Assembly: GCA_905478925.1 (NCBI GenBank)
Contig: CAJQKQ010000012.1
Location: 1-64,000 of the forward strand
DNA from: an uncultured Verrucomicrobiales bacterium
GTDB lineage: Bacteria > Verrucomicrobiota > Verrucomicrobiia > Verrucomicrobiales > Akkermansiaceae
Reading direction: 5' to 3'
DNA length: 64,000 nt
The position numbers and the translations under genes were made by a program. Shown one piece after another: positions 1 to 64,000 of this stretch. The notes beneath the pieces were generated by a model. The model worked only from the letters and a program-made list of their open reading frames with translations, did no database searches and was not told where the DNA came from. Every line of letters starts with the position of its first letter. Within the stretch, counting starts at the first letter, position 1.

Positions 1-1
1 C

Positions 2-20
2 TTGGGGCTACCCGCCCCAA
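2..20. terminator. Possible terminator-like hairpin at the left edge
   Basis: A 7-bp perfect stem (TTGGGGC paired with GCCCCAA, 5-base loop) lies about 77 bp beyond the stop codon of the minus-strand lipoprotein gene. A second small stem (AAGCTG/CAGCTT) follows near 29-43. Neither has a clear T-run, so a terminator role is only inferred. Confidence 0.25.
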
Positions 21-96
21 ACCCCGGCAAGCTGAGCCAGCTTGACCGCCCCGCCCACCTCACAGACCAGATCACGACATCAATAAAACTCAAAAT

Positions 97-954
97 TTAC
101 TGGCAACGGTAAGGGAACCACTTCATTCCGCCCCAGCGTTCTTGGAGGGCGCGTGCGCGTGCTTTGAGGTTGGCAAGAAGTTTGGATTTGCGTGCGCGCA
201 TTTCTTTCTCGGGTATGGCCGAGGCATAGAGGGCGGTGAGTTGGCGGCGGGTGAGATCGATTTCATCGTAGAACTCGCGACGGCGGATCAGGCGTTCCTC
301 GTAATCTTCCAGGTCGGCGCGGCGGCCTTTTGAGAGGAGGTAGCGCCGTATACCCTCCTCGGCGACGGTGTTAGCGAGCGATTCGTTAAAAGTCGTCTCG
401 CCCTTGCGGAAAATTCGGAGGTGTGTGAGTTCGTGGAAGATCGTTTCTGCGAAATCGATCTCGGGATAGTCGGTGAAGGTGTTCAGCAGGGGATCGTGAA
501 ATGTACCCAGTGTTGAGTAGGCGTCGGTGCCGCCGAGATGGATTTCGTAGCCCTCTGCTCGAAGTTTTTCGGCGTATGCCATTGCATCGGCTTGCTTGAA
601 ATATCCTCGGTAATCCAGCTCGCCGACGATGGGGTAATGCCAGGTCTTCGGCTCCATCGAGAACTCAAGGGAAGCGTGTAGCACGAAGACCACATGGGGG
701 CGTCCGAGATCCGCGTAGCGGTGGTATGCGGCATCCCCGGGGAGCGCCAGTTCCTCGGATGCGAAGCGGCAAAGTTCCTCAGCGAGGATGATGCGCTTTT
801 TTAAATCTTCCGGCGTCGCCTGCGAGGCGAGGAGTTTCTCGTTGGGCTGGGATTTCCAGAGGATTTCAGCCTGTCCTGTTATTCCCTGTGTGTAGAAGCC
901 TATCGTCTGACAGCCGGTTAGTAGGATGAAAATGAGAAAAGGGAATCCGCGCAT
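97..954 (-). CDS. Predicted zinc aminopeptidase-like lipoprotein (COG4324 type)
   Basis: The 285-aa product starts with a short hydrophobic segment ending in LLTGC (Cys15), a lipoprotein signal, so it is probably a lipid-anchored envelope protein. A zinc-protease motif HELTH lies at residues 174-178, followed by NESLA with a Glu at 191 that could be the third ligand, as in gluzincins. The whole pattern fits the family annotated as predicted aminopeptidase, whose members are usually somewhat longer. The substrate cannot be deduced. It is a single gene, divergent from the NfeD/flotillin pair, with a 115-bp gap between the starts. Family assignment is from recalled motif pattern, not a search. 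Confidence 0.82.
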   Translation of the reverse strand: MRGFPFLIFILLTGCQTIGFYTQGITGQAEILWKSQPNEKLLASQATPEDLKKRIILAEELCRFASEELALPGDAAYHRYADLGRPHVVFVLHASLEFSMEPKTWHYPIVGELDYRGYFKQADAMAYAEKLRAEGYEIHLGGTDAYSTLGTFHDPLLNTFTDYPEIDFAETIFHELTHLRIFRKGETTFNESLANTVAEEGIRRYLLSKGRRADLEDYEERLIRRREFYDEIDLTRRQLTALYASAIPEKEMRARKSKLLANLKARARALQERWGGMKWFPYRCQ

Positions 955-1069
955 GCGGTATCGACCATGCCGGGTTTCGCCGAGATTTCAAGGTTTCGAA
1001 ACGAAAGTCGGATGACGAATATCCTAATCTTCTTGCCACATAGCGGGCGGGGAAACAACTTCATGGCAG

Positions 1070-1657
1070 ATGCCTGATTTTATTGATAACTGGTGGGACG
1101 CTCTGAACTTCAACCTTCAGGTATTCTATGGCATTGCGATCGTCGCGCTAGTAGCTCTTATGCTGCAGCTCGTCCTCACCCTTTTCATGGGGATGGACGA
1201 TGTCGATGCGGGCGGGATGGATGGCGGCGACTTCCATGACCACGATTCGGGAATGAGCATTTTCTCCATCCGCGGGGTCACTGCTTTCTTCAGCGGCTTC
1301 GGCTGGACCGGGGTGATTCTCACCAAGCGGGGCTTCGGGCTGCCGATGACGCTTGTCCTTTCCCTACTTGTCGGCGGGGTGTTGATGGTCGCGATCTACC
1401 TAATGATGCGGAGCTTCATGCGGCTGCAATCGAGCGGAACCCTGGACTATGGCAACGCCGTCGGGGTGATGGGAACAATTTATGTGACTGTGCCTCCCGT
1501 CCAGCGAGCGGGCGGTCAGGTTGAGATCATGATCCAGGGTAGACTGGTCACCGCGGAGGCCTTGCAAAAGGGCACCGAGCCGATCCAACCTGGAACGAAG
1601 GTGACGGTGGTGGAGCGGATCGGCTCATCCACCCTCATCGTAGAGCCACTCACCTAA
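1070..1657 (+). CDS. NfeD-like membrane protein, partner of flotillin
   Basis: This 195-aa protein has membrane segments near residues 18-40 and 92-115. Between them is a loop rich in Asp, Gly and His (about 43-60), and the soluble C-terminal part (about 125-195) is predicted to be beta-rich and OB-like. This is the architecture of short NfeD/YuaF proteins, which are encoded next to flotillins and act in the same membrane microdomains. The flotillin gene starts 27 bp downstream, so the two are very likely one operon. The His/Asp loop could bind metal, but that is speculation. Sequence similarity to NfeD is modest; the neighbour carries much of the weight. Confidence 0.78.
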   Translation: MPDFIDNWWDALNFNLQVFYGIAIVALVALMLQLVLTLFMGMDDVDAGGMDGGDFHDHDSGMSIFSIRGVTAFFSGFGWTGVILTKRGFGLPMTLVLSLLVGGVLMVAIYLMMRSFMRLQSSGTLDYGNAVGVMGTIYVTVPPVQRAGGQVEIMIQGRLVTAEALQKGTEPIQPGTKVTVVERIGSSTLIVEPLT

Positions 1658-1684
1658 ATTCACCCTAACAAACATACATCAAAC

Positions 1685-3193
1685 ATGGATATTATCATCG
1701 GACTCGTGGCGGTTATCGCCGTTTTCTTCATCACCCTCACGGCCGTGGCGATGCGCTACCGGCGCTGCCCCTCGGACAAGATTCTGGTGGTTTACGGTAA
1801 GGTTAGCGGGGGGGAATCCGCCCACTGCCATCACGGTGGTGCGGCCTTCGTCTGGCCGGTGATTCAGGATTACCAATACCTCGACCTCACCCCGCTGCCG
1901 ATCGATATCCGGCTTGAGGGTGCCCTTTCCAAACAGAACATCCGGGTCAACACACCATCGACGTTCACCGTCGGTATCTCGACCGAACCAGGTGTGATGC
2001 AGAATGCGGCGGAGCGTATGCTCGGGCTGAACATGGAGCATATCAAGGAACTGGCGAAGGACATCATCTTCGGCCAGATGCGGGTGGTTATTGCGACCAT
2101 GGACATCGAGGAGATCAACGCGGACCGCGACAAGCTGATCCAGAATATTTCCATGGGTGTCGAGGTCGAGCTGAAAAAGGTCGGCCTCAGGCTGATCAAC
2201 GTGAACGTCCAGGACATCACGGACGCCTCGGGATACATCGATGCGCTCGGGCAGGAGGCGGCCTCGAAAGCGATTGCAGAAGCGAAAATCAAAGTTGCAC
2301 AAGCTGATCGAGACGGAGAAATCGGTGCCGCCGGTATGCAACGTGACAAACGTGTCAGCGTGGCTGGAGCGAACGCGGAAGCGACCCAAGGAGAGAACAC
2401 TGCGTTGGTAGATATCGCAAATTCAGATGCTCAGCGGCGTAGCTCTCAGGCTGAGGCGGAGCGCCTCGCGATGGCGGCGGAGAAGGTCGCTGAGGCAAAG
2501 GTTCTCGAAGAAGCTTACGTTTCCGAACAGGCGGCGGAGAAGCAGCGCGCCGAGCGCGACAAGGCTACCCAATATGCGAACTCCGTCGTTCCCGCGCAGG
2601 TCGCGAAGGAACGCCTTCTCGTCGACGCGGATGCGGAGGCAGAGCAAACCCGCCGTATCCAGCAGGGCAAGGCGGATGCGGTGCGGACCGAGAAACAGGC
2701 CGAGGCCGATGGTATTGTCTTTGTTAAAGAGGCGGAAGCGAACGGCCTCAAGGCGAAGTTTTTCGCGGAAGCGGAAGGTGCCCAGGCGGTTCTTGCCGGG
2801 AAAGCAAAGGGCTTTGACGATTTGATCAAGGCCTGCATGGGTCCGGGTGGAGCACAACAGATGCTTGTGACCGAACTCCTGCCGCAGCTCGTCCGCGAGC
2901 AGGTGCAGGCGATCGCCAACCTCAAGATCGACAAGATCACTGTCTGGGACAGCGGCAAAGGCGCCGATGGCAAGACCAGCACCGCGAATTTCCTCTCCGG
3001 TATGGCAGGAGCGGTTCCTCCGCTGCATGAGATTGCGAAGAACGTAGGAGTCGAGCTACCTGCTTATCTCGGAAAGCTGGATGAGGCGAGTGTAAGTTCA
3101 TCGGCTCCAGCGAAAGCCAAAGCGGCTGCGCCCGAGGAGAATTCTCCCCAAGGCGCCCCTCCGGAGACGGGATACGACATTGAGGGGATCTGA
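1685..3193 (+). CDS. floT: Flotillin-family SPFH protein
   Basis: The 502-aa product has one N-terminal membrane helix (about 3-22), then the CPSDKILVVYG stretch typical of bacterial flotillins, and an SPFH/band 7 domain to about residue 190. A long Ala/Glu/Lys-rich coiled coil follows (about 190-400) with the repeated AEA pattern of the flotillin domain. A low-complexity Ser/Ala/Pro tail ends the protein. Flotillins form oligomeric scaffolds at the inner face of the membrane and influence fluidity and protein sorting. It is co-transcribed with the NfeD-like gene upstream and ends at hairpin terminators facing pheT. Confidence 0.93.
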   Translation: MDIIIGLVAVIAVFFITLTAVAMRYRRCPSDKILVVYGKVSGGESAHCHHGGAAFVWPVIQDYQYLDLTPLPIDIRLEGALSKQNIRVNTPSTFTVGISTEPGVMQNAAERMLGLNMEHIKELAKDIIFGQMRVVIATMDIEEINADRDKLIQNISMGVEVELKKVGLRLINVNVQDITDASGYIDALGQEAASKAIAEAKIKVAQADRDGEIGAAGMQRDKRVSVAGANAEATQGENTALVDIANSDAQRRSSQAEAERLAMAAEKVAEAKVLEEAYVSEQAAEKQRAERDKATQYANSVVPAQVAKERLLVDADAEAEQTRRIQQGKADAVRTEKQAEADGIVFVKEAEANGLKAKFFAEAEGAQAVLAGKAKGFDDLIKACMGPGGAQQMLVTELLPQLVREQVQAIANLKIDKITVWDSGKGADGKTSTANFLSGMAGAVPPLHEIAKNVGVELPAYLGKLDEASVSSSAPAKAKAAAPEENSPQGAPPETGYDIEGI

Positions 3194-3217
3194 GTTCCGC
3201 TGTAGCTGAAGGATCAG

Positions 3218-3243
3218 AAGAACGGACTTTCGAGTCCGTTCTT
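3218..3243. terminator. Strong hairpin with TTCG loop between flotillin and pheT
   Basis: An 11-bp perfect stem closes a TTCG tetraloop: arms 3218-3228 and 3233-3243. It starts 25 bp after the flotillin stop and lies about 40 bp beyond the convergent pheT stop, so it can serve both strands. The right arm ends in TTCTT rather than a long T-run. Confidence 0.7.
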
Positions 3244-3252
3244 CATTGATCC

Positions 3253-3272
3253 AACGGGTTGGAAGACCCGTT
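3253..3272. terminator. Second hairpin in the flotillin/pheT gap
   Basis: A 7-bp stem (AACGGGT, 3253-3259, with ACCCGTT, 3266-3272) closes a 6-base loop just downstream of the pheT stop at 3283. Probably the pheT-side terminator of the convergent pair. Confidence 0.5.
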
Positions 3273-3282
3273 CGCCTTTGTG

Positions 3283-5652
3283 CTAGCGGAAGGCGAGGTC
3301 TTCGATTTTCCCTAACAGAGCGATGATTCGTTCGTGTGCTTCGTCGATTTCCTTCTGCTTGAGGGTCTTCGCGGGGTCGCGGTAGAGGAAGCGGTAGGCG
3401 ATGGACTTTCGGTCGGCGGCGATTTTCTCGCCGGAGGGATCGGTGAAGAGGTCGAAGCATTCGTAGGAGACGAGCAGGGGCTCCTTGGCCTTGGCGAGGG
3501 CGGCTTCGATCGCGGCGTTCGGAGTGCCGATGGGGAGCTCCATCGCAGCATCGCGGGTGGAGCCAGGGAACTGCGGGAGTTCTTCGACCTGGAACGTGCG
3601 GGAGATGAGCTTGCGGAGTTTTCCTAGATCGAGTTCGGCGACGAAAACCGGAGAGTTGAAGTCGAGCGAGCGCTCACGGGAAGGCAGCAGTCGGGCGAAG
3701 AAGCCGACGGTCTGATCACCGGCCTTAATCTCTGCTCCGAGAGCGACGTTTTCCCTGTCCTTTGGTTTCAGGGAAATGGTGTGACCGGGAAGCAGGGCGG
3801 AGAGCACGCCCTTGGCATCGTAGATGTCCGTTGCCCTGTCTTTCGCCGCCCATGAGGACGGGTTTGTGCTACCGGAGATGAGGAGTGCGAGATTGTCGCT
3901 CTCCTGATCCTTGGCCTTGCCGCCACCGGCGTTGCGGAACACGCGACCCATTTCGAAGAGGCGTAGGGATTTTACCTGCTGGCGGGCGTTGCGCTCTGCG
4001 GAGGCGACGAGCCCCGGGACAATGGACGGGCGCATGATGGCATGATCCTCGCTGAGGGGGGATTTCACGCGGATGAGATCGCCGTCCTGGAGTGGACGGA
4101 GTGGCAGGATGTCCGGGAGCTGAGTCTCGGAAATGAGCTTGATCGTTTGGCACTCGTAGAGGCCGAGGGCGGCGAGGCGGCGGCGCAGAACCATGTCCGC
4201 ATCGTAGGCGGCATCGACAGCGCTGGTGGCGGCGAAGGTGCCTCGCAGGCGGGACGGGACGTTGGCGAGGCCGTGGACGCGGGTGATCTCCTCGGCGAGG
4301 TCGATGTGGCGGGTGAGATCTTGGCGGAAGGATGGGATCTGCCAAGTGCCGACGGGAAGCTTGCTCAGTCCGAGGCGGGTGAGTATTTCCTCGGCGGCTT
4401 CGGTGGAGATGGAGTTGCCGAGGAGATGCTGGAGCTTTCCGAGATCGAGGGAGACGGGAGAGGGGGGGAGGGGGAGACTGCCTGCGGCTTCGGTTTCGGA
4501 TGATGAACCGCCGATGTGCTTGATCGCAAGGGCGGCGGCGGGGAGGACGCCCTGTGGATCGATCCCACGCTCGTAGCGGTAGGAGGAATCCGAGGAAAGG
4601 AAAGTGCGGCGGGAGGTGCGGCGGATGTTGGAAGGCGTGAAATATGCCGATTCCAAGATGATGGAGGTCGTGGTTTCATTGACGCCGCTGTCGATGCCAC
4701 CCATGACTCCTGCGAGGGCGAGGGCGGCTCCGGATTCATCGGAAATCAGGAGGTCGTCGGGCGTGAGGGTGTGGACGGATTCGTCGAGAGCCTTGAATTG
4801 TTCTCCGTCTTTTGCCTGACGTATGACGAGTGAGCCGGTGACCTTGGCTGCATCGAAGGCGTGGAGCGGTTGGCCGGTTTCGTGGAGGACGAAGTTGGTA
4901 ATATCGACGATGCTGTTGATCGGGCGCAGGCCGATGGATGTGAGCCGTTCCTTCAGCCAGGTAGGGGATTCACCGACCGTGACGCCGTCGATGCGGGTGG
5001 CGGAGTAGAACGGGCAGGAATCGGGGGATTCGAGTTGGATAAAATCCGCTCCGGCCTGCTTGGTGGAAGCAAGGGGTGATTCGGGCGAGATGAGCGGGGT
5101 CTTCAGCAAGGTGGCAAGTTCACGACCCATGCCTGCGTGCGAAAGAAGGTCGGGGCGGTTCGGTGTGACTTCGAGTTCAAGTAGGACATCGGAATCGAAG
5201 AGGGATTTCACAGGGACTCCAATCGGGGCGTCCTCGGGAAGGATGAGCAGGCCGTCCTCGCCTTTCGGGAGGCCGATTTCCTCGGCGGCGGCGAGCATGC
5301 CTTTCGATTCGACCTTGCGCATGACGGTTTCACCGATGGTGAAATCTTCAGTCAGCTTTGCGCCGGGAAGGCAGCAGGGAACCTTGTCGCCAACCTTGTA
5401 GTTGGTGGCGCCGCATACGATCTGGCGGAGTCCTTCTTCACCGCAATCGACCTGCGTGACTTTGAGTCGATCCGCGTTCGGGTGCTGAATCGCTTCCTTG
5501 ATTTGGGCAACGACAATTTTCTCGGACGAAATGCCTTTGGTGACGATGCCTTCAACCTCGACGCCAGCGAAGGTGAAGAGGTCGGAAATCTCGGCGATGG
5601 ATTTCCCGGAGAGGTCGAGGTGTGTGGAGAGCCAGTTAAGGGAGATGTTCAT
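3283..5652 (-). CDS. pheT: Phenylalanine--tRNA ligase beta subunit
   Basis: The 789-aa protein matches the full bacterial PheT layout. The N-terminal part (MNISLNWLSTHLDL) leads into the tRNA-binding domain at about 40-150. The B3/B4 editing region follows, then the B5 region with SSDSSYRYERGID before it, the catalytic-like core, and a C-terminal ferredoxin-fold anticodon-binding domain of about 90 residues. With PheS it forms the alpha2-beta2 enzyme that charges tRNA-Phe and edits Tyr-tRNA-Phe. Unusually, pheS is not immediately upstream: a broken GxxExxY gene lies in the 483-bp gap between them. Confidence 0.97.
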   Translation of the reverse strand: MNISLNWLSTHLDLSGKSIAEISDLFTFAGVEVEGIVTKGISSEKIVVAQIKEAIQHPNADRLKVTQVDCGEEGLRQIVCGATNYKVGDKVPCCLPGAKLTEDFTIGETVMRKVESKGMLAAAEEIGLPKGEDGLLILPEDAPIGVPVKSLFDSDVLLELEVTPNRPDLLSHAGMGRELATLLKTPLISPESPLASTKQAGADFIQLESPDSCPFYSATRIDGVTVGESPTWLKERLTSIGLRPINSIVDITNFVLHETGQPLHAFDAAKVTGSLVIRQAKDGEQFKALDESVHTLTPDDLLISDESGAALALAGVMGGIDSGVNETTTSIILESAYFTPSNIRRTSRRTFLSSDSSYRYERGIDPQGVLPAAALAIKHIGGSSSETEAAGSLPLPPSPVSLDLGKLQHLLGNSISTEAAEEILTRLGLSKLPVGTWQIPSFRQDLTRHIDLAEEITRVHGLANVPSRLRGTFAATSAVDAAYDADMVLRRRLAALGLYECQTIKLISETQLPDILPLRPLQDGDLIRVKSPLSEDHAIMRPSIVPGLVASAERNARQQVKSLRLFEMGRVFRNAGGGKAKDQESDNLALLISGSTNPSSWAAKDRATDIYDAKGVLSALLPGHTISLKPKDRENVALGAEIKAGDQTVGFFARLLPSRERSLDFNSPVFVAELDLGKLRKLISRTFQVEELPQFPGSTRDAAMELPIGTPNAAIEAALAKAKEPLLVSYECFDLFTDPSGEKIAADRKSIAYRFLYRDPAKTLKQKEIDEAHERIIALLGKIEDLAFR

Positions 5653-5696
5653 GATGGAAAGATTTTTGAACCGTCAAATTCGCCAAGTAAGAAAAG

Positions 5697-6086
5697 TTAA
5701 GACTCTTGGTAGTCGATGGCGATTCGTTTGATGGCACTTTTGAAGTAGGTGGTGTTGAAGTTGATGAGAAAACCGACGGCCTTTTTTGAAAGTTTGAGGT
5801 AGGTCATCAGTTGGGCTTGGTGGATGGGGATGATTTGCTCGACGGCTTTGAGTTCGATGATGATGGAGTCGTTTGCGAGGAGGTGGATCCGGTATCCGGC
5901 ATCGATTGTGATTCCATCTTAGTGGACTGGTTGTGCCTTTTGTCGTTCCACTATGAGGCCTCGCTTGGTCAGTTCATGCGTCAAGCAGGCTTCGTATGCG
6001 CTTTCGAGAAGCCCCGGTCCCAGCGCCTGATGAACTTTGAACGATGCATCCACAATCACTGATGCGATCTCCTCAATTGTTTTCAT
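5697..6086 (-). pseudogene. GxxExxY family gene with an in-frame nonsense codon
   Basis: Reading the minus strand from the ATG at 6084-6086 gives MKTIEEIASVIVDASFKVHQ and then GPGLLESAYEACL, which contains the family-defining G-x-x-E-x-x-Y (GLLESAY). Codon 56 is TAA (forward bases 5919-5921), where the family normally has an aromatic residue (Q-PVH-stop-DG). The frame then continues without a shift through LANDSIIIELKAVE and GFLINF to a normal end at 5697-5699. The total of about 129 residues is the usual family length. One base change (TAT or TAC to TAA) would explain the stop. GxxExxY proteins have no firmly established function. It sits between pheS and pheT in the same direction. Confidence 0.85.
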
Positions 6087-6135
6087 TGGCCTGGAAACTT
6101 ATCTTACTTGGCGAGCTTGGCGGTGAAAATTTCTG

Positions 6136-7152
6136 TTAAGCGAACTGCGAGAGGAAGCGGGTGTCGTTTTCGATGAGAAGGCGGATGTCCTTGATGCCCC
6201 AGCGGATCATGGCGAGGCGGTCGAGGCCCATGCCGAATGCGAAGCCGGTGAGTTTTTCCGGGTTGAGGGCGTCGTCCTTGCGGTTGGAGTTGATAACTTC
6301 GAAGACGGCGGGATCGACCATGCCGCAGCCGGCGACTTCCATCCAGCGGGGTGCCTGCCCCTTGACCTGGAGTTTCACGTCGATCTCGAAGGATGGCTCG
6401 GTGAAGGGGAAGAAGTGGGGGCGGAAACGGACTTCGGTGGTGGTGCCGAACATTTCGTGGAAGAAATATTCAAGCGTGCCTTTCAGGTCGGGGAGGGTGA
6501 CATCGGTGTCGACGTAGAGGCCTTCGAGTTGGTTGAAAACGGAGAGGTGGGTTGCATCGATTTCATCGCGCCGATAGGCGGAGCCGGGGGCGATGATGCG
6601 GATCGGCGGGGTGGCGGTTTCCATGGTGCGGATCTGCACGCTGGAGGTGTGAGTGCGGAGGAGTTTACCGGAATCGAAATAGAAGGTGTCTTTCTCGTTA
6701 CGCGCCGGGTGGTCGGCGGGGGTGTTGAGGGCGTCGAAGCAATGGAACTCGTCCTCGATTTCCGGGCCGTCGGCGAGAGCGAAGCCCATACAGCGAAGGA
6801 TATGGGTCGCTTCGTCGCGGATTTGGGTGAGGGGGTGAAGGGCACCGGTTGGCAGTGCGCGGGCGGGCAGGGTGATATCGATCCCGGCGAGGGCTGCGCG
6901 GTCGGCGATTTGCTGGATCGCCGCCTGTTTTTCTTCGATTGCCGAGGTGATCGCGGTGCGGGCGGCATTGAGGGATTGGCCGAAGGCGGCCTTTTCCTCC
7001 TTGGGGACATCCTTGATGGCGGCTCCTGCAAGCGAGAGGCTGCCCTTTTTCCCGAGGACGGAAACACGGGCATCATCGAGGCTGCGCGCGTCGGAGGCTA
7101 CGGCGATGAGTTCTAGGGCTTGGGTCTGTATGGAGGCGATGTGCTCGTTCAT
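6136..7152 (-). CDS. pheS: Phenylalanine--tRNA ligase alpha subunit
   Basis: This 338-aa protein begins with the alpha-helical tRNA-binding N-terminus, includes GALHPLTQ at the start of the catalytic domain, and has the class II motif 2 stretch RFRPHFFPFTEPSFEIDV and the motif 3 region GFAFGMGLDRLAMIRWGI. It is the catalytic subunit that activates Phe. It is transcribed away from pdxJ, and the 103-bp gap between the two start codons must hold both promoters. Length is normal for the family. Confidence 0.97.
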   Translation of the reverse strand: MNEHIASIQTQALELIAVASDARSLDDARVSVLGKKGSLSLAGAAIKDVPKEEKAAFGQSLNAARTAITSAIEEKQAAIQQIADRAALAGIDITLPARALPTGALHPLTQIRDEATHILRCMGFALADGPEIEDEFHCFDALNTPADHPARNEKDTFYFDSGKLLRTHTSSVQIRTMETATPPIRIIAPGSAYRRDEIDATHLSVFNQLEGLYVDTDVTLPDLKGTLEYFFHEMFGTTTEVRFRPHFFPFTEPSFEIDVKLQVKGQAPRWMEVAGCGMVDPAVFEVINSNRKDDALNPEKLTGFAFGMGLDRLAMIRWGIKDIRLLIENDTRFLSQFA

Positions 7153-7255
7153 GGGCGGGGCTTTGGATAGCGGAGAGGGAGGCTTGGGGCAAGGGTTTGA
7201 TTCGGGATGCGAGTCTTGGATTGCGGCTGCCGGTAAGGGGGGCTAGCTTCAGGGC

Positions 7256-7996
7256 ATGAGTCTCTTGCTGGGGGTGAACATTGACCACGTGGCGACGCTG
7301 CGGCAGGCGCGCTATGCCCTGTTGCCAGACTCTCCGAATGCCGAACCGTCCGTTGTGGAGGCGGCAAAGGAGGCGAAGGCCGGTGGCGCGGACTCGATCA
7401 CGGTACATGTGCGCGGAGATCGCCGCCACATGCAGGATGCGGATGCCTTACGGGTGAAGGAGGAATGCGACTTGCCGTTGAACCTGGAACTCGGGATCAC
7501 TGAGGAGATGATGGATCTAGCGTTCCAGCTGAAGCCGGATTTTGCCTGCCTTGTTCCGGAGACGCGGGAGGAAGTCACGACGGAGGGCGGGCTGGATGTA
7601 GTTGCGCTTTTCGGGACGGCGAGGGAGGCGGTGAAACGGCTTAAAGATGCAGGGATCAAGGTCAGCCTTTTCATCGATCCTCTGGTGGAGCACGTCGAGG
7701 AGTCGGCGCGTATGGGCGCGGACATGATCGAGTTGCACACCGGAGCTTTCGCGAATGCAGAGGATACTTCGCAGGAAATCGCCCGCCTGGTGGCGGCGGC
7801 GGAGCTGGGGCATTCGCTGGGGCTGCAGGTGAATGCGGGTCACGGCATCAACTACCTGAACCTTCCTGTGCTGCTCCAGGTGCCACACCTCGCAGAACTG
7901 AACATCGGGCATAGCATTGTCTCGCGGGCGATGACCGTCGGGATGCGGCAGGCGGTTGCAGAGATGGCGGAGGGGATGAAGGGATACGGCGCATGA
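7256..7996 (+). CDS. pdxJ: Pyridoxine 5'-phosphate synthase
   Basis: The 246-aa TIM-barrel protein shows the PdxJ signature GVNIDHVATLRQAR at the N-terminus, then HVRGDRRHM with the phosphate-binding basic residues. LNLELGIT, VSLFIDP, IELHTGAFA and VNAGHGINYLN follow, with the catalytic Glu and His. It condenses 1-deoxyxylulose 5-phosphate with 3-amino-2-oxopropyl phosphate to make pyridoxine phosphate. Its stop overlaps the start of acpS (ATGA), a common pdxJ-acpS pairing in bacteria. pdxH, the last step, is encoded elsewhere in the window at 45749. Confidence 0.97.
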   Translation: MSLLLGVNIDHVATLRQARYALLPDSPNAEPSVVEAAKEAKAGGADSITVHVRGDRRHMQDADALRVKEECDLPLNLELGITEEMMDLAFQLKPDFACLVPETREEVTTEGGLDVVALFGTAREAVKRLKDAGIKVSLFIDPLVEHVEESARMGADMIELHTGAFANAEDTSQEIARLVAAAELGHSLGLQVNAGHGINYLNLPVLLQVPHLAELNIGHSIVSRAMTVGMRQAVAEMAEGMKGYGA

Positions 7997-8382
7997 TTAT
8001 TTACGGGATCGGGATCGATGTGGTGGAGGTCGAGCGGATCGAGGCGGCGATAGCTCGGCAGGGCGATGCGTTCCTCGGGCGACTGTTCACCGGTAGGGAG
8101 CGAGAATATTGCGGGAAGCAAATGCGTCCTGCGCTGCATTATGCGGCAAGGTTCGCGGCGAAAGAGGCGGTTTCGAAAGCGTTCGGGACAGGAATCGGCG
8201 GGCAGGCAGGTTGGCTGGAAATGGAAGTGGAGCGAGCGGAATCCGGCGCTCCGAAAATGGTTTTCAGCGGCAATGCTGCGGAATTTCTTGTGAGGGAAGG
8301 AATTGCAGAGGTTCAGGTAAGTTTGAGTCACGCGAAGGAGTACGCTGCGGCGAATGCAGTGGCACTGCGGCATCCTTCCTAG
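7993..8382 (+). CDS. acpS: Holo-[acyl-carrier-protein] synthase
   Basis: The 129-aa product starts IYGIGIDVVEVERIE, which carries the metal-binding Asp, and has RFAAKEAVSKAFGTG, the second AcpS signature with its catalytic Glu/Lys. SLSHAKEYAAA closes the fold. It transfers 4'-phosphopantetheine from CoA to acyl carrier protein. Translational coupling with pdxJ is suggested by the 4-base overlap. The next 200 bp hold only palindromic repeats. Confidence 0.96.
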   Translation: MIIYGIGIDVVEVERIEAAIARQGDAFLGRLFTGREREYCGKQMRPALHYAARFAAKEAVSKAFGTGIGGQAGWLEMEVERAESGAPKMVFSGNAAEFLVREGIAEVQVSLSHAKEYAAANAVALRHPS

Positions 8383-8383
8383 A

Positions 8384-8566
8384 TATGGAGCGCGGCTTTG
8401 TATGGAGCGCGGCTTTGCAATCCGCTTTCTGACGCCCCGCTCCATAGGAATGGATTGAAAATTCCCTTTATTCAAAGCTCATTTACGATCCGGAGCCAAC
8501 CCTAGCGGCATGCAAAGCCGCGCTGCATAGTGCATCAGACAGCGACTTGCAAAGCTGCGCTCCATA
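8384..8566. repeat. Cluster of palindromic repeats, unit TATGGAGCGCGGCTTTG
   Basis: Two exact direct copies of the 17-mer stand head to tail at 8384-8400 and 8401-8417. Inverted, slightly altered copies follow at 8432-8446 (CGCCCCGCTCCATA), 8511-8529 (TGCAAAGCCGCGCTGCATA) and 8548-8566 (TTGCAAAGCTGCGCTCCATA). The pattern is that of a REP-type intergenic element able to fold into several alternative hairpins between acpS and hemB. No coding function is apparent. Confidence 0.8.
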
Positions 8567-8582
8567 AGAGAGTCTTTCCGGT

Positions 8583-9578
8583 ATGGAAATGATGATTCGG
8601 GGCAGGAGAAACAGGCGGACGGCTGCGGTTCGAGGGCTTGTGCGTGAGACACGGTTGCACGTTGAGGATCTCATCCTGCCGCTGTTTTTCCATATCGATG
8701 GGGATGATGTTGCAATCGAATCGATGCCAGGCTGCACCCGTTGGTCGCTGCAAGGGCTCGTCGCAGAGGTTAAATCCGCCTATTCGCTCGGCATCCGCGC
8801 GGTGGTTCTTTTTCCGAAGATCGAGGAGGATCTAAAATCGCCGAACGGAGCGGAATGCGCGAACGATTCCGGACTGGTTCCGACGGCTATCCGGGAGATC
8901 CGGAAAGCCTGTCCGGGGATGTGCATCATCACAGATGTGGCACTGGATCCCTATAATTCCGACGGTCATGATGGGATCGTGGTCAAGGAGGGTGGGAAAT
9001 TGGAAATCCTCAACGACGAGACGGTTGAGGTGCTGTGCGCTCAGGCGCTCTGCCATGCCCGAGCCGGAGCTGATACCGTCGCCCCTTCCGATATGATGGA
9101 TGGCCGGGTCGGTGCAATCCGGGTGGCGCTGGACGAGGAAGGTTTCACCGGAGTCGGGATTATGAGCTACACGGCGAAATACGCCTCCGCGTTCTACGGG
9201 CCGTTTCGGGGTGCCTTGGATTCCGCTCCCAAGGAAGGTGACAAGAAGACCTACCAGATGGATCCCGGGAATGCTAGGGAGGCGATCCGCGAACTGCTCA
9301 TGGACGAGGAGGAGGGCGCGGATATCGTCATGGTGAAGCCCGCCGGCCCCTATCTGGATGTTATTGCACGGCTTCGCGATGAGACCACCCTGCCCATTGC
9401 CGCCTATCAGGTGAGTGGGGAATATCTCATGATCAAGAGCGCTTGCTCGGGCGGTTGGCTCGATGAAAAGGCGGTGGTGATGGAGAGCCTGCTTGGCATC
9501 AAGCGTGCCGGGGCAGATATGATCCTTACCTATTTTGCCAAGGATGTGGCGAGCTGGTTGAAAAATTCCCTCGAATGA
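8583..9578 (+). CDS. hemB: Delta-aminolevulinic acid dehydratase (porphobilinogen synthase)
   Basis: The 331-aa enzyme condenses two 5-aminolevulinates to porphobilinogen for haem synthesis. The two Schiff-base lysines are at about 199 (SYTAKYASAFYGPFRG) and 252 (VMVKPAGPYLDV). The metal-site stretch at about 118-130 reads DVALDPYNSDGHD, where zinc-dependent enzymes have three cysteines. The Ala and Asp substitutions mark the magnesium-dependent type. Three ATGs (8583, 8589, 8592) are possible starts; the first is used. The serine hydrolase downstream overlaps by four bases. Confidence 0.97.
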   Translation: MEMMIRGRRNRRTAAVRGLVRETRLHVEDLILPLFFHIDGDDVAIESMPGCTRWSLQGLVAEVKSAYSLGIRAVVLFPKIEEDLKSPNGAECANDSGLVPTAIREIRKACPGMCIITDVALDPYNSDGHDGIVVKEGGKLEILNDETVEVLCAQALCHARAGADTVAPSDMMDGRVGAIRVALDEEGFTGVGIMSYTAKYASAFYGPFRGALDSAPKEGDKKTYQMDPGNAREAIRELLMDEEEGADIVMVKPAGPYLDVIARLRDETTLPIAAYQVSGEYLMIKSACSGGWLDEKAVVMESLLGIKRAGADMILTYFAKDVASWLKNSLE

Positions 9579-10690
9579 TGGAATTCAGTGATCTGAGTGA
9601 GTATTTCCGGGGAAACTTTTCTCTTCGTGGGGAACTCGGTGCAGGAGTAAGTGTCTGGAAAGACGGCGAGGAAATCCTCGGGATTTCGGATGGCTGGCGT
9701 GACCGGGAGCGTAGCGATCAATGGAGTAAGCGAACGTTGGCTCCAGTTTACTCAGCCACCAAGGGTCCGGCCTCCGCGACCCTCCTGCATGTGCTCGACC
9801 AGCACGGACTCACTGCGGAAACTCCGGTCGGCGAGGTGTGGTCGGCCTTTCCGCTGCCAGCGGTCAGCTTCGCGGAAATGCTCTCCCATCAGTGCGGTCT
9901 GGCGGCGCTTGATGAGACAGCGGATGTCTTTGATCACATGGCGGTGATTGCGGCGGTGGAGAAGCAGAAACCTGAATGGGAACCGGGCGTAGGCCACGGC
10001 TATCATCCCCGCACCTTCGGATTCCTGCTCGATGAGTGTGTTAGGCGACTCGACGGGCGGAGCCTCGGGAAAGTATGGAATGAGGATGTTGCCATTCCCG
10101 CTGGGATCGATTTTTGGATCGGCCTGCCGGAAAGCGAGTGGGGGAGGGTGGCGAAGCTCGTCCCGGGAAGGGCGAAAGCTTCCAGTTTCGAACAGGGTTT
10201 CTACGAATCCTTCAGTACCCCCGGCAGCCTTACGCGCCGCGCATTCTCCTCGCCGCGCGGGCTGCATGCGATTGCGGAAATGAATGCGTCCAAGGCTTGG
10301 GCGGCAGGGTTTCCGGCGATGGGCGGGGTCGGCACGGCGGAAGGCTTGGCGAAATTTTATCAGATCGCGATTGGTGCGATGGCCGGGCCGTTTTCCGAAA
10401 CAGTCATGAAGGCGCTTGCGGGGCTCCAGGTCAGTGGGCCGGACAAGGTTCTGCTACGCGAAACGGCCTTTACCTGTGGTTTTCAGAAGGATCCTGTTGA
10501 TGAAGCCGGACGGAAGAAGCGGCAGCTTTACGGGAAATCCACTCAGGCGTTCGGCCATCCGGGCGCGGGCGGCAGCCATGGCTTTGGCGATCCGGAGAGC
10601 GGCCTGTCGTTCGCCTACGTGATGAACCAGATGGAACTCAGCGTCATGCCCGGCGAGAGATGCATGGGTCTGGTTGAGAGGCTGCCTTGA
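9575..10690 (+). CDS. Serine hydrolase, class C beta-lactamase/esterase fold
   Basis: The 371-aa protein carries the SxxK nucleophile motif as YSATKG (Ser60, Lys63) and a GYHPRTFG stretch at about 142-149 supplying the catalytic Tyr, as in EstB-like esterases. A C-terminal HPGAGGSHGFGDPESG corresponds to the KTG-like wall of the site. There is no signal peptide, so a cytoplasmic esterase or amidase is more likely than a true beta-lactamase. It overlaps hemB by ATGA, suggesting co-transcription but not a shared pathway. The substrate is unknown. Confidence 0.88.
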   Translation: MMEFSDLSEYFRGNFSLRGELGAGVSVWKDGEEILGISDGWRDRERSDQWSKRTLAPVYSATKGPASATLLHVLDQHGLTAETPVGEVWSAFPLPAVSFAEMLSHQCGLAALDETADVFDHMAVIAAVEKQKPEWEPGVGHGYHPRTFGFLLDECVRRLDGRSLGKVWNEDVAIPAGIDFWIGLPESEWGRVAKLVPGRAKASSFEQGFYESFSTPGSLTRRAFSSPRGLHAIAEMNASKAWAAGFPAMGGVGTAEGLAKFYQIAIGAMAGPFSETVMKALAGLQVSGPDKVLLRETAFTCGFQKDPVDEAGRKKRQLYGKSTQAFGHPGAGGSHGFGDPESGLSFAYVMNQMELSVMPGERCMGLVERLP

Positions 10691-10792
10691 TTGGGGCGTC
10701 AATCTGCATGGTGATGCGGAGGATACAGCTATATTCGGCTAGCCAGCGGAAATAGGCGCAGCTTAGGATGATGGCTCGCAACCAAATCAATT

Positions 10793-11782
10793 ATGAAAGC
10801 ACCAATCACCGTATCCATCACAGGCGCGGCCGGCCAAATCGGCTACGCCATTCTTTTCCGCATCGCATCCGGCTTCGTCTTCGGCGAAGACCAGCCAGTC
10901 AATCTCCGCCTGATCGAGATCGAGCCGGGTCTTCCCGCGCTCAGAGGTGTCGTGATGGAACTCGATGACTGCGCGTTCCCGCTTCTGCAGGAAGTGGTCG
11001 CCACCACCGATCTCGACGAAGGATTCAAGGGTGCGAACTGGGCGCTACTCATCGGTTCCGTGCCGCGCAAGGCCGGGATGGAGCGTGCGGATCTGCTCGG
11101 CATCAACGGCAAGATTTTCACCGGACAAGGCCAGGCTATCGCCCGCTCCGCTGCGGATGATGTGCGCGTGCTTGTTGTCGGAAACCCATGCAACACCAAC
11201 GCCCTCATCGCGATGAACAATGCAGAAGGTGTTGCAAACGACTGTTTCTTTGCGATGACACGACTCGATGAAAACCGTGCGAAGAGCCAGCTTGCCGAGA
11301 AGGCCGGGGTGCATTGCTCGGACGTTACGAACCTTTGCATCTGGGGCAACCACTCCGCCACCCAGTATCCGGATTTCACCAACGCGAAAATCAAGGGACA
11401 GCCACTCACCGAGGTGATCACTGACCGCGAATGGCTTGAAGGCGAGTTCATCAAGACCGTCCAACAACGCGGCGCGGCGATCATCGCTGCTCGCGGTGCT
11501 TCTTCCGCAGCCTCCGCAGCCAATGCCGCGATGGACACCGTGAAAAGCCTCATCAATCCGACCCCAGAAGGTGATTGGCATTCCGTCGCGATTTGCTCGG
11601 ACGGCTCCTACGGTATCGAGAAAGGCATCATGGCCTCCATGCCCATCCGCACCAAAACGGACGGATCATGGGAAGTCGTCCAGGGAGTCCCTGTTAGCGA
11701 ATTTTCCCAAGGCAAGATCGATGCCACGGTCAACGAGTTGCTTGAGGAGAAAGTCGCCGTCCAGGCTCTTATTCCGGGCTAA
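10793..11782 (+). CDS. mdh: Malate dehydrogenase
   Basis: The 329-aa NAD-dependent enzyme has the Rossmann glycine motif [10 protein letters not shown] near residue 10, the VPRKAGMER loop with substrate-binding Arg, NPCNTNA, and MTRLDENRA with the catalytic-relay region. It belongs to the cytosolic-type MDH group common in bacteria and plants, and interconverts malate and oxaloacetate in the TCA cycle. It is monocistronic and followed by a hairpin terminator, with a convergent potassium channel gene beyond. Confidence 0.96.
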
Positions 11783-11829
11783 GCTCTCAAGTAGCTACTT
11801 CCTCTGACGGCCGGATAAAAATGGAAGTC

Positions 11830-11857
11830 CCTATGGTTCTGCTGTCGCAGTCATAGG
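11830..11857. terminator. Hairpin after mdh
   Basis: CCTATG (11830-11835) pairs with CATAGG (11852-11857), and an inner CTGC/GCAG stem extends it. A TTTT run follows at 11861-11864. It lies between the convergent mdh and potassium channel genes. Confidence 0.5.
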
Positions 11858-11871
11858 TGCTTTTCCGTTTG

Positions 11872-12549
11872 CTACCGGCGGTGCTTATCTTTTCTCAAAG
11901 GTTCGTGGTTTCTCGAGATCAGGGATGAGATAAAGATAGCGAGGAAGAGCACTCCGCTGAGAGCTGTCAGCATCGTGATGATTTTCGCAGGCTGGGTGAT
12001 GGGGATGATGTCACCGTAGCCGAGGGATGTGAGTGTCACGAAGCAGAAGTAGAGCAAATCGGTGGGGTTGGGTGGCTTGCCAGTGATCTGATTCAGAAAG
12101 GCGTTTGGCTGGAGGTCGATGATGGCGAAGGAAATCAACATCGCGAAAAGTCCAAGCAGGATGTAGCCGGAGATCCCCGCGAAAATCCGATCCGTTGGGA
12201 GCACCCCGTCTTTGAAGAAGCTGTGCCGGAAAATCTCACGAGCGAGGAAAAAGAAGCCGGCGATGTGACAACTGAACTGGATCAATCGAACGATTATCTG
12301 TTTGGGAAGGAGCTCCGCTACGATGGCGATTACGGCGAGTGCGAGATAGGTCAGTAGTAAGTGCTTGTTGCCGGCGAGAACGCAGGCGCAGATCGCGAAG
12401 AAGGCGGGGTAGATAAATCCGATCCAGAAGGTTCCGATAGTGTCCCAGCTGAGGGATGATAGGATCAAGGCCAGTTCCGCCGCGAGGAGGAGCTTCGCCT
12501 TGTTTTCAATCTTGAGAAGTCTTCGCATCGGGTTTCTCGGAAAGTTCAT
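11872..12549 (-). CDS. Two-pore-type potassium channel protein
   Basis: Starting at the ATG at 12549, the 225-aa membrane protein has several hydrophobic segments and ends with a pore-loop unit. The selectivity filter reads TSLGYGDIIP and is followed by a last membrane helix and a short basic tail. This is the Ion_trans_2 module of small bacterial K+ channels. A TTG start at 12573 would add eight residues, but the ATG is preferred. No cytoplasmic RCK domain is present, so gating by nucleotide or calcium is not suggested. Upstream on the same strand is the peroxidase gene, 190 bp away. Confidence 0.85.
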   Translation of the reverse strand: MNFPRNPMRRLLKIENKAKLLLAAELALILSSLSWDTIGTFWIGFIYPAFFAICACVLAGNKHLLLTYLALAVIAIVAELLPKQIIVRLIQFSCHIAGFFFLAREIFRHSFFKDGVLPTDRIFAGISGYILLGLFAMLISFAIIDLQPNAFLNQITGKPPNPTDLLYFCFVTLTSLGYGDIIPITQPAKIITMLTALSGVLFLAIFISSLISRNHEPLRKDKHRR

Positions 12550-12735
12550 CCTCTGCGAGAGGTTTTTCGGCAAGCTGTTTCTCGTTTTTGTCTCGGCCGA
12601 ACTTTTCTCTTTGTCGCCGATTCACTAAGAAAGCTTGATGCCTCAGCTACAATCTTTAGCAAGAAATGGAATCTAGGATTGGAGCGAACTTTGCTGTCGC
12701 TCACTGGGTGTCGGCGAAGCAATACGGGGAGCAGC

Positions 12736-14595
12736 TTAAGGAGAGCTTCCGGAATGCGACGGAGGAATAGGGGGGCACTCGCCGGCGGGAGTGCGGATGA
12801 TGCGGTAGAATCGGGACGGGGCGGAAATGGCACCGGGGTCGAGGGATTGCATCATGTAGGTGGCGTCGCCGGAGGAGAGGGTTTCACCGAGGAGCTCAGT
12901 GGTCATTTCGGCGAGGCTGGAACCGTAGCCGACTTGGTAGCGGAAGCCGGGCTCGGCCATGAAGTTGATTTCCAATCCGGTGCCGCTGCGGAGGATGAGG
13001 CTGTCGAAGGCGAGGTCGGAGTGGGGGATGAAGAAGACGTTCGGTTGGGGAGAGAGGCCGGTGTTGTTGGCGATAATGTCGCTGAGGGTGGTGCGGGTAA
13101 TTTCCTCGCGGAGAGTGGGTGAGAGATCGGTATCCCAGAGATAAAAGAAGGCGTCGCCGACGGCGAGGCGGCTGAATTCCGATGCAAGGGCGGTGGCGAT
13201 GGTTTCGCCGACGGCGGCACCTGGCAGGTGATCCTCTGCGAGAGAGGCGGGCCAGAGGTCTAGGTCATCGATGCTAGAGTAGGCGGAGTCGAAGGCGACC
13301 CGGAGAGAGATATCTGAAGTGATGTCGGACCAGGTTGTGGCAGGGTCGAGACCGTAGGCTTGGCGGACGGTGTTGTAATCGGCGAGACCGTGGTCGCGGC
13401 CGCGCTGGATGTTGAGGGCGGCGAGATCCATGCCGCCGCTGCCTGCGGGACCGAAGAGGGTGTTGCGCAACTGCGGGATGATGCGGGGGTCGGCATTTTG
13501 CTGGAGCTGGCAGGCGAGGCCCTTGAGGATAAGCTCGACGTCGTCGGCGGTCTGTATGACGGCCGGGTTGAAGAAGGCCGTCATGAGATCGAGGCTGGCG
13601 TCGGCGTCCGGATGGTTGTCGGCGTGGATGCGCATCAGCTGTGGGCTGACCATGGTGTGGCCGAAGCGGAAGAGTGCGGTGGCGAACTCGTTGGAGATCG
13701 TTGGATCTACGGAGGGGATGTAGGCCAAAGATGAAGGGTTAGGAGCGTAGGGGCCGAGCAGGGCGGGTAGCCATTCGTTGTATGTGATCGACTGGAAGAT
13801 GGCTCCGACGATTTTCCGGGCGCGCTGATAGATTTGCTCGTCGGTCCATGTCGGGTTGGTGGCGGCGATTTCTGTGGCGAGGCGGTTGTGTTCGCGAACG
13901 AATAGGGTGTGGAGGGCGGTGAGGCCGGGCTGCTCGTTGGCGCGGACGTCGCCGGCCATGCGGAGTTCGTTCTCCGGGACGAGGCCGATGCTCGCCATGG
14001 GCAGGCCAGCGGCGTTGTAGGGTAGCATATTTCCGGAGGCCGTTTTCATGCGACCGCCGGAGAGTTCGCGCAGAGCGGCGGCGGTGGTGGCGTCCGAGCC
14101 GTAGACATTGGAGGCGTCGAGGAAAGAGGTGATGGCGTTGAGCTGCTGACGGACGTTGGAATCATCGGTGACGAAGCCGGTGCGGGTCATGGGGATGAAT
14201 GGCGACCCTGCGTTGTAAAGAACGTCTGCCTCGTCGAGGACAGCAATATCGGCATTTTCTCCGGAGTCCGCAGGGGAGAGCGTGATGTCATGATCAACGA
14301 ACTGACCCCACTGCCAGATGTAGTCGGAGCGACCTCCCGTGTTCGGCTCGGAGTCGGTCTGGTCGGAGATCGCATTCGAGGCGGAGCGGGCATTGGGGCG
14401 GGAGGCACCGGAGAGGCTGGATGTGCCGTCGGAATAGGCCGAGGCGGAAAGCCGCAGGAAGGGGTGGTTTGCTGCGCCGAGATTCTCGGTGGAATTTCCC
14501 GTGCCGTCGTAGCTACGATCCGCAGCCTCAACCACCGTGAGCGGCAGGAGAGTGAGAATCGTCCGGATCAGGACCGGGAGGAAACGATTGGCCAT
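12736..14595 (-). CDS. Secreted animal-type haem peroxidase
   Basis: The preferred start is the ATG at 14595, which begins a signal peptide (MANRFLPVLIRTILTLLPLT, cleaved near VEA-A); an upstream in-frame ATG would add 30 residues lacking signal character. The 619-aa product has GQFVDHDIT with the distal His (about 102) beside an Asp. FLDASNVYGSD and ALHTLFVREHNRLA with the helix-2 elements follow. RFGHTMVSP carries the proximal His (about 313), and LNIQRGRDHGLADYN follows. These are hallmarks of the An_peroxidase family. The last 90 residues are a small beta-type module ending RFYRII, often seen in exported Verrucomicrobiota proteins. It probably oxidises halides or organic substrates outside the cell. 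Confidence 0.93.
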   Translation of the reverse strand: MANRFLPVLIRTILTLLPLTVVEAADRSYDGTGNSTENLGAANHPFLRLSASAYSDGTSSLSGASRPNARSASNAISDQTDSEPNTGGRSDYIWQWGQFVDHDITLSPADSGENADIAVLDEADVLYNAGSPFIPMTRTGFVTDDSNVRQQLNAITSFLDASNVYGSDATTAAALRELSGGRMKTASGNMLPYNAAGLPMASIGLVPENELRMAGDVRANEQPGLTALHTLFVREHNRLATEIAATNPTWTDEQIYQRARKIVGAIFQSITYNEWLPALLGPYAPNPSSLAYIPSVDPTISNEFATALFRFGHTMVSPQLMRIHADNHPDADASLDLMTAFFNPAVIQTADDVELILKGLACQLQQNADPRIIPQLRNTLFGPAGSGGMDLAALNIQRGRDHGLADYNTVRQAYGLDPATTWSDITSDISLRVAFDSAYSSIDDLDLWPASLAEDHLPGAAVGETIATALASEFSRLAVGDAFFYLWDTDLSPTLREEITRTTLSDIIANNTGLSPQPNVFFIPHSDLAFDSLILRSGTGLEINFMAEPGFRYQVGYGSSLAEMTTELLGETLSSGDATYMMQSLDPGAISAPSRFYRIIRTPAGECPPIPPSHSGSSP

Positions 14596-14724
14596 ATTCA
14601 CAATGGCCAATGAAGGCACAATATCGCGCCGGTGAGAAGTGAATTGAGGCGGTTCCAAAGGGTTTCGCTGAGACTCGCCGTCCACTCGCCGGTATCATGT
14701 GAGCTCAGGGTTTTAGTAAATCAT

Positions 14725-15010
14725 CGTAATCGGGATCGATAACGGGTGTGATTTTTATCGGTGTATTCGCCTGACGCAGCCCAAGCCATTCAATCATGGT
14801 AGGGCTGATCCGGCTCGGTCGGCGCTGATCAAAAAACGAAAGCACCGTATTTCAGGAAAGGGAGTGAATCGACGGCAAGACACTGCACTTCCCCCGGGAT
14901 CTCACTTCCGTGTGGGTGAGGCTGGCTGCTAGATTTTTAAAGTGGGCTGACCGAGCCGAATCAGCCCTACCGTGTGAGAAACACCGATAAAAATCACACC
15001 CTCGATTACG
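14725..15010. repeat. 286-bp inverted-repeat element with interrupted long arms
   Basis: The outer ends are CGTAATCG (14725-14732) and CGATTACG (15003-15010). Inside, a 21-base arm at 14744-14764 has its exact complement at 14981-15001, and a 26-base arm at 14798-14823 is mirrored at 14946-14971 with two mismatches. The central 120 bases show no coding potential. This looks like a MITE-sized element or a decayed larger element. The gap 14596-15117 otherwise contains only the relic gene end described next. Confidence 0.75.
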
Positions 15011-15117
15011 AAAGCCTCGTCTGTCCACTTCGGCTGGGCGAATGTCCCGGATGTGAACTTGTTCAACAAGGAAGGTCTCCCTGCATCACCCTTCGTACGG
15101 ATGTGGATCGATCCCTC
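15002..15117 (+). pseudogene. Relic C-terminus of a sialate O-acetylesterase-like gene
   Basis: Frame +, from 15002, reads SSVHFGWANVPDVNLFNKE followed by GLPASPF. This closely resembles the C-terminal signature of sialic-acid 9-O-acetylesterases (W-x-x-x-P-x-x-NL-[FY]-N-x-x-GLPASPFRTD). After PF the canonical RTD continues only in the next frame (RTDVDRSL), as if one C were lost in TTC-GTACGG. Everything upstream is replaced by the inverted-repeat element, so only about 35 codons of the gene remain. Recognition is by recalled family signature; a protein search would settle it. Confidence 0.6.
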
Positions 15118-15936
15118 TCAGCAGAGGCGGATCATGTCCTTGATGAACTGACCCCAGAGGAAAAGCAGGCCGCGTTTCGAGTATTGGAAATGACCATCCT
15201 CGGTGAGTCGGATGATACCGCTGCGCAGGTTGTGGTCGACCTGGTCGCGCATTTCCGTCTCGATTGTTTTCTCGATGTTTTCCGGGTCGGGCATGAGTAG
15301 CTCCGAAGGGGTTAGCCTCATTTTCCCAAGGAATCCACGGTGATCACTGAGGATTTGGTGGAAGCATGATTTTTCACAGGGCACGTGGTTCCACCTGAAG
15401 CCGGGTGAGCAGCGTAGGGTGGGGGCGAAGGGAAAATTTGTGGTTCGCCATGTTTTGCCCGTGGCATCCTTCGAGGTGATGGAGATGAATGCGAAGGCGA
15501 CCTCGTCCTGTTCGCAAAGGCAGACCGATGCGACGGCGCGTTCCTCGGGATGCCAGAAGAGCCGGAAGTGCTGCTGCATCCCGGACCACTGCCAGCCGCA
15601 ATCGGACACGTGCTCGAAGCCGGCTTCCTCCATGCCGGTCGCCGCCTCGATGGAGTTGGGGAAAAACGACGGGTTTGGAAGTTCGCGGTGGCTGAGGCGG
15701 TTGTTGATCGGCATCCGCAGGCGGCGGACATGGGTGAGTAGCTCGATCCATGGCAGGAAGAACCAGATGCAGGCGCCTGCGATGCCTGCGAAAATATTTC
15801 CGCTGATGTAGTAGAAGAAAAAGAATGTCGCGGCGAGAAAGACGATCGCACCAAGCTTTCTGGCGAGGTTCTTTCGCGCCGATCGCAGAGCCACCGCCAT
15901 TACGAAGAGACCGATAACGATGAGGATTTCACGCAT
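15118..15936 (-). CDS. Hypothetical membrane protein
   Basis: I do not recognise this 272-aa protein. It has an N-terminal membrane helix (about 3-20), a hydrophobic hairpin at about 28-65, then a soluble domain facing probably the cytoplasm. The soluble part contains several Trp and Cys residues (SVCLCEQDEV, CEKSCFHQ) but no recognisable catalytic motif. It ends KRGLLFLWGQFIKDMIRLC. The strong ATG start, lack of internal stops and codon usage like its neighbours support a real gene. It is a single gene downstream of an AT-rich palindromic gap. Confidence 0.75.
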   Translation of the reverse strand: MREILIVIGLFVMAVALRSARKNLARKLGAIVFLAATFFFFYYISGNIFAGIAGACIWFFLPWIELLTHVRRLRMPINNRLSHRELPNPSFFPNSIEAATGMEEAGFEHVSDCGWQWSGMQQHFRLFWHPEERAVASVCLCEQDEVAFAFISITSKDATGKTWRTTNFPFAPTLRCSPGFRWNHVPCEKSCFHQILSDHRGFLGKMRLTPSELLMPDPENIEKTIETEMRDQVDHNLRSGIIRLTEDGHFQYSKRGLLFLWGQFIKDMIRLC

Positions 15937-15949
15937 ACTGGATGGGAAT

Positions 15950-16046
15950 TCTAAATTTCAAACTCAAAATATCAATGAAGAGATTGGGTTCGGAGTCACT
16001 TCGACGGAGCCGGGAAAATTCGGGTTTAAAGTTTGAGATTTAGAGT
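15950..16046. repeat. AT-rich imperfect inverted repeat
   Basis: TTCTAAATTTCAAACTCAAAAT at the left and its near complement (GTTTGAGATTTAGAGTTTT) at the right flank a GC-rich centre of about 50 bases. The pattern matches the element in the nuoN/nuoM gap at 27183-27264. Both sit between co-directional minus-strand genes. Confidence 0.55.
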
Positions 16047-16047
16047 T

Positions 16048-17256
16048 TTATCCTGCGAGGGCGTCCATGATGAATTTGGACGGCCGGAAGTTTTCGATTA
16101 GGATTTCCTGTTTTCCACCCCGGTTCATGCGAACCTGACTGACGTTGAAATTCGGTGTCTTGTGGGGGGCGAAGAGGATATCGTCGTGGGTGGCGTTCTC
16201 GTGCTTCTTGAACATGTCGGGGAGTATGTCGCCGCCGAGATGGTCGTCACGGCCGGTGGCGAGATGGCAGGTGCCGAGAACCTTCTCGTCCTGGATGTCC
16301 GCATAGGAAACGGGAAGTACCTGGGTTCCGAAACCGAGTTCGCCTAGGGTTCCCGTCATCGGGTCGTCGGCGAGGCGGGCGTTGTGTGCGTCGATTGTCG
16401 CCTGGTTCCCTTCGATCAGGGTGGAGTGGTAGATACTGCGATCCTTCACATCGAGCACGCCGAGCGTGCCGTCGTCGTATTTCATCGGGAACTGGCCGTT
16501 GGCATCGGTGGGCACGAAGTAAACCTCCCCGGCGGGAAGGTTGGCGATGTCGGGCTTTTTGCCGAGGCAGAGGCCGTGTGATTTCTGTGCATCCTGTCCA
16601 TCCAGCCCCAGGGTGGCGGTGAGAACCCGTCCGTCCTCAAGGGTGAAATCGATCTCCATCGAATCCGCTTTTGTGAGGACGAGGCGTATTTTTTCCGCAT
16701 CACGCGAGACCTCGCCATAGTCCACGGCGAGCCCGGAGTTGAGGATCACATCGTTGAGTCCGTGCAGGGTGGCTCCACGGAAACCGAATTCCTTTGCCTT
16801 GGCGGTGAGAGGCGCAGTGGCCGACCAGGTGGAGATGCAGAGGATTAGGTCGTAGTTCGGATAGATATCCCCATTGAGGGAGAGCTGTCTGCCCCCGGTG
16901 TCCCAGATCTCGTCGGAGAGGTCGAGATTGGATCCGTGGGTGCAGCGGTAGGCAAACAATTCGCCCCCTGTCATGCCGAGTTTTTCCATCGCGTGATTTT
17001 TCAGCGCCTCATAGAAGTATTCATGGGCGTTTTTCTGGACCGGAAAACCCTCTTCGTTCAGGAATTTAAAATCCTTGATGTGTTCTGCGGGTTCCTCGAA
17101 ATCGATGAGGACGCAGACCCGGCAGCCGTTGGTCGGCTCGAAGACAGTATGGAGTAGGCGGACTACATCAAATTCCGGAAACTTGCGTTTCTCGGGGTTT
17201 AGCAAAATTTCGGGCGAGAGATATTCCGGTAGGGTGGGGAGGGCTGTGCTTGCCAT
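16048..17256 (-). CDS. M29-like metallopeptidase family protein
   Basis: Using the ATG at 17256 (MASTALPTLPEYL) gives 402 aa; an earlier in-frame start adds only unlikely residues. The stretch NLPAGEVYFVPTDANGQFP resembles the NLP-x-GE-v-x-x-x-P signature of the M29 aminopeptidase / dihydroxypyridine dioxygenase-like fold. It is followed by a metal-site-like C-terminal block, LGTCHLATGRDDHLGGDI and KHENATHDDILF, rich in His, Asp and Glu. Peptidase activity is inferred from this similarity only. No signal peptide is visible. It is followed by the DUF151 gene upstream on the same strand. Confidence 0.62.
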   Translation of the reverse strand: MASTALPTLPEYLSPEILLNPEKRKFPEFDVVRLLHTVFEPTNGCRVCVLIDFEEPAEHIKDFKFLNEEGFPVQKNAHEYFYEALKNHAMEKLGMTGGELFAYRCTHGSNLDLSDEIWDTGGRQLSLNGDIYPNYDLILCISTWSATAPLTAKAKEFGFRGATLHGLNDVILNSGLAVDYGEVSRDAEKIRLVLTKADSMEIDFTLEDGRVLTATLGLDGQDAQKSHGLCLGKKPDIANLPAGEVYFVPTDANGQFPMKYDDGTLGVLDVKDRSIYHSTLIEGNQATIDAHNARLADDPMTGTLGELGFGTQVLPVSYADIQDEKVLGTCHLATGRDDHLGGDILPDMFKKHENATHDDILFAPHKTPNFNVSQVRMNRGGKQEILIENFRPSKFIMDALAG

Positions 17257-17310
17257 GGTGGGCAAAGGTAAAAGCACATCCTGTCTCCGCAAGGGTCGAT
17301 TTTCCGAAAA

Positions 17311-17784
17311 TCATTCCTCGTGATCGAAATCGGGCTGATCCGGCTTCTCGTCGGTACGCATCTGGTCGAGCAGCGGTTGCCGGTCTTCCAGTGAATCCCA
17401 TACCGCTTTGGAGATGTAGATCGGCGCCTCGGCACGGGCGGAGATGGCCAGGCAATCGGAAGGACGGGCGTCGAGTTCGATGATCTTCCGTTCCATGATC
17501 TCATTTTGCGCCTCGATGATGAGCCGTGCATGGAAGACATCCCCCTGGACATCATTGATGATCATTCGTGACACGTTCGCTCCGAACGCCTCCAAGGTAA
17601 GCATGTAGAGGTCGTGCGTCAGGGGGCGGGGCATGGTCTGGCCGCTCATGACCGTGTTGATTGAGAGTCCGACTGCCGGATCGATGTAAAACAGGATTGC
17701 CTTATTTCCGTCGCCAAGGAAAACCGCGCAGCCCGCCTGCGTGGGCATGAGTGCGATGATTTCTACCCGGACAAGTTCCGCCAT
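17311..17784 (-). CDS. Bifunctional nuclease family protein (DUF151)
   Basis: The 157-aa product shows the DUF151 core: GNKAILFYIDPAVGLSI, RPLTHDLYMLTLEAFGA, VSRMIINDVQGDVFHARL and the highly conserved LDARPSDCLAISARAEAPIYIS. Family members have been reported as nucleases with RNase and DNase activity in plants and archaea; the bacterial role is not settled. An acidic tail (EEDEKPDQPDFDHEE-like) ends the protein. It lies between the gamma carbonic anhydrase gene and the M29-like gene, all on the minus strand with short gaps. Confidence 0.93.
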   Translation of the reverse strand: MAELVRVEIIALMPTQAGCAVFLGDGNKAILFYIDPAVGLSINTVMSGQTMPRPLTHDLYMLTLEAFGANVSRMIINDVQGDVFHARLIIEAQNEIMERKIIELDARPSDCLAISARAEAPIYISKAVWDSLEDRQPLLDQMRTDEKPDQPDFDHEE

Positions 17785-17839
17785 GCCCGGATCATGGGCT
17801 TGTAGGAGTGGGTGTGCAACCGAAAGCGATTGTCGAGAA

Positions 17840-18349
17840 TCAGCGGTCGAGGAACTTGCGCGACTGGATGACGTATTTCAGCGCCCATCCCTTGATCTTT
17901 GACTGTTCCTCCAACGAGAGGGTTCTGACCACCTTTGCGGGAGATCCGAGCGCAAGCGAGCCCGGCGGGATAACTGTGCCGCCGGTGACGAGTGCCCCTG
18001 CGCCGACGATTGAGCGTTCGCCGATTTCCGCCCCGTCCAGGACGATCGCTCCCATGCCGATGAGTGCCTCGTCTTTCACCGTACAGGCGTGGAGGATGGC
18101 CGAGTGCCCGACAGTAACGAGTTCGCCGACGTGGCATCCGAAATCGTCGGATAAGTGGATGACTGCATTGTCTTGGACGTTGGATCGAGGTCCGATCTCG
18201 ATCCTGTTGATGTCGCCGCGGAGGGTGGTATTGTACCAGACACTGGCCTCGTCATGGATTTTCACCCGGCCGATTACATCTGCGCTTGCGGCGATGAACG
18301 CCGTCGGACTGATCTCGGGGAAATGCTCTTCATATGGTTCAATGGCCAT
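17840..18349 (-). CDS. Gamma-class carbonic anhydrase-like hexapeptide protein
   Basis: With the ATG at 18349 the protein has 169 residues; a TTG three codons upstream is less likely. It is a left-handed beta-helix of hexapeptide repeats, with SVWYNTTLRGD, IGPRSNVQDNAVIHLSD, VTVGHSAILHACTV and IGMGAIVLDGAEIG. Three histidines in the IHLSD / VGHSAILH region match the zinc ligands of gamma carbonic anhydrases (YrdA/PaaY type). Whether it hydrates CO2 or has another role cannot be told. A C-terminal helix ends the protein. Confidence 0.93.
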   Translation of the reverse strand: MAIEPYEEHFPEISPTAFIAASADVIGRVKIHDEASVWYNTTLRGDINRIEIGPRSNVQDNAVIHLSDDFGCHVGELVTVGHSAILHACTVKDEALIGMGAIVLDGAEIGERSIVGAGALVTGGTVIPPGSLALGSPAKVVRTLSLEEQSKIKGWALKYVIQSRKFLDR

Positions 18350-18362
18350 GGAGGGCAAACTA

Positions 18363-18380
18363 AACGGGGGTTTCCCCGTT
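18363..18380. promoter_or_regulatory. Short hairpin in the leader of the carbonic anhydrase-like gene
   Basis: AACGGGG (18363-18369) and CCCCGTT (18374-18380) form a perfect 7-bp stem with a GTTT loop, directly upstream of the minus-strand start codon. It could affect expression of that gene or be a leftover terminator; there is no further evidence. Confidence 0.3.
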
Positions 18381-18456
18381 GGCCAGTTTGATTCAGTGTA
18401 GGTTCCCTGTTACAAAAAAGCTCTATTGGTGGAGGTTATTGTTTCGCGAGCGATTT

Positions 18457-18802
18457 CAGGGCTCCTGCACTCGGGATGGCAAAGATTATTAAACCACAAT
18501 CGAAGCGCAGCGGAACCGGAACGAAGTGGAGATAGCCGGAGGCAAATGGACGGGCTGAAAAATTAAATCTCTCCGTCAAATTTCACAGATGACGACTCAC
18601 GAAAGTGACTGGAAACTGGTCATTACTAGAGAAAACCTCATTCGGATCCAAAAGTTCTGATTCTACTCTCTCTTATCTGTGCTTATCCGTGAGATTTGAG
18701 GAAAGGATAGTTTTGAGTGAGTTCCTCTATGTCCGCTTCACTCCCGTTGTGGTCAAAATCTCTTCAAAATTAGCAGGTTCCCCCCTTGTGTAGGAGCCCT
18801 GC
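18457..18802. repeat. Dispersed repeat copy 1 and associated inverted repeats
   Basis: Positions 18696-18802 form a block of about 107 bp that recurs almost identically at 52639-52744, differing mainly in a C-run near the end. CACAGAT (18584-18590) and ATCTGTG (18675-18681), and CAGGGCTCCT (18457-18466) and AGGAGCCCTG (18792-18801), form nested inverted pairs. The gap 18350-19075 contains no gene I can support; its open frames are short and unlike neighbouring genes. Confidence 0.85.
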
Positions 18803-19075
18803 GAGCGATTTATCGGGTTGCACTGGGCGAACTTTACGTGATTGACGGTTCAATTCCCATATCAGATCCCGAAAAATCGGTATGGAAACGCTCCCGAAAG
18901 CCCGTTTCCTTCCGGACTTCGGTACTTGACAAGGCCTTATAACTTTGTTGGTCTTCGCGCGGGATGGCTCCGTAGTCATCCCATTGTTCGATATAATAAG
19001 CGGCTTGATCTGTTGGCACCCGCGATGCTCCGGGTATTCCGCGTCGCCAAAAGCTATTTTCTCCCATCAAACATC

Positions 19076-20587
19076 ATGGATATCACTTCTCCTCTCTGGT
19101 ATGTCGCCTACGTAATCGTCCTTCTCGGCTTGGCCGGGTATGGTTCCCACAGGCTCACCATCATCTTCCTCTATCTCAAGCATGCCCGTAAGAAGCCGGT
19201 GCCTTTGGAAAACTTCAGTGAGCTGCCCTTGGTAACCATACAGCTGCCGGTTTTCAATGAGCTGCACGTGGTTGACCGCCTGCTCGATTCGGTGTCGAAG
19301 ATCGATTATCCCCAAGACAAGCTACAGATCCAGCTGCTCGACGATTCCACCGACGATACAGTGAATATCTGCCGGGAAGGGATTGCCCGCCTCGTTTCCA
19401 AGGGTTTTGATGCGGAACATATCCACCGCACCGACCGCACCGGCTACAAGGCAGGTGCGCTTGAGAACGGCACCCGTTTCGCCAAGGGTGAATACCTTTT
19501 CATACTCGATGCAGATTTCGTCCCGAATTCGGACGTTTTGCAAAAAACGATCCAATATTTCACCGACGACGGGATCGGCATGATCCAGACCCGCTGGGGT
19601 CACCTGAACCGCACTTACAACGTTCTGACACGCATCCAAGCGATGTTCCTCGACGGCCACCTCGAGCTTGAGCAGACCGCACGGAATCGTTCCGGGCGCT
19701 TTTTCACTTTCAACGGCACGGCCGGTATTTGGAGGAAATCCTGTATCGCTGACGCCGGCGGCTGGGAGCACGACACGCTCACCGAGGACATGGATCTTAG
19801 CTACCGTGCCCAGCTCAAGGGCTGGAAGTTCATTTTTCTCAATGATGTTGAGACACCTGCGGAGCTCCCGGTCGACATGGATGGCTTCAAAAGCCAACAG
19901 CATCGCTGGACAAAGGGTTCGATCCAGGTCTGTAAAAAAGTGCTTCCGGCGATATGGAAGAGCGATGTGCCTCTTTTCGTCAAAATGGAGGCGACCGCTC
20001 ACCTGACCTCGAACTTCGCTTACCTTCTACTCATCTGCCTTTGCTTCCTCATCTACCCGAACCAGCATGCACCAGATTTCGGGAAGCTGACCGCCTACAT
20101 CATCAATATCCCGATTTTCTTCTTCGCCTCCGTTTCGGTGATCCTTTTCTACCTGACCTCTCAGAAGGCACTCAGGCCTGACACCTGGTGGAAGGAGATT
20201 CCTTATCTGCCGCTTCTCCTCGCCCTCGGGATCGGGATGTCCATCACCAACGCGAAAGCGGTGATCGAAGCGCTCTGCAATCACCAGACAGCGTTCATCC
20301 GCACCCCGAAATACGGGATTGAGCAGAAAAATTCCGATTGGAAGAAAAGCAGCTACAAGGCGATGAAGTCTCTCACTCCCTTCGTTGAGTTCCTGTTCGG
20401 ATGCTTCTTCCTATTTGTTGTTGTTGAGGCCGCGATGCAGGGCAGGTGGGCTTCCGCGATTCTTTTGCTTCCATTCCCGGTCGGATTCTTCTATACATCT
20501 ACTGCGTCATTGGCACGGATGCTGCCTTCCTTCTCAAGTGCCAGAACAGTGATAACGCCAGCCGCCAACCATTCCGATTCGAACTAA
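19076..20587 (+). CDS. Membrane glycosyltransferase family 2 (cellulose synthase-like)
   Basis: The ATG at 19076 is chosen because it begins directly with a membrane helix; the open frame extends 78 codons further up to a TTG but that part overlaps non-coding-looking sequence. The 503-aa protein has an N-terminal helix (about 7-34), then a GT-A domain: LDDSTDDT at 88-95, DADF with DxD at 145-147, TED at 236-238 and QQHRW at 274-278. Three or four C-terminal membrane helices follow. This is a processive beta-glycosyltransferase layout (CESA/CSLA-like), probably polymerising or extending an exopolysaccharide or glycolipid sugar. No partner genes for cellulose export are adjacent. Confidence 0.92.
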   Translation: MDITSPLWYVAYVIVLLGLAGYGSHRLTIIFLYLKHARKKPVPLENFSELPLVTIQLPVFNELHVVDRLLDSVSKIDYPQDKLQIQLLDDSTDDTVNICREGIARLVSKGFDAEHIHRTDRTGYKAGALENGTRFAKGEYLFILDADFVPNSDVLQKTIQYFTDDGIGMIQTRWGHLNRTYNVLTRIQAMFLDGHLELEQTARNRSGRFFTFNGTAGIWRKSCIADAGGWEHDTLTEDMDLSYRAQLKGWKFIFLNDVETPAELPVDMDGFKSQQHRWTKGSIQVCKKVLPAIWKSDVPLFVKMEATAHLTSNFAYLLLICLCFLIYPNQHAPDFGKLTAYIINIPIFFFASVSVILFYLTSQKALRPDTWWKEIPYLPLLLALGIGMSITNAKAVIEALCNHQTAFIRTPKYGIEQKNSDWKKSSYKAMKSLTPFVEFLFGCFFLFVVVEAAMQGRWASAILLLPFPVGFFYTSTASLARMLPSFSSARTVITPAANHSDSN

Positions 20588-20590
20588 GAA

Positions 20591-21184
20591 ATGAAAAAAG
20601 GTATCACCCGCCTGTTTTTTTCCCTCGCAGGCGCCTTCGTCCTGTTGGCTCTGAATAGCTGTGGGCCCACGGTCGATAAGCGCAACAAGATGGTCGTCAG
20701 CGTGCGTGACCAGAAAATGCTGCTGCTGCGCGACGGCAAACCGGTCAAATCATACAAGATATCGACCTCCAAATTCGGCGTTGGTGATACCCCGAATTCA
20801 AACAGGACACCGCTTGGTCGTATGAAGGTCGCCAAGAAGATTGGCTCGGGGCAGCCTGCGGGAGCGGTTTTCAAGAGTCGCCGACCGACCGGAGAAGTGA
20901 TCAAGCCGAATGCGCCGGGTAGGGATCCGATTGTCAGTCGTATCCTCTGGCTGACCGGGACGCAATCCGCAAACAGGAACGCTTTTCGGCGCTATATTTA
21001 CATCCACGGCACTCCCGAGCACAGGCGCCTGGGAAGCCCAGCTTCCTATGGTTGCATCCGCATGGGATACAAGGATGTTGTGGATCTCTACAAGCGGGTT
21101 GGAACAGGTGCCGACGTCTACGTGATCCGCGGTTCTCTCAAGAAGACCTCAGCAACCCAGAAGAAATACACAGCTGCGAGGTAA
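20591..21184 (+). CDS. L,D-transpeptidase (YkuD) lipoprotein
   Basis: The 197-aa product has a signal sequence with a lipobox ending LALNSC (Cys24). The YkuD domain shows IHGTPEHRRLG with His139 and SYGCIRMGYKDV with the catalytic Cys155 and Arg157. Such enzymes cross-link peptidoglycan or attach lipoproteins to it. The start lies three bases after the glycosyltransferase stop, so the two are probably one transcript and both act on the envelope. Length is normal for a single-domain member. Confidence 0.95.
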   Translation: MKKGITRLFFSLAGAFVLLALNSCGPTVDKRNKMVVSVRDQKMLLLRDGKPVKSYKISTSKFGVGDTPNSNRTPLGRMKVAKKIGSGQPAGAVFKSRRPTGEVIKPNAPGRDPIVSRILWLTGTQSANRNAFRRYIYIHGTPEHRRLGSPASYGCIRMGYKDVVDLYKRVGTGADVYVIRGSLKKTSATQKKYTAAR

Positions 21185-21211
21185 TAACCTCTTGATTTCC
21201 GAAACATCAGC

Positions 21212-21241
21212 TTGACATTCCCGCTGACTTCCCACTAATTT
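21212..21241 (+). promoter_or_regulatory. Putative sigma-70 promoter of rpsT
   Basis: A perfect -35 hexamer TTGACA (21212-21217) is followed after 18 bases by TAATTT (21236-21241). It lies about 50 bp before the rpsT start codon in the only gap upstream. No experimental start is known. Confidence 0.5.
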
Positions 21242-21292
21242 CCCGCCCGCTTCGGCGTAAGCAAGTTTCCGCAACCAAATTCCTTTAATTAC

Positions 21293-21556
21293 ATGGCCAA
21301 TCATAAATCCTCAATCAAGCGCATCCGTCAGACTGTAGTTCGCACAGAGCGCAACCGCGCTGAAAAGTCCCGCATGAAGACGATCCGCAAAAAGGCGCTT
21401 GCCGCCATTGCTGCCGGCAACAAGGAGGACGCCTCCAAGGCCGCTTCTGAATTTTCGTCGGTTGTCGACAAGGCCGCCAAGCGCAACCTTATTCACCCGA
21501 ACAAGGCAGCCAACCTCAAGAGCAAGACGGCAAAGGCAATCGCTGCGATCGCCTGA
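21293..21556 (+). CDS. rpsT: 30S ribosomal protein S20
   Basis: The 87-aa basic protein begins MANHKSSIKRIRQTVV and continues RTERNRAEKSRMKT, then the typical Lys/Ala-rich helices ending PNKAANLKSKTAKAIAAIA. S20 binds 16S rRNA early in 30S assembly. It is monocistronic, with a promoter-like sequence upstream and a clear Rho-independent terminator immediately downstream. Confidence 0.98.
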   Translation: MANHKSSIKRIRQTVVRTERNRAEKSRMKTIRKKALAAIAAGNKEDASKAASEFSSVVDKAAKRNLIHPNKAANLKSKTAKAIAAIA

Positions 21557-21590
21557 TTGCTTCGCCGCTACCGGGAATTCTCCCAACCAC

Positions 21591-21622
21591 AAAGCGGGCC
21601 GGTCTTCCGGTGCCGCTTTTTT
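21591..21622 (+). terminator. Rho-independent terminator of rpsT
   Basis: AAAGCGGGCCGG (21591-21602) pairs with CCGGTGCCGCTTT (21607-21619) around a TCTT loop, and a run of six T ends at 21622. It begins 34 bases after the rpsT stop. Confidence 0.85.
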
Positions 21623-21633
21623 CATGCACGCTA

Positions 21634-21861
21634 ATGCAGGAACCACCACCAAATCGCGCTGAAGCCGCCGCAAAGATTGTTTCCAATCCGGATAACTATA
21701 AGGTTTGCGAGGGTTGTGATTCGATCGTGGGGAGAGCTACAGCCATTTGCCCGAACTGCCACAGCTTCCGCTTCGATGCGGAAACCGATTCGGTGGTTCA
21801 TCAAGCCGTGATCCTGGGTAGCCGTGAGCAGCGCTCGGTCACGGCGGAAGACCTGTCGTGA
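21634..21861 (+). CDS. Small zinc-ribbon protein
   Basis: The 75-aa protein has a CEGC and CPNC pair (Cys25, 28, 39, 42), the spacing of a zinc ribbon, and an acidic C-terminal part. An upstream in-frame ATG at 21610 lies inside the rpsT terminator, so the ATG at 21634 is chosen. Short proteins of this kind are common in Verrucomicrobiota but I know of no assigned function. It is followed after 58 bp by the beta-CASP ribonuclease gene on the same strand. Confidence 0.75.
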   Translation: MQEPPPNRAEAAAKIVSNPDNYKVCEGCDSIVGRATAICPNCHSFRFDAETDSVVHQAVILGSREQRSVTAEDLS

Positions 21862-21919
21862 CCCCACACTAACAAGATTTTCATTGCGCCGCTACCCTAC
21901 GGGGTGAAACTCGTAGCCA

Positions 21920-23317
21920 ATGAAACTCAAATTTTGTGGCGCAGCGGGAACCACCACGGGTTCACAGCATCTTCTTGAAGTAAACGGCAAGCGCATCCTG
22001 CTCGATTGCGGGTTGTACCAGGGTCGTCGCAAGGACGCGTACGAAATCAACTGCTGTTTCCCACACTACGATCCTAAATCGGTTGATGTTGTCGTCCTCT
22101 CGCACGCGCACATCGATCACAGCGGAAACCTTCCAAACCTTTCCAAAAAGGGTTTCACCGGAACGATCTTTGCGACCCACGCCACCCGTGATCTCTGCCA
22201 GATCATGTTGCGGGATTCAGCACGTATTCAGGAGCACGACATTGACTGGATGAACAAGCACCGCAAGCGCAAGGGGCTTGAGGAGGTGGAACCGCTTTAT
22301 ACCGAGCAGGATGCGGAAAAATGCCTCCGTCAGTTCGTAACCTTGGGCTATGACAGGCCGTTGCAAATTTGCGATGGGGTTGAACTCACTTTTGTAGATG
22401 CGGGTCATATTCTTGGCTCCGCCCAGATTGTGCTCGATGTGAAAGACCAGTCAGATGGGAAGCAGAAACGCTTGCTCTTTTCCGGCGATGTCGGGCGTGG
22501 TGACAGCGAAGTGCTGCGTGACCCCGTTGCGGTGAAGGACGTGGACTTTCTCCTCATGGAGAGCACCTACGGAGGGCGCGAGCACGAGGCACCTCCCGGG
22601 TTCGATACTCATTTCGCGGGTGTCATCAAAGAGGCGGTGAAACGCGGCGGGAAAATTCTCATTCCCGCCTTCGCGGTGGAAAGGACACAGAAGATTCTCT
22701 ACGTGCTAAATGAAATGTTCGTTTCCAAAGAGTTGCCACCCATCCCGGTTTACGTGGACAGTCCGCTCGCCGTCAGCGCCACGGAAATCTACAGGCTCCA
22801 TCCGGATTCCTTCAACGAGGAGGTTTATGCTGCCCTTTTCGAAAAGCAGAATCCTTTCGGCTTTGAAGACCTCACCCTGATCCGCTCGGTGAAGGGCTCG
22901 AAAGCACTGAACGACCTGGAGGGGGTCTCTATTATCATTTCCGCCTCCGGAATGTGTGAAGCCGGGCGCATCATGCACCACCTCCGAAATAACATCGAAG
23001 ATCCGAAAACCACCGTCCTGTTCGTTGGTTATTGCGCGGCACGAACTCTCGGCCGTCGCATCCGCGATGGGGAAAAAGTGGTAAGAATCCTGGGCGATGA
23101 GTTCAACGTGAACGCGAAAATTGAAATCGTGGATTCCTTTTCAGGACATGCGGATCACTCCGAGCTAGTTGATTACTACAACCGTATCGAAGGCGAGAAG
23201 ACCGGAACGTGGCTGATACACGGTGAATCGGACAGTTCCCAGGCTCTGGAAGGTGCCCTGAGGGAGGCCGGTGGCAATGTCTCAGTGGGAGAGCTCGGCA
23301 AGACCGTTGAGTTTTAG
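21920..23317 (+). CDS. Beta-CASP metallo-beta-lactamase ribonuclease
   Basis: The 465-aa protein starts with the MBL fold, motif HAHIDH (His62, His64, Asp66, His67), and has DAGHILGSAQ, FSGDVGR and a beta-CASP insert with LMESTYGGREH, VDSPLAVSATEIY and SASGMCEAGRI. It ends with the SFSGHADHSEL motif. This matches the CPSF/Ysh1-like exonuclease group found in bacteria (COG1236), which process RNA. It is separate from the ligase-associated MBL enzyme at 41885, whose signature differs. Confidence 0.93.
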   Translation: MKLKFCGAAGTTTGSQHLLEVNGKRILLDCGLYQGRRKDAYEINCCFPHYDPKSVDVVVLSHAHIDHSGNLPNLSKKGFTGTIFATHATRDLCQIMLRDSARIQEHDIDWMNKHRKRKGLEEVEPLYTEQDAEKCLRQFVTLGYDRPLQICDGVELTFVDAGHILGSAQIVLDVKDQSDGKQKRLLFSGDVGRGDSEVLRDPVAVKDVDFLLMESTYGGREHEAPPGFDTHFAGVIKEAVKRGGKILIPAFAVERTQKILYVLNEMFVSKELPPIPVYVDSPLAVSATEIYRLHPDSFNEEVYAALFEKQNPFGFEDLTLIRSVKGSKALNDLEGVSIIISASGMCEAGRIMHHLRNNIEDPKTTVLFVGYCAARTLGRRIRDGEKVVRILGDEFNVNAKIEIVDSFSGHADHSELVDYYNRIEGEKTGTWLIHGESDSSQALEGALREAGGNVSVGELGKTVEF

Positions 23318-23387
23318 ACCCCATCAAAGGCTTGATATCGGAGGGTGATCCGAAGCAGACTCCCGCCCCTCTTCGGGGAAACCTGTC

Positions 23388-24329
23388 ATGCCTTCCAATC
23401 AAGAAATTCGCGTTTTCGCCCCGGCGACCGTTGCTAACGTCGCCTGTGGCTATGATGTTCTCGGGTTTGCGATCGACTCTCCGGGAGACGAGGTTGTCGT
23501 CCGTCATTCCCAGAAGCCCGGACTCCAAATCACCAGTATCACCGGAGACGGTGGAAAACTCCCCAAGGAACCGTCGAAGAACACCGCAGGTGTGGCCGCA
23601 CTGGATCTGCTCAAGCATCTCGGGATGCTGGATCGCGGGATCGAGATGGAGATCCACAAGAAAATGCCCTTCGGGTCCGGGCTCGGCTCGTCCTCGGCGT
23701 CTGCGGTTGCGGGGGTGTATGCTGTGAACAAGTTGATCGGAGAACCGCTCTCGAAGCGGCAGCTACTTCCTTTCGCGATGACCGGCGAGGCTTCGGCCGA
23801 CGGTGCTTGGCATGCCGACAACGTCGGTCCGTGCCTTCTCGGAGGCATCGTGTTCATCCGCTCGAATGAGGAGCTGGATATCGCCGAGATCCCGGCTCCG
23901 AAAAACCTATGGGCTGCGGTTGTCCATCCGGATATTGAGATACTCACCAAGGTAGCCCGCGAGATTCTGCCCAAGGAAATCCCACTTGAGAACGCGACCC
24001 AGCAGATTGGCAACCTAGGCGGACTCATTCTCGGTCTGATGCAGGAAGACTACGGCCTCATTTCCCGCTCCATTCATGATGTCATCGCCGAGCCACGTCG
24101 CCAGAAGCTCATCCCTGATTTTTACAAGGCGAAGCGTGCCGCACTTTCCGCTGGAGCGCTCGGGTTTTCTATTTCCGGTGCAGGCCCTTCCGTTTTTGCG
24201 CTTTGCGAAGGGGAAGAGATCGCCACGAAGGTGGGAATCGCTGTCGAAAAGGTTTTCAGCGCCATTCCGATCAATTGCCAAGTTCATGTGTCCAGGATCA
24301 ACCCTCGCGGGGTTCATGTCGTTGACTGA
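23388..24329 (+). CDS. thrB: Homoserine kinase
   Basis: The 313-aa GHMP kinase begins with VFAPATVANVACGYDVLGFA, carries the ATP-binding loop MPFGSGLGSSSASAVAG, and ends with the SISGAGPSVFALC block. It phosphorylates homoserine for threonine synthesis. thrC follows after 18 bp, giving a thrBC operon. Confidence 0.97.
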   Translation: MPSNQEIRVFAPATVANVACGYDVLGFAIDSPGDEVVVRHSQKPGLQITSITGDGGKLPKEPSKNTAGVAALDLLKHLGMLDRGIEMEIHKKMPFGSGLGSSSASAVAGVYAVNKLIGEPLSKRQLLPFAMTGEASADGAWHADNVGPCLLGGIVFIRSNEELDIAEIPAPKNLWAAVVHPDIEILTKVAREILPKEIPLENATQQIGNLGGLILGLMQEDYGLISRSIHDVIAEPRRQKLIPDFYKAKRAALSAGALGFSISGAGPSVFALCEGEEIATKVGIAVEKVFSAIPINCQVHVSRINPRGVHVVD

Positions 24330-24347
24330 TTAGATAAAGAGTTTTTC

Positions 24348-25652
24348 GTGAAATACCATTCCACCAACAACCTCGGCCATCGGGTCGATCTCAAGGAGGC
24401 GATTCTCCGCTCTCTGCCGCCGGACAACGGGCTCTACATGCCGGATGTGCTGCCGGTGCTTGGTGAAGGCTTCTGGGGGAAATGGAGAGGTCTCAGTTTT
24501 CAGGAAATCGGGTTCGCTGTCGCGGAGGCGTTTTTCGGGGAGGACGTAGCCGCCGATGATCTGAGGAAGATCGTCGATGGCACGCTTGAGTTCGATGCAC
24601 CGGTGGTGACGCTGGAGCCGAAAGATCACATTCTGGAATTATTTCATGGTCCGACCCTTGCTTTTAAGGATTTCGGGGCACGGTTCATGGCGCGACTGAT
24701 GGCTCATCTGACGAAGGATGAGGATCGCATGCTGACGGTTCTAGTGGCGACCTCCGGTGATACCGGTGGGGCGGTGGCCTCGGCGTTTCATAATGTGCCG
24801 GGGACGCGGGTGGTGATCCTTTATCCGAAGGGCAAGGTTTCCGGGCTCCAGGAGAAACAATTGACGGCTTTGGGTGGAAATATCACGGCGCTCGAGATCG
24901 AGGGGAGCTTCGATGATTGTCAGGCGCTGGTGAAGAAGGCGTTTCTTGATCGGGAACTTTCGGAGCGAATGAACCTGACGTCGGCGAACTCGATCAACCT
25001 TTCAAGGCTGGTGCCACAGAGTTTCTACTACATCCATAGTGCTCGGAAAATCGAAGCGGGCGTGAAGCCTGTTTTCGTTATTCCTTCCGGGAATTTTGGG
25101 AACCTTACCGCTGGCCTGCTTGCGCGTCAGCTAGGCCTTCCCGTTGAAAAGTTCGTGGCTGCAACCAACAGGAACGATGTTGTTCCGCGCTACTTGGCCA
25201 AGGGGCAATACGAGCCGTTGCCGAGCATTTCTACGATCTCGAATGCAATGGACGTGGGCGCTCCGTCCAATTTTGTACGCATGACTGCGCTGTTCGGAAA
25301 TTCCTGGGAACAGATCAAGGAATGCATAAGCGGCGTTAGTTTCACCGATCAGGAAACGCGCGATGCGATCCGTGAGGTGAAAGCCAAGTTTGGCTACGAG
25401 ATCGACCCGCATGGGGCGGTTGGTTGGCTGGCTGCGAGGAAATATCGTGAGGAGAATCCAGGTTCGGAGACGATCACGCTGGAGACGGCGCATCCGGCGA
25501 AGTTTCCAGATGTGATGGATGCCGAGCTTGGCGAAGGGACTGTGGAGGTGCCAGAGAGGCTAGCGATCCTTGCTGATAAGAAGAAGGTCGCGAGCCTGTT
25601 GCCGAAAGATTGGGAAACGTTCCGGGCTTGGCTCGGGGGAAATATTTCCTGA
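24348..25652 (+). CDS. thrC: Threonine synthase
   Basis: The 434-aa PLP enzyme starts at a GTG (24348) with KYHSTNNLGHRVDLKEAI. The PLP lysine is in HGPTLAFKDFGARF, and VATSGDTGGAVASAF and FVIPSGNFGNLTAG supply phosphate-binding loops. It converts O-phosphohomoserine to threonine. The GTG start is preferred since the conserved N-terminal sequence begins immediately after it. Convergent with nuoN. Confidence 0.97.
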   Translation: MKYHSTNNLGHRVDLKEAILRSLPPDNGLYMPDVLPVLGEGFWGKWRGLSFQEIGFAVAEAFFGEDVAADDLRKIVDGTLEFDAPVVTLEPKDHILELFHGPTLAFKDFGARFMARLMAHLTKDEDRMLTVLVATSGDTGGAVASAFHNVPGTRVVILYPKGKVSGLQEKQLTALGGNITALEIEGSFDDCQALVKKAFLDRELSERMNLTSANSINLSRLVPQSFYYIHSARKIEAGVKPVFVIPSGNFGNLTAGLLARQLGLPVEKFVAATNRNDVVPRYLAKGQYEPLPSISTISNAMDVGAPSNFVRMTALFGNSWEQIKECISGVSFTDQETRDAIREVKAKFGYEIDPHGAVGWLAARKYREENPGSETITLETAHPAKFPDVMDAELGEGTVEVPERLAILADKKKVASLLPKDWETFRAWLGGNIS

Positions 25653-25683
25653 CCAGGTTCAGGTCCAGATCCAGAGACGGCTC

Positions 25684-25702
25684 CGGCGACCGAAGATCGC
25701 CG
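25684..25702. terminator. Short hairpin between thrC and nuoN
   Basis: CGGCGA and TCGCCG form a 6-bp stem with a 7-base loop abutting the nuoN stop codon. There is no T-run; a weak candidate for the convergent gap. Confidence 0.3.
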
Positions 25703-27175
25703 CTACTTGAGCAGCTGCAGGATCGGGTATGGGTAGATACCGAAGACCAGGGTCAGGACGGTGAGGGTGCCGATGGAGATTTTCGAGATGATGGGCAGCG
25801 CGATCGGGGACTCGTCGCTGGGCTCGATCCACCAGATTGCGCGTATGGTCTTGAAGTAGTAGTAGAATCCCGCTGCGGCGGCGATAACTGCTACTGTGAG
25901 ACCCGCCCAGAGATGAGCTTCGGCGGCGAGGGAGAAGACGAAGAATTTCCCGATGAATCCGGCGGTGAGTGGGACTCCGGCGAGGGCAGCCAGGAGAACG
26001 GTCGTGGCAAGGGCGAGGAGAGGATTGGTTTTGCCGAGCCCGTTGAAGTCAGTGATCGCCTCGCCATCGCGGTGGATGCGGACCTGTGCGAGTATGAAGA
26101 ATACCCCGAGTGTCATCAGTAGGTAGGTGGCGAGGTAGAAGGAGACGGCCTCGATTGAGCTGATGTTGTTGCCGGAAACGGGTTGCCATGCGGCGAGGGC
26201 GAGGATGAGGAACCCGGCGTGAGCGATCGAGGAATAGGCGAGGAGGCGCTTGAAGTTTGTCTGTGGGATGGCGGCGAGGTTCCCGTAGAGGAGGGTCGCC
26301 CCGGCGATGATCAGGAGTATGGTCAGCACCTGGCTGCGGACGGGGGAAGATTCACCGAGAAATGGGGTGAGGAAACGAATCAGCAGGATGAATCCGGCGG
26401 CTTTGGAGCCGACCGATAGGAAGGCAGTGGTCGGGGTGGGAGCGCCCTGGTAGACATCGGGGATCCACATTTGCATGGGGACGGCGCCGACTTTGAAGCC
26501 GAGGGCGACGAGAACCAGTGCGATGCCGAAGAGGAGAGGGACGGTGTTTTCCATGCCGGCGATTTTTTCCGGAAGGAGGGCGAGGCTCATGGTGCCGGTT
26601 GAACCGTAGACCCAGGCGATGCCGTAGACGAGGAAGCCGGTGCTGAGCGCGCCGAGTATGAGGTATTTCACTCCTGCTTCAAGCGAGCCGACGTTGCGGC
26701 GCATGAAGGCGACGAGGATGTAGAATGTGATGGTGACGAGTTCGAGGGCGACGAAGGCTCCAGCGAGGTCTTTTGCAGAGGCCATCCACATCATGCCGGC
26801 GCAGGCAAAGATGGGGAGAGAGTAGAATTCCCCGGTGCCTTCCTCGGTGGTGGGGTCTTCGGTGAAACGGGCTAGGATCTTCCGGTAATCCACGGCCATG
26901 AGGAGGACGAGGGCGGTGGTGAGGAGTGCCAAAATCTTGTAGAAGCGGGCGAGGGAATCAAATTGGTAGAAATTCCAGAGCGGCCATTCTGCCCAAGCGG
27001 CATCGGGTTTCGAATCGGGGCCGATGGAGAAGAAGGTAAGGATGAGTATGGCGGTGAGGCCTGCGGCACCGACGAGTCCAGCGAGGGACTTGTTCTTCGC
27101 GGGGACAAAGGCCTCGGCGAGGAGGATGATGAAACCGAGGGTGACGGTGAGAGCTTCGAGGTAGTAGGCGGGCAT
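25703..27175 (-). CDS. nuoN: NADH-quinone oxidoreductase subunit N
   Basis: The 490-aa hydrophobic protein has about 14 membrane helices and the proton-channel core features of the antiporter-like subunits, including the central EYxxL-like GEFYSLPIFACAG region, FVALELVTITFYILVAF with its key Glu, and conserved lysines in the GFKVGAVPMQMWIPDVYQG stretch. It belongs to the proton-pumping arm of complex I. nuoM lies upstream on the same strand after an AT-rich palindromic gap. No other nuo gene is in the window. Confidence 0.96.
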   Translation of the reverse strand: MPAYYLEALTVTLGFIILLAEAFVPAKNKSLAGLVGAAGLTAILILTFFSIGPDSKPDAAWAEWPLWNFYQFDSLARFYKILALLTTALVLLMAVDYRKILARFTEDPTTEEGTGEFYSLPIFACAGMMWMASAKDLAGAFVALELVTITFYILVAFMRRNVGSLEAGVKYLILGALSTGFLVYGIAWVYGSTGTMSLALLPEKIAGMENTVPLLFGIALVLVALGFKVGAVPMQMWIPDVYQGAPTPTTAFLSVGSKAAGFILLIRFLTPFLGESSPVRSQVLTILLIIAGATLLYGNLAAIPQTNFKRLLAYSSIAHAGFLILALAAWQPVSGNNISSIEAVSFYLATYLLMTLGVFFILAQVRIHRDGEAITDFNGLGKTNPLLALATTVLLAALAGVPLTAGFIGKFFVFSLAAEAHLWAGLTVAVIAAAAGFYYYFKTIRAIWWIEPSDESPIALPIISKISIGTLTVLTLVFGIYPYPILQLLK

Positions 27176-27182
27176 GGTCGGA

Positions 27183-27264
27183 AAATTTTAAATTCTAAAT
27201 CTTAAATCCTAAACGGAAGAGTGAAGATGATGACTCGGGGGTTTGGAATTTCGTGCTTTGGATT
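27183..27264. repeat. AT-rich imperfect palindrome between nuoM and nuoN
   Basis: The left part (TTTTAAATTCTAAATCTTAA) and right part (GTTTGGAATTTCGTGC and GGATTTAGAGC) are imperfect complements flanking a short GC-richer loop. It is the same type of sequence as 15950-16046. It may act as an attenuator between the two genes, but that is only a guess. Confidence 0.5.
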
Positions 27265-28709
27265 TAGAGCTTCACCACATTCAGGAGGTTAAGAATGAGG
27301 TTGGGGTAGATGCCGACGGCTAGGAGGGCGATGATGAGGAGGACGGCTGGGATGTGGTCGACGAGGGTGAGGTCGGCGGCATTTTCGGTGGATTTGACGG
27401 CGGGTCCCTGGAAGATGTTCCGATAGGCGCGGAGCATGTAGACGGCGGAGATGACGACGCCCCAGATGGCGAGGATACAGGCAATCTGGACGGAGCCGAG
27501 GCCGTCGGCGGGAGTGTAGTCTTGGAAAGCGGAGAGGAAGACGAGGACTTCGCCGGAGAAGTTTGCGAGGCCGGGGAGGCCGATGGATGCCATCGCGGCG
27601 ATGCCGAATAGGAAGGCCATGCCGGGGGCGGATTTCGCGAGGCCACCCATGTCGGAGAGGTCGAGCGAGCCGGTGCTGCGCTCGATGCGATCGGCGAGGC
27701 CGAAGAGCAGGGCAATGGAAATGCCGTGGGCGAACATCAGGACGATGGCGGCGGGGGCGGCAAGGGTGTTTTCCGGAACGGCGATGAGGGCGGCGATGGC
27801 AAGGAAGATGTATCCCATGTGCATCACTGAGGAATTGCCGAGGAGGGTGTCTAGGCGCTTCTGGGCGATGGTGACGAGTCCGACCCAGAGAATGTTTCCG
27901 ATCAGGAGGACAAGCAGCGGAGTGAGCCAAAACTGGAGGCCATCCGGGACAAGCGGCACGGCGATGCGGAGCATGCCGTAGAGACCAAATTTCTTAAGCA
28001 CACCTGCGTGGAGCATGGCGGTGGGAGCAGGGGCGCTGGCGTAGGCGGGAGCAGCCCAGGAGTGGAATGGGAAGAGCGAAACCAAGGTGCCGAAGCCGAC
28101 GATCAGCAGTGCGGCGATGCCTTTCTGTGCAGCGGGGTCGATCACACCGGCGGCATCTTTCATTTCCCTGAGGTCGAAGGTGCCTGCGAGAGAGGCGAGC
28201 CAGACGAGGCCGGCGAGGAGGACGAGCGAGCCGAGGCCGAGATAGATGGTAATTTTCCATGCGATGCCCCGGCGGTCGCCACGGCCGAGCATGCCGATCA
28301 TGAGGAAGGTCGGGATGAGCGCCATTTCATGGAAGGCGTAGAAGAAGAATAGGTCGGTGGAGGCGAAGGCGCCGATGGCTCCGGCTGCGATGAGGAGGGA
28401 GGAGCCGTAGTAGAGTTTCTCGCTGCCTGCGGGGGCTTTGCCGGAAAGGACGGCGGCGAGGGTGACGATCACGGAAAGAATCACCATCACGAGGCTCATG
28501 CCGTCGATGTAGCCGAAGGCGAGGTGGATGGCGGGCTTCTCGAGAACCTGGAGGGAGAACTCCCATGCTTTCGACTGCCAACAGAAAATCGAGCCGAGGC
28601 CTAGAATTAGGTTGATTGTGGCGGCTCCGACGGCGGTCAAGCGCGCCGGCGCACCGAGAAGGATCGCAAGGAATGCCAAGATTGGCAGGGCAACAAGGAG
28701 GATGAGCAT
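27264..28709 (-). CDS. nuoM: NADH-quinone oxidoreductase subunit M
   Basis: With the ATG at 28709 (MLILLVALPILAFLAILLGA) the protein has 481 aa and about 14 helices; a further upstream start adds a non-hydrophobic 43-residue leader that overlaps queG. NuoM features include AFHEMALIPTFLMIGMLG with the essential Glu, LFPFHSWAAPAYASAPAPTA, and KKFGLYGMLRI. It is one of three antiporter-like pumping subunits of complex I. The gene pair nuoM-nuoN sits next to queG-aroK rather than in a complete nuo cluster. Confidence 0.95.
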   Translation of the reverse strand: MLILLVALPILAFLAILLGAPARLTAVGAATINLILGLGSIFCWQSKAWEFSLQVLEKPAIHLAFGYIDGMSLVMVILSVIVTLAAVLSGKAPAGSEKLYYGSSLLIAAGAIGAFASTDLFFFYAFHEMALIPTFLMIGMLGRGDRRGIAWKITIYLGLGSLVLLAGLVWLASLAGTFDLREMKDAAGVIDPAAQKGIAALLIVGFGTLVSLFPFHSWAAPAYASAPAPTAMLHAGVLKKFGLYGMLRIAVPLVPDGLQFWLTPLLVLLIGNILWVGLVTIAQKRLDTLLGNSSVMHMGYIFLAIAALIAVPENTLAAPAAIVLMFAHGISIALLFGLADRIERSTGSLDLSDMGGLAKSAPGMAFLFGIAAMASIGLPGLANFSGEVLVFLSAFQDYTPADGLGSVQIACILAIWGVVISAVYMLRAYRNIFQGPAVKSTENAADLTLVDHIPAVLLIIALLAVGIYPNLILNLLNVVKL

Positions 28710-28809
28710 GTGAAAATGGGGCGGTGTAGCGGAAATTCCATTTCCGCACGGCGAATACAGCGAACTTGGAGCCGCCCGAAAAGGGCAAAATGGCGAGGGA
28801 AGGGGAAAT

Positions 28810-29847
28810 CTAGGGCTGTTCCACAATGCCGCGTGCATGGATCTCCTGAATTGCCCATTCTGCGTGCTCCGAAATTAGTGGGTCGAGGTCTGCTGCTGCT
28901 TGTTTTAGGGCTGAAATATCTTCATGAGTGCCCGTGTTTCCAAGGGCGACGCAGACATTGCGGAGGAAGCGAGGGCGTTTGATGCGCTTGATGGGAGATT
29001 TTGCGAAGACGCGGCGGAAATCCTCTACATCCATGGATAGGAAATCGCGGAGGGTGTGGGAAAAAATTTCGGGGCGAGCCTGGAAGGAGATTTCGCGGGA
29101 CTCCTTGGCGAAGCGGTTCCAAGGGCAGGCGTCGAGGCAATCGTCGCAGCCGTAGATGCGATCGCCGATGGCGCGGCGGAATTCGAGGGGGATGGAGCCC
29201 TTGTTCTCGATGGTGAGGTAGGAGATGCAACGGCGGGCGTCGAGTTTGTGGGGGGCGGTGATGGCCTGAGTGGGGCAGGCGGTGATACAGCGTGTGCATT
29301 TCCCGCAGTGGTCGCCGAATGGTTTGTCCGGGGCAAGGTCGAGGGTGGTGAGTAGCTCTGCGAGGAAGAACCAGGTGCCGAGATGGCGGTGGATCTGGAC
29401 GGTGGATTTCCCGCTCCAACCGAGGCCGGCGTCGGTGGCGAAATCACGCTCCAGCACGGGGCCGGTATCGACGTAGTAGCGCTGGGTGCCGCCGAGTTCC
29501 TTTAGCTTCGCATCGAATTCGGCGAGGCGTTTCTCGACGAGGTCGTGGTAGTCGTTGTTCCAGGAGTAGCGGGCGATTCGGTAGTCCGCGGGATGGTTTT
29601 CCGGGAAAGGGGATTCGCCGGTGTAGTAGTTGATGGCGAGGGTGATGACGGATTTGCATCCAGGGAGGACTTCGCGGGGGTCGGCGCGGCGAGCGGGGTT
29701 GCGCTCGAGCCATGCCATGTCGCCGTTTCTTCCGTCGGCCAACCACTCATGGAAATCATCGGCGTGGGTGGCGATTTTTGCCGGGGCGATGCGGCAGTCA
29801 TCGAAGCCCAGCTCCGCAGCCCAGGCTTTGACAGTTTTCTCGCTCAT
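28810..29847 (-). CDS. queG: Epoxyqueuosine reductase
   Basis: The 345-aa cobalamin-dependent iron-sulfur enzyme shows the QueG order: an N-terminal catalytic part with AWLERNPARRADPREVLPG, then two 4Fe-4S cysteine sets, CGKCTRCITACPTQAI and CDDCLDACPWNRFAKES. A C-terminal HEAT-like segment follows (RNVCVALGN). It reduces epoxyqueuosine to queuosine in the tRNA wobble base. It starts within the aroK stop (ATGA overlap), so the two are translationally coupled. Confidence 0.96.
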   Translation of the reverse strand: MSEKTVKAWAAELGFDDCRIAPAKIATHADDFHEWLADGRNGDMAWLERNPARRADPREVLPGCKSVITLAINYYTGESPFPENHPADYRIARYSWNNDYHDLVEKRLAEFDAKLKELGGTQRYYVDTGPVLERDFATDAGLGWSGKSTVQIHRHLGTWFFLAELLTTLDLAPDKPFGDHCGKCTRCITACPTQAITAPHKLDARRCISYLTIENKGSIPLEFRRAIGDRIYGCDDCLDACPWNRFAKESREISFQARPEIFSHTLRDFLSMDVEDFRRVFAKSPIKRIKRPRFLRNVCVALGNTGTHEDISALKQAAADLDPLISEHAEWAIQEIHARGIVEQP

Positions 29848-30395
29848 GCGGGTTGGGTGAAAAAGTATCTCGCGCTCTCGAGGATTCCGGTGGCGATCTC
29901 GTTGGAATCCAGCCCTGCGGTATCGATCTTGAGATGGGCGGTTTCCTCATACCATGGGTTGCGTTCTTCCATGAGGGAAGCGATGCGCTCGCGGGCGTTT
30001 TCCTGGTTGAGGAGCGGCCGGTCACGGTTTCGGGAGGTTCTTTGGTAAATGACATCCTCCGGTGCATGGAGCCAGACGACATAGCCGAGCTTGCGTAGAA
30101 GCGAGCGGTTCTGCGGGCGGATGACGATGCCGCCTCCTGTGGAAATAATGTGCCGCGTGTCAGTCTGTTTGGCGATTTCCAGGAGCTTCAAAGTTTCGAA
30201 ATCCCGGAAGGCCGACTCGCCCTCCTCCTTAAAGATCGCGGTGATTTTTTTTCCTATCGTCTGTTCAATGAGCTGGTCCATGTCCGAGAGGGGATAGCCG
30301 AGCCGCTGATGGAGCTGGCGTCCCACGGTGGATTTGCCGCTGCCCATGAAGCCGATAAGAACGATGTTCTTTGGTGTGACTTCGGATTGATTCAT
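29844..30395 (-). CDS. aroK: Shikimate kinase
   Basis: The 183-aa P-loop kinase has GFMGSGKST (about 15-23), SDMDQLIEQ with the shikimate-binding Asp, GESAFRDFE with Arg, STGGGIVIR and the RNRDRPLL lid. It phosphorylates shikimate in the chorismate pathway. It overlaps queG by four bases and is divergent from the cardiolipin synthase gene. Confidence 0.97.
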   Translation of the reverse strand: MNQSEVTPKNIVLIGFMGSGKSTVGRQLHQRLGYPLSDMDQLIEQTIGKKITAIFKEEGESAFRDFETLKLLEIAKQTDTRHIISTGGGIVIRPQNRSLLRKLGYVVWLHAPEDVIYQRTSRNRDRPLLNQENARERIASLMEERNPWYEETAHLKIDTAGLDSNEIATGILESARYFFTQPA

Positions 30396-30497
30396 AGGGA
30401 GATCCTACAGGCGCACCGGGGATGGTAGAAGCCGCAAAATCGGATCGGGGGTAAGGGTGCGGCTTGCCCGTTCGAAAAATCTCCCTATCCTGTCACC

Positions 30498-31943
30498 ATG
30501 TTCGAATTTGTAGGCATCGAGCCGACAACGCTGTTGGGGTTACTGGCGATCGTTGTTTTCTATGTTTTTGGCTTTCTCCACATCCTCCACGCACTGATGC
30601 ACACCCGGACATCGCAGGGGACAATCGCTTGGGTTGTGTCGCTCCTGACGATGCCATTTCTTGCGATTCCGCTGTACTGGCTGCTCGGTAGAAATAAGTT
30701 TTCAGGCTATGTCCGGGCGCGGCGCGGCAATGATGATGAGCTCCGGAAACTGGCTTCTGACATGTACCGGCGCCTGGGTAGCTATGCGGTGGATCTTCCC
30801 GAGGAGGATGCTTTCGAGCGTGCGGCGGAGGAACTTGGCGGGCTGCCTTTCACGCGCGGCAACTCGCTCGACCTGCTCATCGACGGTAAGGAGACTTTCG
30901 CCCGACTCTTCGAGGAAATCGCTGTTGCGGAAAATTACATCTGCGTGAATTTCTTCATCATAAAGAACGACAGAGTGGGCGGAAAATTCCAGCGGGCGCT
31001 CATCGAAAAGGCGCGGCAGGGTGTGAAGGTGTATTTCCTTTTTGACGAGATCGGCTCGCACAAGCTCTCATCGACTTTCCTAGGTGAGTTGAAGGACGCG
31101 GGTGTGGAGTGCCAGTCCTTCGGAGCGAACCGCTATTGGTGGTCGAGGTTTCAGATAAATTTCAGAAATCATCGCAAGATCGTTGTGATCGACGGGAAGA
31201 AGGCGTTCATCGGCGGGCTCAATGTGGGGGATGAGTATCTGGGAAGGGACAAGCGGTTCGGCGATTGGAGGGATACCCACTTGCTGATGAAAGGTCCTGC
31301 TGTTGAGGCAGTGCAACTGGTGTTTCTGGAGGATTGGTTCTGGGCGTGCGACCGGGTTCCAGAACTCGCGTGGGCGGGGGTGGCTGAGGAGGCCGACCAG
31401 ATCGCCGCAGTGATTCCGACGGGTCCGGCTGATCCTCTGGATTCGTGGAAACTACTGGTTTCCGAAGCCGCCAACTCGGCACGCAAGAAATTGTGGATTG
31501 CGAGTCCCTATTTCGTCCCGGACGAAGGGATTATGACCGCGCTCCAGTTGGCCGCGATCCGCGGTGTGGATGTCCGTATCATGCTGCCCGACCGTGCCGA
31601 CCACATTCTGGTATGGCTTTCAGCGTATACATATTACGAACAGGCGATCCCATACGGGGTGAAAATTTTCCGCTACCAGCGGGGATTCCTGCACCAGAAG
31701 GTGATACTCATCGACGACAGGATGGCGGCCGTTGGCACTGCGAATTTGGACAACCGTTCGTTCCGCCTGAATTTCGAGATTACGGCATTTGTTTCCGACC
31801 GGAAGTTTGTCCAACAGGTTGACGAAATGCTGGAAAGCGACTTCGAGGCTTGCGTGGAGGTCAGGGAAGAGGAGTTTACGGACAAGCCGTTCCTGTTCAG
31901 GGCGGCGTGCCGTGCCGCCCGGTTGACGGCGCCGGTGCAGTGA
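30498..31943 (+). CDS. cls: Cardiolipin synthase
   Basis: The 481-aa phospholipase D family protein has two N-terminal membrane helices and two HKD motifs, HRKIVVID at about 225 and HQKVILID at about 399, each followed by Gly/Asn-rich blocks (FIGGLNVGDEY, GTANLDNRSFRLNFE). It joins two phosphatidylglycerols into cardiolipin. The length and two-helix anchor match bacterial Cls enzymes. It is a single gene followed by a convergent lipoprotein gene. Confidence 0.95.
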   Translation: MFEFVGIEPTTLLGLLAIVVFYVFGFLHILHALMHTRTSQGTIAWVVSLLTMPFLAIPLYWLLGRNKFSGYVRARRGNDDELRKLASDMYRRLGSYAVDLPEEDAFERAAEELGGLPFTRGNSLDLLIDGKETFARLFEEIAVAENYICVNFFIIKNDRVGGKFQRALIEKARQGVKVYFLFDEIGSHKLSSTFLGELKDAGVECQSFGANRYWWSRFQINFRNHRKIVVIDGKKAFIGGLNVGDEYLGRDKRFGDWRDTHLLMKGPAVEAVQLVFLEDWFWACDRVPELAWAGVAEEADQIAAVIPTGPADPLDSWKLLVSEAANSARKKLWIASPYFVPDEGIMTALQLAAIRGVDVRIMLPDRADHILVWLSAYTYYEQAIPYGVKIFRYQRGFLHQKVILIDDRMAAVGTANLDNRSFRLNFEITAFVSDRKFVQQVDEMLESDFEACVEVREEEFTDKPFLFRAACRAARLTAPVQ

Positions 31944-31972
31944 ATCAGCGCAAAGAAACCAGAAGCCTTGGA

Positions 31973-32629
31973 TTAGCGCTTGGCGACGTTCTTAAGATCC
32001 GGACGCTGGCGGGTGATATTCGAGAGCATCTGGCGGCAGTGTGAGTATTTGGTGCGCTTGCTGAGTATCTCCGCGCTGCGCTTGAAAGATCCCCACTGTA
32101 CGACGCTGACTTGGACATTCCGCCTGCCCCACTGATTCATGAGATTCTTGCTGGGCTGATACATGTCGATCGTGCCGGTTCCTGTGAGGGCCGAGCCGTA
32201 GTCATCGACGACGTGGAGCTGTTTCATTCCCTTGATACGGAATACGGTTCCAACAGGGTAGAATGACCAGTCGGCAGCGGCACTGCGGACACGCTTCGAG
32301 TAGCGGAGGTTGGTGCCGGCGGCGTTTTTGCTGCCGTAGATGAGGTGATCGGCCTCGGAGCAGGTGTAGGCGGTCGTGCGAACGATTCGGTTGCGCTCGG
32401 AGAAGGGGTAGATCGGCATCGAATGCTTATCCTTCGGCTTGCTGGCTGCTGCCGAAAGCAAGGAGGAGGAAGGTGGTGTCGCATTGAACTTCTGGTTCGG
32501 GGAGAAGTGAATGTTATGCCCGTGAGACGTAATATCGCTTTTCGAGAGGATATTGATGTTCGGGCCGCAGCTGGCGAGGAAGGGAAGGGCGGCGATGGCG
32601 GCCAGTGTTGAAAGATGGAATGATCTCAT
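31973..32629 (-). CDS. 3D-domain lipoprotein (MltA C-terminal-like)
   Basis: From the ATG at 32629 (MRSFHLSTLAAIAALP) the protein has 218 aa with a lipobox FLASC. The C-terminal half has RTTAYTCSEADHLIYGSKNAAGT and VVDDYGSALTGTGTIDMY, the paired-Asp signature of 3D domains, which form the active site of MltA and Rpf-like lytic enzymes. It is probably an outer-membrane-anchored peptidoglycan-acting or -binding protein. An upstream ATG would add seven residues of no signal character. Confidence 0.85.
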   Translation of the reverse strand: MRSFHLSTLAAIAALPFLASCGPNINILSKSDITSHGHNIHFSPNQKFNATPPSSSLLSAAASKPKDKHSMPIYPFSERNRIVRTTAYTCSEADHLIYGSKNAAGTNLRYSKRVRSAAADWSFYPVGTVFRIKGMKQLHVVDDYGSALTGTGTIDMYQPSKNLMNQWGRRNVQVSVVQWGSFKRSAEILSKRTKYSHCRQMLSNITRQRPDLKNVAKR

Positions 32630-32801
32630 ACTTCTGTGATGGAATGGCATATTCTGGGTTAGAATTCCGCAAGGAGGCTGTCCTGCAGTTTGCTTATTGC
32701 CAAAAAAGACTCATGACTTGTAATCGAAGTGATTATCGTCGGCAACCCAAAAAAACGGAGATACTTAGGAAATCCTAAGTATATCGGTCGAGTTATGGTG
32801 T

Positions 32802-33371
32802 TCAGAGGGTTGCTGAGCTCTTTGTGATCTGGGAAACCATCTCAAAAAGGCTAGCGAAGGCATCCTTGGCAAGCACGGGGATGGTGTTTTCCGGCTCGGG
32901 TTCGTCGAGTTCGAGCCATGAGCGGCAACCTCCGAAGCGTTTGTCGTAAGTCAGTTCTAGGGGCGTTTTGAGTTTTGAAATCCGAACGAAGGCGAGATGG
33001 ATACTTCCCGAGGACATGCCCTTGCCCTCCCAATCGAAGCGCTCACGCAGTGTCTCTTCGGTATAGATATGATAGGGTTGCAGTGCCTCGAGCTGGGACC
33101 AATCCGTGAGGGTCACCGCATACAAGGCCTCGGCATGATGGGTGATACGGAATTTGTCGCCTACCTGCCACTCTCGTTCCGGGGTGAAATTTCCCTCGCG
33201 GACGTGATCCGTCTGGGCATGGAATTTTGTCGGGAAGAGGTAGAACATTTCGTGGGCGAAGCTGAAGCCTGTGCGGCCCTCATGGATCCCGCCCTTGCGG
33301 AGCAGGATGGCTTGGCGGCCGGAGGCGAGGGCGTCGCAGATCACCTGCCATTCCTTGAATGCAATCGACAT
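32802..33371 (-). CDS. DUF1802 family protein
   Basis: The ATG at 33371 (MSIAFKEWQVICDALASGRQ) gives a 189-aa protein; the longer frame above it is not conserved-looking. The stretch AILLRKGGIHEGRTGFSF with LFPTKFHAQ and the ERFDWEGKG segment fit the DUF1802 family, for which no function is known. It lies downstream of argA on the same strand, separated by a 74-bp gap that holds a small GTCAGC palindrome. Confidence 0.82.
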   Translation of the reverse strand: MSIAFKEWQVICDALASGRQAILLRKGGIHEGRTGFSFAHEMFYLFPTKFHAQTDHVREGNFTPEREWQVGDKFRITHHAEALYAVTLTDWSQLEALQPYHIYTEETLRERFDWEGKGMSSGSIHLAFVRISKLKTPLELTYDKRFGGCRSWLELDEPEPENTIPVLAKDAFASLFEMVSQITKSSATL

Positions 33372-33419
33372 GCCGGGAGGAGAGCAGGTTTTCCGGAGTG
33401 GCGCAAGGCGTATGGCGTG

Positions 33420-33435
33420 GCTGACTGGTGTCAGC
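33420..33435. repeat. Short palindrome related to the GACTGGTGTCAGC repeat
   Basis: GCTGAC (33420-33425) and GTCAGC (33430-33435) flank TGGT. Thirteen bases (33423-33435) are identical to part of the 18-mer found at 38205-38222 and 58458-58475. It looks like a minimal or internally deleted copy. Confidence 0.5.
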
Positions 33436-33445
33436 GACTCCTGGC

Positions 33446-34528
33446 TCACTCCGAAAAGGATTTTTCGAAGACCAGGGAATCCCGGCCGCTGGCGATGAAC
33501 TGGGCACGCCGGGGGGCGGGTAGGGCGCAAAGATTCACCTGCATGTAGCCGGTGCGGCGGAAGAAATCTGCGGCGCGGTTGGTCAGGGCTAAGACCCGTG
33601 GGATGCCGCGCTCGAGGGCAAGCTCTTCTGCATGTGCGACGAGTTCCACCCCATATTTGCGACCTTCGTGTGCCTGCTTGACATACAGACAGGCGACTTC
33701 GGCGCAGTTTTCCTCGCCATACTCATGCAGGGCGACACATCCTACGACATTGTCGTCGATGGTCATGACGTGGTAATCGGCGATGTTGGCGTTGATGTCC
33801 TCGTAGTTGCGCGGTACCAGTTTCGTGCGGCGGACGACGCGGCCAATCATGCCAAGCAGTTCGGGGATGTCATCTTCGCGAAGCTCGCGGATGACGCGAT
33901 AGCTATCGGCGTGAACCATGGTGCCGACGCCTTCGTTGGAGAAAAGCTCGTCGACGAGCACGCCCTGCTGGCGGCCGTTGAGTACGTGGACACGGGGTAC
34001 TCCGCTGTTGCAGGCGGCGGCGGCGGCGAGCAGCAGCTCCCGGCCATCGACTTTCTCAGTTTCGAGCACGCAAGGGACGTCGGCAGAGCGGATCGCGTGG
34101 GCGGGTTGGCCGTTTACGAGGATGGATTCCTCTAGGAGGGCGATGAGCTTGGATACACCGATCCGCTTCGCGAAACCGACAACCTTCGGGTCGAGCGCGC
34201 CGATCCCGGATGCATCGATGATGGCTGACTGTCCGCGCTGGAGGATTTCCATTACCTCCTGGGCGGCATCCTCGTCATCGATCGGGCGGGTGACGCGGGC
34301 GGCCTTGATCTCGCATTCAAGCGTCCAGTCGTAGAGATCTTTCAGGTCGCCGCCAAGGACGCCGAGGACGAGTTTCACGCCTAGGTCTTCGAGAACCGCG
34401 AGATCGAGAAGTGTTTCCGCGACGGCGGGTTCCGGCAGCAGGCCTGCTTCGATGAGGACGCAGAAGATCTTTCCCCGGAACTGGGGGATGTATTGCAGGA
34501 CTGCGCGCAAATCACTTTTCTCGACCAC
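33446..34528 (-). CDS. argA: N-acetylglutamate synthase-like (degenerate kinase domain plus GNAT)
   Basis: The 360-aa protein starts at a GTG (34528). The N-terminal two thirds resembles the amino-acid-kinase-like domain of ArgA (QYIPQFRGKIFCVLIEAG, LLEESILVNGQPAHAIRSAD, then RVHVLNGRQQGVLVDELFSNEGVGTM split in the usual order). The C-terminal GNAT domain has YHVMTIDDNVVGC, ACLYVKQAHEGRKYGVELV and NRAADFFRRTGY. It acetylates glutamate to start arginine synthesis. It is shorter than E. coli ArgA (443 aa) and the kinase-like nucleotide loop is not recognisable, so regulation by arginine may differ. Confidence 0.88.
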   Translation of the reverse strand: MVEKSDLRAVLQYIPQFRGKIFCVLIEAGLLPEPAVAETLLDLAVLEDLGVKLVLGVLGGDLKDLYDWTLECEIKAARVTRPIDDEDAAQEVMEILQRGQSAIIDASGIGALDPKVVGFAKRIGVSKLIALLEESILVNGQPAHAIRSADVPCVLETEKVDGRELLLAAAAACNSGVPRVHVLNGRQQGVLVDELFSNEGVGTMVHADSYRVIRELREDDIPELLGMIGRVVRRTKLVPRNYEDINANIADYHVMTIDDNVVGCVALHEYGEENCAEVACLYVKQAHEGRKYGVELVAHAEELALERGIPRVLALTNRAADFFRRTGYMQVNLCALPAPRRAQFIASGRDSLVFEKSFSE

Positions 34529-34668
34529 GGGACGGAGAGTAGCGGGCGGATTTTGGAAACCAAGTGGAATGAGTGCCGATTACGCGCAAACTAGTGCTGC
34601 GTAAAATCTTATCTGGGGGATAGAATTTACCGGTAAGGGTGAGAGCTTGATTCTGAGTCGGCCAATTT

Positions 34669-34812
34669 TAAAACGGAGGCAACGGAGAAGAAACGGAGGT
34701 CACGGAGTTGGAAATACAGACATTCTTCTCCGCTTTCTCCGTCTTCTCTCCGCTTTCTCCGTTTCAAACAAAAGCCCGCAAGCCCATCCGCCCCCATCCG
34801 CCCCCATCCGCC
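34669..34812. repeat. Purine-rich inverted repeat with short tandem repeat
   Basis: The left arm (34671-34710) is built of AAACGGAG-like units, and the right arm (34726-34764) of the complementary CTCCGTTT units, so the stretch can fold into a long imperfect hairpin. It is followed by three exact tandem copies of CCCATCCGCC (34783-34812). The gap 34529-34832 has no gene I can support. Confidence 0.8.
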
Positions 34813-34832
34813 ATCTTAGGATTTACAGGACA

Positions 34833-35219
34833 CTAGGGTTCTCCGTTCGCGTCATCGCCTTCCTCTTCTACCTCGTTTTCGCAGCATCCATCCTCACTGC
34901 AACAACATGGGAGTCTGCCTTTGCAGAGGTAAAAGATCCCGGTGCCGACGGCGCCGAGAAGTATCAGGCCACCGAGAAGGCCGACGGAGGATCGTCTCGG
35001 ATTTTCGCGGAGGTAGCGCAGATGCGATGCGGCGTATTCACCGCTTGCGCTGAGCTGCTGCCTTGCCTGCTGCCGAAGTTCGCGTGCGCTTTCGGGAAGG
35101 GCGTGGCGGCCGGTATGGGAGAACAGCGATGTGATATCGCTCCTGAGCTGGGAAACATCGTCTCCGACACGGCCAATCAGGTCTTTCATCTTGCGGTCTT
35201 CTGTAATGTTCAATGACAT
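34833..35219 (-). CDS. DUF883/ElaB-like membrane protein with Cys-rich tail
   Basis: The 128-aa product begins with an amphipathic helical region (about 8-75). A conserved-looking RENPRRSSVGLLGGLILLGAV follows, which leads into a single membrane helix, the DUF883/YqjD layout. Unusually, the C-terminal tail after the helix is CKGRLPCCCSEDGCCENE with six cysteines, then acidic residues. DUF883 proteins anchor ribosomes or other complexes to the membrane in E. coli (YqjD); here the Cys tail is extra and could bind metal. Function in this organism is unknown. Confidence 0.72.
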   Translation of the reverse strand: MSLNITEDRKMKDLIGRVGDDVSQLRSDITSLFSHTGRHALPESARELRQQARQQLSASGEYAASHLRYLRENPRRSSVGLLGGLILLGAVGTGIFYLCKGRLPCCCSEDGCCENEVEEEGDDANGEP

Positions 35220-35411
35220 GGCTGTTTTCTGGTTGTTTATCGCATCCGGAGTGTGTGCGGTGTGGCATGTTCCCGAATGCTCGTAACTCTAGCAGTAAAG
35301 GGGAGAATACAAAGGAAAGATCACGGGATTTCCTAGTGGATGGGAATTCATGCGCAGCTTTTGAGCGAAAAGGGGTGTGGGATTCTGCCATCCCCTGCGT
35401 ATTCTGATGCG

Positions 35412-36689
35412 ATGCAAAAAACTGGAACCACCTTTCTTATAATGTCACTCCTCGCGGGGTTGCAGGTGCGGAGCCGTGCGCAGGGGCACGTTGATTTCTG
35501 GGACAGAGCCCCGATCCGCTATTCCGATACGCTTGCTACCAACAAGCTGACCGAACTCTCCGCTGCACTGGCTTCCGGCAAGGCCGAGGTGCCGATGACG
35601 GGCGGTCTCGACCGTTTGCGTTTCGTCCTGAAATTTCTCGATGTACCCGAGGAGTCGCAGGTTCTGGTGTTTTCGAAAACGAGCCTTCAGAACGACCTGA
35701 TCCGCCCCACCAATCCGCGGGCACTGTATTTTTCGGAAAACGCTTATGTCGGATACGTTCCGGGCGGAGCGATCGAAGCGGTGGTGCAGGATCCAGTCCT
35801 TGGGCCGGTGTTTTACTTCGTCGGGTCGGATCGGAAACGGGGTCTGAGAATTGAGCGGGATACGAACCGTTGCATGTCCTGCCACGCGACCTCGCGTACA
35901 GAAAATGTGCCGGGTCTGCTCATCCGGTCGGTATTTCCCGACGAATCCGGGCATCCGCTTCTGCATCTCGGTACGACGGATGTGGCTCATGAAACTCCGC
36001 TCGCAGAGCGGTGGGGCGGGTGGTATGTCACGGGACAGAGCGCCATTGCGCATCTTGGTAATCTGACTTTTACGGAGGAGGGCGAGGCCAATCCATACGG
36101 GGGGGAGGTGGCGGATCTGAAGGGGCAGCTCGATGTTTCCAAATACCTCCGCCCAACCAGTGATATCGTTTCGCTGCTCGTGCTTGAGCACCAATGTCAG
36201 ATGCACACGCTTCTCAATGCGGCCTCGTTGAACTACCGCCGATCGCGACATTTTTCCGAGATCATCGATCCCGATTCGGATCCCAACGACGGCTCGGCCG
36301 GCCTCGTCGCGGAATCGTGGGCGGAGAAGATCACTGACTATATTTTCTATAAAGATGAGGCCGACATCGGGGAGGGCGTCGATGGGGATGAGGCGTTCCA
36401 GAACGCGTTTGTGGAACGCTACCCGAAAACCGAAGACGGGGATTCGCTGGCGGATTTTCGGCTCTACGGGCGAATCTTTAAGCGACGCTGCTCGTTCATG
36501 GTGTATTCGGATGCTTTCAGGAAATTGCCACCGACCGTGAAGGCGCTGGTAATTTTCAAGATGAGAGCTGCGCTCGATGGAGAGAACGAGCGGATCGACT
36601 GGCTGAGTGGCTCGGAGAGGAAGCGGATCGACGGCATCCTTACGGAGACGCTTCCGGGTTGGAAGCAGGGTGATGTCGTGCCAGACTGA
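35412..36689 (+). CDS. Secreted protein with one c-type haem motif (CxxCH)
   Basis: With the ATG at 35412 (MQKTGTTFLIMSLLAGLQVRS) the protein has a signal peptide cleaved near RAQ and 425 aa. The motif CMSCH at 154-158 could attach haem c. The region around it (DTNRCMSCHATSRTENVPG) is like diheme-type cytochromes, but only one motif is seen. The rest is unfamiliar, with a repeated Asp/Glu-rich surface. It ends five bases before nnrDE, so they are likely one transcript. I cannot name the electron partner or the role. Confidence 0.78.
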   Translation: MQKTGTTFLIMSLLAGLQVRSRAQGHVDFWDRAPIRYSDTLATNKLTELSAALASGKAEVPMTGGLDRLRFVLKFLDVPEESQVLVFSKTSLQNDLIRPTNPRALYFSENAYVGYVPGGAIEAVVQDPVLGPVFYFVGSDRKRGLRIERDTNRCMSCHATSRTENVPGLLIRSVFPDESGHPLLHLGTTDVAHETPLAERWGGWYVTGQSAIAHLGNLTFTEEGEANPYGGEVADLKGQLDVSKYLRPTSDIVSLLVLEHQCQMHTLLNAASLNYRRSRHFSEIIDPDSDPNDGSAGLVAESWAEKITDYIFYKDEADIGEGVDGDEAFQNAFVERYPKTEDGDSLADFRLYGRIFKRRCSFMVYSDAFRKLPPTVKALVIFKMRAALDGENERIDWLSGSERKRIDGILTETLPGWKQGDVVPD

Positions 36690-36693
36690 CTCC

Positions 36694-38157
36694 ATGAAAG
36701 CTGTCACTGTGGCGGAAATGAGGGCGATCGAGGCGAGCGTGATGGCCGCCGGGGTCTCTGAGGCGGAACTGATGGCGCGAGCCGGCGAAGCGCTTGGTCA
36801 GGCGCTGGGGCGGGCGTTTCCTGAAACTGGCACCGCCGTCGCATACATCGGCAAGGGGCATAACGGCGGCGACGCCCTGATTGCGCTCCACGTCATGAGG
36901 GATACGTTTGGCTGGAAGATCGTCGTCCGATCCGCCTTTCCGGTAAGCGAACTTGCGGGCTTGTCCATGGCTCAATTGGATGGCCTTGTTCCTGAGGAAT
37001 CGGTGAACGCCGCACCCGGTCCGCTGCTCCTGCTTGACGGGCTGTTAGGTATCGGTGCGGAGGGCGCACCACGTGGCTCCATCTCCGATTTGATTGCAGA
37101 AATGAACGGCCTCCGCCAAACTCGTGGCGCGGTCATCGCCGCCGTCGACCTGCCAACCGGAACCGATCCCGACAGCGGGGAGGTGTTTCCCGGTGCGGTG
37201 ACGGCGGATGCGACTTTTATGATCGGTGCCGCCAAGCTGGGCTTACTTCTGGGCTGTGCCGCGAACGTCACTGGAGCGCTCCACCTCGTTCCCGTCGATG
37301 GACTGGAGGTTGATGGCGGGGGTGATATGGAGCTAATTTCTCCACAGACGATGGATTTTGGAAAAAGTCCACGCCCCTTCGATTTTCACAAGGGCCAGGC
37401 GGGGCGCGTTGCGATCGTCGCCGGTTCCCCGCAATTCACCGGTGCTGCGCTGCTTTCCGTAATGGGGGCGGTTCACGCGGGTGGAGGACTCGTCACGCTC
37501 CATGCACCTTCCAACGCATGCGATGCGATCCGTTCCCGCCTGCCACTCGAAGCCATGCTTTCCCCGTGCGACGATCCTTCCGCTCTTCTAACGAAAAATT
37601 TCGATGCGGTTGTTGTGGGGCCGGGTCTTGGCAAATCGGATGACGCATTCGCCGACGGGTTGGCGAACCTCATTTCGGGAGCAAAGGTTCCGACCGTGAT
37701 CGATGCGGATGCGCTCGATCTGATTTCGAAATATGGGATCAAAACTGGAAATTCCCACATTTTCACCCCGCATCCCGGCGAGTTCGCAAGGATGGCTCCC
37801 GAGCTCTCCGGGTTTTCCCGTGAAGACGCAGCGCGCGGATTCGTTTCGGAAACGGAGGCCGTGCTCCTGCTCAAAGGTGCCCGCAGCATTGTCGCGAAAG
37901 GCGGTATCTCGCTGCGCATCAATTCCACCGGCACACCCGCGATGTCGAACGGGGGGCAGGGTGATCTGCTTTCCGGTGTCCTCGGTGCTTTGCTCGCAGG
38001 GGGAATGGAAACTTTCGATGCGGCAGCATTCGGTGCATGGCTTTGCGGGCGTGCGGCGGAGATTTCGTTTTTGGAAAATGGGAGTCCCTGCACGGCGACG
38101 GATACCGCTGGTTATCTCGGTCTTGCGATACGGGATTGGTCGAGGAGAATGCGTTGA
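36694..38157 (+). CDS. nnrDE: Bifunctional NAD(P)H-hydrate epimerase/dehydratase
   Basis: The ATG at 36694 (MKAVTVAEMRAIEASVMAAG) gives 487 aa. The first 210 residues are the YjeF epimerase domain (YIGKGHNGGDALIALH), and the last 260 are the ADP-dependent dehydratase, with AGSPQFTGAALLS, PGLGKSDDAF, DADALDL, FTPHPGEF and NGGQGDLLSGVLGALL. The last motif is usually GTGDVL, so the Thr-to-Gln change is a mild oddity. The enzyme repairs hydrated NADH. The longer frame upstream overlaps the secreted protein gene and is not used. Confidence 0.95.
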   Translation: MKAVTVAEMRAIEASVMAAGVSEAELMARAGEALGQALGRAFPETGTAVAYIGKGHNGGDALIALHVMRDTFGWKIVVRSAFPVSELAGLSMAQLDGLVPEESVNAAPGPLLLLDGLLGIGAEGAPRGSISDLIAEMNGLRQTRGAVIAAVDLPTGTDPDSGEVFPGAVTADATFMIGAAKLGLLLGCAANVTGALHLVPVDGLEVDGGGDMELISPQTMDFGKSPRPFDFHKGQAGRVAIVAGSPQFTGAALLSVMGAVHAGGGLVTLHAPSNACDAIRSRLPLEAMLSPCDDPSALLTKNFDAVVVGPGLGKSDDAFADGLANLISGAKVPTVIDADALDLISKYGIKTGNSHIFTPHPGEFARMAPELSGFSREDAARGFVSETEAVLLLKGARSIVAKGGISLRINSTGTPAMSNGGQGDLLSGVLGALLAGGMETFDAAAFGAWLCGRAAEISFLENGSPCTATDTAGYLGLAIRDWSRRMR

Positions 38158-38166
38158 TTTTGTCGT

Positions 38167-38222
38167 GGCTGACCCCAGTCTGCCACGACAATCCGGCTCG
38201 TCAGGGCAGACTGGTGTCAGCC
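38167..38222. repeat. Palindromic repeat GGCTGAC-CAGTCTGCC / GGCAGACTGG-GTCAGCC
   Basis: Two 18-base arms, 38167-38184 and 38205-38222, are complementary at 17 of 18 positions around a 20-base loop. The right arm recurs exactly at 58458-58475. It fills most of the gap between nnrDE and the VWA gene and could also act as a terminator or attenuator. Confidence 0.8.
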
Positions 38223-38264
38223 CCTCCTTGCCAGATGTTGCCAAAGCGTGTGGAGTGGGCGCGC

Positions 38265-40949
38265 ATGGGTTTCGATTATCCGGAGAGTTTTCTGCTGATC
38301 CCTTTGGTGGGGCTGTTGGGGTGGTTTTGGCCGCATCTGGGTCTGTTCCGGCCGCTGCGTATCGTGATCGTGTTGCTGGTGGCGACGATGCTCGCGGAGC
38401 CGAGTATGCGGAAACAGCAGAACGCGCTGGATCTCGTGGTGCTGCTTGATAGATCGGAATCGACCGAAGACCTGATCGATAAAGGGCTCCCGGAGTGGAC
38501 CAGGATTTTGGAGAAGCACAAGCCGGGACGGAAGGACACGCTGCGTTTCGTCAACTTTGCGGCGGAGGTGGCGGATGCGGGGATCGACGGCTCCTCCTTC
38601 ACCGGCTCCCGGAAACTTACCAAGACAGGATTGGCGCTCTCGAACTTGATGGCGAAGGTCGATGAGACGAAGCCGACCCGGGTTCTTCTTTTCACGGATG
38701 GCTACTCGACCGAGCCACTGACCGAGGCGGCGGCGCAGCTTCGGAAGCGCGGCGTTCCCCTGGATTTCCGGCTGATACGCGATGAGACGAGCGAGGATAT
38801 GCGTCTGGCTCGGCTTTCGTTTCCCGAGCGGGTCCAGCTCGGTGAGCCGTTCCTGATCTCCGTCCTGGTGCGTGGAAATGAGGATGGGAAGGTGCCGCTG
38901 ATCCTGCGCAGGAACGGCCAAACTTTGGTGGAGACCGAAGTAGAGGTGAAGGACGGGAATGCGACGGTGGAGTTCACGGATCGGATCGGAAAGGTGGGTG
39001 CGTATGAATACGACGCGGAGATCCGCCCAGATAAGGACGCGCACCCCGGCAACAACCGGATGAAGCGCTGGATCGAGATCACCGGCGGGCCGCGCTTGTT
39101 GCTGGTTACGAAATACAACGACGACCCCATGGCGAAGGCGATGGCGGACATGGATTTCGATGTGCAGGTGGTGAGCGATTTCAACCAGCTCAAACCCGGT
39201 ATGCTGGGCGGGACGAAGGCGGTGATTTTTAATAACATCCCGGCGCACGAGATCCCGAACGATTTCATGAAGTCCCTTGATTTCTTCGTGAGGGAACAGG
39301 GTGGAGGATTCCTGATGGCCGGCGGGAAACGCTCGTTCGGTTCCGGCGGATATTTCCAATCCGACATCGACGAACTGCTACCGGTCTCGATGGAGCTGAA
39401 ATCCGAGCACAGGAAGTTGGCCGTTGCGCTGGCGATCGTGATGGATCGTTCCGGATCGATGGGGATGGGTGTGGCGGGCGGGAAAACGAAGATGGATCTC
39501 GCGAACTCCGGGGCGATCGCTGCGGTGAATTTGTTAGGGATGATGGATCAGATCACGGTGTTTGCGGTGGACAGTGAGCCGAGTAAAGTGGTGCCGCTCA
39601 CCAAGGTAGGAGGGAAACAAAAGGCGATTTCTGGGAGGGTTGCGAAGATCGGTGCGGGCGGCGGTGGAATCTACGCCTACACGGGTCTGAAAGCTGGCTG
39701 GGAGGAACTCCGGAAATCGAAGGCCGGCACCCGACATCTCATTCTTTTTACCGACACGCAGGACACCGAGGAGCCGGGGGATTACCGGAAGCTTCTGGCG
39801 GAAATGACGAAGGAAGGCGCGACCGTTTCGGTGATAGGCTTGGGGACGAAGGGTGATATCGACGCCAAGCTCTGCGAGGATATCGCGAAGCTCGGCAACG
39901 GACGGATTTTCTTTTCCGACAGGCCGATGGACATCCCGCAGATTTTCGCCCAGGAGACGGTGACGATCGCTCGGTCCGCGTTCATCGAGGAACCGGTGCC
40001 GGCGCTTGCGTCCGGGCGCTGGGGTGAAATTTCCCCGAAGCCGCTGGATTGGATGGAAGCGGTGGGCGGCTACAATCTCTCGTATGCGCGGAAGGATACG
40101 ACGGTTTCGCTGGTCTCCAAGGATGAGTATGCGGCGCCGCTTGTGGCGCACGCGCGGCGAGGGCTGGGCAGGACGGCAGCGGTGTCGTTTCCACTTGGCG
40201 GTGAGCATTCTGAAGAGGTGAGAAATTGGCCGGGATACGGAGATTTTGTGCAGACACTGGGACGGTTCCTGATGGGGCAGGAATTACCACCGGGAATCGC
40301 GATCCGTCATAAGGTCAAGGGCACGCGGCTGGATCTGGATCTGCTCTACGATGTCGAGGAATGGGGCGAGCGCCTGAGCAAGGATCCGCCGACCGTAAAG
40401 CTCCAGGACGATGCCGGGGGGGCGATTTACGAACTGCCATGGCGGCGGCTCGCGCCGGGTCATTTCTCGCTGAGCCGCGACCTTGAGGAAGGCAGTGTTG
40501 TGAAAGGCGCGATCCGGGTCGGCGACAACGCGATCGGCTTCGGGCCAGTGAGTGTGGGATCCAGCGTCGAGTGGGCCTTCGAGTCGGAGCAACTTGCGGA
40601 ACTGAGACAGGTTTCTCACCAGTCCGACGGGCGAGAGTTGCTCAACTTGAAAGAGGCCTGGCTGCGACCTCCCTATGTCGCCGCCACTCCGCTAGGTCTT
40701 CCCCTCGGGATTACCCTGATTGGGATGATTCTGCTTGATGCGTTGATCACGAGGACAGGCTGGAAGCTTCCGGAGTTCGTAAAAATCGAGAAGCGGCAAA
40801 AGGTCGCGAAGTCAAAAGTCACTAAGCCATCGAAGCCGCAGGTGAAAGCTCCGGTGGCGGAGGTAAAAAAGGCAGACGGGCGTCAGTCTCTTCCGGAAGC
40901 CGCTTCCGAGCGACGCTCCCGATTCCAGCGGGCGAAGGATGGGAAGTAG
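38265..40949 (+). CDS. Membrane-anchored protein with two VWA domains and a glutamine amidotransferase-like domain
   Basis: From the ATG at 38265 (MGFDYPESFLLIPLVGLLGW) the protein has 894 aa; a start at 38235 is possible but begins in less hydrophobic sequence. Two N-terminal membrane helices (about 8-45) precede a first VWA domain with the MIDAS motif DRSES (62-66). A beta-rich segment and a class I glutamine-amidotransferase-like block (about 295-375, ending GGGFLMAGGKRSFGSGG) follow. A second VWA with MDRSGSMG (394-398) comes next, and a C-terminal membrane helix and Lys-rich tail end the protein. Such proteins are common in Verrucomicrobiota and Planctomycetota, often beside MoxR ATPases, none of which is nearby here. 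The role is unknown. Confidence 0.9.
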   Translation: MGFDYPESFLLIPLVGLLGWFWPHLGLFRPLRIVIVLLVATMLAEPSMRKQQNALDLVVLLDRSESTEDLIDKGLPEWTRILEKHKPGRKDTLRFVNFAAEVADAGIDGSSFTGSRKLTKTGLALSNLMAKVDETKPTRVLLFTDGYSTEPLTEAAAQLRKRGVPLDFRLIRDETSEDMRLARLSFPERVQLGEPFLISVLVRGNEDGKVPLILRRNGQTLVETEVEVKDGNATVEFTDRIGKVGAYEYDAEIRPDKDAHPGNNRMKRWIEITGGPRLLLVTKYNDDPMAKAMADMDFDVQVVSDFNQLKPGMLGGTKAVIFNNIPAHEIPNDFMKSLDFFVREQGGGFLMAGGKRSFGSGGYFQSDIDELLPVSMELKSEHRKLAVALAIVMDRSGSMGMGVAGGKTKMDLANSGAIAAVNLLGMMDQITVFAVDSEPSKVVPLTKVGGKQKAISGRVAKIGAGGGGIYAYTGLKAGWEELRKSKAGTRHLILFTDTQDTEEPGDYRKLLAEMTKEGATVSVIGLGTKGDIDAKLCEDIAKLGNGRIFFSDRPMDIPQIFAQETVTIARSAFIEEPVPALASGRWGEISPKPLDWMEAVGGYNLSYARKDTTVSLVSKDEYAAPLVAHARRGLGRTAAVSFPLGGEHSEEVRNWPGYGDFVQTLGRFLMGQELPPGIAIRHKVKGTRLDLDLLYDVEEWGERLSKDPPTVKLQDDAGGAIYELPWRRLAPGHFSLSRDLEEGSVVKGAIRVGDNAIGFGPVSVGSSVEWAFESEQLAELRQVSHQSDGRELLNLKEAWLRPPYVAATPLGLPLGITLIGMILLDALITRTGWKLPEFVKIEKRQKVAKSKVTKPSKPQVKAPVAEVKKADGRQSLPEAASERRSRFQRAKDGK

Positions 40950-40958
40950 GAATGGGCA

Positions 40959-41051
40959 GGTAAGGATAAGGGTGTTTCCGCCTCCTTCGCAAAGGATAGG
41001 CAGAGAAGACTCCGCTTGTGAGAAGGGCTTGGAAACACCCTTCTCCTTACC
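40959..41051. terminator. Long stem between two convergent genes
   Basis: A 21-base arm at 40959-40979 and its near perfect complement at 41031-41051 (one mismatch) enclose 51 bases that contain a smaller CCTCCTT/AAGGATAGG stem. It fills the 105-bp gap between the VWA gene and the cysteine-rich gene that face each other, and would fold on either transcript. A bidirectional terminator is the simplest reading. Confidence 0.7.
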
Positions 41052-41054
41052 GAA

Positions 41055-41585
41055 TCAGAAGATTCCGAGATCGATGTCCTCTAAATCGGGGCCTTCGAAG
41101 TGTTCGGAGATGAAATCCTGCCAGACCTTCCTGCTTTCCTTTGAAAGGGATGCGGTGACCTGGGCGACGCACTTCGAGCACATGAGTAGCGGCAGGGCAC
41201 CGTCGATGAGGCTGCCGTCCTGACGGAACTGGGCGGAAATCGTGAAGCCCTCCATCTTTTCGCGCGGGGAGCGGCAGGCGACGCATGCGTCCAGCCTTTC
41301 TTCGGGGTTTTGCAGGAGCATCCACTCGGTCATCCGCTGCTCCCAGTCGATGCTGTTTTCCAAAAAGCTGCGGATGTCAGTCTTGGAACTCTCGCTGAAT
41401 TTTCCCGAAACCCCGTCGCGGCAGCTTTCGCAGACGGCGTATTCCATGATGCATTCGCCCCGGTGGTAGTGCTTGTTGATGACCCAGGATTCGGCGGCGA
41501 GAGGCAGTAGCTGGTCGCAGACTTTGCATGTCTCGAATGGCCTGTCGGTCTCCACGGAGTCGAACCACTTTTTCAGTTCCGGCAT
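41055..41585 (-). CDS. Hypothetical protein with four CxxC pairs
   Basis: The ATG at 41585 (MPELKKWFDSVETD) gives a 176-aa soluble protein with four CxxC pairs (about 20/23, 52/55, 101/104, 136/139) plus a Cys at 45. This suggests two zinc sites. The parts between are helical and rich in charged residues. I do not recognise the family. An upstream in-frame start adds 33 residues with no conserved character. It is convergent to the VWA gene. Confidence 0.75.
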   Translation of the reverse strand: MPELKKWFDSVETDRPFETCKVCDQLLPLAAESWVINKHYHRGECIMEYAVCESCRDGVSGKFSESSKTDIRSFLENSIDWEQRMTEWMLLQNPEERLDACVACRSPREKMEGFTISAQFRQDGSLIDGALPLLMCSKCVAQVTASLSKESRKVWQDFISEHFEGPDLEDIDLGIF

Positions 41586-41688
41586 GGGGGGATGATAGGA
41601 TTGTGCCGCCGCGTTGGCAACCTGACGTTGGGTCGAGGTATCTGCTTTTGAAGCAGGTGAACCGCAGATGCTCCCATAGGGCATAAAA

Positions 41689-41827
41689 ACGCAGATTTAA
41701 AAAAGGAATGATTACATGAATTTTAAAATATCCTCTTCATCTGCGTGGATTCTCGTTCATTTGACGAAATATCTAAGTTTCCAGTTCGTCCATGTCCGCT
41801 ACGCTCCCGTTGCGGTTGAAAAATCTG
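41689..41827. repeat. Diverged copy of the dispersed repeat, with ACGCAGAT/ATCTGCGT
   Basis: ACGCAGAT (41689-41696) and ATCTGCGT (41739-41746) form an inverted pair. After it the block TTCGTCCATGTCCGCTACG (from about 41785) resembles the CTCTATGTCCGCTTCACTCC block of copies at 18721 and 52670, with several changes. The gap 41586-41884 holds nothing else I can support. Confidence 0.55.
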
Positions 41828-41884
41828 TATTAGAAGAGGAGCGGAAGGAATTGCGGGTTTGCTCAACCTTGTTAGTCTGGCTCC

Positions 41885-44203
41885 GTGATCGAAGTGGTTT
41901 TTAATCGTGGGCTCTATCTTCCGGAAATGGATTTCTGGCTGGATCCTTGGGATGCGAAGGAGTCTGCCTTCGTTTCCCACGCGCATGCCGATCACTTTTC
42001 CCGACATGAAAGGGCGTTGTGCTCCACGCTCACGGGGCGCCTGCTGCGGGCGCGTTTCAATATGGCCGAGACACGGCTGGACGCACATGAGTTCGGTGCG
42101 ATGATTGAGAGGGACGGTTTTCGGATGCGGATGCTGCCCGCCGGTCATATCGTCGGCTCCGCGATGCTGCACGTAACGCGGAAATCGGACGGCGCGACCC
42201 TGCTATATACCGGAGATTTTAAGGTCAGGCGGGGGAGGACGACGCAACCGGTGAATTTCATCAACGCCGACACGTTGATCATGGAAACCACCTTCGGGCT
42301 ACCGCACCTTGTTTTCCCGGGGCAGATGGAGATCGATGCCATGGTGTTGCGCTTTGTGAACGATGCGATCGCGGACGGGGTGACGCCGGTACTGTTTGGG
42401 TATTCGCTGGGCAAGGCGCAGGAGGCGGTGGCTTTGCTCGCGGAGCACGGGATACCGGTGCTCTCCCATCCCAAGGTCGCCGAGATGACGGATGTCTGCC
42501 GGGAGGCGGGACTGGATCTGCCAGAGCCAGCGGTTTTCGAGGGCTTTGCACTGCCGGGGCAAGCGGTGGTGGCTCCGCCGAATGCAGACCGTACGAAGCT
42601 GCTGCGAGGGCTCAAGGACAAGCGAACCGCGATGCTGACCGGGTGGGCGCTTCAGCCGGGGGCTTTCTACCGCTATCGGGTCGAGCAAATCATCCCGATG
42701 TCTGACCATGCGGATCACGTGGGTCTCCATCAATGCGTGACGCGGGTACGTCCGAAACGGGTTCTGACCGTGCACGGGTATGCGAAGGAATTTGCGGCGG
42801 AATTGCGAGCGAAGGGAATGGATGCTTGGTGTGCGATGGGTGGGGATCAGCTCGAGCTTTCACTTGGTAAAGCCCATGCCTCATCGGTCGGGGCTGCGGC
42901 ACCCAGGCACATTCGCCCGATCTGCCAGTTGGCGGATTTTTCCGATGTCTGCCGTCTGGTCGGGGAGACCAGCAGCAGGGTCTTGAAAGTGGAGTATCTG
43001 GTGAACTATCTTCGCGGCTTGGAGTCGTCGGACGATCTGGCGTGCGCCACCCGCTGGTTCACTGGTGAGGCCTTGCCGAGGCGGGCGGGTAGGCGGCTCT
43101 TGGATATTGAAAAGCCGACAATTAAACGATCGTTGGCTTCTGTTCCGGGTGTGAAGCCGGAGCGATACAAACAGATACTGGCGACTCAGAATGACATAGC
43201 TGGGGCGGGTCGAATTCTATTTAAGGAAATTGCACTTTCACCTAATCCAATTCTTTTGAGTGAGTTATATACATTTTTACTTAAAATGGAGCAAATGGAA
43301 TCAGCTCTCGGTAAGGTTGATTTACTTTCGAAACGTTTGTTTGAACTGCATCCTTCGGAGAGTGAACTTGTGATCAGGTTATTAACAAGGGATCTCCGAA
43401 TTGGGCTCGACGAGGATTTGGTGGAAGAGGCGATCTGTCAGGCATTTCAAGCAGATGCGGGAGAGGTATTCGGAGCAAACATGCTGACCGGCGATCTGGG
43501 GATGACTGCGGTTTTGGCGAGAGATGGTCGGCTCTTGGAGGCGACTCCCACGGCGCTTGTTCCCATCCGGTGCATGCTCGCTTCGGCCTTGGCAGGGGAC
43601 GCCGGAGATGATGGGACGGAGTTCCCCGATCTACCGTTTTCGCCGCCATTCTGGCTCGAACCGAAATACCGGGGGATCCGCGCCCAACTGCATAAGTCGG
43701 GAGATGAGATCGGGTTGTTTTCCCGGGATCTGCGTCCGCTTGATCGGGAGTTTCCGGAGTTGATTGAAGCGGCGGCAAAACTGGAAGGGGATTTTATCCT
43801 GGATGGCGAACTGATTGCTCACGCAGAGGGTCGCAAGTTGGGCTCCGCGGATTTGCAGAAGAGGATAGGAAAGCGCAGGGCGGTGGGAGATCTTTTCATG
43901 GAGACGGGCGAGGGGGCGGATTCCGTTCCGCTCAGGTACGTCGCGTTCGATTTGCTGTGGGCGGATGGGGAAGTCCTGCTAGATCTTCCCTTGGCCGAGC
44001 GGAGAGCGAGGCTCGAGCGGTTGCCACTAGGCGGGATTTTTTCGATCATCAATTTGCTAAGTGCTGATGATGCGCGCGGTGTCGAGACCCACTTCGAGCA
44101 GGCGATCCTCGACGGGCATGGCGGGCTGATCGCCAAGGATCCGGCGAGTATTTACCGCCCCGGCACGAGGGGGGCGGATTGGATCCGGCTCGGGGGGGCC
44201 TAA
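41885..44203 (+). CDS. Fused ligase-associated exonuclease and degenerate ATP-dependent DNA ligase domain
   Basis: The first 330 of 772 residues are the metallo-beta-lactamase ligase-associated exonuclease: GLYLPEMDFWLDP, SHAHADH (31-37), LPAGHIVGSA, YTGDFK, METTFGLP and SDHADH (273-278) are all present, so the nuclease looks intact. After a linker near 335-345 comes an ATP-dependent DNA ligase N-terminal and adenylation domain. Motif I reads EPKYRGIR (592-599): the nucleophile Lys594 is kept, but the invariant Asp is Arg596. Motif III (LDGEL, 639-643) and IIIa (RYVAFDLLW) are normal. Motif IV reads GHGGLIAK with Gly746 replacing the catalytic Glu. The protein stops at DWIRLGGA, so the OB-fold domain is absent. 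Residues about 440-505 are encoded by an AT-rich patch. No Lhr-type helicase or pdeM is adjacent. Confidence 0.9.
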   Translation: MIEVVFNRGLYLPEMDFWLDPWDAKESAFVSHAHADHFSRHERALCSTLTGRLLRARFNMAETRLDAHEFGAMIERDGFRMRMLPAGHIVGSAMLHVTRKSDGATLLYTGDFKVRRGRTTQPVNFINADTLIMETTFGLPHLVFPGQMEIDAMVLRFVNDAIADGVTPVLFGYSLGKAQEAVALLAEHGIPVLSHPKVAEMTDVCREAGLDLPEPAVFEGFALPGQAVVAPPNADRTKLLRGLKDKRTAMLTGWALQPGAFYRYRVEQIIPMSDHADHVGLHQCVTRVRPKRVLTVHGYAKEFAAELRAKGMDAWCAMGGDQLELSLGKAHASSVGAAAPRHIRPICQLADFSDVCRLVGETSSRVLKVEYLVNYLRGLESSDDLACATRWFTGEALPRRAGRRLLDIEKPTIKRSLASVPGVKPERYKQILATQNDIAGAGRILFKEIALSPNPILLSELYTFLLKMEQMESALGKVDLLSKRLFELHPSESELVIRLLTRDLRIGLDEDLVEEAICQAFQADAGEVFGANMLTGDLGMTAVLARDGRLLEATPTALVPIRCMLASALAGDAGDDGTEFPDLPFSPPFWLEPKYRGIRAQLHKSGDEIGLFSRDLRPLDREFPELIEAAAKLEGDFILDGELIAHAEGRKLGSADLQKRIGKRRAVGDLFMETGEGADSVPLRYVAFDLLWADGEVLLDLPLAERRARLERLPLGGIFSIINLLSADDARGVETHFEQAILDGHGGLIAKDPASIYRPGTRGADWIRLGGA

Positions 44204-44217
44204 CGGCACCGGCACGT

Positions 44218-44258
44218 TGTGAACGGTTAGAGAGATGTGAACGGTTAGAGGGATGTGA
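44218..44258. repeat. 18-bp tandem repeat after the truncated ligase
   Basis: TGTGAACGGTTAGAGAGA (44218-44235) is followed by a copy with one change (44236-44253) and the start of a third. It begins 15 bases after the stop codon of the exonuclease-ligase gene. Confidence 0.8.
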
Positions 44259-44306
44259 CGCATCCGTTACCGAAGTTTCAGCTATCCTGTCTTGCAAACA
44301 ACCGGG

Positions 44307-44945
44307 ATGGCCGATATTTCGTATCGCATCATGGCGAGTGCAGGTAAGATTAATTTTCCAAAGAATGGTTTTGAGGCGGTAATCTTCGATTGCGACGGAA
44401 CCTTGGTCGACTCGATGCCGGCGCATTTCGATGCCTGGTGCGAGGCGCTTGCGTCATACGGAGCGGGCGGAATTTTTCGCGAAGATGTTTTCTTCGCAAT
44501 GGGCGGCAGACCCACCCGCGACATCGTCGTGGATCTAAACAGCGAATACGGCCTGAAACTCGACCCCGAGGATATCGCACTGGCGAAGCGCGAGGCGTTT
44601 CTCGGGAAGCTTCATCTCGTGGAGTTCATTGATGAGGTTGCCGATTTCGCAAAATCACTGAGAGGAAAGATGCCGCTAGCGGTCGCGTCCGGCGGTTCCC
44701 GCTACGTGGTGGAGAAAACGCTCAAGCTTCTCGAATGCTCCGATTGGTTCGACGAGGTGGTGACAGCGGATGATGTTTCCAATGGCAAGCCGAACCCGGA
44801 AATTTTCCTGAAAGCGGCCGAGTTGTTGGGCGTGTCGCCCGAGAAATGCCTGGTGATCGAGGACGCACCTCCCGGCGTGATCGCCGCCCAGGCAGCGGGG
44901 ATGCAGGTCATCACCGTGCCGATGCCGCTTTGCAGCCGGGCTTGA
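44307..44945 (+). CDS. HAD-superfamily phosphatase (beta-phosphoglucomutase-like)
   Basis: The ATG at 44307 is used (212 aa); ATG 44331 and a TTG at 44292 are alternatives. Motif I is VIFDCDGTLVDSMPAHF, with the nucleophile Asp and acid/base Asp. Motif II is VASGGS, motif III is the GKPNPEIF lysine, and motif IV is VIEDAPPGVIAAQAAGM. The cap insert after motif I is the small helical type of subfamily IA. It is a phosphatase or sugar phosphate mutase of unknown substrate. It starts about 100 bp after the ligase fusion and is convergent with the next gene. Confidence 0.92.
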   Translation: MADISYRIMASAGKINFPKNGFEAVIFDCDGTLVDSMPAHFDAWCEALASYGAGGIFREDVFFAMGGRPTRDIVVDLNSEYGLKLDPEDIALAKREAFLGKLHLVEFIDEVADFAKSLRGKMPLAVASGGSRYVVEKTLKLLECSDWFDEVVTADDVSNGKPNPEIFLKAAELLGVSPEKCLVIEDAPPGVIAAQAAGMQVITVPMPLCSRA

Positions 44946-45003
44946 TATAATTTGCGCTTCGGATCAGCGCGTGATCTTCATTCGCTCTGCGGTGAAGGGG
45001 CTG

Positions 45004-45234
45004 TCAGGGCTGCAGGTCTTTACTGCCGCCCTTCATGCCCAGTAGGACGACTTTGAGATCTTTTCCGACCATGGATGCGTCGAGCGGGAAATAGTAGGCG
45101 TAGCCGGTTACCGGCGACCTAGAGGGATATTCCCATGGGTTGGTGGGCGTGTTCTCATCTGCGCCGGCGAAGACTCCGGTTTCGGCGGAAAGAGGATGGC
45201 AGAGAAGAGCCAAAGCTAACAGGGTGCGGTTCAT
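45004..45234 (-). CDS. Small secreted hypothetical protein
   Basis: This 76-aa frame starts with a signal peptide (MNRTLLALALLCHPLSAETG, cleaved after LSA) followed by a short polar mature region with an aromatic GYAYYFPLD stretch. I do not recognise it. Its reality rests on the signal peptide, the ATG start and its codon usage. It is on the same strand as the lipoprotein gene upstream. Confidence 0.55.
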   Translation of the reverse strand: MNRTLLALALLCHPLSAETGVFAGADENTPTNPWEYPSRSPVTGYAYYFPLDASMVGKDLKVVLLGMKGGSKDLQP

Positions 45235-45305
45235 GGGTGGAGGCTATCGGGCTGATTATCCCCGATTAACAAAATCCCGAGGAGGAAAGCTTCGCGCTGC
45301 CGCCA

Positions 45306-45734
45306 TCACGTTCCGTCGCTAACGGATTCGAGCGGTTTCTCCTTAGTGGTTTTCGTTTCCGGCTCGGAATCAGGCTCCGGTCGGCTGACGGTTGAATACA
45401 CTCCGTCGCCGATCTCAAGGGTGCCCGACTGGATGTCGGCTGCGGCGAACTGCCCGAGCTTTTCTCCGGTCGCCCGGAGGTTTGCGGCACGACCCTCGGG
45501 TCCCTGCGTGGTGAGGATGGCTCCCGTCGCAATATTCCAGGTGCCGTAGGACTGGATGAGGACAAACTTGCGGTCAGCCGGGATGGAGGCGACACGTCCG
45601 ACGAGGCGAGGACTTGCCTCTTCTTGCTGCTTCTCAGTAGGTTCTTTCTCTGGCTTGTCGGCGCAGGCGGGGACGAAGGCAATGAAAGGCAGAAGTGCCA
45701 GCGGCCAGCGGATGAAGGGGAGGGCTTGGAGCAT
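45306..45734 (-). CDS. Putative lipoprotein of unknown function
   Basis: From the ATG at 45734 (MLQALPFIRWPLALLPFIAF) the 142-aa protein has a signal sequence with lipobox VPAC. A beta-rich core follows (GRVASIPADRKFVLIQSYGTW) with a glycine-rich LEIGDGVYS segment, then a Pro/Glu/Lys tail. The middle resembles small OB-like periplasmic domains but not convincingly. A TTG start three codons earlier is less likely. pdxH ends 14 bases upstream of this start on the same strand. Confidence 0.65.
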   Translation of the reverse strand: MLQALPFIRWPLALLPFIAFVPACADKPEKEPTEKQQEEASPRLVGRVASIPADRKFVLIQSYGTWNIATGAILTTQGPEGRAANLRATGEKLGQFAAADIQSGTLEIGDGVYSTVSRPEPDSEPETKTTKEKPLESVSDGT

Positions 45735-45748
45735 CTCGGACAAGGGTT

Positions 45749-46387
45749 TCAGGGTGAGAGGCGGTCGATATTCCAGGAATCGTCGGTTTGGTGCGTGTAG
45801 AGGAAGCGGTCGTGGACGCGGGCTGGACCGCCCTGCCAGAACTCCACCGTTTCGGGAACGACGCGGTATCCGCCCCAGAAGGAGGGGATGGGTATTTCAC
45901 CATTCTTGAACCTGCTTTTGATTTCTTCGATCTTTTGGAGCAGGATTTTGCGGGAGGATATGACTTCGGATTGGTTCGATACCCAGGCTCCGATCTGGGA
46001 TTCCCGGGGTCTGGTGGCGAAGTATCCTAGGGATTCAGCGGTAGAGATCTTTTCCGCGTGTCCTTGGATGATCACCTGGCGCTCCAGTGTGACCCATGGG
46101 AACAGCAGGCAGACGGAAGGATTGGCGGCGATGTGCGCGGCTTTGCGGGATCCGTAGTTGGTGAAGAAAGTGAAACCTTTTCGGTCGAACGCCTTGAGTA
46201 GGACGGTGCGCTGGGAAGGTATGCCCTCAGGCGAGATCGTGGCCAGTGTCATGGCGTTGGGTTCGTGGACTTGCAGTTCGGTCGCTTGCGCGAACCATTG
46301 GGCGAACATCACGGTGGGGTCTTGGCTGAGATCCTCGCGGTGCATTCCTCGCGAAGAGTATTCTTTTCGGAAATCGGATAGATCCAT
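45749..46387 (-). CDS. pdxH: Pyridoxamine 5'-phosphate oxidase
   Basis: The 212-aa FMN enzyme has MTLATISPEGIPSQRTVLLKAFD, FFTNYGSRKAAHIAANP, FATRPRESQIGAWVSNQSE and SFWGGYRVVPETVEFWQGG ending with RLSP, all standard PdxH blocks. It oxidises pyridoxine or pyridoxamine phosphate to PLP, completing the pathway begun by pdxJ at 7256. It is divergent from the large secreted protein gene that follows. Confidence 0.97.
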   Translation of the reverse strand: MDLSDFRKEYSSRGMHREDLSQDPTVMFAQWFAQATELQVHEPNAMTLATISPEGIPSQRTVLLKAFDRKGFTFFTNYGSRKAAHIAANPSVCLLFPWVTLERQVIIQGHAEKISTAESLGYFATRPRESQIGAWVSNQSEVISSRKILLQKIEEIKSRFKNGEIPIPSFWGGYRVVPETVEFWQGGPARVHDRFLYTHQTDDSWNIDRLSP

Positions 46388-46522
46388 GGATTAGTTTAAC
46401 CGCAGGGTGCGGAATTTCAAACCCCAAGCGAGCTGAATCCCTAGAATTCGTGTAAAACTTATGTAACGCGGGGATTGGGGCTTGATCCGCTGTGCAGGGT
46501 GTTTTTACTAGGATCTGTGAAA

Positions 46523-48862
46523 ATGAAATGTAGTGCGAGTTTGATTGGAGCGTCGGTGCTTTTTGGTGCGGTTTCCTGCAAGGATAAAGAAAAGACCGTC
46601 GGAACCGGTGGCGGTGAGGAGTCCGTGGTGGAGAAAGTTGCTGAGAGTGTAAAGGAAGCGATCACCCCGAAAGCCGAATCCTCGCTCAGTGACGAGGAGC
46701 GGGCAGCGAAACTTGGCTTTGCGAAGTTCCTCCCGAAGGACACGGAGATGGTCATGTCCGTCTACAATTCCGAGAAGGTGGCGGAACAGCTCAAGGCACT
46801 GAAGCTATACGGCCTGCTAGAATCGGAACTCGGGATGGGCGGAATGCTTCCCGGGCCAGATGGCCCTATGCTTGAGGATGGTGGCCCTTTGATCGAAGAG
46901 GATTTGCTGGAGGACGAAGATGCGGTCGCACCGGATGCGGAGCAGGCCGAAGATCCCCTGGACGGGGATCTGGAAGAGGAGATGATGGAGGAGCCCAGTC
47001 CGTGGGTGCTGCTGGGTCAGGAAGTGACTATCGCTCTCGGCGCTACGGCGGGGGAGCAGACAGGCAGACTGCTTACACTCAACCGCAGGATGGCTTATTT
47101 CCAGGCGAGGGCGCTTGGCAAGGCAGCACAATCCTACGCGAAGACCGGGAAGATGGATGAGTTCGCAGAAGAACTTGAAAGCGAAATGGGCGAAGGGCTG
47201 ATCAAAAACCTGCTTGAGGATTCGGAGTCGGGCATCGGGCTTTTCGACAAGACCGAGATGCCACCCCTGTATATTGCTTTCAGGGCGAAGGAAGAGGAGT
47301 TGGAACAGGCATTGCAATTGGTCAACGGCGGGATGGGGATTTTCGGCATGGCTGGAGAGATGGTCGCTCCCGTGGATTTCGAGACCGGCGGGGCGCAATT
47401 CGCCGGATTCAAGCTGCTTGGTTCTGAAATCGCCAAGACGATGGACGCAGAGCGTGAGGACATGGAGGAAATGCTGAGTTCGGAGGTGATCGATGGTATT
47501 CTGAAGTCGATTTCCAAGAAAAACCTCGTCGTGGTGACTGGTACCGTTGGCGACTATGTTGTCATGATGATTGGCGGCTCTGAGGAATCCCTCAAAATCG
47601 CTGCAGACGTTAAGGACTCCTTGGTTGCGACCGATAATCTCAAGTTTGCCGATCCGTTTGCGGACAAGCAGCTCGTTTCCCTGATCCACGGTGAAAAAGA
47701 ACTCTGGGACGAGTTGTTCAAGGAGGCCGGCGGTCTCGGAACCTATGCACTTGGCCTGCGGGATGGAATTTCCGGAGGCGGAGGCATGGGGGTGACACGG
47801 GATCTTGAGTCTATGCTCGAGATCGTCGCGGATCGTGAAAAAGAACTCCTCGCCCTGGGCGTTTCCAGCGACCTGGGATTGGTGGCCTACGCGGAGGACG
47901 GCCTGAAGATTGAGAGCTACGGCGGATACGATAAGGGCGCGGTCGAATGGGGAGCGAAAACCAAGCTAGCCCACCTTGGAGACAGCGATGACAATATGCT
48001 TTTTCTGAATATCCCGAGCAACGCCGGCTATGATGAGAAAATGGGCGACTATCTTGAGGCGATCGTTGAAACGTTGTATGCGACAACGGTCAAATTCTCC
48101 GAACTTGAGATCGACGCCCCGGAACTGGCGGAGCTGAAGCAGTATATGAAGCTCTTTGATGGGGAGTTCCGCACGGATGTGGCCGCTCTCTACAGCGCCC
48201 TCGACGGGATGTCGGACGGGCTCGGACACGAGATGGCGGTGGTGATGGATCTCAAGGGCTCGATGCCTGCTATCCCCGGCATTCCTCAGGAACTGGTCGA
48301 TGATGGAAAAGCGCCGCGGATCACCATGATCGCGCCGGTGACTGATCGCAGCAAGATCAAGGATGGTTGGAAGGAAATGGATCTGCGTGCGACTGCACTG
48401 CTCGCAAAGGTAAGCGAGATGACGGGTGAGAAGATCCCGATGCAGAAACCGATCAGTTCGGAAAAGGATGGCATGACTACCTGGTTTTTCGCCATGCCGT
48501 TTTTCCAGGATGATTTCCTGCCATCGGTAACGGTGAGCGACGAATGGTTCGCGATGTCCACCTCGAAGACCCAGTCGTTGGATCTGATGAGCAAGGCAGC
48601 GGCCGGCGGTGAGACCGGTGGAGGCATTGAGTTCTATGTGAACTTCAGTGCGATTACCGATTACGCGGATGAAATGCTGAATGTTGTGGATAAGAATTCA
48701 GCCGTAGTGTTCACCGAAGATTACGAACTGGAGAGCTTCAACCGCGAGAAGGTTCAGATGAAGAAGGTGATCGAGGCCTGCCGCGAGTTCGATTCCATGA
48801 GCTGGACGGTCAAAAAGGAGAACGGCCAAATGCACGGTTCGGTGCACTTCAAGACAAAGTGA
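46523..48862 (+). CDS. Large secreted hypothetical lipoprotein-like protein
   Basis: From the ATG at 46523 (MKCSASLIGASVLFGAVSCK) the 779-aa product has a signal peptide with a Cys at the cleavage site, then a strongly acidic domain including an EEDLLEDEDAVAPD stretch. Long helical and beta segments follow; no known domain is recognisable. It is rich in Met and Glu, and has a C-terminal region with NFSAITDYADEML. The weak RBS AGGATC lies nine bases before the start. Probably an envelope protein of lineage-specific function. Confidence 0.8.
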   Translation: MKCSASLIGASVLFGAVSCKDKEKTVGTGGGEESVVEKVAESVKEAITPKAESSLSDEERAAKLGFAKFLPKDTEMVMSVYNSEKVAEQLKALKLYGLLESELGMGGMLPGPDGPMLEDGGPLIEEDLLEDEDAVAPDAEQAEDPLDGDLEEEMMEEPSPWVLLGQEVTIALGATAGEQTGRLLTLNRRMAYFQARALGKAAQSYAKTGKMDEFAEELESEMGEGLIKNLLEDSESGIGLFDKTEMPPLYIAFRAKEEELEQALQLVNGGMGIFGMAGEMVAPVDFETGGAQFAGFKLLGSEIAKTMDAEREDMEEMLSSEVIDGILKSISKKNLVVVTGTVGDYVVMMIGGSEESLKIAADVKDSLVATDNLKFADPFADKQLVSLIHGEKELWDELFKEAGGLGTYALGLRDGISGGGGMGVTRDLESMLEIVADREKELLALGVSSDLGLVAYAEDGLKIESYGGYDKGAVEWGAKTKLAHLGDSDDNMLFLNIPSNAGYDEKMGDYLEAIVETLYATTVKFSELEIDAPELAELKQYMKLFDGEFRTDVAALYSALDGMSDGLGHEMAVVMDLKGSMPAIPGIPQELVDDGKAPRITMIAPVTDRSKIKDGWKEMDLRATALLAKVSEMTGEKIPMQKPISSEKDGMTTWFFAMPFFQDDFLPSVTVSDEWFAMSTSKTQSLDLMSKAAAGGETGGGIEFYVNFSAITDYADEMLNVVDKNSAVVFTEDYELESFNREKVQMKKVIEACREFDSMSWTVKKENGQMHGSVHFKTK

Positions 48863-48926
48863 TTCTTTCGCTGTCTGCGCCGCGAACTCAAGCGGGGCGC
48901 GGGCTTTCCCGACTGATCCGGAACCG

Positions 48927-49625
48927 ATGGAGATCGAACCGATAGGTTTTCTGAGGACTTGCTTCGGGGAAAAGTTCGCGGTGCCCCGGCAGCCCGGGCT
49001 CTGCCCTAGCGCATGGGGTTCGCTAGAGTTTATACCAAAATACCGTTCCGCCGAGGCGGTGCGCGGGCTAACGGGATTCTCCCATGTCTGGTTGGTTTTC
49101 GGATTCCACAAGACGGCGGGAAAGGGTTGGCACCCGACGGTCAGGCCGCCCCGCCTTGGGGGCAACGACCGGGTGGGGGTGTTTGCGAGTCGCTCCACGT
49201 ACCGTCCGAATGGACTCGGACTGTCCCTTGTTCGACTTGATGGCATCGGTATGGAACGCGGGGACGGGATGGATCCACCGGTTCTCCATTTCTCCGGGGT
49301 CGATCTCGTCGATGGTACTCCGGTGTATGATGTGAAGCCCTATCTTCCCTACGCTGAGGCCTTGCCGGATGCTGCGGAAGGATATGCAGCTGCGCCCTTG
49401 GAGCGGGTTGAGGTGAAGCTTGATGAATCGGCGGAAAGCGATTTTTCGATGCTCGACGAGCGTTCCCGGCGAGTGATTCTGGAGGTTCTTGCTTTGGATC
49501 CGCGTCCTGCAGCGTCTCCGAAGGAAGATGGAAAGGTCCATGGCGCCACGCTCTGCGGTAGAAATGTGAGGTTTCGTTTCGAATGCGGAACCTGTTGGAT
49601 TTCAAGCGTTGGGGATTCCCAATAG
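48927..49625 (+). CDS. trmO: tRNA (N6-threonylcarbamoyladenosine) methyltransferase TrmO/TsaA-like
   Basis: The 232-aa protein begins IEPIGFLRTCFGEKFAVPRQPG, the TsaA/YaeB N-terminus, and has GFSHVWLVFGFH, RPPRLGGNDRVGVFASRSTYRPN and the GLGLSLVRLDG block, followed by VDLVDGTPVYDVKPYLPY. It methylates t6A37 in certain tRNAs. The purH gene follows after about 100 bp on the same strand. Confidence 0.93.
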   Translation: MEIEPIGFLRTCFGEKFAVPRQPGLCPSAWGSLEFIPKYRSAEAVRGLTGFSHVWLVFGFHKTAGKGWHPTVRPPRLGGNDRVGVFASRSTYRPNGLGLSLVRLDGIGMERGDGMDPPVLHFSGVDLVDGTPVYDVKPYLPYAEALPDAAEGYAAAPLERVEVKLDESAESDFSMLDERSRRVILEVLALDPRPAASPKEDGKVHGATLCGRNVRFRFECGTCWISSVGDSQ

Positions 49626-49728
49626 AGGATGGTTGAGGATTCCCGCTTGCCTGTGGGGCGGTGGTTGCATACGGGTGAGCGTGTCCGTCGCCGTTCCGGC
49701 TGTATGGATTCCACCCCAACACTACATT

Positions 49729-51270
49729 ATGGCTATTTCACGAGCGTTGCTTTCGGTTTCCGACAAGACAGGATTGGTTGAATTTGCGGAGGGTCTTGCG
49801 GAGATGGGCATTGAGCTGCTGTCCACGGGAGGAACCGCGAAGGTACTCCGGGAGGCCGGCCTGAAGGTGATTGACGTTTCCGAATACACCGGCGCGCCCG
49901 AGCTTTTTGAAGGCCGCCTGAAAACCCTTCACCCCATGGTCCACGGAGGGCTTTTGCACCGGCGTGACGATGCACAACACGTGGCCGATGCCAAGGAACA
50001 CGGCATCCCTCCCATCGACCTGGTGGTGGTGAATCTCTACCCTTTCGAGGAGACCGTCGCAAAGGAGGGAGTCACCTTGGGGGAGGCGATCGAGAACATC
50101 GATATCGGAGGGCCGTCGATGCTTCGCAGCGCCGCGAAGAACCACTCCCACGTCACCGTGGTGGTCTCTCCCTCCGACTATCCGGTTGTTCTCGAGGAAA
50201 TGCGCGAGAACGGCGGGGACACCACCAAGGGCTTGCGCGAACAACTTGCGGTGAAAGTTTTCCTACGCACCTCACAGTATGACGGAGCGATTACGAATTT
50301 CCTCGGCCAGTGCCGCCAGGGGACGGGCTGTTCCTTCACCTTGAGCCTGCCGCTTGAGCAGGAACTCCGCTACGGCGACAACCCGCACCAGAAGTGCGCG
50401 ATGTACGGAAATTTCTCTTCCTGCTTCACCCAGCTTCAAGGCAAGGAGCTGAGCTACACCAACGTCATCGACATCGAGGCGGCGGCCGACCTGATCCTCG
50501 ATTTTGTGCGACCGACGGTGGCTATCCTGAAACACACCAATCCCTGCGGTGTCGGCCAGGACGACGAGGATCTGCGACTTGCATGGCAGAAGGCATTCGA
50601 GACGGATCGTCAGGCTCCCTTCGGTGGCGTGATCGTCACCAACCGCCCCCTGACACTTGAGCTCGCCCGTGTGATTTCCGAAATCTTCACTGACGTGATC
50701 ATCGCTCCCGACTTTGAGCCGGATGCCCGCGCCCTGCTTCAGAAGAAGAAGAAGCTCCGCCTGATGAAGCTCAACGATGCCTATCTCTCAGCGAAGAAGT
50801 CTCCGGTGATCCGTTCCAGTCCCGGCGGACTGTTGGTAATGGATCGCGACCACACCGCGCTCGGCCTGGACGATCTGGAGAGCAAGGTTGTGACCAAGCG
50901 CCCACCCACTCAGGAAGAGCTCCGCGCCATGCGCTTCGGCTGGAGGATCGTGAAGAACGTGAAGTCGAACGCGATCGTCTACACTCATGCGGACCGAACC
51001 CTGGGTATCGGTGCTGGGCAGATGAGCCGGGTGGATTCCTCACGGATCGCAATTTGGAAAGCCAAGGAGGCTGGCCTCGATCTCAAGGGCTCCATTGTCG
51101 CCTCCGACGCCATGTTCCCATTTGCGGACGGCCTGCAATCCGCCATCGACGCGGGAGCGACTGCCTGCATCCAGCCCGGCGGATCGATGCGTGACGAGGA
51201 GGTCATTGCGGCCGCCGACGCGGCGGGTATGGCGATGGTCTTCACAGGGCACAGGCATTTCAGGCACTGA
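49729..51270 (+). CDS. purH: Bifunctional AICAR transformylase/IMP cyclohydrolase
   Basis: The ATG at 49729 ([20 protein letters not shown]) gives 513 aa; an earlier frame would overlap trmO. The first part is the methylglyoxal-synthase-like IMP cyclohydrolase ([31 protein letters not shown]). The second is the transformylase ([28 protein letters not shown], and a C-terminal [16 protein letters not shown] block). It carries out the last two steps of IMP synthesis. Confidence 0.97.
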
Positions 51271-51345
51271 TCTCGGCATGCGGAGTTTTTGGATGCCTGC
51301 TTGCCAAGGCCGAGTGGGAGGATATGTTGTCCGGCCTAGCGGAAG

Positions 51346-52530
51346 ATGACGCCATTCTTACGGAAAATACTCGGGATGAACTGGGTGCTCGTGTTCGTCA
51401 TGTACGCGCTGCTCATCTTCGGTGTGTTCATGATCGAGAGCGCGGCGAGGCACCTGCCTATGTCTGCGGAAAAGCTCAATGAGTTCGGCTCGGCGGGGGC
51501 GTATTACGCATGGATGCAGAAAAACTGGATCGTGGTGGGCAGTGTGGCCTACTTTGCAGCTGCGCTCATTGACTACAAATGGATACGTTGGTTGGGTGTC
51601 CCTCTCTACGCGGTCAGCCTCGGTCTGATGCTGATGGCGATGCAAGCCGATGACGAGGTTCACCGACTCAGCATTGCCGGATTCAGCTTCCAGCCTGCGC
51701 AGCTTGGGGTGACATCGGGTATCATCATGATCGCTTGGCTGATGCAGGATCTCCCAAAGTTCCACCGCATTCTCGGCGACCCGTTCGTACGGATCACCGT
51801 CATCGGGGTTGTGTCTGCCATCCCATTCCTGTTGGTGATGAAAATGGGTGACATGGGCTCCGCCCTGGTGTGGATCCCCGTGGTGATCGTTTCCTTGGTC
51901 GTTGCCGGGATCCCGTTCCGCTTCCTGAGTTTCATTTCCTTCGTGTCGGCCGGGATACTGCCCATCCTCTATTTCGTGATCCTGCCCCTTGTGTCCGAGC
52001 GTGGGCCGGATCGGATCGATCTTTGGTTGCGGATGCTGCAAGGGCAGCAAGTTGACATCCAGGGTGACGGCTACGCGCCCCACAACGTCTCCATGGCGGT
52101 CGGGAAGGCGGGCTGGAAGGGTGTCGGCTGGAAGGCATCCGCCGACAAGGGTTCACTGCACGACAAGAAATTCATCCCCCACCTGACGGCGCACAACGAC
52201 TTCATTGTCGCGGTGATTGCGGAGGAGCTCGGATTCCGCGGCATGCTCCTGCTCTTGGGGTGCTTCGTGCTCCTGCTTGTGCAGGGGCTGTTCATTGGAT
52301 TCTACAGTCGTGATGTGGCGGGACGACTTATCGTGTGCATGGTCGTGGCGCTACTTTTCGCGCACATCTACGAGAACATCGGGATGTGTGTTCTGCTGAT
52401 GCCGATCACGGGGATCCCGTTGCCGCTCGTCAGCTACTCGGGAACCTTTGTGGTGATCTGTATGTTCCTACTCGGCCTGGTGCAGAGCGTCTGGGTTCAC
52501 AGGCACCGCCGCCGCCTTGAGGAGGTGTGA
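51346..52530 (+). CDS. rodA: Rod-shape-determining SEDS glycosyltransferase
   Basis: The 394-aa polytopic protein has about ten membrane helices, the SEDS-type KMGDMGSALVWIPVVI stretch and the conserved YHLKSTLHLIAIG-like extracellular loop (here HNVSMAVGKAGWKGVGW and AHNDFIVAVIAEELGFRG). The last helices carry GIPLPLVSYSGT, with the Ser-Gly-Thr motif at the C-terminal side. SEDS proteins polymerise peptidoglycan; the short loop and sequence point to RodA rather than FtsW. It follows purH but is probably transcribed separately. Confidence 0.92.
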   Translation: MTPFLRKILGMNWVLVFVMYALLIFGVFMIESAARHLPMSAEKLNEFGSAGAYYAWMQKNWIVVGSVAYFAAALIDYKWIRWLGVPLYAVSLGLMLMAMQADDEVHRLSIAGFSFQPAQLGVTSGIIMIAWLMQDLPKFHRILGDPFVRITVIGVVSAIPFLLVMKMGDMGSALVWIPVVIVSLVVAGIPFRFLSFISFVSAGILPILYFVILPLVSERGPDRIDLWLRMLQGQQVDIQGDGYAPHNVSMAVGKAGWKGVGWKASADKGSLHDKKFIPHLTAHNDFIVAVIAEELGFRGMLLLLGCFVLLLVQGLFIGFYSRDVAGRLIVCMVVALLFAHIYENIGMCVLLMPITGIPLPLVSYSGTFVVICMFLLGLVQSVWVHRHRRRLEEV

Positions 52531-52638
52531 ACCAATACTCCGGGGCCTCAGGATTGGCCGTCCGAGGTATAGGTGTTGTTGGAGGAGTATCCGCTGCGGT
52601 AAGAGCTCTCGTTCTTGTCGCGAAGGTGGGACGGCGGC

Positions 52639-52744
52639 TTGAGGAAAGGATAGTTTTGAGTGAGTTCCTCTATGTCCGCTTCACTCCCGTTGTGGTCAAA
52701 ATCTCTTCAAAATTAGCAGGTTACCCCTTGTGTAGGAGCCCTGC
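52639..52744. repeat. Dispersed repeat copy 2
   Basis: This 106-bp block is nearly identical to 18696-18802 across its whole length, with one substitution and a one-base difference in a C-run. It occupies the gap 52531-52863 between rodA and the dynamin-like gene and shows no coding capacity. The rest of that gap is featureless apart from the hairpin at 52776-52818. Confidence 0.9.
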
Positions 52745-52775
52745 CACGGCAAGTCGAAATTGGAGTGAATAACGC

Positions 52776-52818
52776 CCGGCAACAGGCAGGTCACCCGATG
52801 GGAATACCTGTCTGCCGG
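52776..52818. terminator. Hairpin before the dynamin-like gene stop
   Basis: CCGGCA (52776-52781) pairs with TGCCGG (52813-52818), and inner AGGT/ACCT bases add to it. It lies 46 bp beyond the minus-strand stop at 52864, so it would terminate that transcript. No T-run is present. Confidence 0.4.
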
Positions 52819-52863
52819 AGCTGATTTCTACGCGGAAATGACACATTTATTTTTTCGCGACTC

Positions 52864-54618
52864 CTAAATGTCCTGCTCGATTGATTTCAGGGTCAGGAAA
52901 AGGTCGTGCCAGCGCCCAAGCTTGGGTTCGACCGCGAGTTTTTCGCGGGCGAGGTGCTTTCGTATCGAGTTCAGGCATGTGGTGTAATCCTGAAAAAAGA
53001 TGCGAAGCCCGTCCTCGTAATCGGCTCGGAGCGTTTCCGCGAAGTCACCGCAGGTGTCGAGCAGGGAGTTCTGAAAATCGCGTGAGATTTTGCGGCGGGT
53101 GATGAGCGCGATGACCGTCCCGCTCAAGATGAATGCGATTGCGATCCCGCAGAAGATCCAGGGCAGCCAGGGAAAACCGAATATCCCGCAGAGCGCACCG
53201 AGGATTAGGAAAATCAGTGTGGTTGCGGTGAAGGATTTGAGAGCCAGATTGCGCCGCCGCAACTCGCGCTCGAGGTCCTTGCGGACATGGAGATTGCCGA
53301 TCGCCTGGTGGGCGGCGCGGCCGATGCGCTGGACGAAGCGGCGGCGTGCTTGGGCGAGTTTTTCGTCGATCGGTTCCTGCTCGTCGATGCCCGTTCCGAT
53401 GGATTCGCGAACGCGGCTGTCGAGATCGTCCCAGTGGCTCCGGCAGGCGGCGACGACATCCGCGCCGTCCGATTCCGCAACCGCCTCGACAGCCGTGCGC
53501 AGGCGGTCGATGAAGAGGGCTTCCGTCTGGCTGCCGGTGCGGTCCCCGACGAAGATGCGGAAGACGGATCGGGTGAGACCGAGCCATTTCCGCAGGGAGC
53601 GGGTGACCCAGACCGCCTCTGTTTCGAAAACCTCGGCGACACCGGCAAGGTGGCGGGGAAGGCGACTCACCAGTCTTTCGCGCATGGCGTCGATTTCATC
53701 CTCCAGGGAAGCCAGGAAATGATTCTGATCGTTCAGAACCCGTGTTTGTTCCTCGATGCGATCCTCGATCTTGCGGAGGGCGGTGGATGCATTGTTTCTC
53801 CATGTCTGGAGTGCCGCCCGCCGCTCCGGCGAGTCGCAGACCCTGCGGCTGATAAACTCCTCCAGCGCTGGAAATCCGCTTTTCTTGTAATTGGACTCAG
53901 CGAACGCCCCGGCGCGTTTCGCCTCGAAGGCCATTTTTCCAGATACCGCAAAGATTTGAGGGACGACCCCGATCCGCTTCATCGAGAGGTCAGCCATGTG
54001 CTCGATGATCACCTTGATATCGACCTGTTCGCGTTGGTCCGCCTGTTGGATAATGAACGCGACCCGGGAGTGGCAGTCCTTCGGAAGGTTGGAGATCAGG
54101 TTCCAGGTGGCGCCGCCCCATGGGTTGCTCACGGGGAATACGAAAAGGATCAGATCCGCGACGGGCAGGAAGCGTTCGGTGATCTCCTGATGACCCTTGA
54201 CGATGGAGTTGGTGCCCGGGGTATCGACGAGGTTGAAATCCTTGAGAAACTCGATGGGCCGGAAGCGCTCCTCCAGTGAGGGCGTGGTTGCCGAGTCGTG
54301 GGGAGGAGCGCCGTGGCGGTACCAGATCACCCGGTCCGTTTCCGGCAGGATGTTCACCTTGCAAAGCTCCCTGCCGAACAGGCCGTTGATCAGCGAGGAT
54401 TTCCCAGCATTCACCTCGCCGCAGACGACAAACAGGAAGGGCGCACCGAGCTCCTTTTCGAAGGCAGTGTTGGCCAGAGAGTCGCCGAGATCGGTGGATG
54501 TGTCTCTGGCTAGCCCGGCAATCCCTTGTATGACCTGAGAAATTCGCTCACGAGTGGCAAAGTAGCGCTCGCCGAAGTTGAGCTGGCTCACTTGATCGGG
54601 GGGAGGCGTTTCGCTCAA
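52864..54618 (-). CDS. Bacterial dynamin-like GTPase with two C-terminal membrane helices
   Basis: The start chosen is the TTG at 54616-54618, which overlaps the stop of the deacetylase (TCTTGAGC), giving 584 aa; the much longer frame above it is the antisense of that gene. G1 is GEVNAGKSS (67-75), G3 is DTPG (131-134), and IIQQADQRE stands for the TKxD/QQxD region. A long helical middle part follows, then a paired membrane hairpin (ATTLIFLILGALCG ... WIFCGIAIAFILSG) and a coiled tail. This is the LeoA/BDLP-like bacterial dynamin layout, thought to tubulate or fuse membranes. Translational coupling with a peptidoglycan deacetylase is unusual. Confidence 0.92.
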   Translation of the reverse strand: MSETPPPDQVSQLNFGERYFATRERISQVIQGIAGLARDTSTDLGDSLANTAFEKELGAPFLFVVCGEVNAGKSSLINGLFGRELCKVNILPETDRVIWYRHGAPPHDSATTPSLEERFRPIEFLKDFNLVDTPGTNSIVKGHQEITERFLPVADLILFVFPVSNPWGGATWNLISNLPKDCHSRVAFIIQQADQREQVDIKVIIEHMADLSMKRIGVVPQIFAVSGKMAFEAKRAGAFAESNYKKSGFPALEEFISRRVCDSPERRAALQTWRNNASTALRKIEDRIEEQTRVLNDQNHFLASLEDEIDAMRERLVSRLPRHLAGVAEVFETEAVWVTRSLRKWLGLTRSVFRIFVGDRTGSQTEALFIDRLRTAVEAVAESDGADVVAACRSHWDDLDSRVRESIGTGIDEQEPIDEKLAQARRRFVQRIGRAAHQAIGNLHVRKDLERELRRRNLALKSFTATTLIFLILGALCGIFGFPWLPWIFCGIAIAFILSGTVIALITRRKISRDFQNSLLDTCGDFAETLRADYEDGLRIFFQDYTTCLNSIRKHLAREKLAVEPKLGRWHDLFLTLKSIEQDI

Positions 54619-55496
54619 GAGGCGGGCACGTTTGATGCCTGCGCTCCGGGGGGTTCGGCCTTCATGGCGATGAGCTGGGAAACCGTGACGAACTTGAAGC
54701 CGCGTTTGAGCAGTCCGTCCAAGGTGGCGGGCATCGCATCCACTGTCTGAGAGTGGAGGTCGTGTGCGAGGACGATTCCGCCCGCCGTCGTGCCTTTCAG
54801 GATGCGGCTCGCAACGACCGATGGGCCGGGGCGTTTCCAATCCAGAGGATCGACAGACCAGAGGATGGTCGGGTATCCGAATTCCGCGTGGATCAGTTTA
54901 CGCTGGCGCTGGAGGAGGCCTCCGTATGGCGGGCGCATGGTGCTTGGGCGTATGCCGGTCGCGCGGCCGACTGCGTCCTGGCAAAGCTGCATTTCCTTGC
55001 GGACTTCGGAGTCGCTGAGTTTCGAGAGGAGGCGGTGTGTATGCGAGTGGTTGCCGATTTCATGACCTTCGGCGACCGTCCTGCGGAGGACGCCCGGATG
55101 GAGGTCAACGCTGCGGCCGATGACGTAGAAGGTGGCCTTGATGTTGCGCATCGCAAGCATGTCGAGCAGGCGCGGTGTGTTGCGCGGGTGCGGGCCGTCG
55201 TCAAACGTCATCGCGATGTAATTTCCGGAGACGAGCACACGAGAGAAAGTGATCCCGGAGTCCTTGGAGAAATTGCTGGAGAGATTCCCTACGTTGTTGC
55301 GGGGTACCGGGCCGCCAAGCGATGGGGTGCGGTAGCTGGTGTTGGGGCTGGTCTTGACCGGGGCACCCGGAGCTGTGGATGCCGCCTTGCAGCTTGCGAG
55401 GGTTGCGGTGGCGAGCATGAAGCCCCGGCGGGAAAGTTTCCCCAGTTCCGGATTTTTTGACAGCGAGGTGCCGATGCGTTGAAGGGAATGATCCAT
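54615..55496 (-). CDS. Polysaccharide deacetylase, probable Tat lipoprotein
   Basis: The ATG at 55496 (MDHSLQRIGTSLSKNPEL) gives 293 aa; a TTG further up is possible. A twin-arginine motif SRRGFM (residues 22-27) and lipobox LASC suggest Tat-dependent export of a lipoprotein. The NodB domain shows TFDDGPHP (about 97-104, the two metal Asp at 99-100), HSHTH (150-154), RPPYGG, DPLDWKRPG and LAHDLHSQT. It deacetylates a sugar polymer, perhaps peptidoglycan. The last four bases overlap the dynamin-like gene start. Confidence 0.93.
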   Translation of the reverse strand: MDHSLQRIGTSLSKNPELGKLSRRGFMLATATLASCKAASTAPGAPVKTSPNTSYRTPSLGGPVPRNNVGNLSSNFSKDSGITFSRVLVSGNYIAMTFDDGPHPRNTPRLLDMLAMRNIKATFYVIGRSVDLHPGVLRRTVAEGHEIGNHSHTHRLLSKLSDSEVRKEMQLCQDAVGRATGIRPSTMRPPYGGLLQRQRKLIHAEFGYPTILWSVDPLDWKRPGPSVVASRILKGTTAGGIVLAHDLHSQTVDAMPATLDGLLKRGFKFVTVSQLIAMKAEPPGAQASNVPAS

Positions 55497-55579
55497 GGGA
55501 TACAAAAGAGGGTTAGTGTATTGAAAGAATGCATGTGATCGTTGCCGATGTCACGCCTAGATTTCCCGCAGGGTGTCGG

Positions 55580-56203
55580 TCATGTTGCGAACAGCTCCTT
55601 GCAAAGCATGCAGCTTTTCCCGTCGCAGCCGCGTGCAGTGCAGTGCTCACGTCCGTAGAAGATGATCTGGAGGTGGAGCTTGTTCCAGGATTCACGGGGA
55701 AAGAGCCTTTTTAGGTCGCGCTCGGTCTGGACGACGTTTTTCCCCTGAGTGAGCTTCCAGCGCTTGGCGATGCGGTGGATGTGGGTGTCGACGGGAAACG
55801 CCGGTACCCCGAAAGCTTGGGCCATCACGACGGAGGCGGTCTTGTGGCCGACGCCGGGCAGTTCCTCCAGATCTTCGAAATTCTGCGGAACCGACGATCC
55901 GTGCTTTTCGACGAGGATTTTGGAAAGTTTGGAAATGGCTGCGGATTTTTTTGGGGATAGCCCGCAGGGGCGGATGATGGTGCGGATTTCCTCGACTGGG
56001 AGATGCATCATGATCTCCGGGGTTGCGGCGAGGGCGAAGAGGGCAGGGGTGACCAGATTTACGCGGACATCGGTGCACTGGGCGGAAAGCAGTACCGCAA
56101 TGAGAAGGGTGTAGGGGCTGGTGTGATCCAGAGGGATCGGAGTTTCCGGGTAGAGTTCCTCGAGTCGCCTGTGGGCGTGGGCGGCGCGGTCTTTTTTTAG
56201 CAT
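55580..56203 (-). CDS. nth: Endonuclease III
   Basis: Using the ATG at 56203 (MLKKDRAAHAHRRLEELYPE) the enzyme has 207 aa; the frame above it is not part of it. The HhH motif ELPGVGHKTASVV carries the catalytic Lys121, and VDTHIHRIAKR has Asp139. The C-terminal cysteines are at 188, 193, 198 and 201, a C-x4-C-x4-C-x2-C arrangement differing from the C-x6-C-x2-C-x5-C of E. coli but with four cysteines, so a 4Fe-4S cluster is plausible. It removes oxidised pyrimidines and incises abasic sites. Confidence 0.94.
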   Translation of the reverse strand: MLKKDRAAHAHRRLEELYPETPIPLDHTSPYTLLIAVLLSAQCTDVRVNLVTPALFALAATPEIMMHLPVEEIRTIIRPCGLSPKKSAAISKLSKILVEKHGSSVPQNFEDLEELPGVGHKTASVVMAQAFGVPAFPVDTHIHRIAKRWKLTQGKNVVQTERDLKRLFPRESWNKLHLQIIFYGREHCTARGCDGKSCMLCKELFAT

Positions 56204-56243
56204 AGGGATTGAATGGGAATGATTTGCGAACGAAGCTACGCGC

Positions 56244-57011
56244 GTGAAGTCGGCTCTGAAAGCGGTTTTGGTTGCGATCCTGCTCGCTGGGTTGGGAACT
56301 GGCGGCTGGTGGGTTTGGAAGGCGGAGAGAGATGGAGCTTTCGAGATCCTTTTCACCGGGGCAAAGAAAGTCGAGCCGGACAGGGAGAGGTATGAGGTGC
56401 TGGTGGCGGAGTTGCAACGCTGGCGGAAAAACCTCGCGCAGGATTACAGCAAGGCGCGGACTCAGGAGCAGAAATCAGTGGTGGAGAAGGATGCCCGTGT
56501 GATTCTGGAGATGATGCTGCCGGAGATGATGCGCTGCTGGGTGGGGACGCCGTATGATTTCAACGGCACCGCCGAGAAGCCGGGCAAGGAAAGGATCGCA
56601 TGCGGTTACTATGTCTCGACGGTGATCCGCGATGCGGGTTTCCGGGTGGATCGTTACAAACTCGCCCAGCAGCCCTCGGAGAACATCATGAGGACTTTCC
56701 TGCCGGGTGATGCCTGCAATTTGAAGGTGGGTGATGATTATTCGAAATACGCGGATTGGGTGGAGGGGCTGGAGCCGGGCGTCTACCTCATCGGCTTGGA
56801 TACGCATGTCGGCTTCATCGTGGTTAGCCCGGACGGGATGCACTTTTTCCATTCATCCGGTGCGCGTGCGGTCGGGGTGGTGGAGGAAAGCCGTGATGAT
56901 TCCTGGGCGTTGAGGAAATCGAATTGGCGCATGCTCGGCGGCCTGACGGCGGACGCCGGTGTGATGCGGACGTGGCTGAAAGGGGATAAGGTGAAGGTGC
57001 GGACTCAGTGA
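56244..57011 (+). CDS. NlpC/P60-like papain-fold envelope protein
   Basis: The GTG start at 56244 is used since a membrane helix follows at once (SALKAVLVAILLAGLGTGGWW). The 255-aa protein has RIACGYYVSTVIRDAGF, where Cys120 sits at the start of a helix. LDTHVGFIVVSPDGMHFFHSS follows, with His188 in a strand. This is the Cys/His arrangement of NlpC/P60-type peptidases. A helical linker joins the membrane anchor. Substrate and activity are not proven. It is divergent from nth by 40 bases. Confidence 0.8.
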   Translation: MKSALKAVLVAILLAGLGTGGWWVWKAERDGAFEILFTGAKKVEPDRERYEVLVAELQRWRKNLAQDYSKARTQEQKSVVEKDARVILEMMLPEMMRCWVGTPYDFNGTAEKPGKERIACGYYVSTVIRDAGFRVDRYKLAQQPSENIMRTFLPGDACNLKVGDDYSKYADWVEGLEPGVYLIGLDTHVGFIVVSPDGMHFFHSSGARAVGVVEESRDDSWALRKSNWRMLGGLTADAGVMRTWLKGDKVKVRTQ

Positions 57012-57033
57012 TCCCGAAGTTGCCATCCTATTT

Positions 57034-57324
57034 ATGCATCTCCCTGAGAGGCGGATAAGGACTGAGGAAATGGCTGGGTTAGCGCAGGCGCTCTGGAGAG
57101 ACGTCTCTCCGTTATTACTTTTTCCGGCGGAAGGGGTGGCGCATCTGCCGGAAATGCTGATGTTCCAGGTGAGATATTTTACGGATGGGGTGGTGATCTG
57201 CAGCAGGGGTGCTGTGGAGTGTGAGGGATTTGTGGGCGGGCGCCACCCCGAATCACCGCAATTAGGAGCCGTGGGAAATATTGATATGCGGGGAGGGCAT
57301 TTGGAGCCCCACTTCATGGAGTGA
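57034..57324 (+). CDS. Doubtful small ORF
   Basis: The 96-aa frame has a helical N-terminus (MAGLAQALWRDVSPLL) and a strand-rich middle (MLMFQVRYFTDGVVICS) that look protein-like, but I recognise no family and see no ribosome binding site. The opposite-strand frame here has a poor composition. It may be a relic. The 336-bp gap 57012-57347 contains nothing else that I can support. Confidence 0.3.
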   Translation: MHLPERRIRTEEMAGLAQALWRDVSPLLLFPAEGVAHLPEMLMFQVRYFTDGVVICSRGAVECEGFVGGRHPESPQLGAVGNIDMRGGHLEPHFME

Positions 57325-57347
57325 AGAGTTGTGCGCGGTCGGCTGTA

Positions 57348-58379
57348 TCAACTGCTTTTTTTCAATCGCACCACCCAGATGAAGCCTGCCAGCATGACAA
57401 GGGCTGATGCATCCATTTGATTATGGTGCATGGTGTTTCTGTCGAGGGTGATCTGTTTGGCAACGGGAGAAAAATACACATCGCCAGCGGCTTTTTTATA
57501 CGGCCATTGGTCTTCAATTTCGGTGAGCCACCAATTCGAAGGTCCGGTGCTTGCGGGTAGCTTCAGTTTGTTCAGCAAGGCTTTGCGGTGCTGGGTGATG
57601 TCGCCCGACCACACGGTTTTACCACTCCATGGTTTTCTGCCATCAATCTTGCCTTGGTATTGTGCTTCGGCGATGAAGTAAATTCGCAGCAGGCGGTGTT
57701 TCGCATCGAGATTGTTGCTGGATGCTGTGGAATTGGGTTCGCGGTAGGGAAACAACGGACGATCTGTTTTGAAGCTGATGCGAAGTGAGGCGGCTTTCAC
57801 CTCGTCCTTGGTTCGCGCGCTTTGGTCTTTCACTACCTTGAGAGCGGTGAAGTGCCAGTTGCCGCCAAGGTAAGGCTTGGCCCATTCGGAGACAGCGGGT
57901 GAGTAGGCGTAGCCATTGTTCTTGAGCCAGTTGACAAGGTCGTCGCCTGAACGGGCTGTCAAGACCGTGGCATCAAACCCGGCGACGCGCTTTTCTTCGA
58001 TGATCGTCACGCGGGATCCCAAGGCCTGTGGCGGTGCTGATGCCGCGCACCCCAGCGGGAAGCCGCCGCCATTACTCGCCTTCGGAGCCGTGATCGTTGC
58101 CAGTTTAGAGAATGCCCCATTGCCGGATTCCTCCAGTTGAGGGCGGGATGGAGAGGGCACGAGAAAGCCGATGTCGTTGGCATCCGTTTTGAAGTCTGCT
58201 TTGCGAATGAAGTGCTGAGTCTGCTGCTTCTTGTCCCAGATCATCACCACCGTTTGGTTGGCATTCACCACATGATTTCGGATGCCGGCTACAGCGCAAC
58301 AGGCGAGGCTGTTTGTCGGGGACGATGCGAGGGCTAGGCCTATGAGGCTGACTGACTTCAGGAATAAATGGGATTTCAC
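57348..58379 (-). CDS. DUF2330 family exported protein
   Basis: The 343-aa product starts at a GTG (58379) with a signal peptide (KSHLFLKSVSLIGLALASSPTNSLA) cleaved before CCAVAG. The DUF2330 pattern is visible in the cysteine start, NQTVVMIWDKKQQTQHFI and DANDIGFLVPSPSRPQ. The long central domain and a C-terminal membrane helix (ALVMLAGFIWVV) followed by basic residues match too. The family is exported and of unknown function. Upstream is a palindromic repeat and then the DUF2459 gene. Confidence 0.85.
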   Translation of the reverse strand: MKSHLFLKSVSLIGLALASSPTNSLACCAVAGIRNHVVNANQTVVMIWDKKQQTQHFIRKADFKTDANDIGFLVPSPSRPQLEESGNGAFSKLATITAPKASNGGGFPLGCAASAPPQALGSRVTIIEEKRVAGFDATVLTARSGDDLVNWLKNNGYAYSPAVSEWAKPYLGGNWHFTALKVVKDQSARTKDEVKAASLRISFKTDRPLFPYREPNSTASSNNLDAKHRLLRIYFIAEAQYQGKIDGRKPWSGKTVWSGDITQHRKALLNKLKLPASTGPSNWWLTEIEDQWPYKKAAGDVYFSPVAKQITLDRNTMHHNQMDASALVMLAGFIWVVRLKKSS

Positions 58380-58457
58380 TCTGCCATCATAGGAAACCCT
58401 CAGTTGTGGTCACAAGGTGAATCTGTGTGAATGGGGAGGACGGCTTTCCCCTGTTCG

Positions 58458-58475
58458 GGCAGACTGGTGTCAGCC
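58458..58475. repeat. Copy of the GGCAGACTGGTGTCAGCC repeat arm
   Basis: These 18 bases are identical to 38205-38222, the right arm of the palindrome beside the VWA gene, and to part of 33423-33435. No matching left arm is present here. It lies in the gap between the DUF2330 and DUF2459 genes. Confidence 0.7.
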
Positions 58476-58526
58476 TCCTCCTGTGCACTTGGCGGCTCCG
58501 GAAGGGTGGATGTTGCGAACCGAATA

Positions 58527-59264
58527 TCAGTGATCCTGCAAAACGGCTTTGTTTCCTGATCCATCCCAGATTTCGGCGAAGCCGTTGCGCTCGGCCTCGA
58601 TGACGAGGAGGTCGCGGTGGATGGACATGAGGGGGTTGATTTTCGCGCCGCAGGCTTCGAGCGCCTGGCCGGTCCAGACGTTGCAGATGCGGGGGAAGTA
58701 GTAGGCTTGCGGGGAGTCGAGGAGGACGCCGCCGCCCCAGCTTGATTCCCCGGCGACCATGGGTTTTCCGTTTTCCATGGGGATGGTGCAGTGGTTCAGG
58801 AATGAGGCGATGTGGGGGCCGCGCTCGCGGGGGATGGATTTCATCCAGATGTGTTGGTTCGGCGAAACCTCGGTGACGTTCCAGTTGATCGGGATGCATT
58901 CCATCACGGAACTGGAGGGCAGGAAGATGGCTTGGACGACCTCGGGAGCGGTGAGCCAGCGCTTGTTGACATAGGCCATGCGGTCGCCCCATGAGAAGGT
59001 GACGAATTTGCAGTCGGGGAAATCTTCCGGCGGGATGAAGCCGGATTCGGTCAGCCAGTCGTAAGGGAAGACCATGCCGCTGTGGAGTTTGTCGGCAATC
59101 AGCCAGACCTGGACTTCCGGGGGGCGCTGCGGGGTGTAAGTGGAGACGGTGTTTCTCCGTACCATCTCCGAGGAGGGCTCCGGGGCGGGCGGCAATGTGA
59201 CGAAATTGCAGGATGCTAACAGGCTGCCGATGGTGCAGGCGAGCATGGGGCGGAGACCTGTCAT
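58527..59264 (-). CDS. DUF2459 family lipoprotein
   Basis: The 245-aa product has a lipobox LLASC near its N-terminus. The DUF2459 signature appears in VQVWLIADKLHSGMVFPYDW, TFSWGDRMAYVNKRW and MECIPINWNVTE, as in TIGR02117-type proteins implicated by name in polyhydroxyalkanoate contexts elsewhere, though no such genes are nearby. The function is unknown. It starts 16 bases after ppnP on the same strand, so they are probably co-transcribed. Confidence 0.85.
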   Translation of the reverse strand: MTGLRPMLACTIGSLLASCNFVTLPPAPEPSSEMVRRNTVSTYTPQRPPEVQVWLIADKLHSGMVFPYDWLTESGFIPPEDFPDCKFVTFSWGDRMAYVNKRWLTAPEVVQAIFLPSSSVMECIPINWNVTEVSPNQHIWMKSIPRERGPHIASFLNHCTIPMENGKPMVAGESSWGGGVLLDSPQAYYFPRICNVWTGQALEACGAKINPLMSIHRDLLVIEAERNGFAEIWDGSGNKAVLQDH

Positions 59265-59280
59265 TGGAGGCGTTCCCGTT

Positions 59281-59601
59281 TCAGGGGGTTAGGTAAGAGC
59301 AGATGTATTGGCAGACACCGGAGTTGACCGTGATCGAGAATCCGCTGTTGGCGGGGACTTCGAAAGATTCGTCCGTGGGCACGAAGCGAGTCGTTCCGGA
59401 GTCGTCGACGCTGACCTCGCAGGAGCCGTCGGTGATCTCCATGAGTTCCGGTGCCTCGGAGGCAAACCTGTAGGTTCCCGGGAAAATGATTCCGAGAGTC
59501 TTTTTTGTTCCGTCGGGGAATTTGACCGAGTGGGACACGACACGGCCGTCAAAATAGATATTGGCGACGGCGTCGACGGAGACGTTGGGGAAATTTTTCA
59601 T
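59281..59601 (-). CDS. ppnP: Pyrimidine/purine nucleoside phosphorylase
   Basis: Starting at the ATG at 59601 (MKNFPNVSVDAVANIYFDGR) the protein has 106 aa, the usual size. GTKKTLGIIFPGTYRF, EVSVDDSG and VPANSGFSITVNSGVCQYICSY fit the DUF1255/PpnP cupin family. It splits nucleosides with phosphate. The rhodanese gene ends 20 bases before it. Confidence 0.93.
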   Translation of the reverse strand: MKNFPNVSVDAVANIYFDGRVVSHSVKFPDGTKKTLGIIFPGTYRFASEAPELMEITDGSCEVSVDDSGTTRFVPTDESFEVPANSGFSITVNSGVCQYICSYLTP

Positions 59602-59621
59602 AATGTGTTCGGAAGTGTGAG

Positions 59622-60140
59622 TTAGTCGTTTGCGATTTTCCAGGCTTCGTAGCCGCCATGGAGGATCGAAATACTGTGACCGCGGGCGGCGAGGGCGGCG
59701 GCCATGCTGGCCGCATCGGGGCAAGCTAGATCCGTGCAATACACCACCACCGGTGTGTTTGCCGAGTTGGCTGCGCGGATGCGGGGTTCGTTCTGGTCCA
59801 GGCCGTCCTCGTAGTTGGATTTCGGCCAGCTGTTTGCACCCGGAACGTGACCCCTCTTGTAGTTGGAGGTGGGCCGGATGTCATAGATGAGTGCGGCGTT
59901 GTTCTGGACCAGCTGATAGAGGTCGCCCAGCGGTATGTGGGTGATGGTTCCCGGCTGGCTGGGGATCGCGGCTTCATCCTCCGAGCTATCTGCTTCGGAT
60001 ACCTTGGACGGATCCAGCGGCGGAACCGGCTTTTCCTCCGGTTCTGCACAGCAAAGCAGCAGTTGGGAAAGCAGGGAAATCTGCGCGAAACGGATTCCGC
60101 GCAGCCATGCTTTCCGAAAAGATTCCTGAGGGCGGGTCAC
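59622..60140 (-). CDS. Rhodanese-domain lipoprotein
   Basis: The 172-aa product starts at a GTG overlapping the FKBP stop (GTGA). Its signal sequence has LLLC for lipid attachment. The rhodanese domain has IYDIRPTSNYKRGHVPGAN and VVVYCTDLACPDAAS with the catalytic Cys in YCTDLAC, then ILHGGYEAWK. A Pro/Ser/Glu linker separates the anchor from the domain. It is probably a periplasmic sulfurtransferase-like or protein-binding domain. Confidence 0.9.
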   Translation of the reverse strand: MTRPQESFRKAWLRGIRFAQISLLSQLLLCCAEPEEKPVPPLDPSKVSEADSSEDEAAIPSQPGTITHIPLGDLYQLVQNNAALIYDIRPTSNYKRGHVPGANSWPKSNYEDGLDQNEPRIRAANSANTPVVVYCTDLACPDAASMAAALAARGHSISILHGGYEAWKIAND

Positions 60141-60580
60141 TTACCGATCTTGATGAGTTCGATGTCGAAAACCAAGGTTCCTGCGGGATAGCCTGCAGGA
60201 GGGCTTTCGCCGTAAGCCATTTTCGCGGGGATCCAGAAGCGGCGTTTTTCGCCCTCGACCATGAGTTGGAGCCCTTCGGTCCAGCCGGCGATGACGCCGT
60301 TGAGAGGGAAGGAGGTCGGTTGGCCGCGCTTCACCGAGGAGTCGAAGAGTTTTCCGTCCGTGGTCCAGCCGGAATAGTGGACGGTGACGAGGTCGGTGGC
60401 TTTCGGCTTGGTCTCACCTTTGCCCTTTTCGAGGAGTTTCGATGCGAGGCCTGACTCGGTGGTCACGGCGTCTTTGGGGGCGGCGGCTACGTCTTTTGGT
60501 GTTTCAGGCATAGCTGGTTCTGCATGGGACAGGGCGAGTGTGGCAAGGGTGAAGAGCCCTGCAGTGATGATTTTTTTCAT
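60137..60580 (-). CDS. FKBP-type peptidyl-prolyl isomerase, exported
   Basis: From the ATG at 60580 (MKKIITAGLFTLATLALSHA) the 147-aa protein has a signal peptide ending SHA, a short linker, and one FKBP domain: VTVHYSGWTTDGKLFDSSV, FPLNGVIAGWTEGLQLM and KMAYGESPPAGYPAGTLVFDIEL. It isomerises prolyl bonds and assists folding outside the cytoplasm. scpA is upstream with a 46-bp gap. Confidence 0.95.
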   Translation of the reverse strand: MKKIITAGLFTLATLALSHAEPAMPETPKDVAAAPKDAVTTESGLASKLLEKGKGETKPKATDLVTVHYSGWTTDGKLFDSSVKRGQPTSFPLNGVIAGWTEGLQLMVEGEKRRFWIPAKMAYGESPPAGYPAGTLVFDIELIKIGK

Positions 60581-60626
60581 GGTGTCGTTGGTTTTTCCGT
60601 TTTTTCGAGGAATCGATCGGGAAAGT

Positions 60627-61475
60627 TTAGACATCGTCGTCGGCGTCCTCGTGCCCCATCTCGACGGCAGTCCGGCGCTCGACGGTGATCGCGGAGAGCA
60701 GGTGGTCCTGGCGGACGACGAAATGGTTGAGCTTCATCAGTTCGAGCATCGCGAGGAAGGTGACGATGACCTCAGATTTTGTGGTGGCGGTCTGGAAAAG
60801 GGCGTCGAAGGTCAGTGCCTGGCCCGGTCGGAAGTGGCCGAGCAGGAACTCAATCTTGTCGGAGACGGTGAAGCGGTCATCGACAATATCGCCGAGGTCG
60901 TGGGACTCCTCGAAGCGCTTGAGAACGTTCTGGAAGGCGCGGATCAGGTCGAAGATCGAGACCTCCGCGAGGGTTGGCGGCTCCTCGACTGGCTTGTTAC
61001 TGGGGTCGGGTTGGTGGGCGAAGCGGCCCTGCTGCTCGAGTTCGCGGATGGAAAGAAACCCGGCGGCGTCCTTGAATTTCTTGTATTCGATAAGCTGGCG
61101 GATCAGCTCCCAGCGTGGATCGTCGTCCTCCGCATCCTCCTCCGGGGGCTGCTCGGTGCGGGGTAGGAGGGTTCGGGATTTGAGATACATCAGGTTCGCT
61201 GCCATCACGATGAACTCCGAAGCGAGGTCGATATTGAGCAGTTTGAAGGTGTTGATGTAGTCGAGGTATTGCTTCGTGATCCGCTCGATCGAGATCGAGT
61301 GGATATCCAGCTCGTCCTTCTTGATGAGATAGAGGAGCAGATCGAGCGGTCCTTCGAAGATTTCGAGCTGGACCTTGTAGTCGGAGGTTTCCAAGGGGGT
61401 GGTCGCGGGGTTGGTGTTGTGGGAAGTTTGTTCTCGTAAGCGCGAGGACAGCGAGGTTTTATGTGCTCGAAGCAT
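60627..61475 (-). CDS. scpA: Segregation and condensation protein A
   Basis: The 282-aa kleisin contains YKVQLEIFEGPLDLLLYLIKKDELDI, IDLASEFIVMAANLMYLKSRTLL and the C-terminal FDALFQTATTKSEVIVTFLAMLELMKL region. It bridges SMC heads. The annotated start at 61475 is uncertain: the conserved part begins near residue 32, and a TTG at 61391 is an alternative. With the long start, its ATG overlaps the ATG of the divergent gene in the shared CATG. Confidence 0.94.
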   Translation of the reverse strand: MLRAHKTSLSSRLREQTSHNTNPATTPLETSDYKVQLEIFEGPLDLLLYLIKKDELDIHSISIERITKQYLDYINTFKLLNIDLASEFIVMAANLMYLKSRTLLPRTEQPPEEDAEDDDPRWELIRQLIEYKKFKDAAGFLSIRELEQQGRFAHQPDPSNKPVEEPPTLAEVSIFDLIRAFQNVLKRFEESHDLGDIVDDRFTVSDKIEFLLGHFRPGQALTFDALFQTATTKSEVIVTFLAMLELMKLNHFVVRQDHLLSAITVERRTAVEMGHEDADDDV

Positions 61476-63093
61476 GAACGGACAGCCTGAATCAGAGCAA
61501 TTGCAAAACTTCCATGAACGCCTGAGCCAATGGGTTTCAAGTCAGGGCTTCTGGTTTCAGCTGAGATATTCGTTTTCCGGAGGTGGTGCGAAGGGCGCCG
61601 TTGCCTTCCATATGTTCCGCCTGGCCACCCGATTGATGGTTTTTCTACTGATTGCGGCGGCTGCGGGCTGGATTTTCCTTATCAACCAGTCGAACAGCGG
61701 TTCCTATTCGGAGGAGGTCAGCACAGCTCTCAAGGAGAGCCTGAAGGCTGAGGAAATCGAGCTCAAGGGCCTCGTCCGGGAGCAGGGAGAGTTCTATATC
61801 GGACGGCTGGCGATGTCCGGCGGAGAGGACACCTTCTTCACGGTGATGGAGGCGAGCAGTCTGAAGTGCAAGATGCGTCTGTTCGATACGTTCAAAAAAG
61901 CTTGGGATCCCGGTGCTATCACGATCTCAAGGCTGGATCTGGGGCTGAGGGCGGGTGCCGATTCCTCCAAGGCTGCGGAGTCGATGGCCGATGTGTTATT
62001 CCAGAAATCCGGAAAAATGAAGCTGAGCACGATCGTTGTGAACGATACCTCGCTGCGCTGGGGCTACTCCGAGCGTACCCGGGGATCCATCCTCGGAAGC
62101 AAGATGCGGGCGAGGAGAATTCCCGACGGTTGGAGGCTACGGTTCCGGGGCGGGACGTTCACCCAGAACTGGCTGAAGCGGCTGGAAATCGTGGAACTGG
62201 ATGTGGTTTTCGGCAGGGAGGGGATTGTCTTCGAAAAGGCGGTTTTCAAGAAAGATCAAGGATATGTGACCCTGCTGAATATGAAGGTCAAGGCGGGCGA
62301 GAGGCCTGAGGTCTCCGGCACGATGGATCTTCGAAAAATCGATATTTCGTCTATCGTGCCCCTGGGCGTGAGGAATTTTGTGGAGGGGACGATTTCCGGT
62401 GAATTCAAGGTTTCCGGTTCGACGAATTCGGTGGGTGGAGTCGGTTTCGAGGGCGATGTTGTCCTTGCCGGGGACGACCTGGTTGTTCTGCGCGACAGGG
62501 TGCACCTGTTGCGGGCGCTGAGTGTGGTGGATGCATTCAGCAACTATCGGCGCCTGGATTTCCGTGAAGGCTCGTTCCGTATAAAGACGCGCGCCGGCAG
62601 GATGGAAGTTACGGATGTGAAGGTAAGGGCGGGTGATCTATTCACCATGCAGGGGGATATGACCGTCAGGTTGCCCACCGCAGAGGAGTCCATCGGTTTC
62701 CAGAATGTCGGGGACGGCGAGGATGACGCGATACTCAACGACGACGAGCTTGATATCACCCTGAAGCGCGCGGCCAAGAGCTCTGGACAGAGCAAAGGCG
62801 TTGGATTCGCGAAATCCAGGAACGAATCTCTGTTCGATCGCCTGGGTCTAAGTATCGAGAACCGCAGGCTGGAGGATAAGGCTGCGGAGCGCTTGGCTCG
62901 AACCTACCGGTATGAGGGCTTATTCACAGTCACTCTGCCGAGGGATGCCTTTGCGAGGGCTCCGAAGCTTCAGGAAATGTATCCGGGCAACGGCGCGAAC
63001 GGGCGAGTTGTCATGGATGTGCCCCTGGAAGGGGTTCTATATGACGTGACCCTGAAGCAGGCGAACGAGATCTACGAGAAAGGCGCGCGGTAG
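61474..63093 (+). CDS. AsmA-like membrane-anchored protein
   Basis: The ATG at 61474 gives 539 aa; a start further upstream would lie in scpA. A single membrane helix (about 48-70) precedes a long region of alternating beta-strands without cysteines, such as FRGGTFTQNWLKRLEIVELDVVF and GDVVLAGDDLVVLRDRVHLL. This strand-rich pattern with a late ISSIVPLG / VSGTMDLRK segment resembles AsmA/TamB-type envelope proteins thought to move lipids. Similarity is moderate and I cannot name a closer family. Confidence 0.78.
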   Translation: MNGQPESEQLQNFHERLSQWVSSQGFWFQLRYSFSGGGAKGAVAFHMFRLATRLMVFLLIAAAAGWIFLINQSNSGSYSEEVSTALKESLKAEEIELKGLVREQGEFYIGRLAMSGGEDTFFTVMEASSLKCKMRLFDTFKKAWDPGAITISRLDLGLRAGADSSKAAESMADVLFQKSGKMKLSTIVVNDTSLRWGYSERTRGSILGSKMRARRIPDGWRLRFRGGTFTQNWLKRLEIVELDVVFGREGIVFEKAVFKKDQGYVTLLNMKVKAGERPEVSGTMDLRKIDISSIVPLGVRNFVEGTISGEFKVSGSTNSVGGVGFEGDVVLAGDDLVVLRDRVHLLRALSVVDAFSNYRRLDFREGSFRIKTRAGRMEVTDVKVRAGDLFTMQGDMTVRLPTAEESIGFQNVGDGEDDAILNDDELDITLKRAAKSSGQSKGVGFAKSRNESLFDRLGLSIENRRLEDKAAERLARTYRYEGLFTVTLPRDAFARAPKLQEMYPGNGANGRVVMDVPLEGVLYDVTLKQANEIYEKGAR

Positions 63094-63104
63094 TAGCCGC
63101 CTCT

Positions 63105-63818
63105 TCAGCGGAACAAAAGCGGTGGCACGATGATGCGCACGTTGCCGGGGCCCCGATTCTCGTTTTCCTCAAGGGCGGTGACAAGCCCGTCCTTGAACTC
63201 CACCACGGTCTTTCCCGTCTCCTCACGGGTGATGCTGGCGAGTTGGCGATACGTTTGGCCGGTGGCCGGATCGATGCGGGTGATGTAGTTTTTCACCTCA
63301 TCGTAATCGATATATTCCCAGGAGCCTTGCTCCCCATCGGCGGTGCGACGGATCGAGGTCTTGGTCGCTTGCCCCCGTGATTTGCCGACCTCCTCGGGTG
63401 TCATGCCGATGGCGATCCCTTCATTCGCGATGATCTCGTTGACCGCCATTTGGCGCTCGTAGAGCTGCTTCAGCTTGGCGACGAAATCTTCCTGCGGATG
63501 GGAAAACGCCCAGGGAGCCACCCATCCGACGATGCCGTTGCGGGTTCCCTTGCCGCGTACGCGGTAGACTTTTGCTGTCATTCCCTCCAGGGTGACAGTC
63601 TGGTTCGCCTTCAGAAATCCGAGGCGGATATTGCCGGACTTGTCCGAGAATACGGGTGCCTGTTTGATGACCTTGAGCTTGATCGGAGGATCGACGATCT
63701 CCTCTAGGTAGATCACCTCCGGATCGGAGTTCAGCAGTGATTTACGTTCGCGCCCGATCTCAGCTGCCGCCTGAACTACTAGGAGGATGCAGGCAAGGAA
63801 GGAAACGATCAATTTCAT
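63105..63818 (-). CDS. Hypothetical secreted protein with SH3-like and SmpA-like parts
   Basis: The 237-aa product has a signal peptide (MKLIVSFLACILLVVQAAAE). A region at about 45-100 (VIKQAPVFSDKSGNIRLGFL, VTLEGMTAKVYRVRGKG) looks like a bacterial SH3 domain. A second block, EGIAIGMTPEEVGKSRGQAT then EQGSWEYIDYDEV, resembles the SmpA/OmlA fold used in outer-membrane proteins. The function is unknown. It is convergent with the AsmA-like gene, ending 11 bases away. Confidence 0.75.
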   Translation of the reverse strand: MKLIVSFLACILLVVQAAAEIGRERKSLLNSDPEVIYLEEIVDPPIKLKVIKQAPVFSDKSGNIRLGFLKANQTVTLEGMTAKVYRVRGKGTRNGIVGWVAPWAFSHPQEDFVAKLKQLYERQMAVNEIIANEGIAIGMTPEEVGKSRGQATKTSIRRTADGEQGSWEYIDYDEVKNYITRIDPATGQTYRQLASITREETGKTVVEFKDGLVTALEENENRGPGNVRIIVPPLLFR

Positions 63819-63923
63819 TGGGTAACAAGATATGGGCGCGGAGGGAAAAGGAAAGTTGGAAATTCGGCTCTGTGGTTCGACGAATCATCCTTCAGGATAT
63901 TCAGGAAAATTTCCCAACCCGGT

Positions 63924-64000
63924 TCACGCGGGCCGCAGGCCGCCGTCGTGAACCTCGATTACGGGCAGGCCCGGGATCGCCTCGGTATCCTTGAGCCAAC
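63924..64000 (-). CDS. C-terminal end of a gene cut by the window edge
   Basis: The minus strand shows WLKDTEAIPGLPVIEVHDGG then LRPA and a TGA stop at 63924-63926, reading open to the window end. About 25 codons are visible with coding-like composition. The rest of the gene lies outside, so no family can be named. Confidence 0.4.
   Translation of the reverse strand, partial: WLKDTEAIPGLPVIEVHDGGLRPA

Follow-up and report, generated by a model that had tools for sequence, protein, structure and literature searches.

The 64,000-nucleotide stretch of DNA analyzed here (the window), from an uncultured Verrucomicrobiales bacterium, codes for a metallo-beta-lactamase (MBL)/beta-CASP exonuclease joined to a LigB-type ATP-dependent DNA ligase half, which by all sequence criteria is almost certainly dead. 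We consider it likely, at a probability of roughly 0.6, that the protein is a nuclease whose inactive ligase has been kept as a DNA-binding appendage. The fusion itself is ancestral, order-wide, and already published, and is not new; what appears to be new is the repeated reduction of the ligase half within this Akkermansiaceae genus, represented by 73 genomes.

An exonuclease fused to a defective LigB-type ligase

The gene is a single 772-codon frame at positions 41885 to 44203 of the forward strand, with a GTG start and a TAA stop (44201 to 44203), and profile matches to both domains confirm the exonuclease-ligase frame that an earlier note on this DNA had described (Table 1). The exonuclease domain matches TIGR04122 over residues 7 to 314 (209 bits, with 311 of 326 model positions covered), is a full-length MBL/beta-CASP domain with HxHxDH and the other metal ligands, and has motif residues that are unchanged across 42 sequences. 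The score is below the curated cutoff of 325 bits; the intact relative in genome G004 scores only 209.8 bits, and the model thus under-calls this clade, its cutoff excluding intact members too. We note that a second MBL/beta-CASP-type protein is encoded at window positions 22373 to 22708 (466-aa frame), with a weak relationship to the exonuclease (32% identity over ∼110 residues).

The ligase half has DNA_ligase_A_N (PF04675; residues 350 to 517) and DNA_ligase_A_M (PF01068; residues 587 to 768) domains, both above cutoff, as in bacterial LigB-type enzymes consisting of a DNA-binding domain (DBD), a nucleotidyltransferase (NTase) domain, and an OB domain; the earlier assignment to the LigC/LigD type is corrected accordingly. 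DNA_ligase_A_C (PF04679) is absent from the protein by Pfam search, in agreement with the OB fold having been reported as missing, and tblastn of the surrounding 13 kb gives no OB match and only a degraded tail; the G004 protein has this domain at residues 789 to 880. Motif I (KxDGxR) reads KYRGIR, with the Lys present and Arg in place of Asp, and motif IV carries E746G, both as first noticed, and the two acids are present in all 32 intact relatives. The D596R change involves three base differences, GAT in the relatives being CGG here. Alternative catalytic residues are ruled out by an alignment with no shifted Asp or Glu in either motif. The list of losses was incomplete in one respect, in that the motif V lysines (WxKxK) have also gone. 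Lys594, Arg599, Glu642, and Phe688 are retained. AF2 with a 42-row homologue alignment predicts a normal NTase fold (mean pLDDT 87), the alignment being dominated by active-domain homologues; single-sequence prediction gives a pLDDT of 34.

Table 1. Features of the fusion gene and its downstream flank (window coordinates)
Feature	Coordinates	Strand	Evidence
MBL/beta-CASP exonuclease domain (residues 1-330)	41885..42874	+	HAHADH, H88, D111, D274-H275 intact; TIGR04122; 0/58 invariant positions changed; omega 0.03
Ligase DNA-binding domain (DBD) region	42926..43552	+	Pfam PF04675, E 4e-17; branch omega 0.24 vs background 0.11, p=0.034, still <1
Ligase NTase domain (residues 580-766), predicted to lack catalytic competence	43622..44182	+	PF01068, E 3e-34; AF2 pLDDT ~90 over most; omega 0.067
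Motif I EPKYRGIR, Lys594 retained, Asp596 to Arg (CGG, 43670-43672)	43658..43681	+	Asp in 32/32 intact relatives
Motif IV GHGGLIAK, Glu746 to Gly (GGC, 44120-44122)	44114..44137	+	Glu in 32/32 intact relatives
Deletion junction after W766; motif V lysines and OB fold lost; end IRLGGA-stop	44180..44203	+	DNA alignment with G004, G022, and G081
Degraded out-of-frame remnant of OB C-terminal tail, with 18-bp duplication (44216-44250)	44183..44258	+	DNA alignment; pattern search
HAD-superfamily hydrolase, downstream synteny anchor; start codon by analogy with G004	44331..44945	+	Follows fusion in G004 and G022 too

Loss of the OB domain by internal deletion

Motif V was lost at the junction that follows W766; beyond it the DNA alignment jumps to an eroded, out-of-frame OB tail and then to the HAD gene that G004 and G022 also have at this place. 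Because the stop lies beside this remnant, the OB domain was removed by an internal deletion, and the loss of motif V and the OB domain together is best read as one such event of ∼0.3 kb. D596R and E746G are substitutions separate from the deletion. The 18-bp duplication in the remnant occurs nowhere else in the window by pattern search. Orthologues with a normal OB domain, which the earlier note had linked to a possible sequencing error, do exist, but in the window gene the domain was truly deleted rather than hidden by a frameshift: near the gene there is no OB domain in any frame, only the eroded tail. A contig-end artifact is similarly ruled out, as the gene lies within a contig of 64.8 kb and its flanks are conserved.

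Repeated reduction of the ligase half within the genus

Relatives across the order code for one chain of ∼900 residues with KYDGIR, the motif IV Glu, motif V, and an OB domain, and this intact fusion (∼898 aa, with the Lys, Asp, and Glu) is also the commonest form in the genus. The exonuclease is present in 46 of the 73 genomes of the genus, as 23 intact fusions, 19 reduced forms, and 4 truncated at contig ends. In the nuclease tree the window gene groups with the intact gene of G004 as its sister (support 100/99), and the two are 76% identical overall.

Two other reduced genes have an open NTase frame and no OB domain, with K594E, D596V, E642I, and E746A in G030, and K594E, D596R, and E746R in G075. 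The nuclease tree separates the window gene, G030, and G075, with three changes forced by well-supported branches, although the bootstrap is not fully settled and the exact number of losses is uncertain. As read from this tree, the losses of the same residues and the OB domain in G030 and G075 are independent of those in the window gene. We also note that the window gene (CGG) and G075 (CGC, L135) acquired the motif I Asp-to-Arg change separately from each other. The OB domain of G022 is gone through a different deletion, with the catalytic residues intact. Ten species have the nuclease and DBD only (562 to 629 aa), and three relatives in the genus have the nuclease alone; the G010 gene is split by a frameshift, for which assembly error is possible. 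G075 is sister to a nuclease-DBD clade (100/100), as expected of an intermediate. Reduction in these forms runs inwards from the C terminus, and the window form is best read as one stage of a stepwise loss.

The remaining reduced form, that of G016, has the nuclease and DBD in one frame with a RuvX (YqgF) domain (L115:3424-5571, reverse strand; PF03652, E = 2e-36). Elsewhere in the order, other genera commonly have nuclease-only forms of ∼335 to 350 aa (e.g., G144, G207, G217, and G273).

Selection acting on each domain

Selection was estimated with our own implementation of codon models, using a two-ratio branch model, and the omega values are rough, with near-saturated synonymous sites on some branches. 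On the window branch the nuclease has an omega of 0.030, and none of its 58 invariant positions is changed. The DBD is somewhat relaxed (Table 1), and the intact sister G004 has a similar value (0.22), so this relaxation is not specific to the window gene. The window NTase (residues 580 to 765) has an omega of 0.067 against a background of 0.064 (p=2.6e-5 versus neutrality). The 32 intact proteins share 37 invariant positions upstream of the junction, and the window protein differs from them at just two, D596 and E746; none of 29 noncatalytic invariant NTase sites has changed. Treating the two motif V lysines as catalytic substitutions too (p=0.002) was rejected, as the DNA alignment puts them in the deletion junction; without the junction, catalytic sites are weakly enriched for changes (p=0.04 for the window gene and p=0.015 for the three lineages combined). 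We note that a branch omega averages over the time before and after a loss, and the low value for the window NTase may mean merely that the loss is recent; maintenance and recent death of this scaffold are indistinguishable from one genome.

The other lineages extend this pattern. The NTase of G030 is partly relaxed (omega 0.20 versus 0.10, p=0.03) and is 57% identical to that of G032, compared with 74% between the intact G032 and G034, while no relaxation was detected in G075. The NTase frames of G030 and G075 are both long and open, with in-frame changes only, and are 48.5% identical to each other. In the nuclease-DBD clades, DBD omega is 0.13 and 0.11, versus 0.07 and 0.05 in intact relatives, and neutrality is rejected (p<1e-50); the DBD is thus slightly relaxed and far from neutral, and sites conserved in intact proteins often differ in the reduced clades.

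Association with Lhr and PdeM

Counting lhr only above the curated cutoff of TIGR04121, the ligase-associated Lhr occurs with 18 of the 23 intact fusions, compared with 2 of the 19 reduced forms (Fisher p=1.2e-5), and in genomes at least 90% complete it accompanies 14 of 17 and 2 of 16, respectively (p=8.6e-5), both values being uncorrected for shared ancestry. PdeM has much the same distribution. There are exceptions on both sides: the single-contig genomes G059 and G083 have an intact ligase and no lhr, and G072 and G078 have lost ligase catalysis and kept lhr and pdeM. Ligase loss thus appears to track the absence of lhr, although the link is not strict.

The genome carrying the window gene (94% complete) has no TIGR04121 match over cutoff and no TIGR04123 match, and so carries neither the lhr nor the pdeM of an Lhr-LigB-exonuclease-PdeM system; at the site matching that of the lhr and pdeM remnants in G022 the flanking genes are conserved, with only 68 bp between them. 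The absence of lhr and pdeM beside the fusion gene, to which the earlier note had drawn attention, is true but has little meaning, since in the lhr-bearing relatives checked these genes lie elsewhere in the genome; the informative fact is their absence from the whole assembly. The genome-wide search that had been proposed found no lhr and also ruled out a second ATP-dependent ligase or LigD, as it detected no further ATP-ligase NTase domain; the genome does have an NAD-dependent LigA.

The best candidate for a hidden Lhr was a frame on contig C36 of the same genome, and was rejected because it is the helicase SngC of a Shango-type defense operon. This operon (L068:86-4415) consists of a small open reading frame followed by SngB (E = 3e-163) and SngC (E = 7e-217) by PADLOC models. 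On contig C119 of G022 (L156:8387-9140) an N-terminal fragment of lhr adjoins a pdeM pseudogene with an internal stop, and these genes are clearly decaying in place. In G004, partial extra copies of the lhr C terminus (C1:131346-132632; 72 to 80% identical) are far from the intact lhr at 3963245, which suggests a former duplicate.

Relationship to known systems

Exonuclease-LigB fusions are known from Opitutus terrae (OTER_RS15935) and from Dry Valley metagenomes, and the ligase half of one purified Dry Valley fusion sealed nicks (PMC10140301). These share with the window gene the domain order of MBL/RMMBL nuclease, DNA_ligase_A_N, and DNA_ligase_A_M, and the Dry Valley gene likewise lies outside an Lhr operon; in contrast, the tested fusion has DNA_ligase_A_C (PMC10140301), whereas the window gene lacks the catalytic acids, motif V, and the OB domain. 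Homologous exonuclease and ligase proteins are part of the Lhr-LigB-exonuclease-PdeM repair gene cluster (Ejaz and Shuman 2018, as cited in PMC10140301 and PMC8301817), the role of this repair set being stated as unknown (PMC10140301). Compared with that cluster as it is cited there, the window genome is without lhr and pdeM and has the exonuclease and a probably dead ligase in one chain; intact relatives usually carry lhr beside pdeM elsewhere in the genome.

Relatives with solved structures are three-domain ATP ligases of archaea and eukaryotes (PDB 9dfa, 3gde, 2cfm, and 1x9n), with alignments that reach the end of the NTase. The DBD and NTase fold are shared (Foldseek E = 7e-33 for 9dfa; phmmer E = 1e-35 for 3gde), but the window protein has no OB domain, motif V, motif I Asp, or motif IV Glu, and has an exonuclease in front. 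Retention of a fold with loss of catalytic motifs is also what characterizes pseudoenzymes, the catalytically dead members of enzyme families (PMC10211241). A literature search of limited reach, covering the ligase-associated exonuclease, Verrucomicrobia ligase fusions, and dead ligases, found nothing relevant and no pseudo-ligase joined to a nuclease.

Origin and proposed role of the probably inactive ligase

The ancestral state is the order-wide exonuclease-ligase fusion (DBD-NTase-OB), from which, on the branch to this species, a deletion took away the OB domain and substitutions replaced two catalytic acids, in the setting of a genome without the Lhr helicase or PdeM. We infer that nick sealing would no longer be completed and that the ligation of the cell would rest on LigA, with the nuclease presumably staying active. 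Binding to duplex or nicked DNA was most likely retained by the DBD and the folded NTase scaffold, which would place the nuclease as a clamp or tether, and the related species show earlier and later stages of reduction, ending in the nuclease with DBD or the nuclease alone. The strongest evidence that the old ligase piece may serve the nuclease, most simply by binding DNA, is that ten species have kept the DBD after losing catalysis. Weighing against this reading are the weak enrichment at catalytic sites, the mildly raised omega and altered conserved sites of the DBD in the reduced clades, the exceptions to the lhr link, and the chance that the low omega of the window NTase reflects a recent loss.

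Plain recent decay would have the OB deletion kill the ligase and leave an unselected NTase scaffold that will vanish, such that only the nuclease matters. This fits the nuclease-only form in three relatives and the raised omega and lower identity of the G030 NTase, and the window omega does not separate the time before the loss from that after it. We nonetheless regard it as less likely, as G030 and G075 have kept long open NTase frames with only in-frame changes despite their divergence, the DBD is under clear purifying selection in ten species, and the noncatalytic invariant sites of the window NTase are all unchanged. The earlier note had proposed either decay of the ligase with the nuclease kept or conversion to a DNA-end-binding module. 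In the genus, ligase catalytic domains have repeatedly been lost while the nuclease stays, and the prediction of the module holds for the DBD of ten species, in which purifying selection persists after catalysis, while it is unproven for the whole ligase part of the window protein; the comparative data partly support a sequence of events that would contain both options.

Two further explanations are very improbable. A ligase or adenylated-end reader that still functions, using other residues or an OB domain in trans, would be in keeping with the four retained residues and the predicted fold, but conflicts with the loss of the motif I Asp, motif IV Glu, motif V lysines, and OB domain, with the lack of any other ATP-ligase NTase in the genome, and with the loss of the lysine itself in G030 and G075. 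Removal of the OB domain by an assembly or sequencing artifact is conceivable in a 145-contig draft genome, but the frame is single and open with continuous synteny to the HAD gene, the eroded remnant carries its own duplication, there are two unrelated catalytic substitutions besides, and comparable losses are found in G022, G030, and G075.

We tentatively extend the reading of an inactive ligase kept for DNA binding. After loss of Lhr and PdeM, the ligase half may have become a noncatalytic, DNA-gripping arm of the nuclease, with the DBD and, for a time, the NTase kept by selection; removal of catalytic charges could even have been favored, given that two lineages independently changed the same motif I Asp to Arg. 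A dead ligase that steers the exonuclease in this way would be a genuine pseudo-ligase. The pairing of ligase loss with helicase loss points to a ligase step that depends on Lhr and to a nuclease with a separate, retained duty. One genus thus provides a natural experiment in which the fusion is intact, without its OB domain, catalytically dead, or reduced to the nuclease with or without the DBD, and offers matched natural constructs for testing the role of each part.

C-terminal tails of the nuclease-DBD proteins

Seven of the ten nuclease-DBD proteins (L109, L110, L113, L117, L118, L119, and L120) end in a short hydrophobic tail, such as QLPLVD, QLPFSL, QLSFHPPI, AELPLD, ATLSLD, or DLGVF, preceded by a variable linker that is often rich in Pro and Ala. 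These tails resemble the bacterial sliding-clamp-binding motif, with 0.14 in 10 expected by composition for a pattern that was picked after viewing the tails. A similar LPFxPP stretch is present just ahead of motif I in intact members of the genus, and the tail motif may therefore be inherited.
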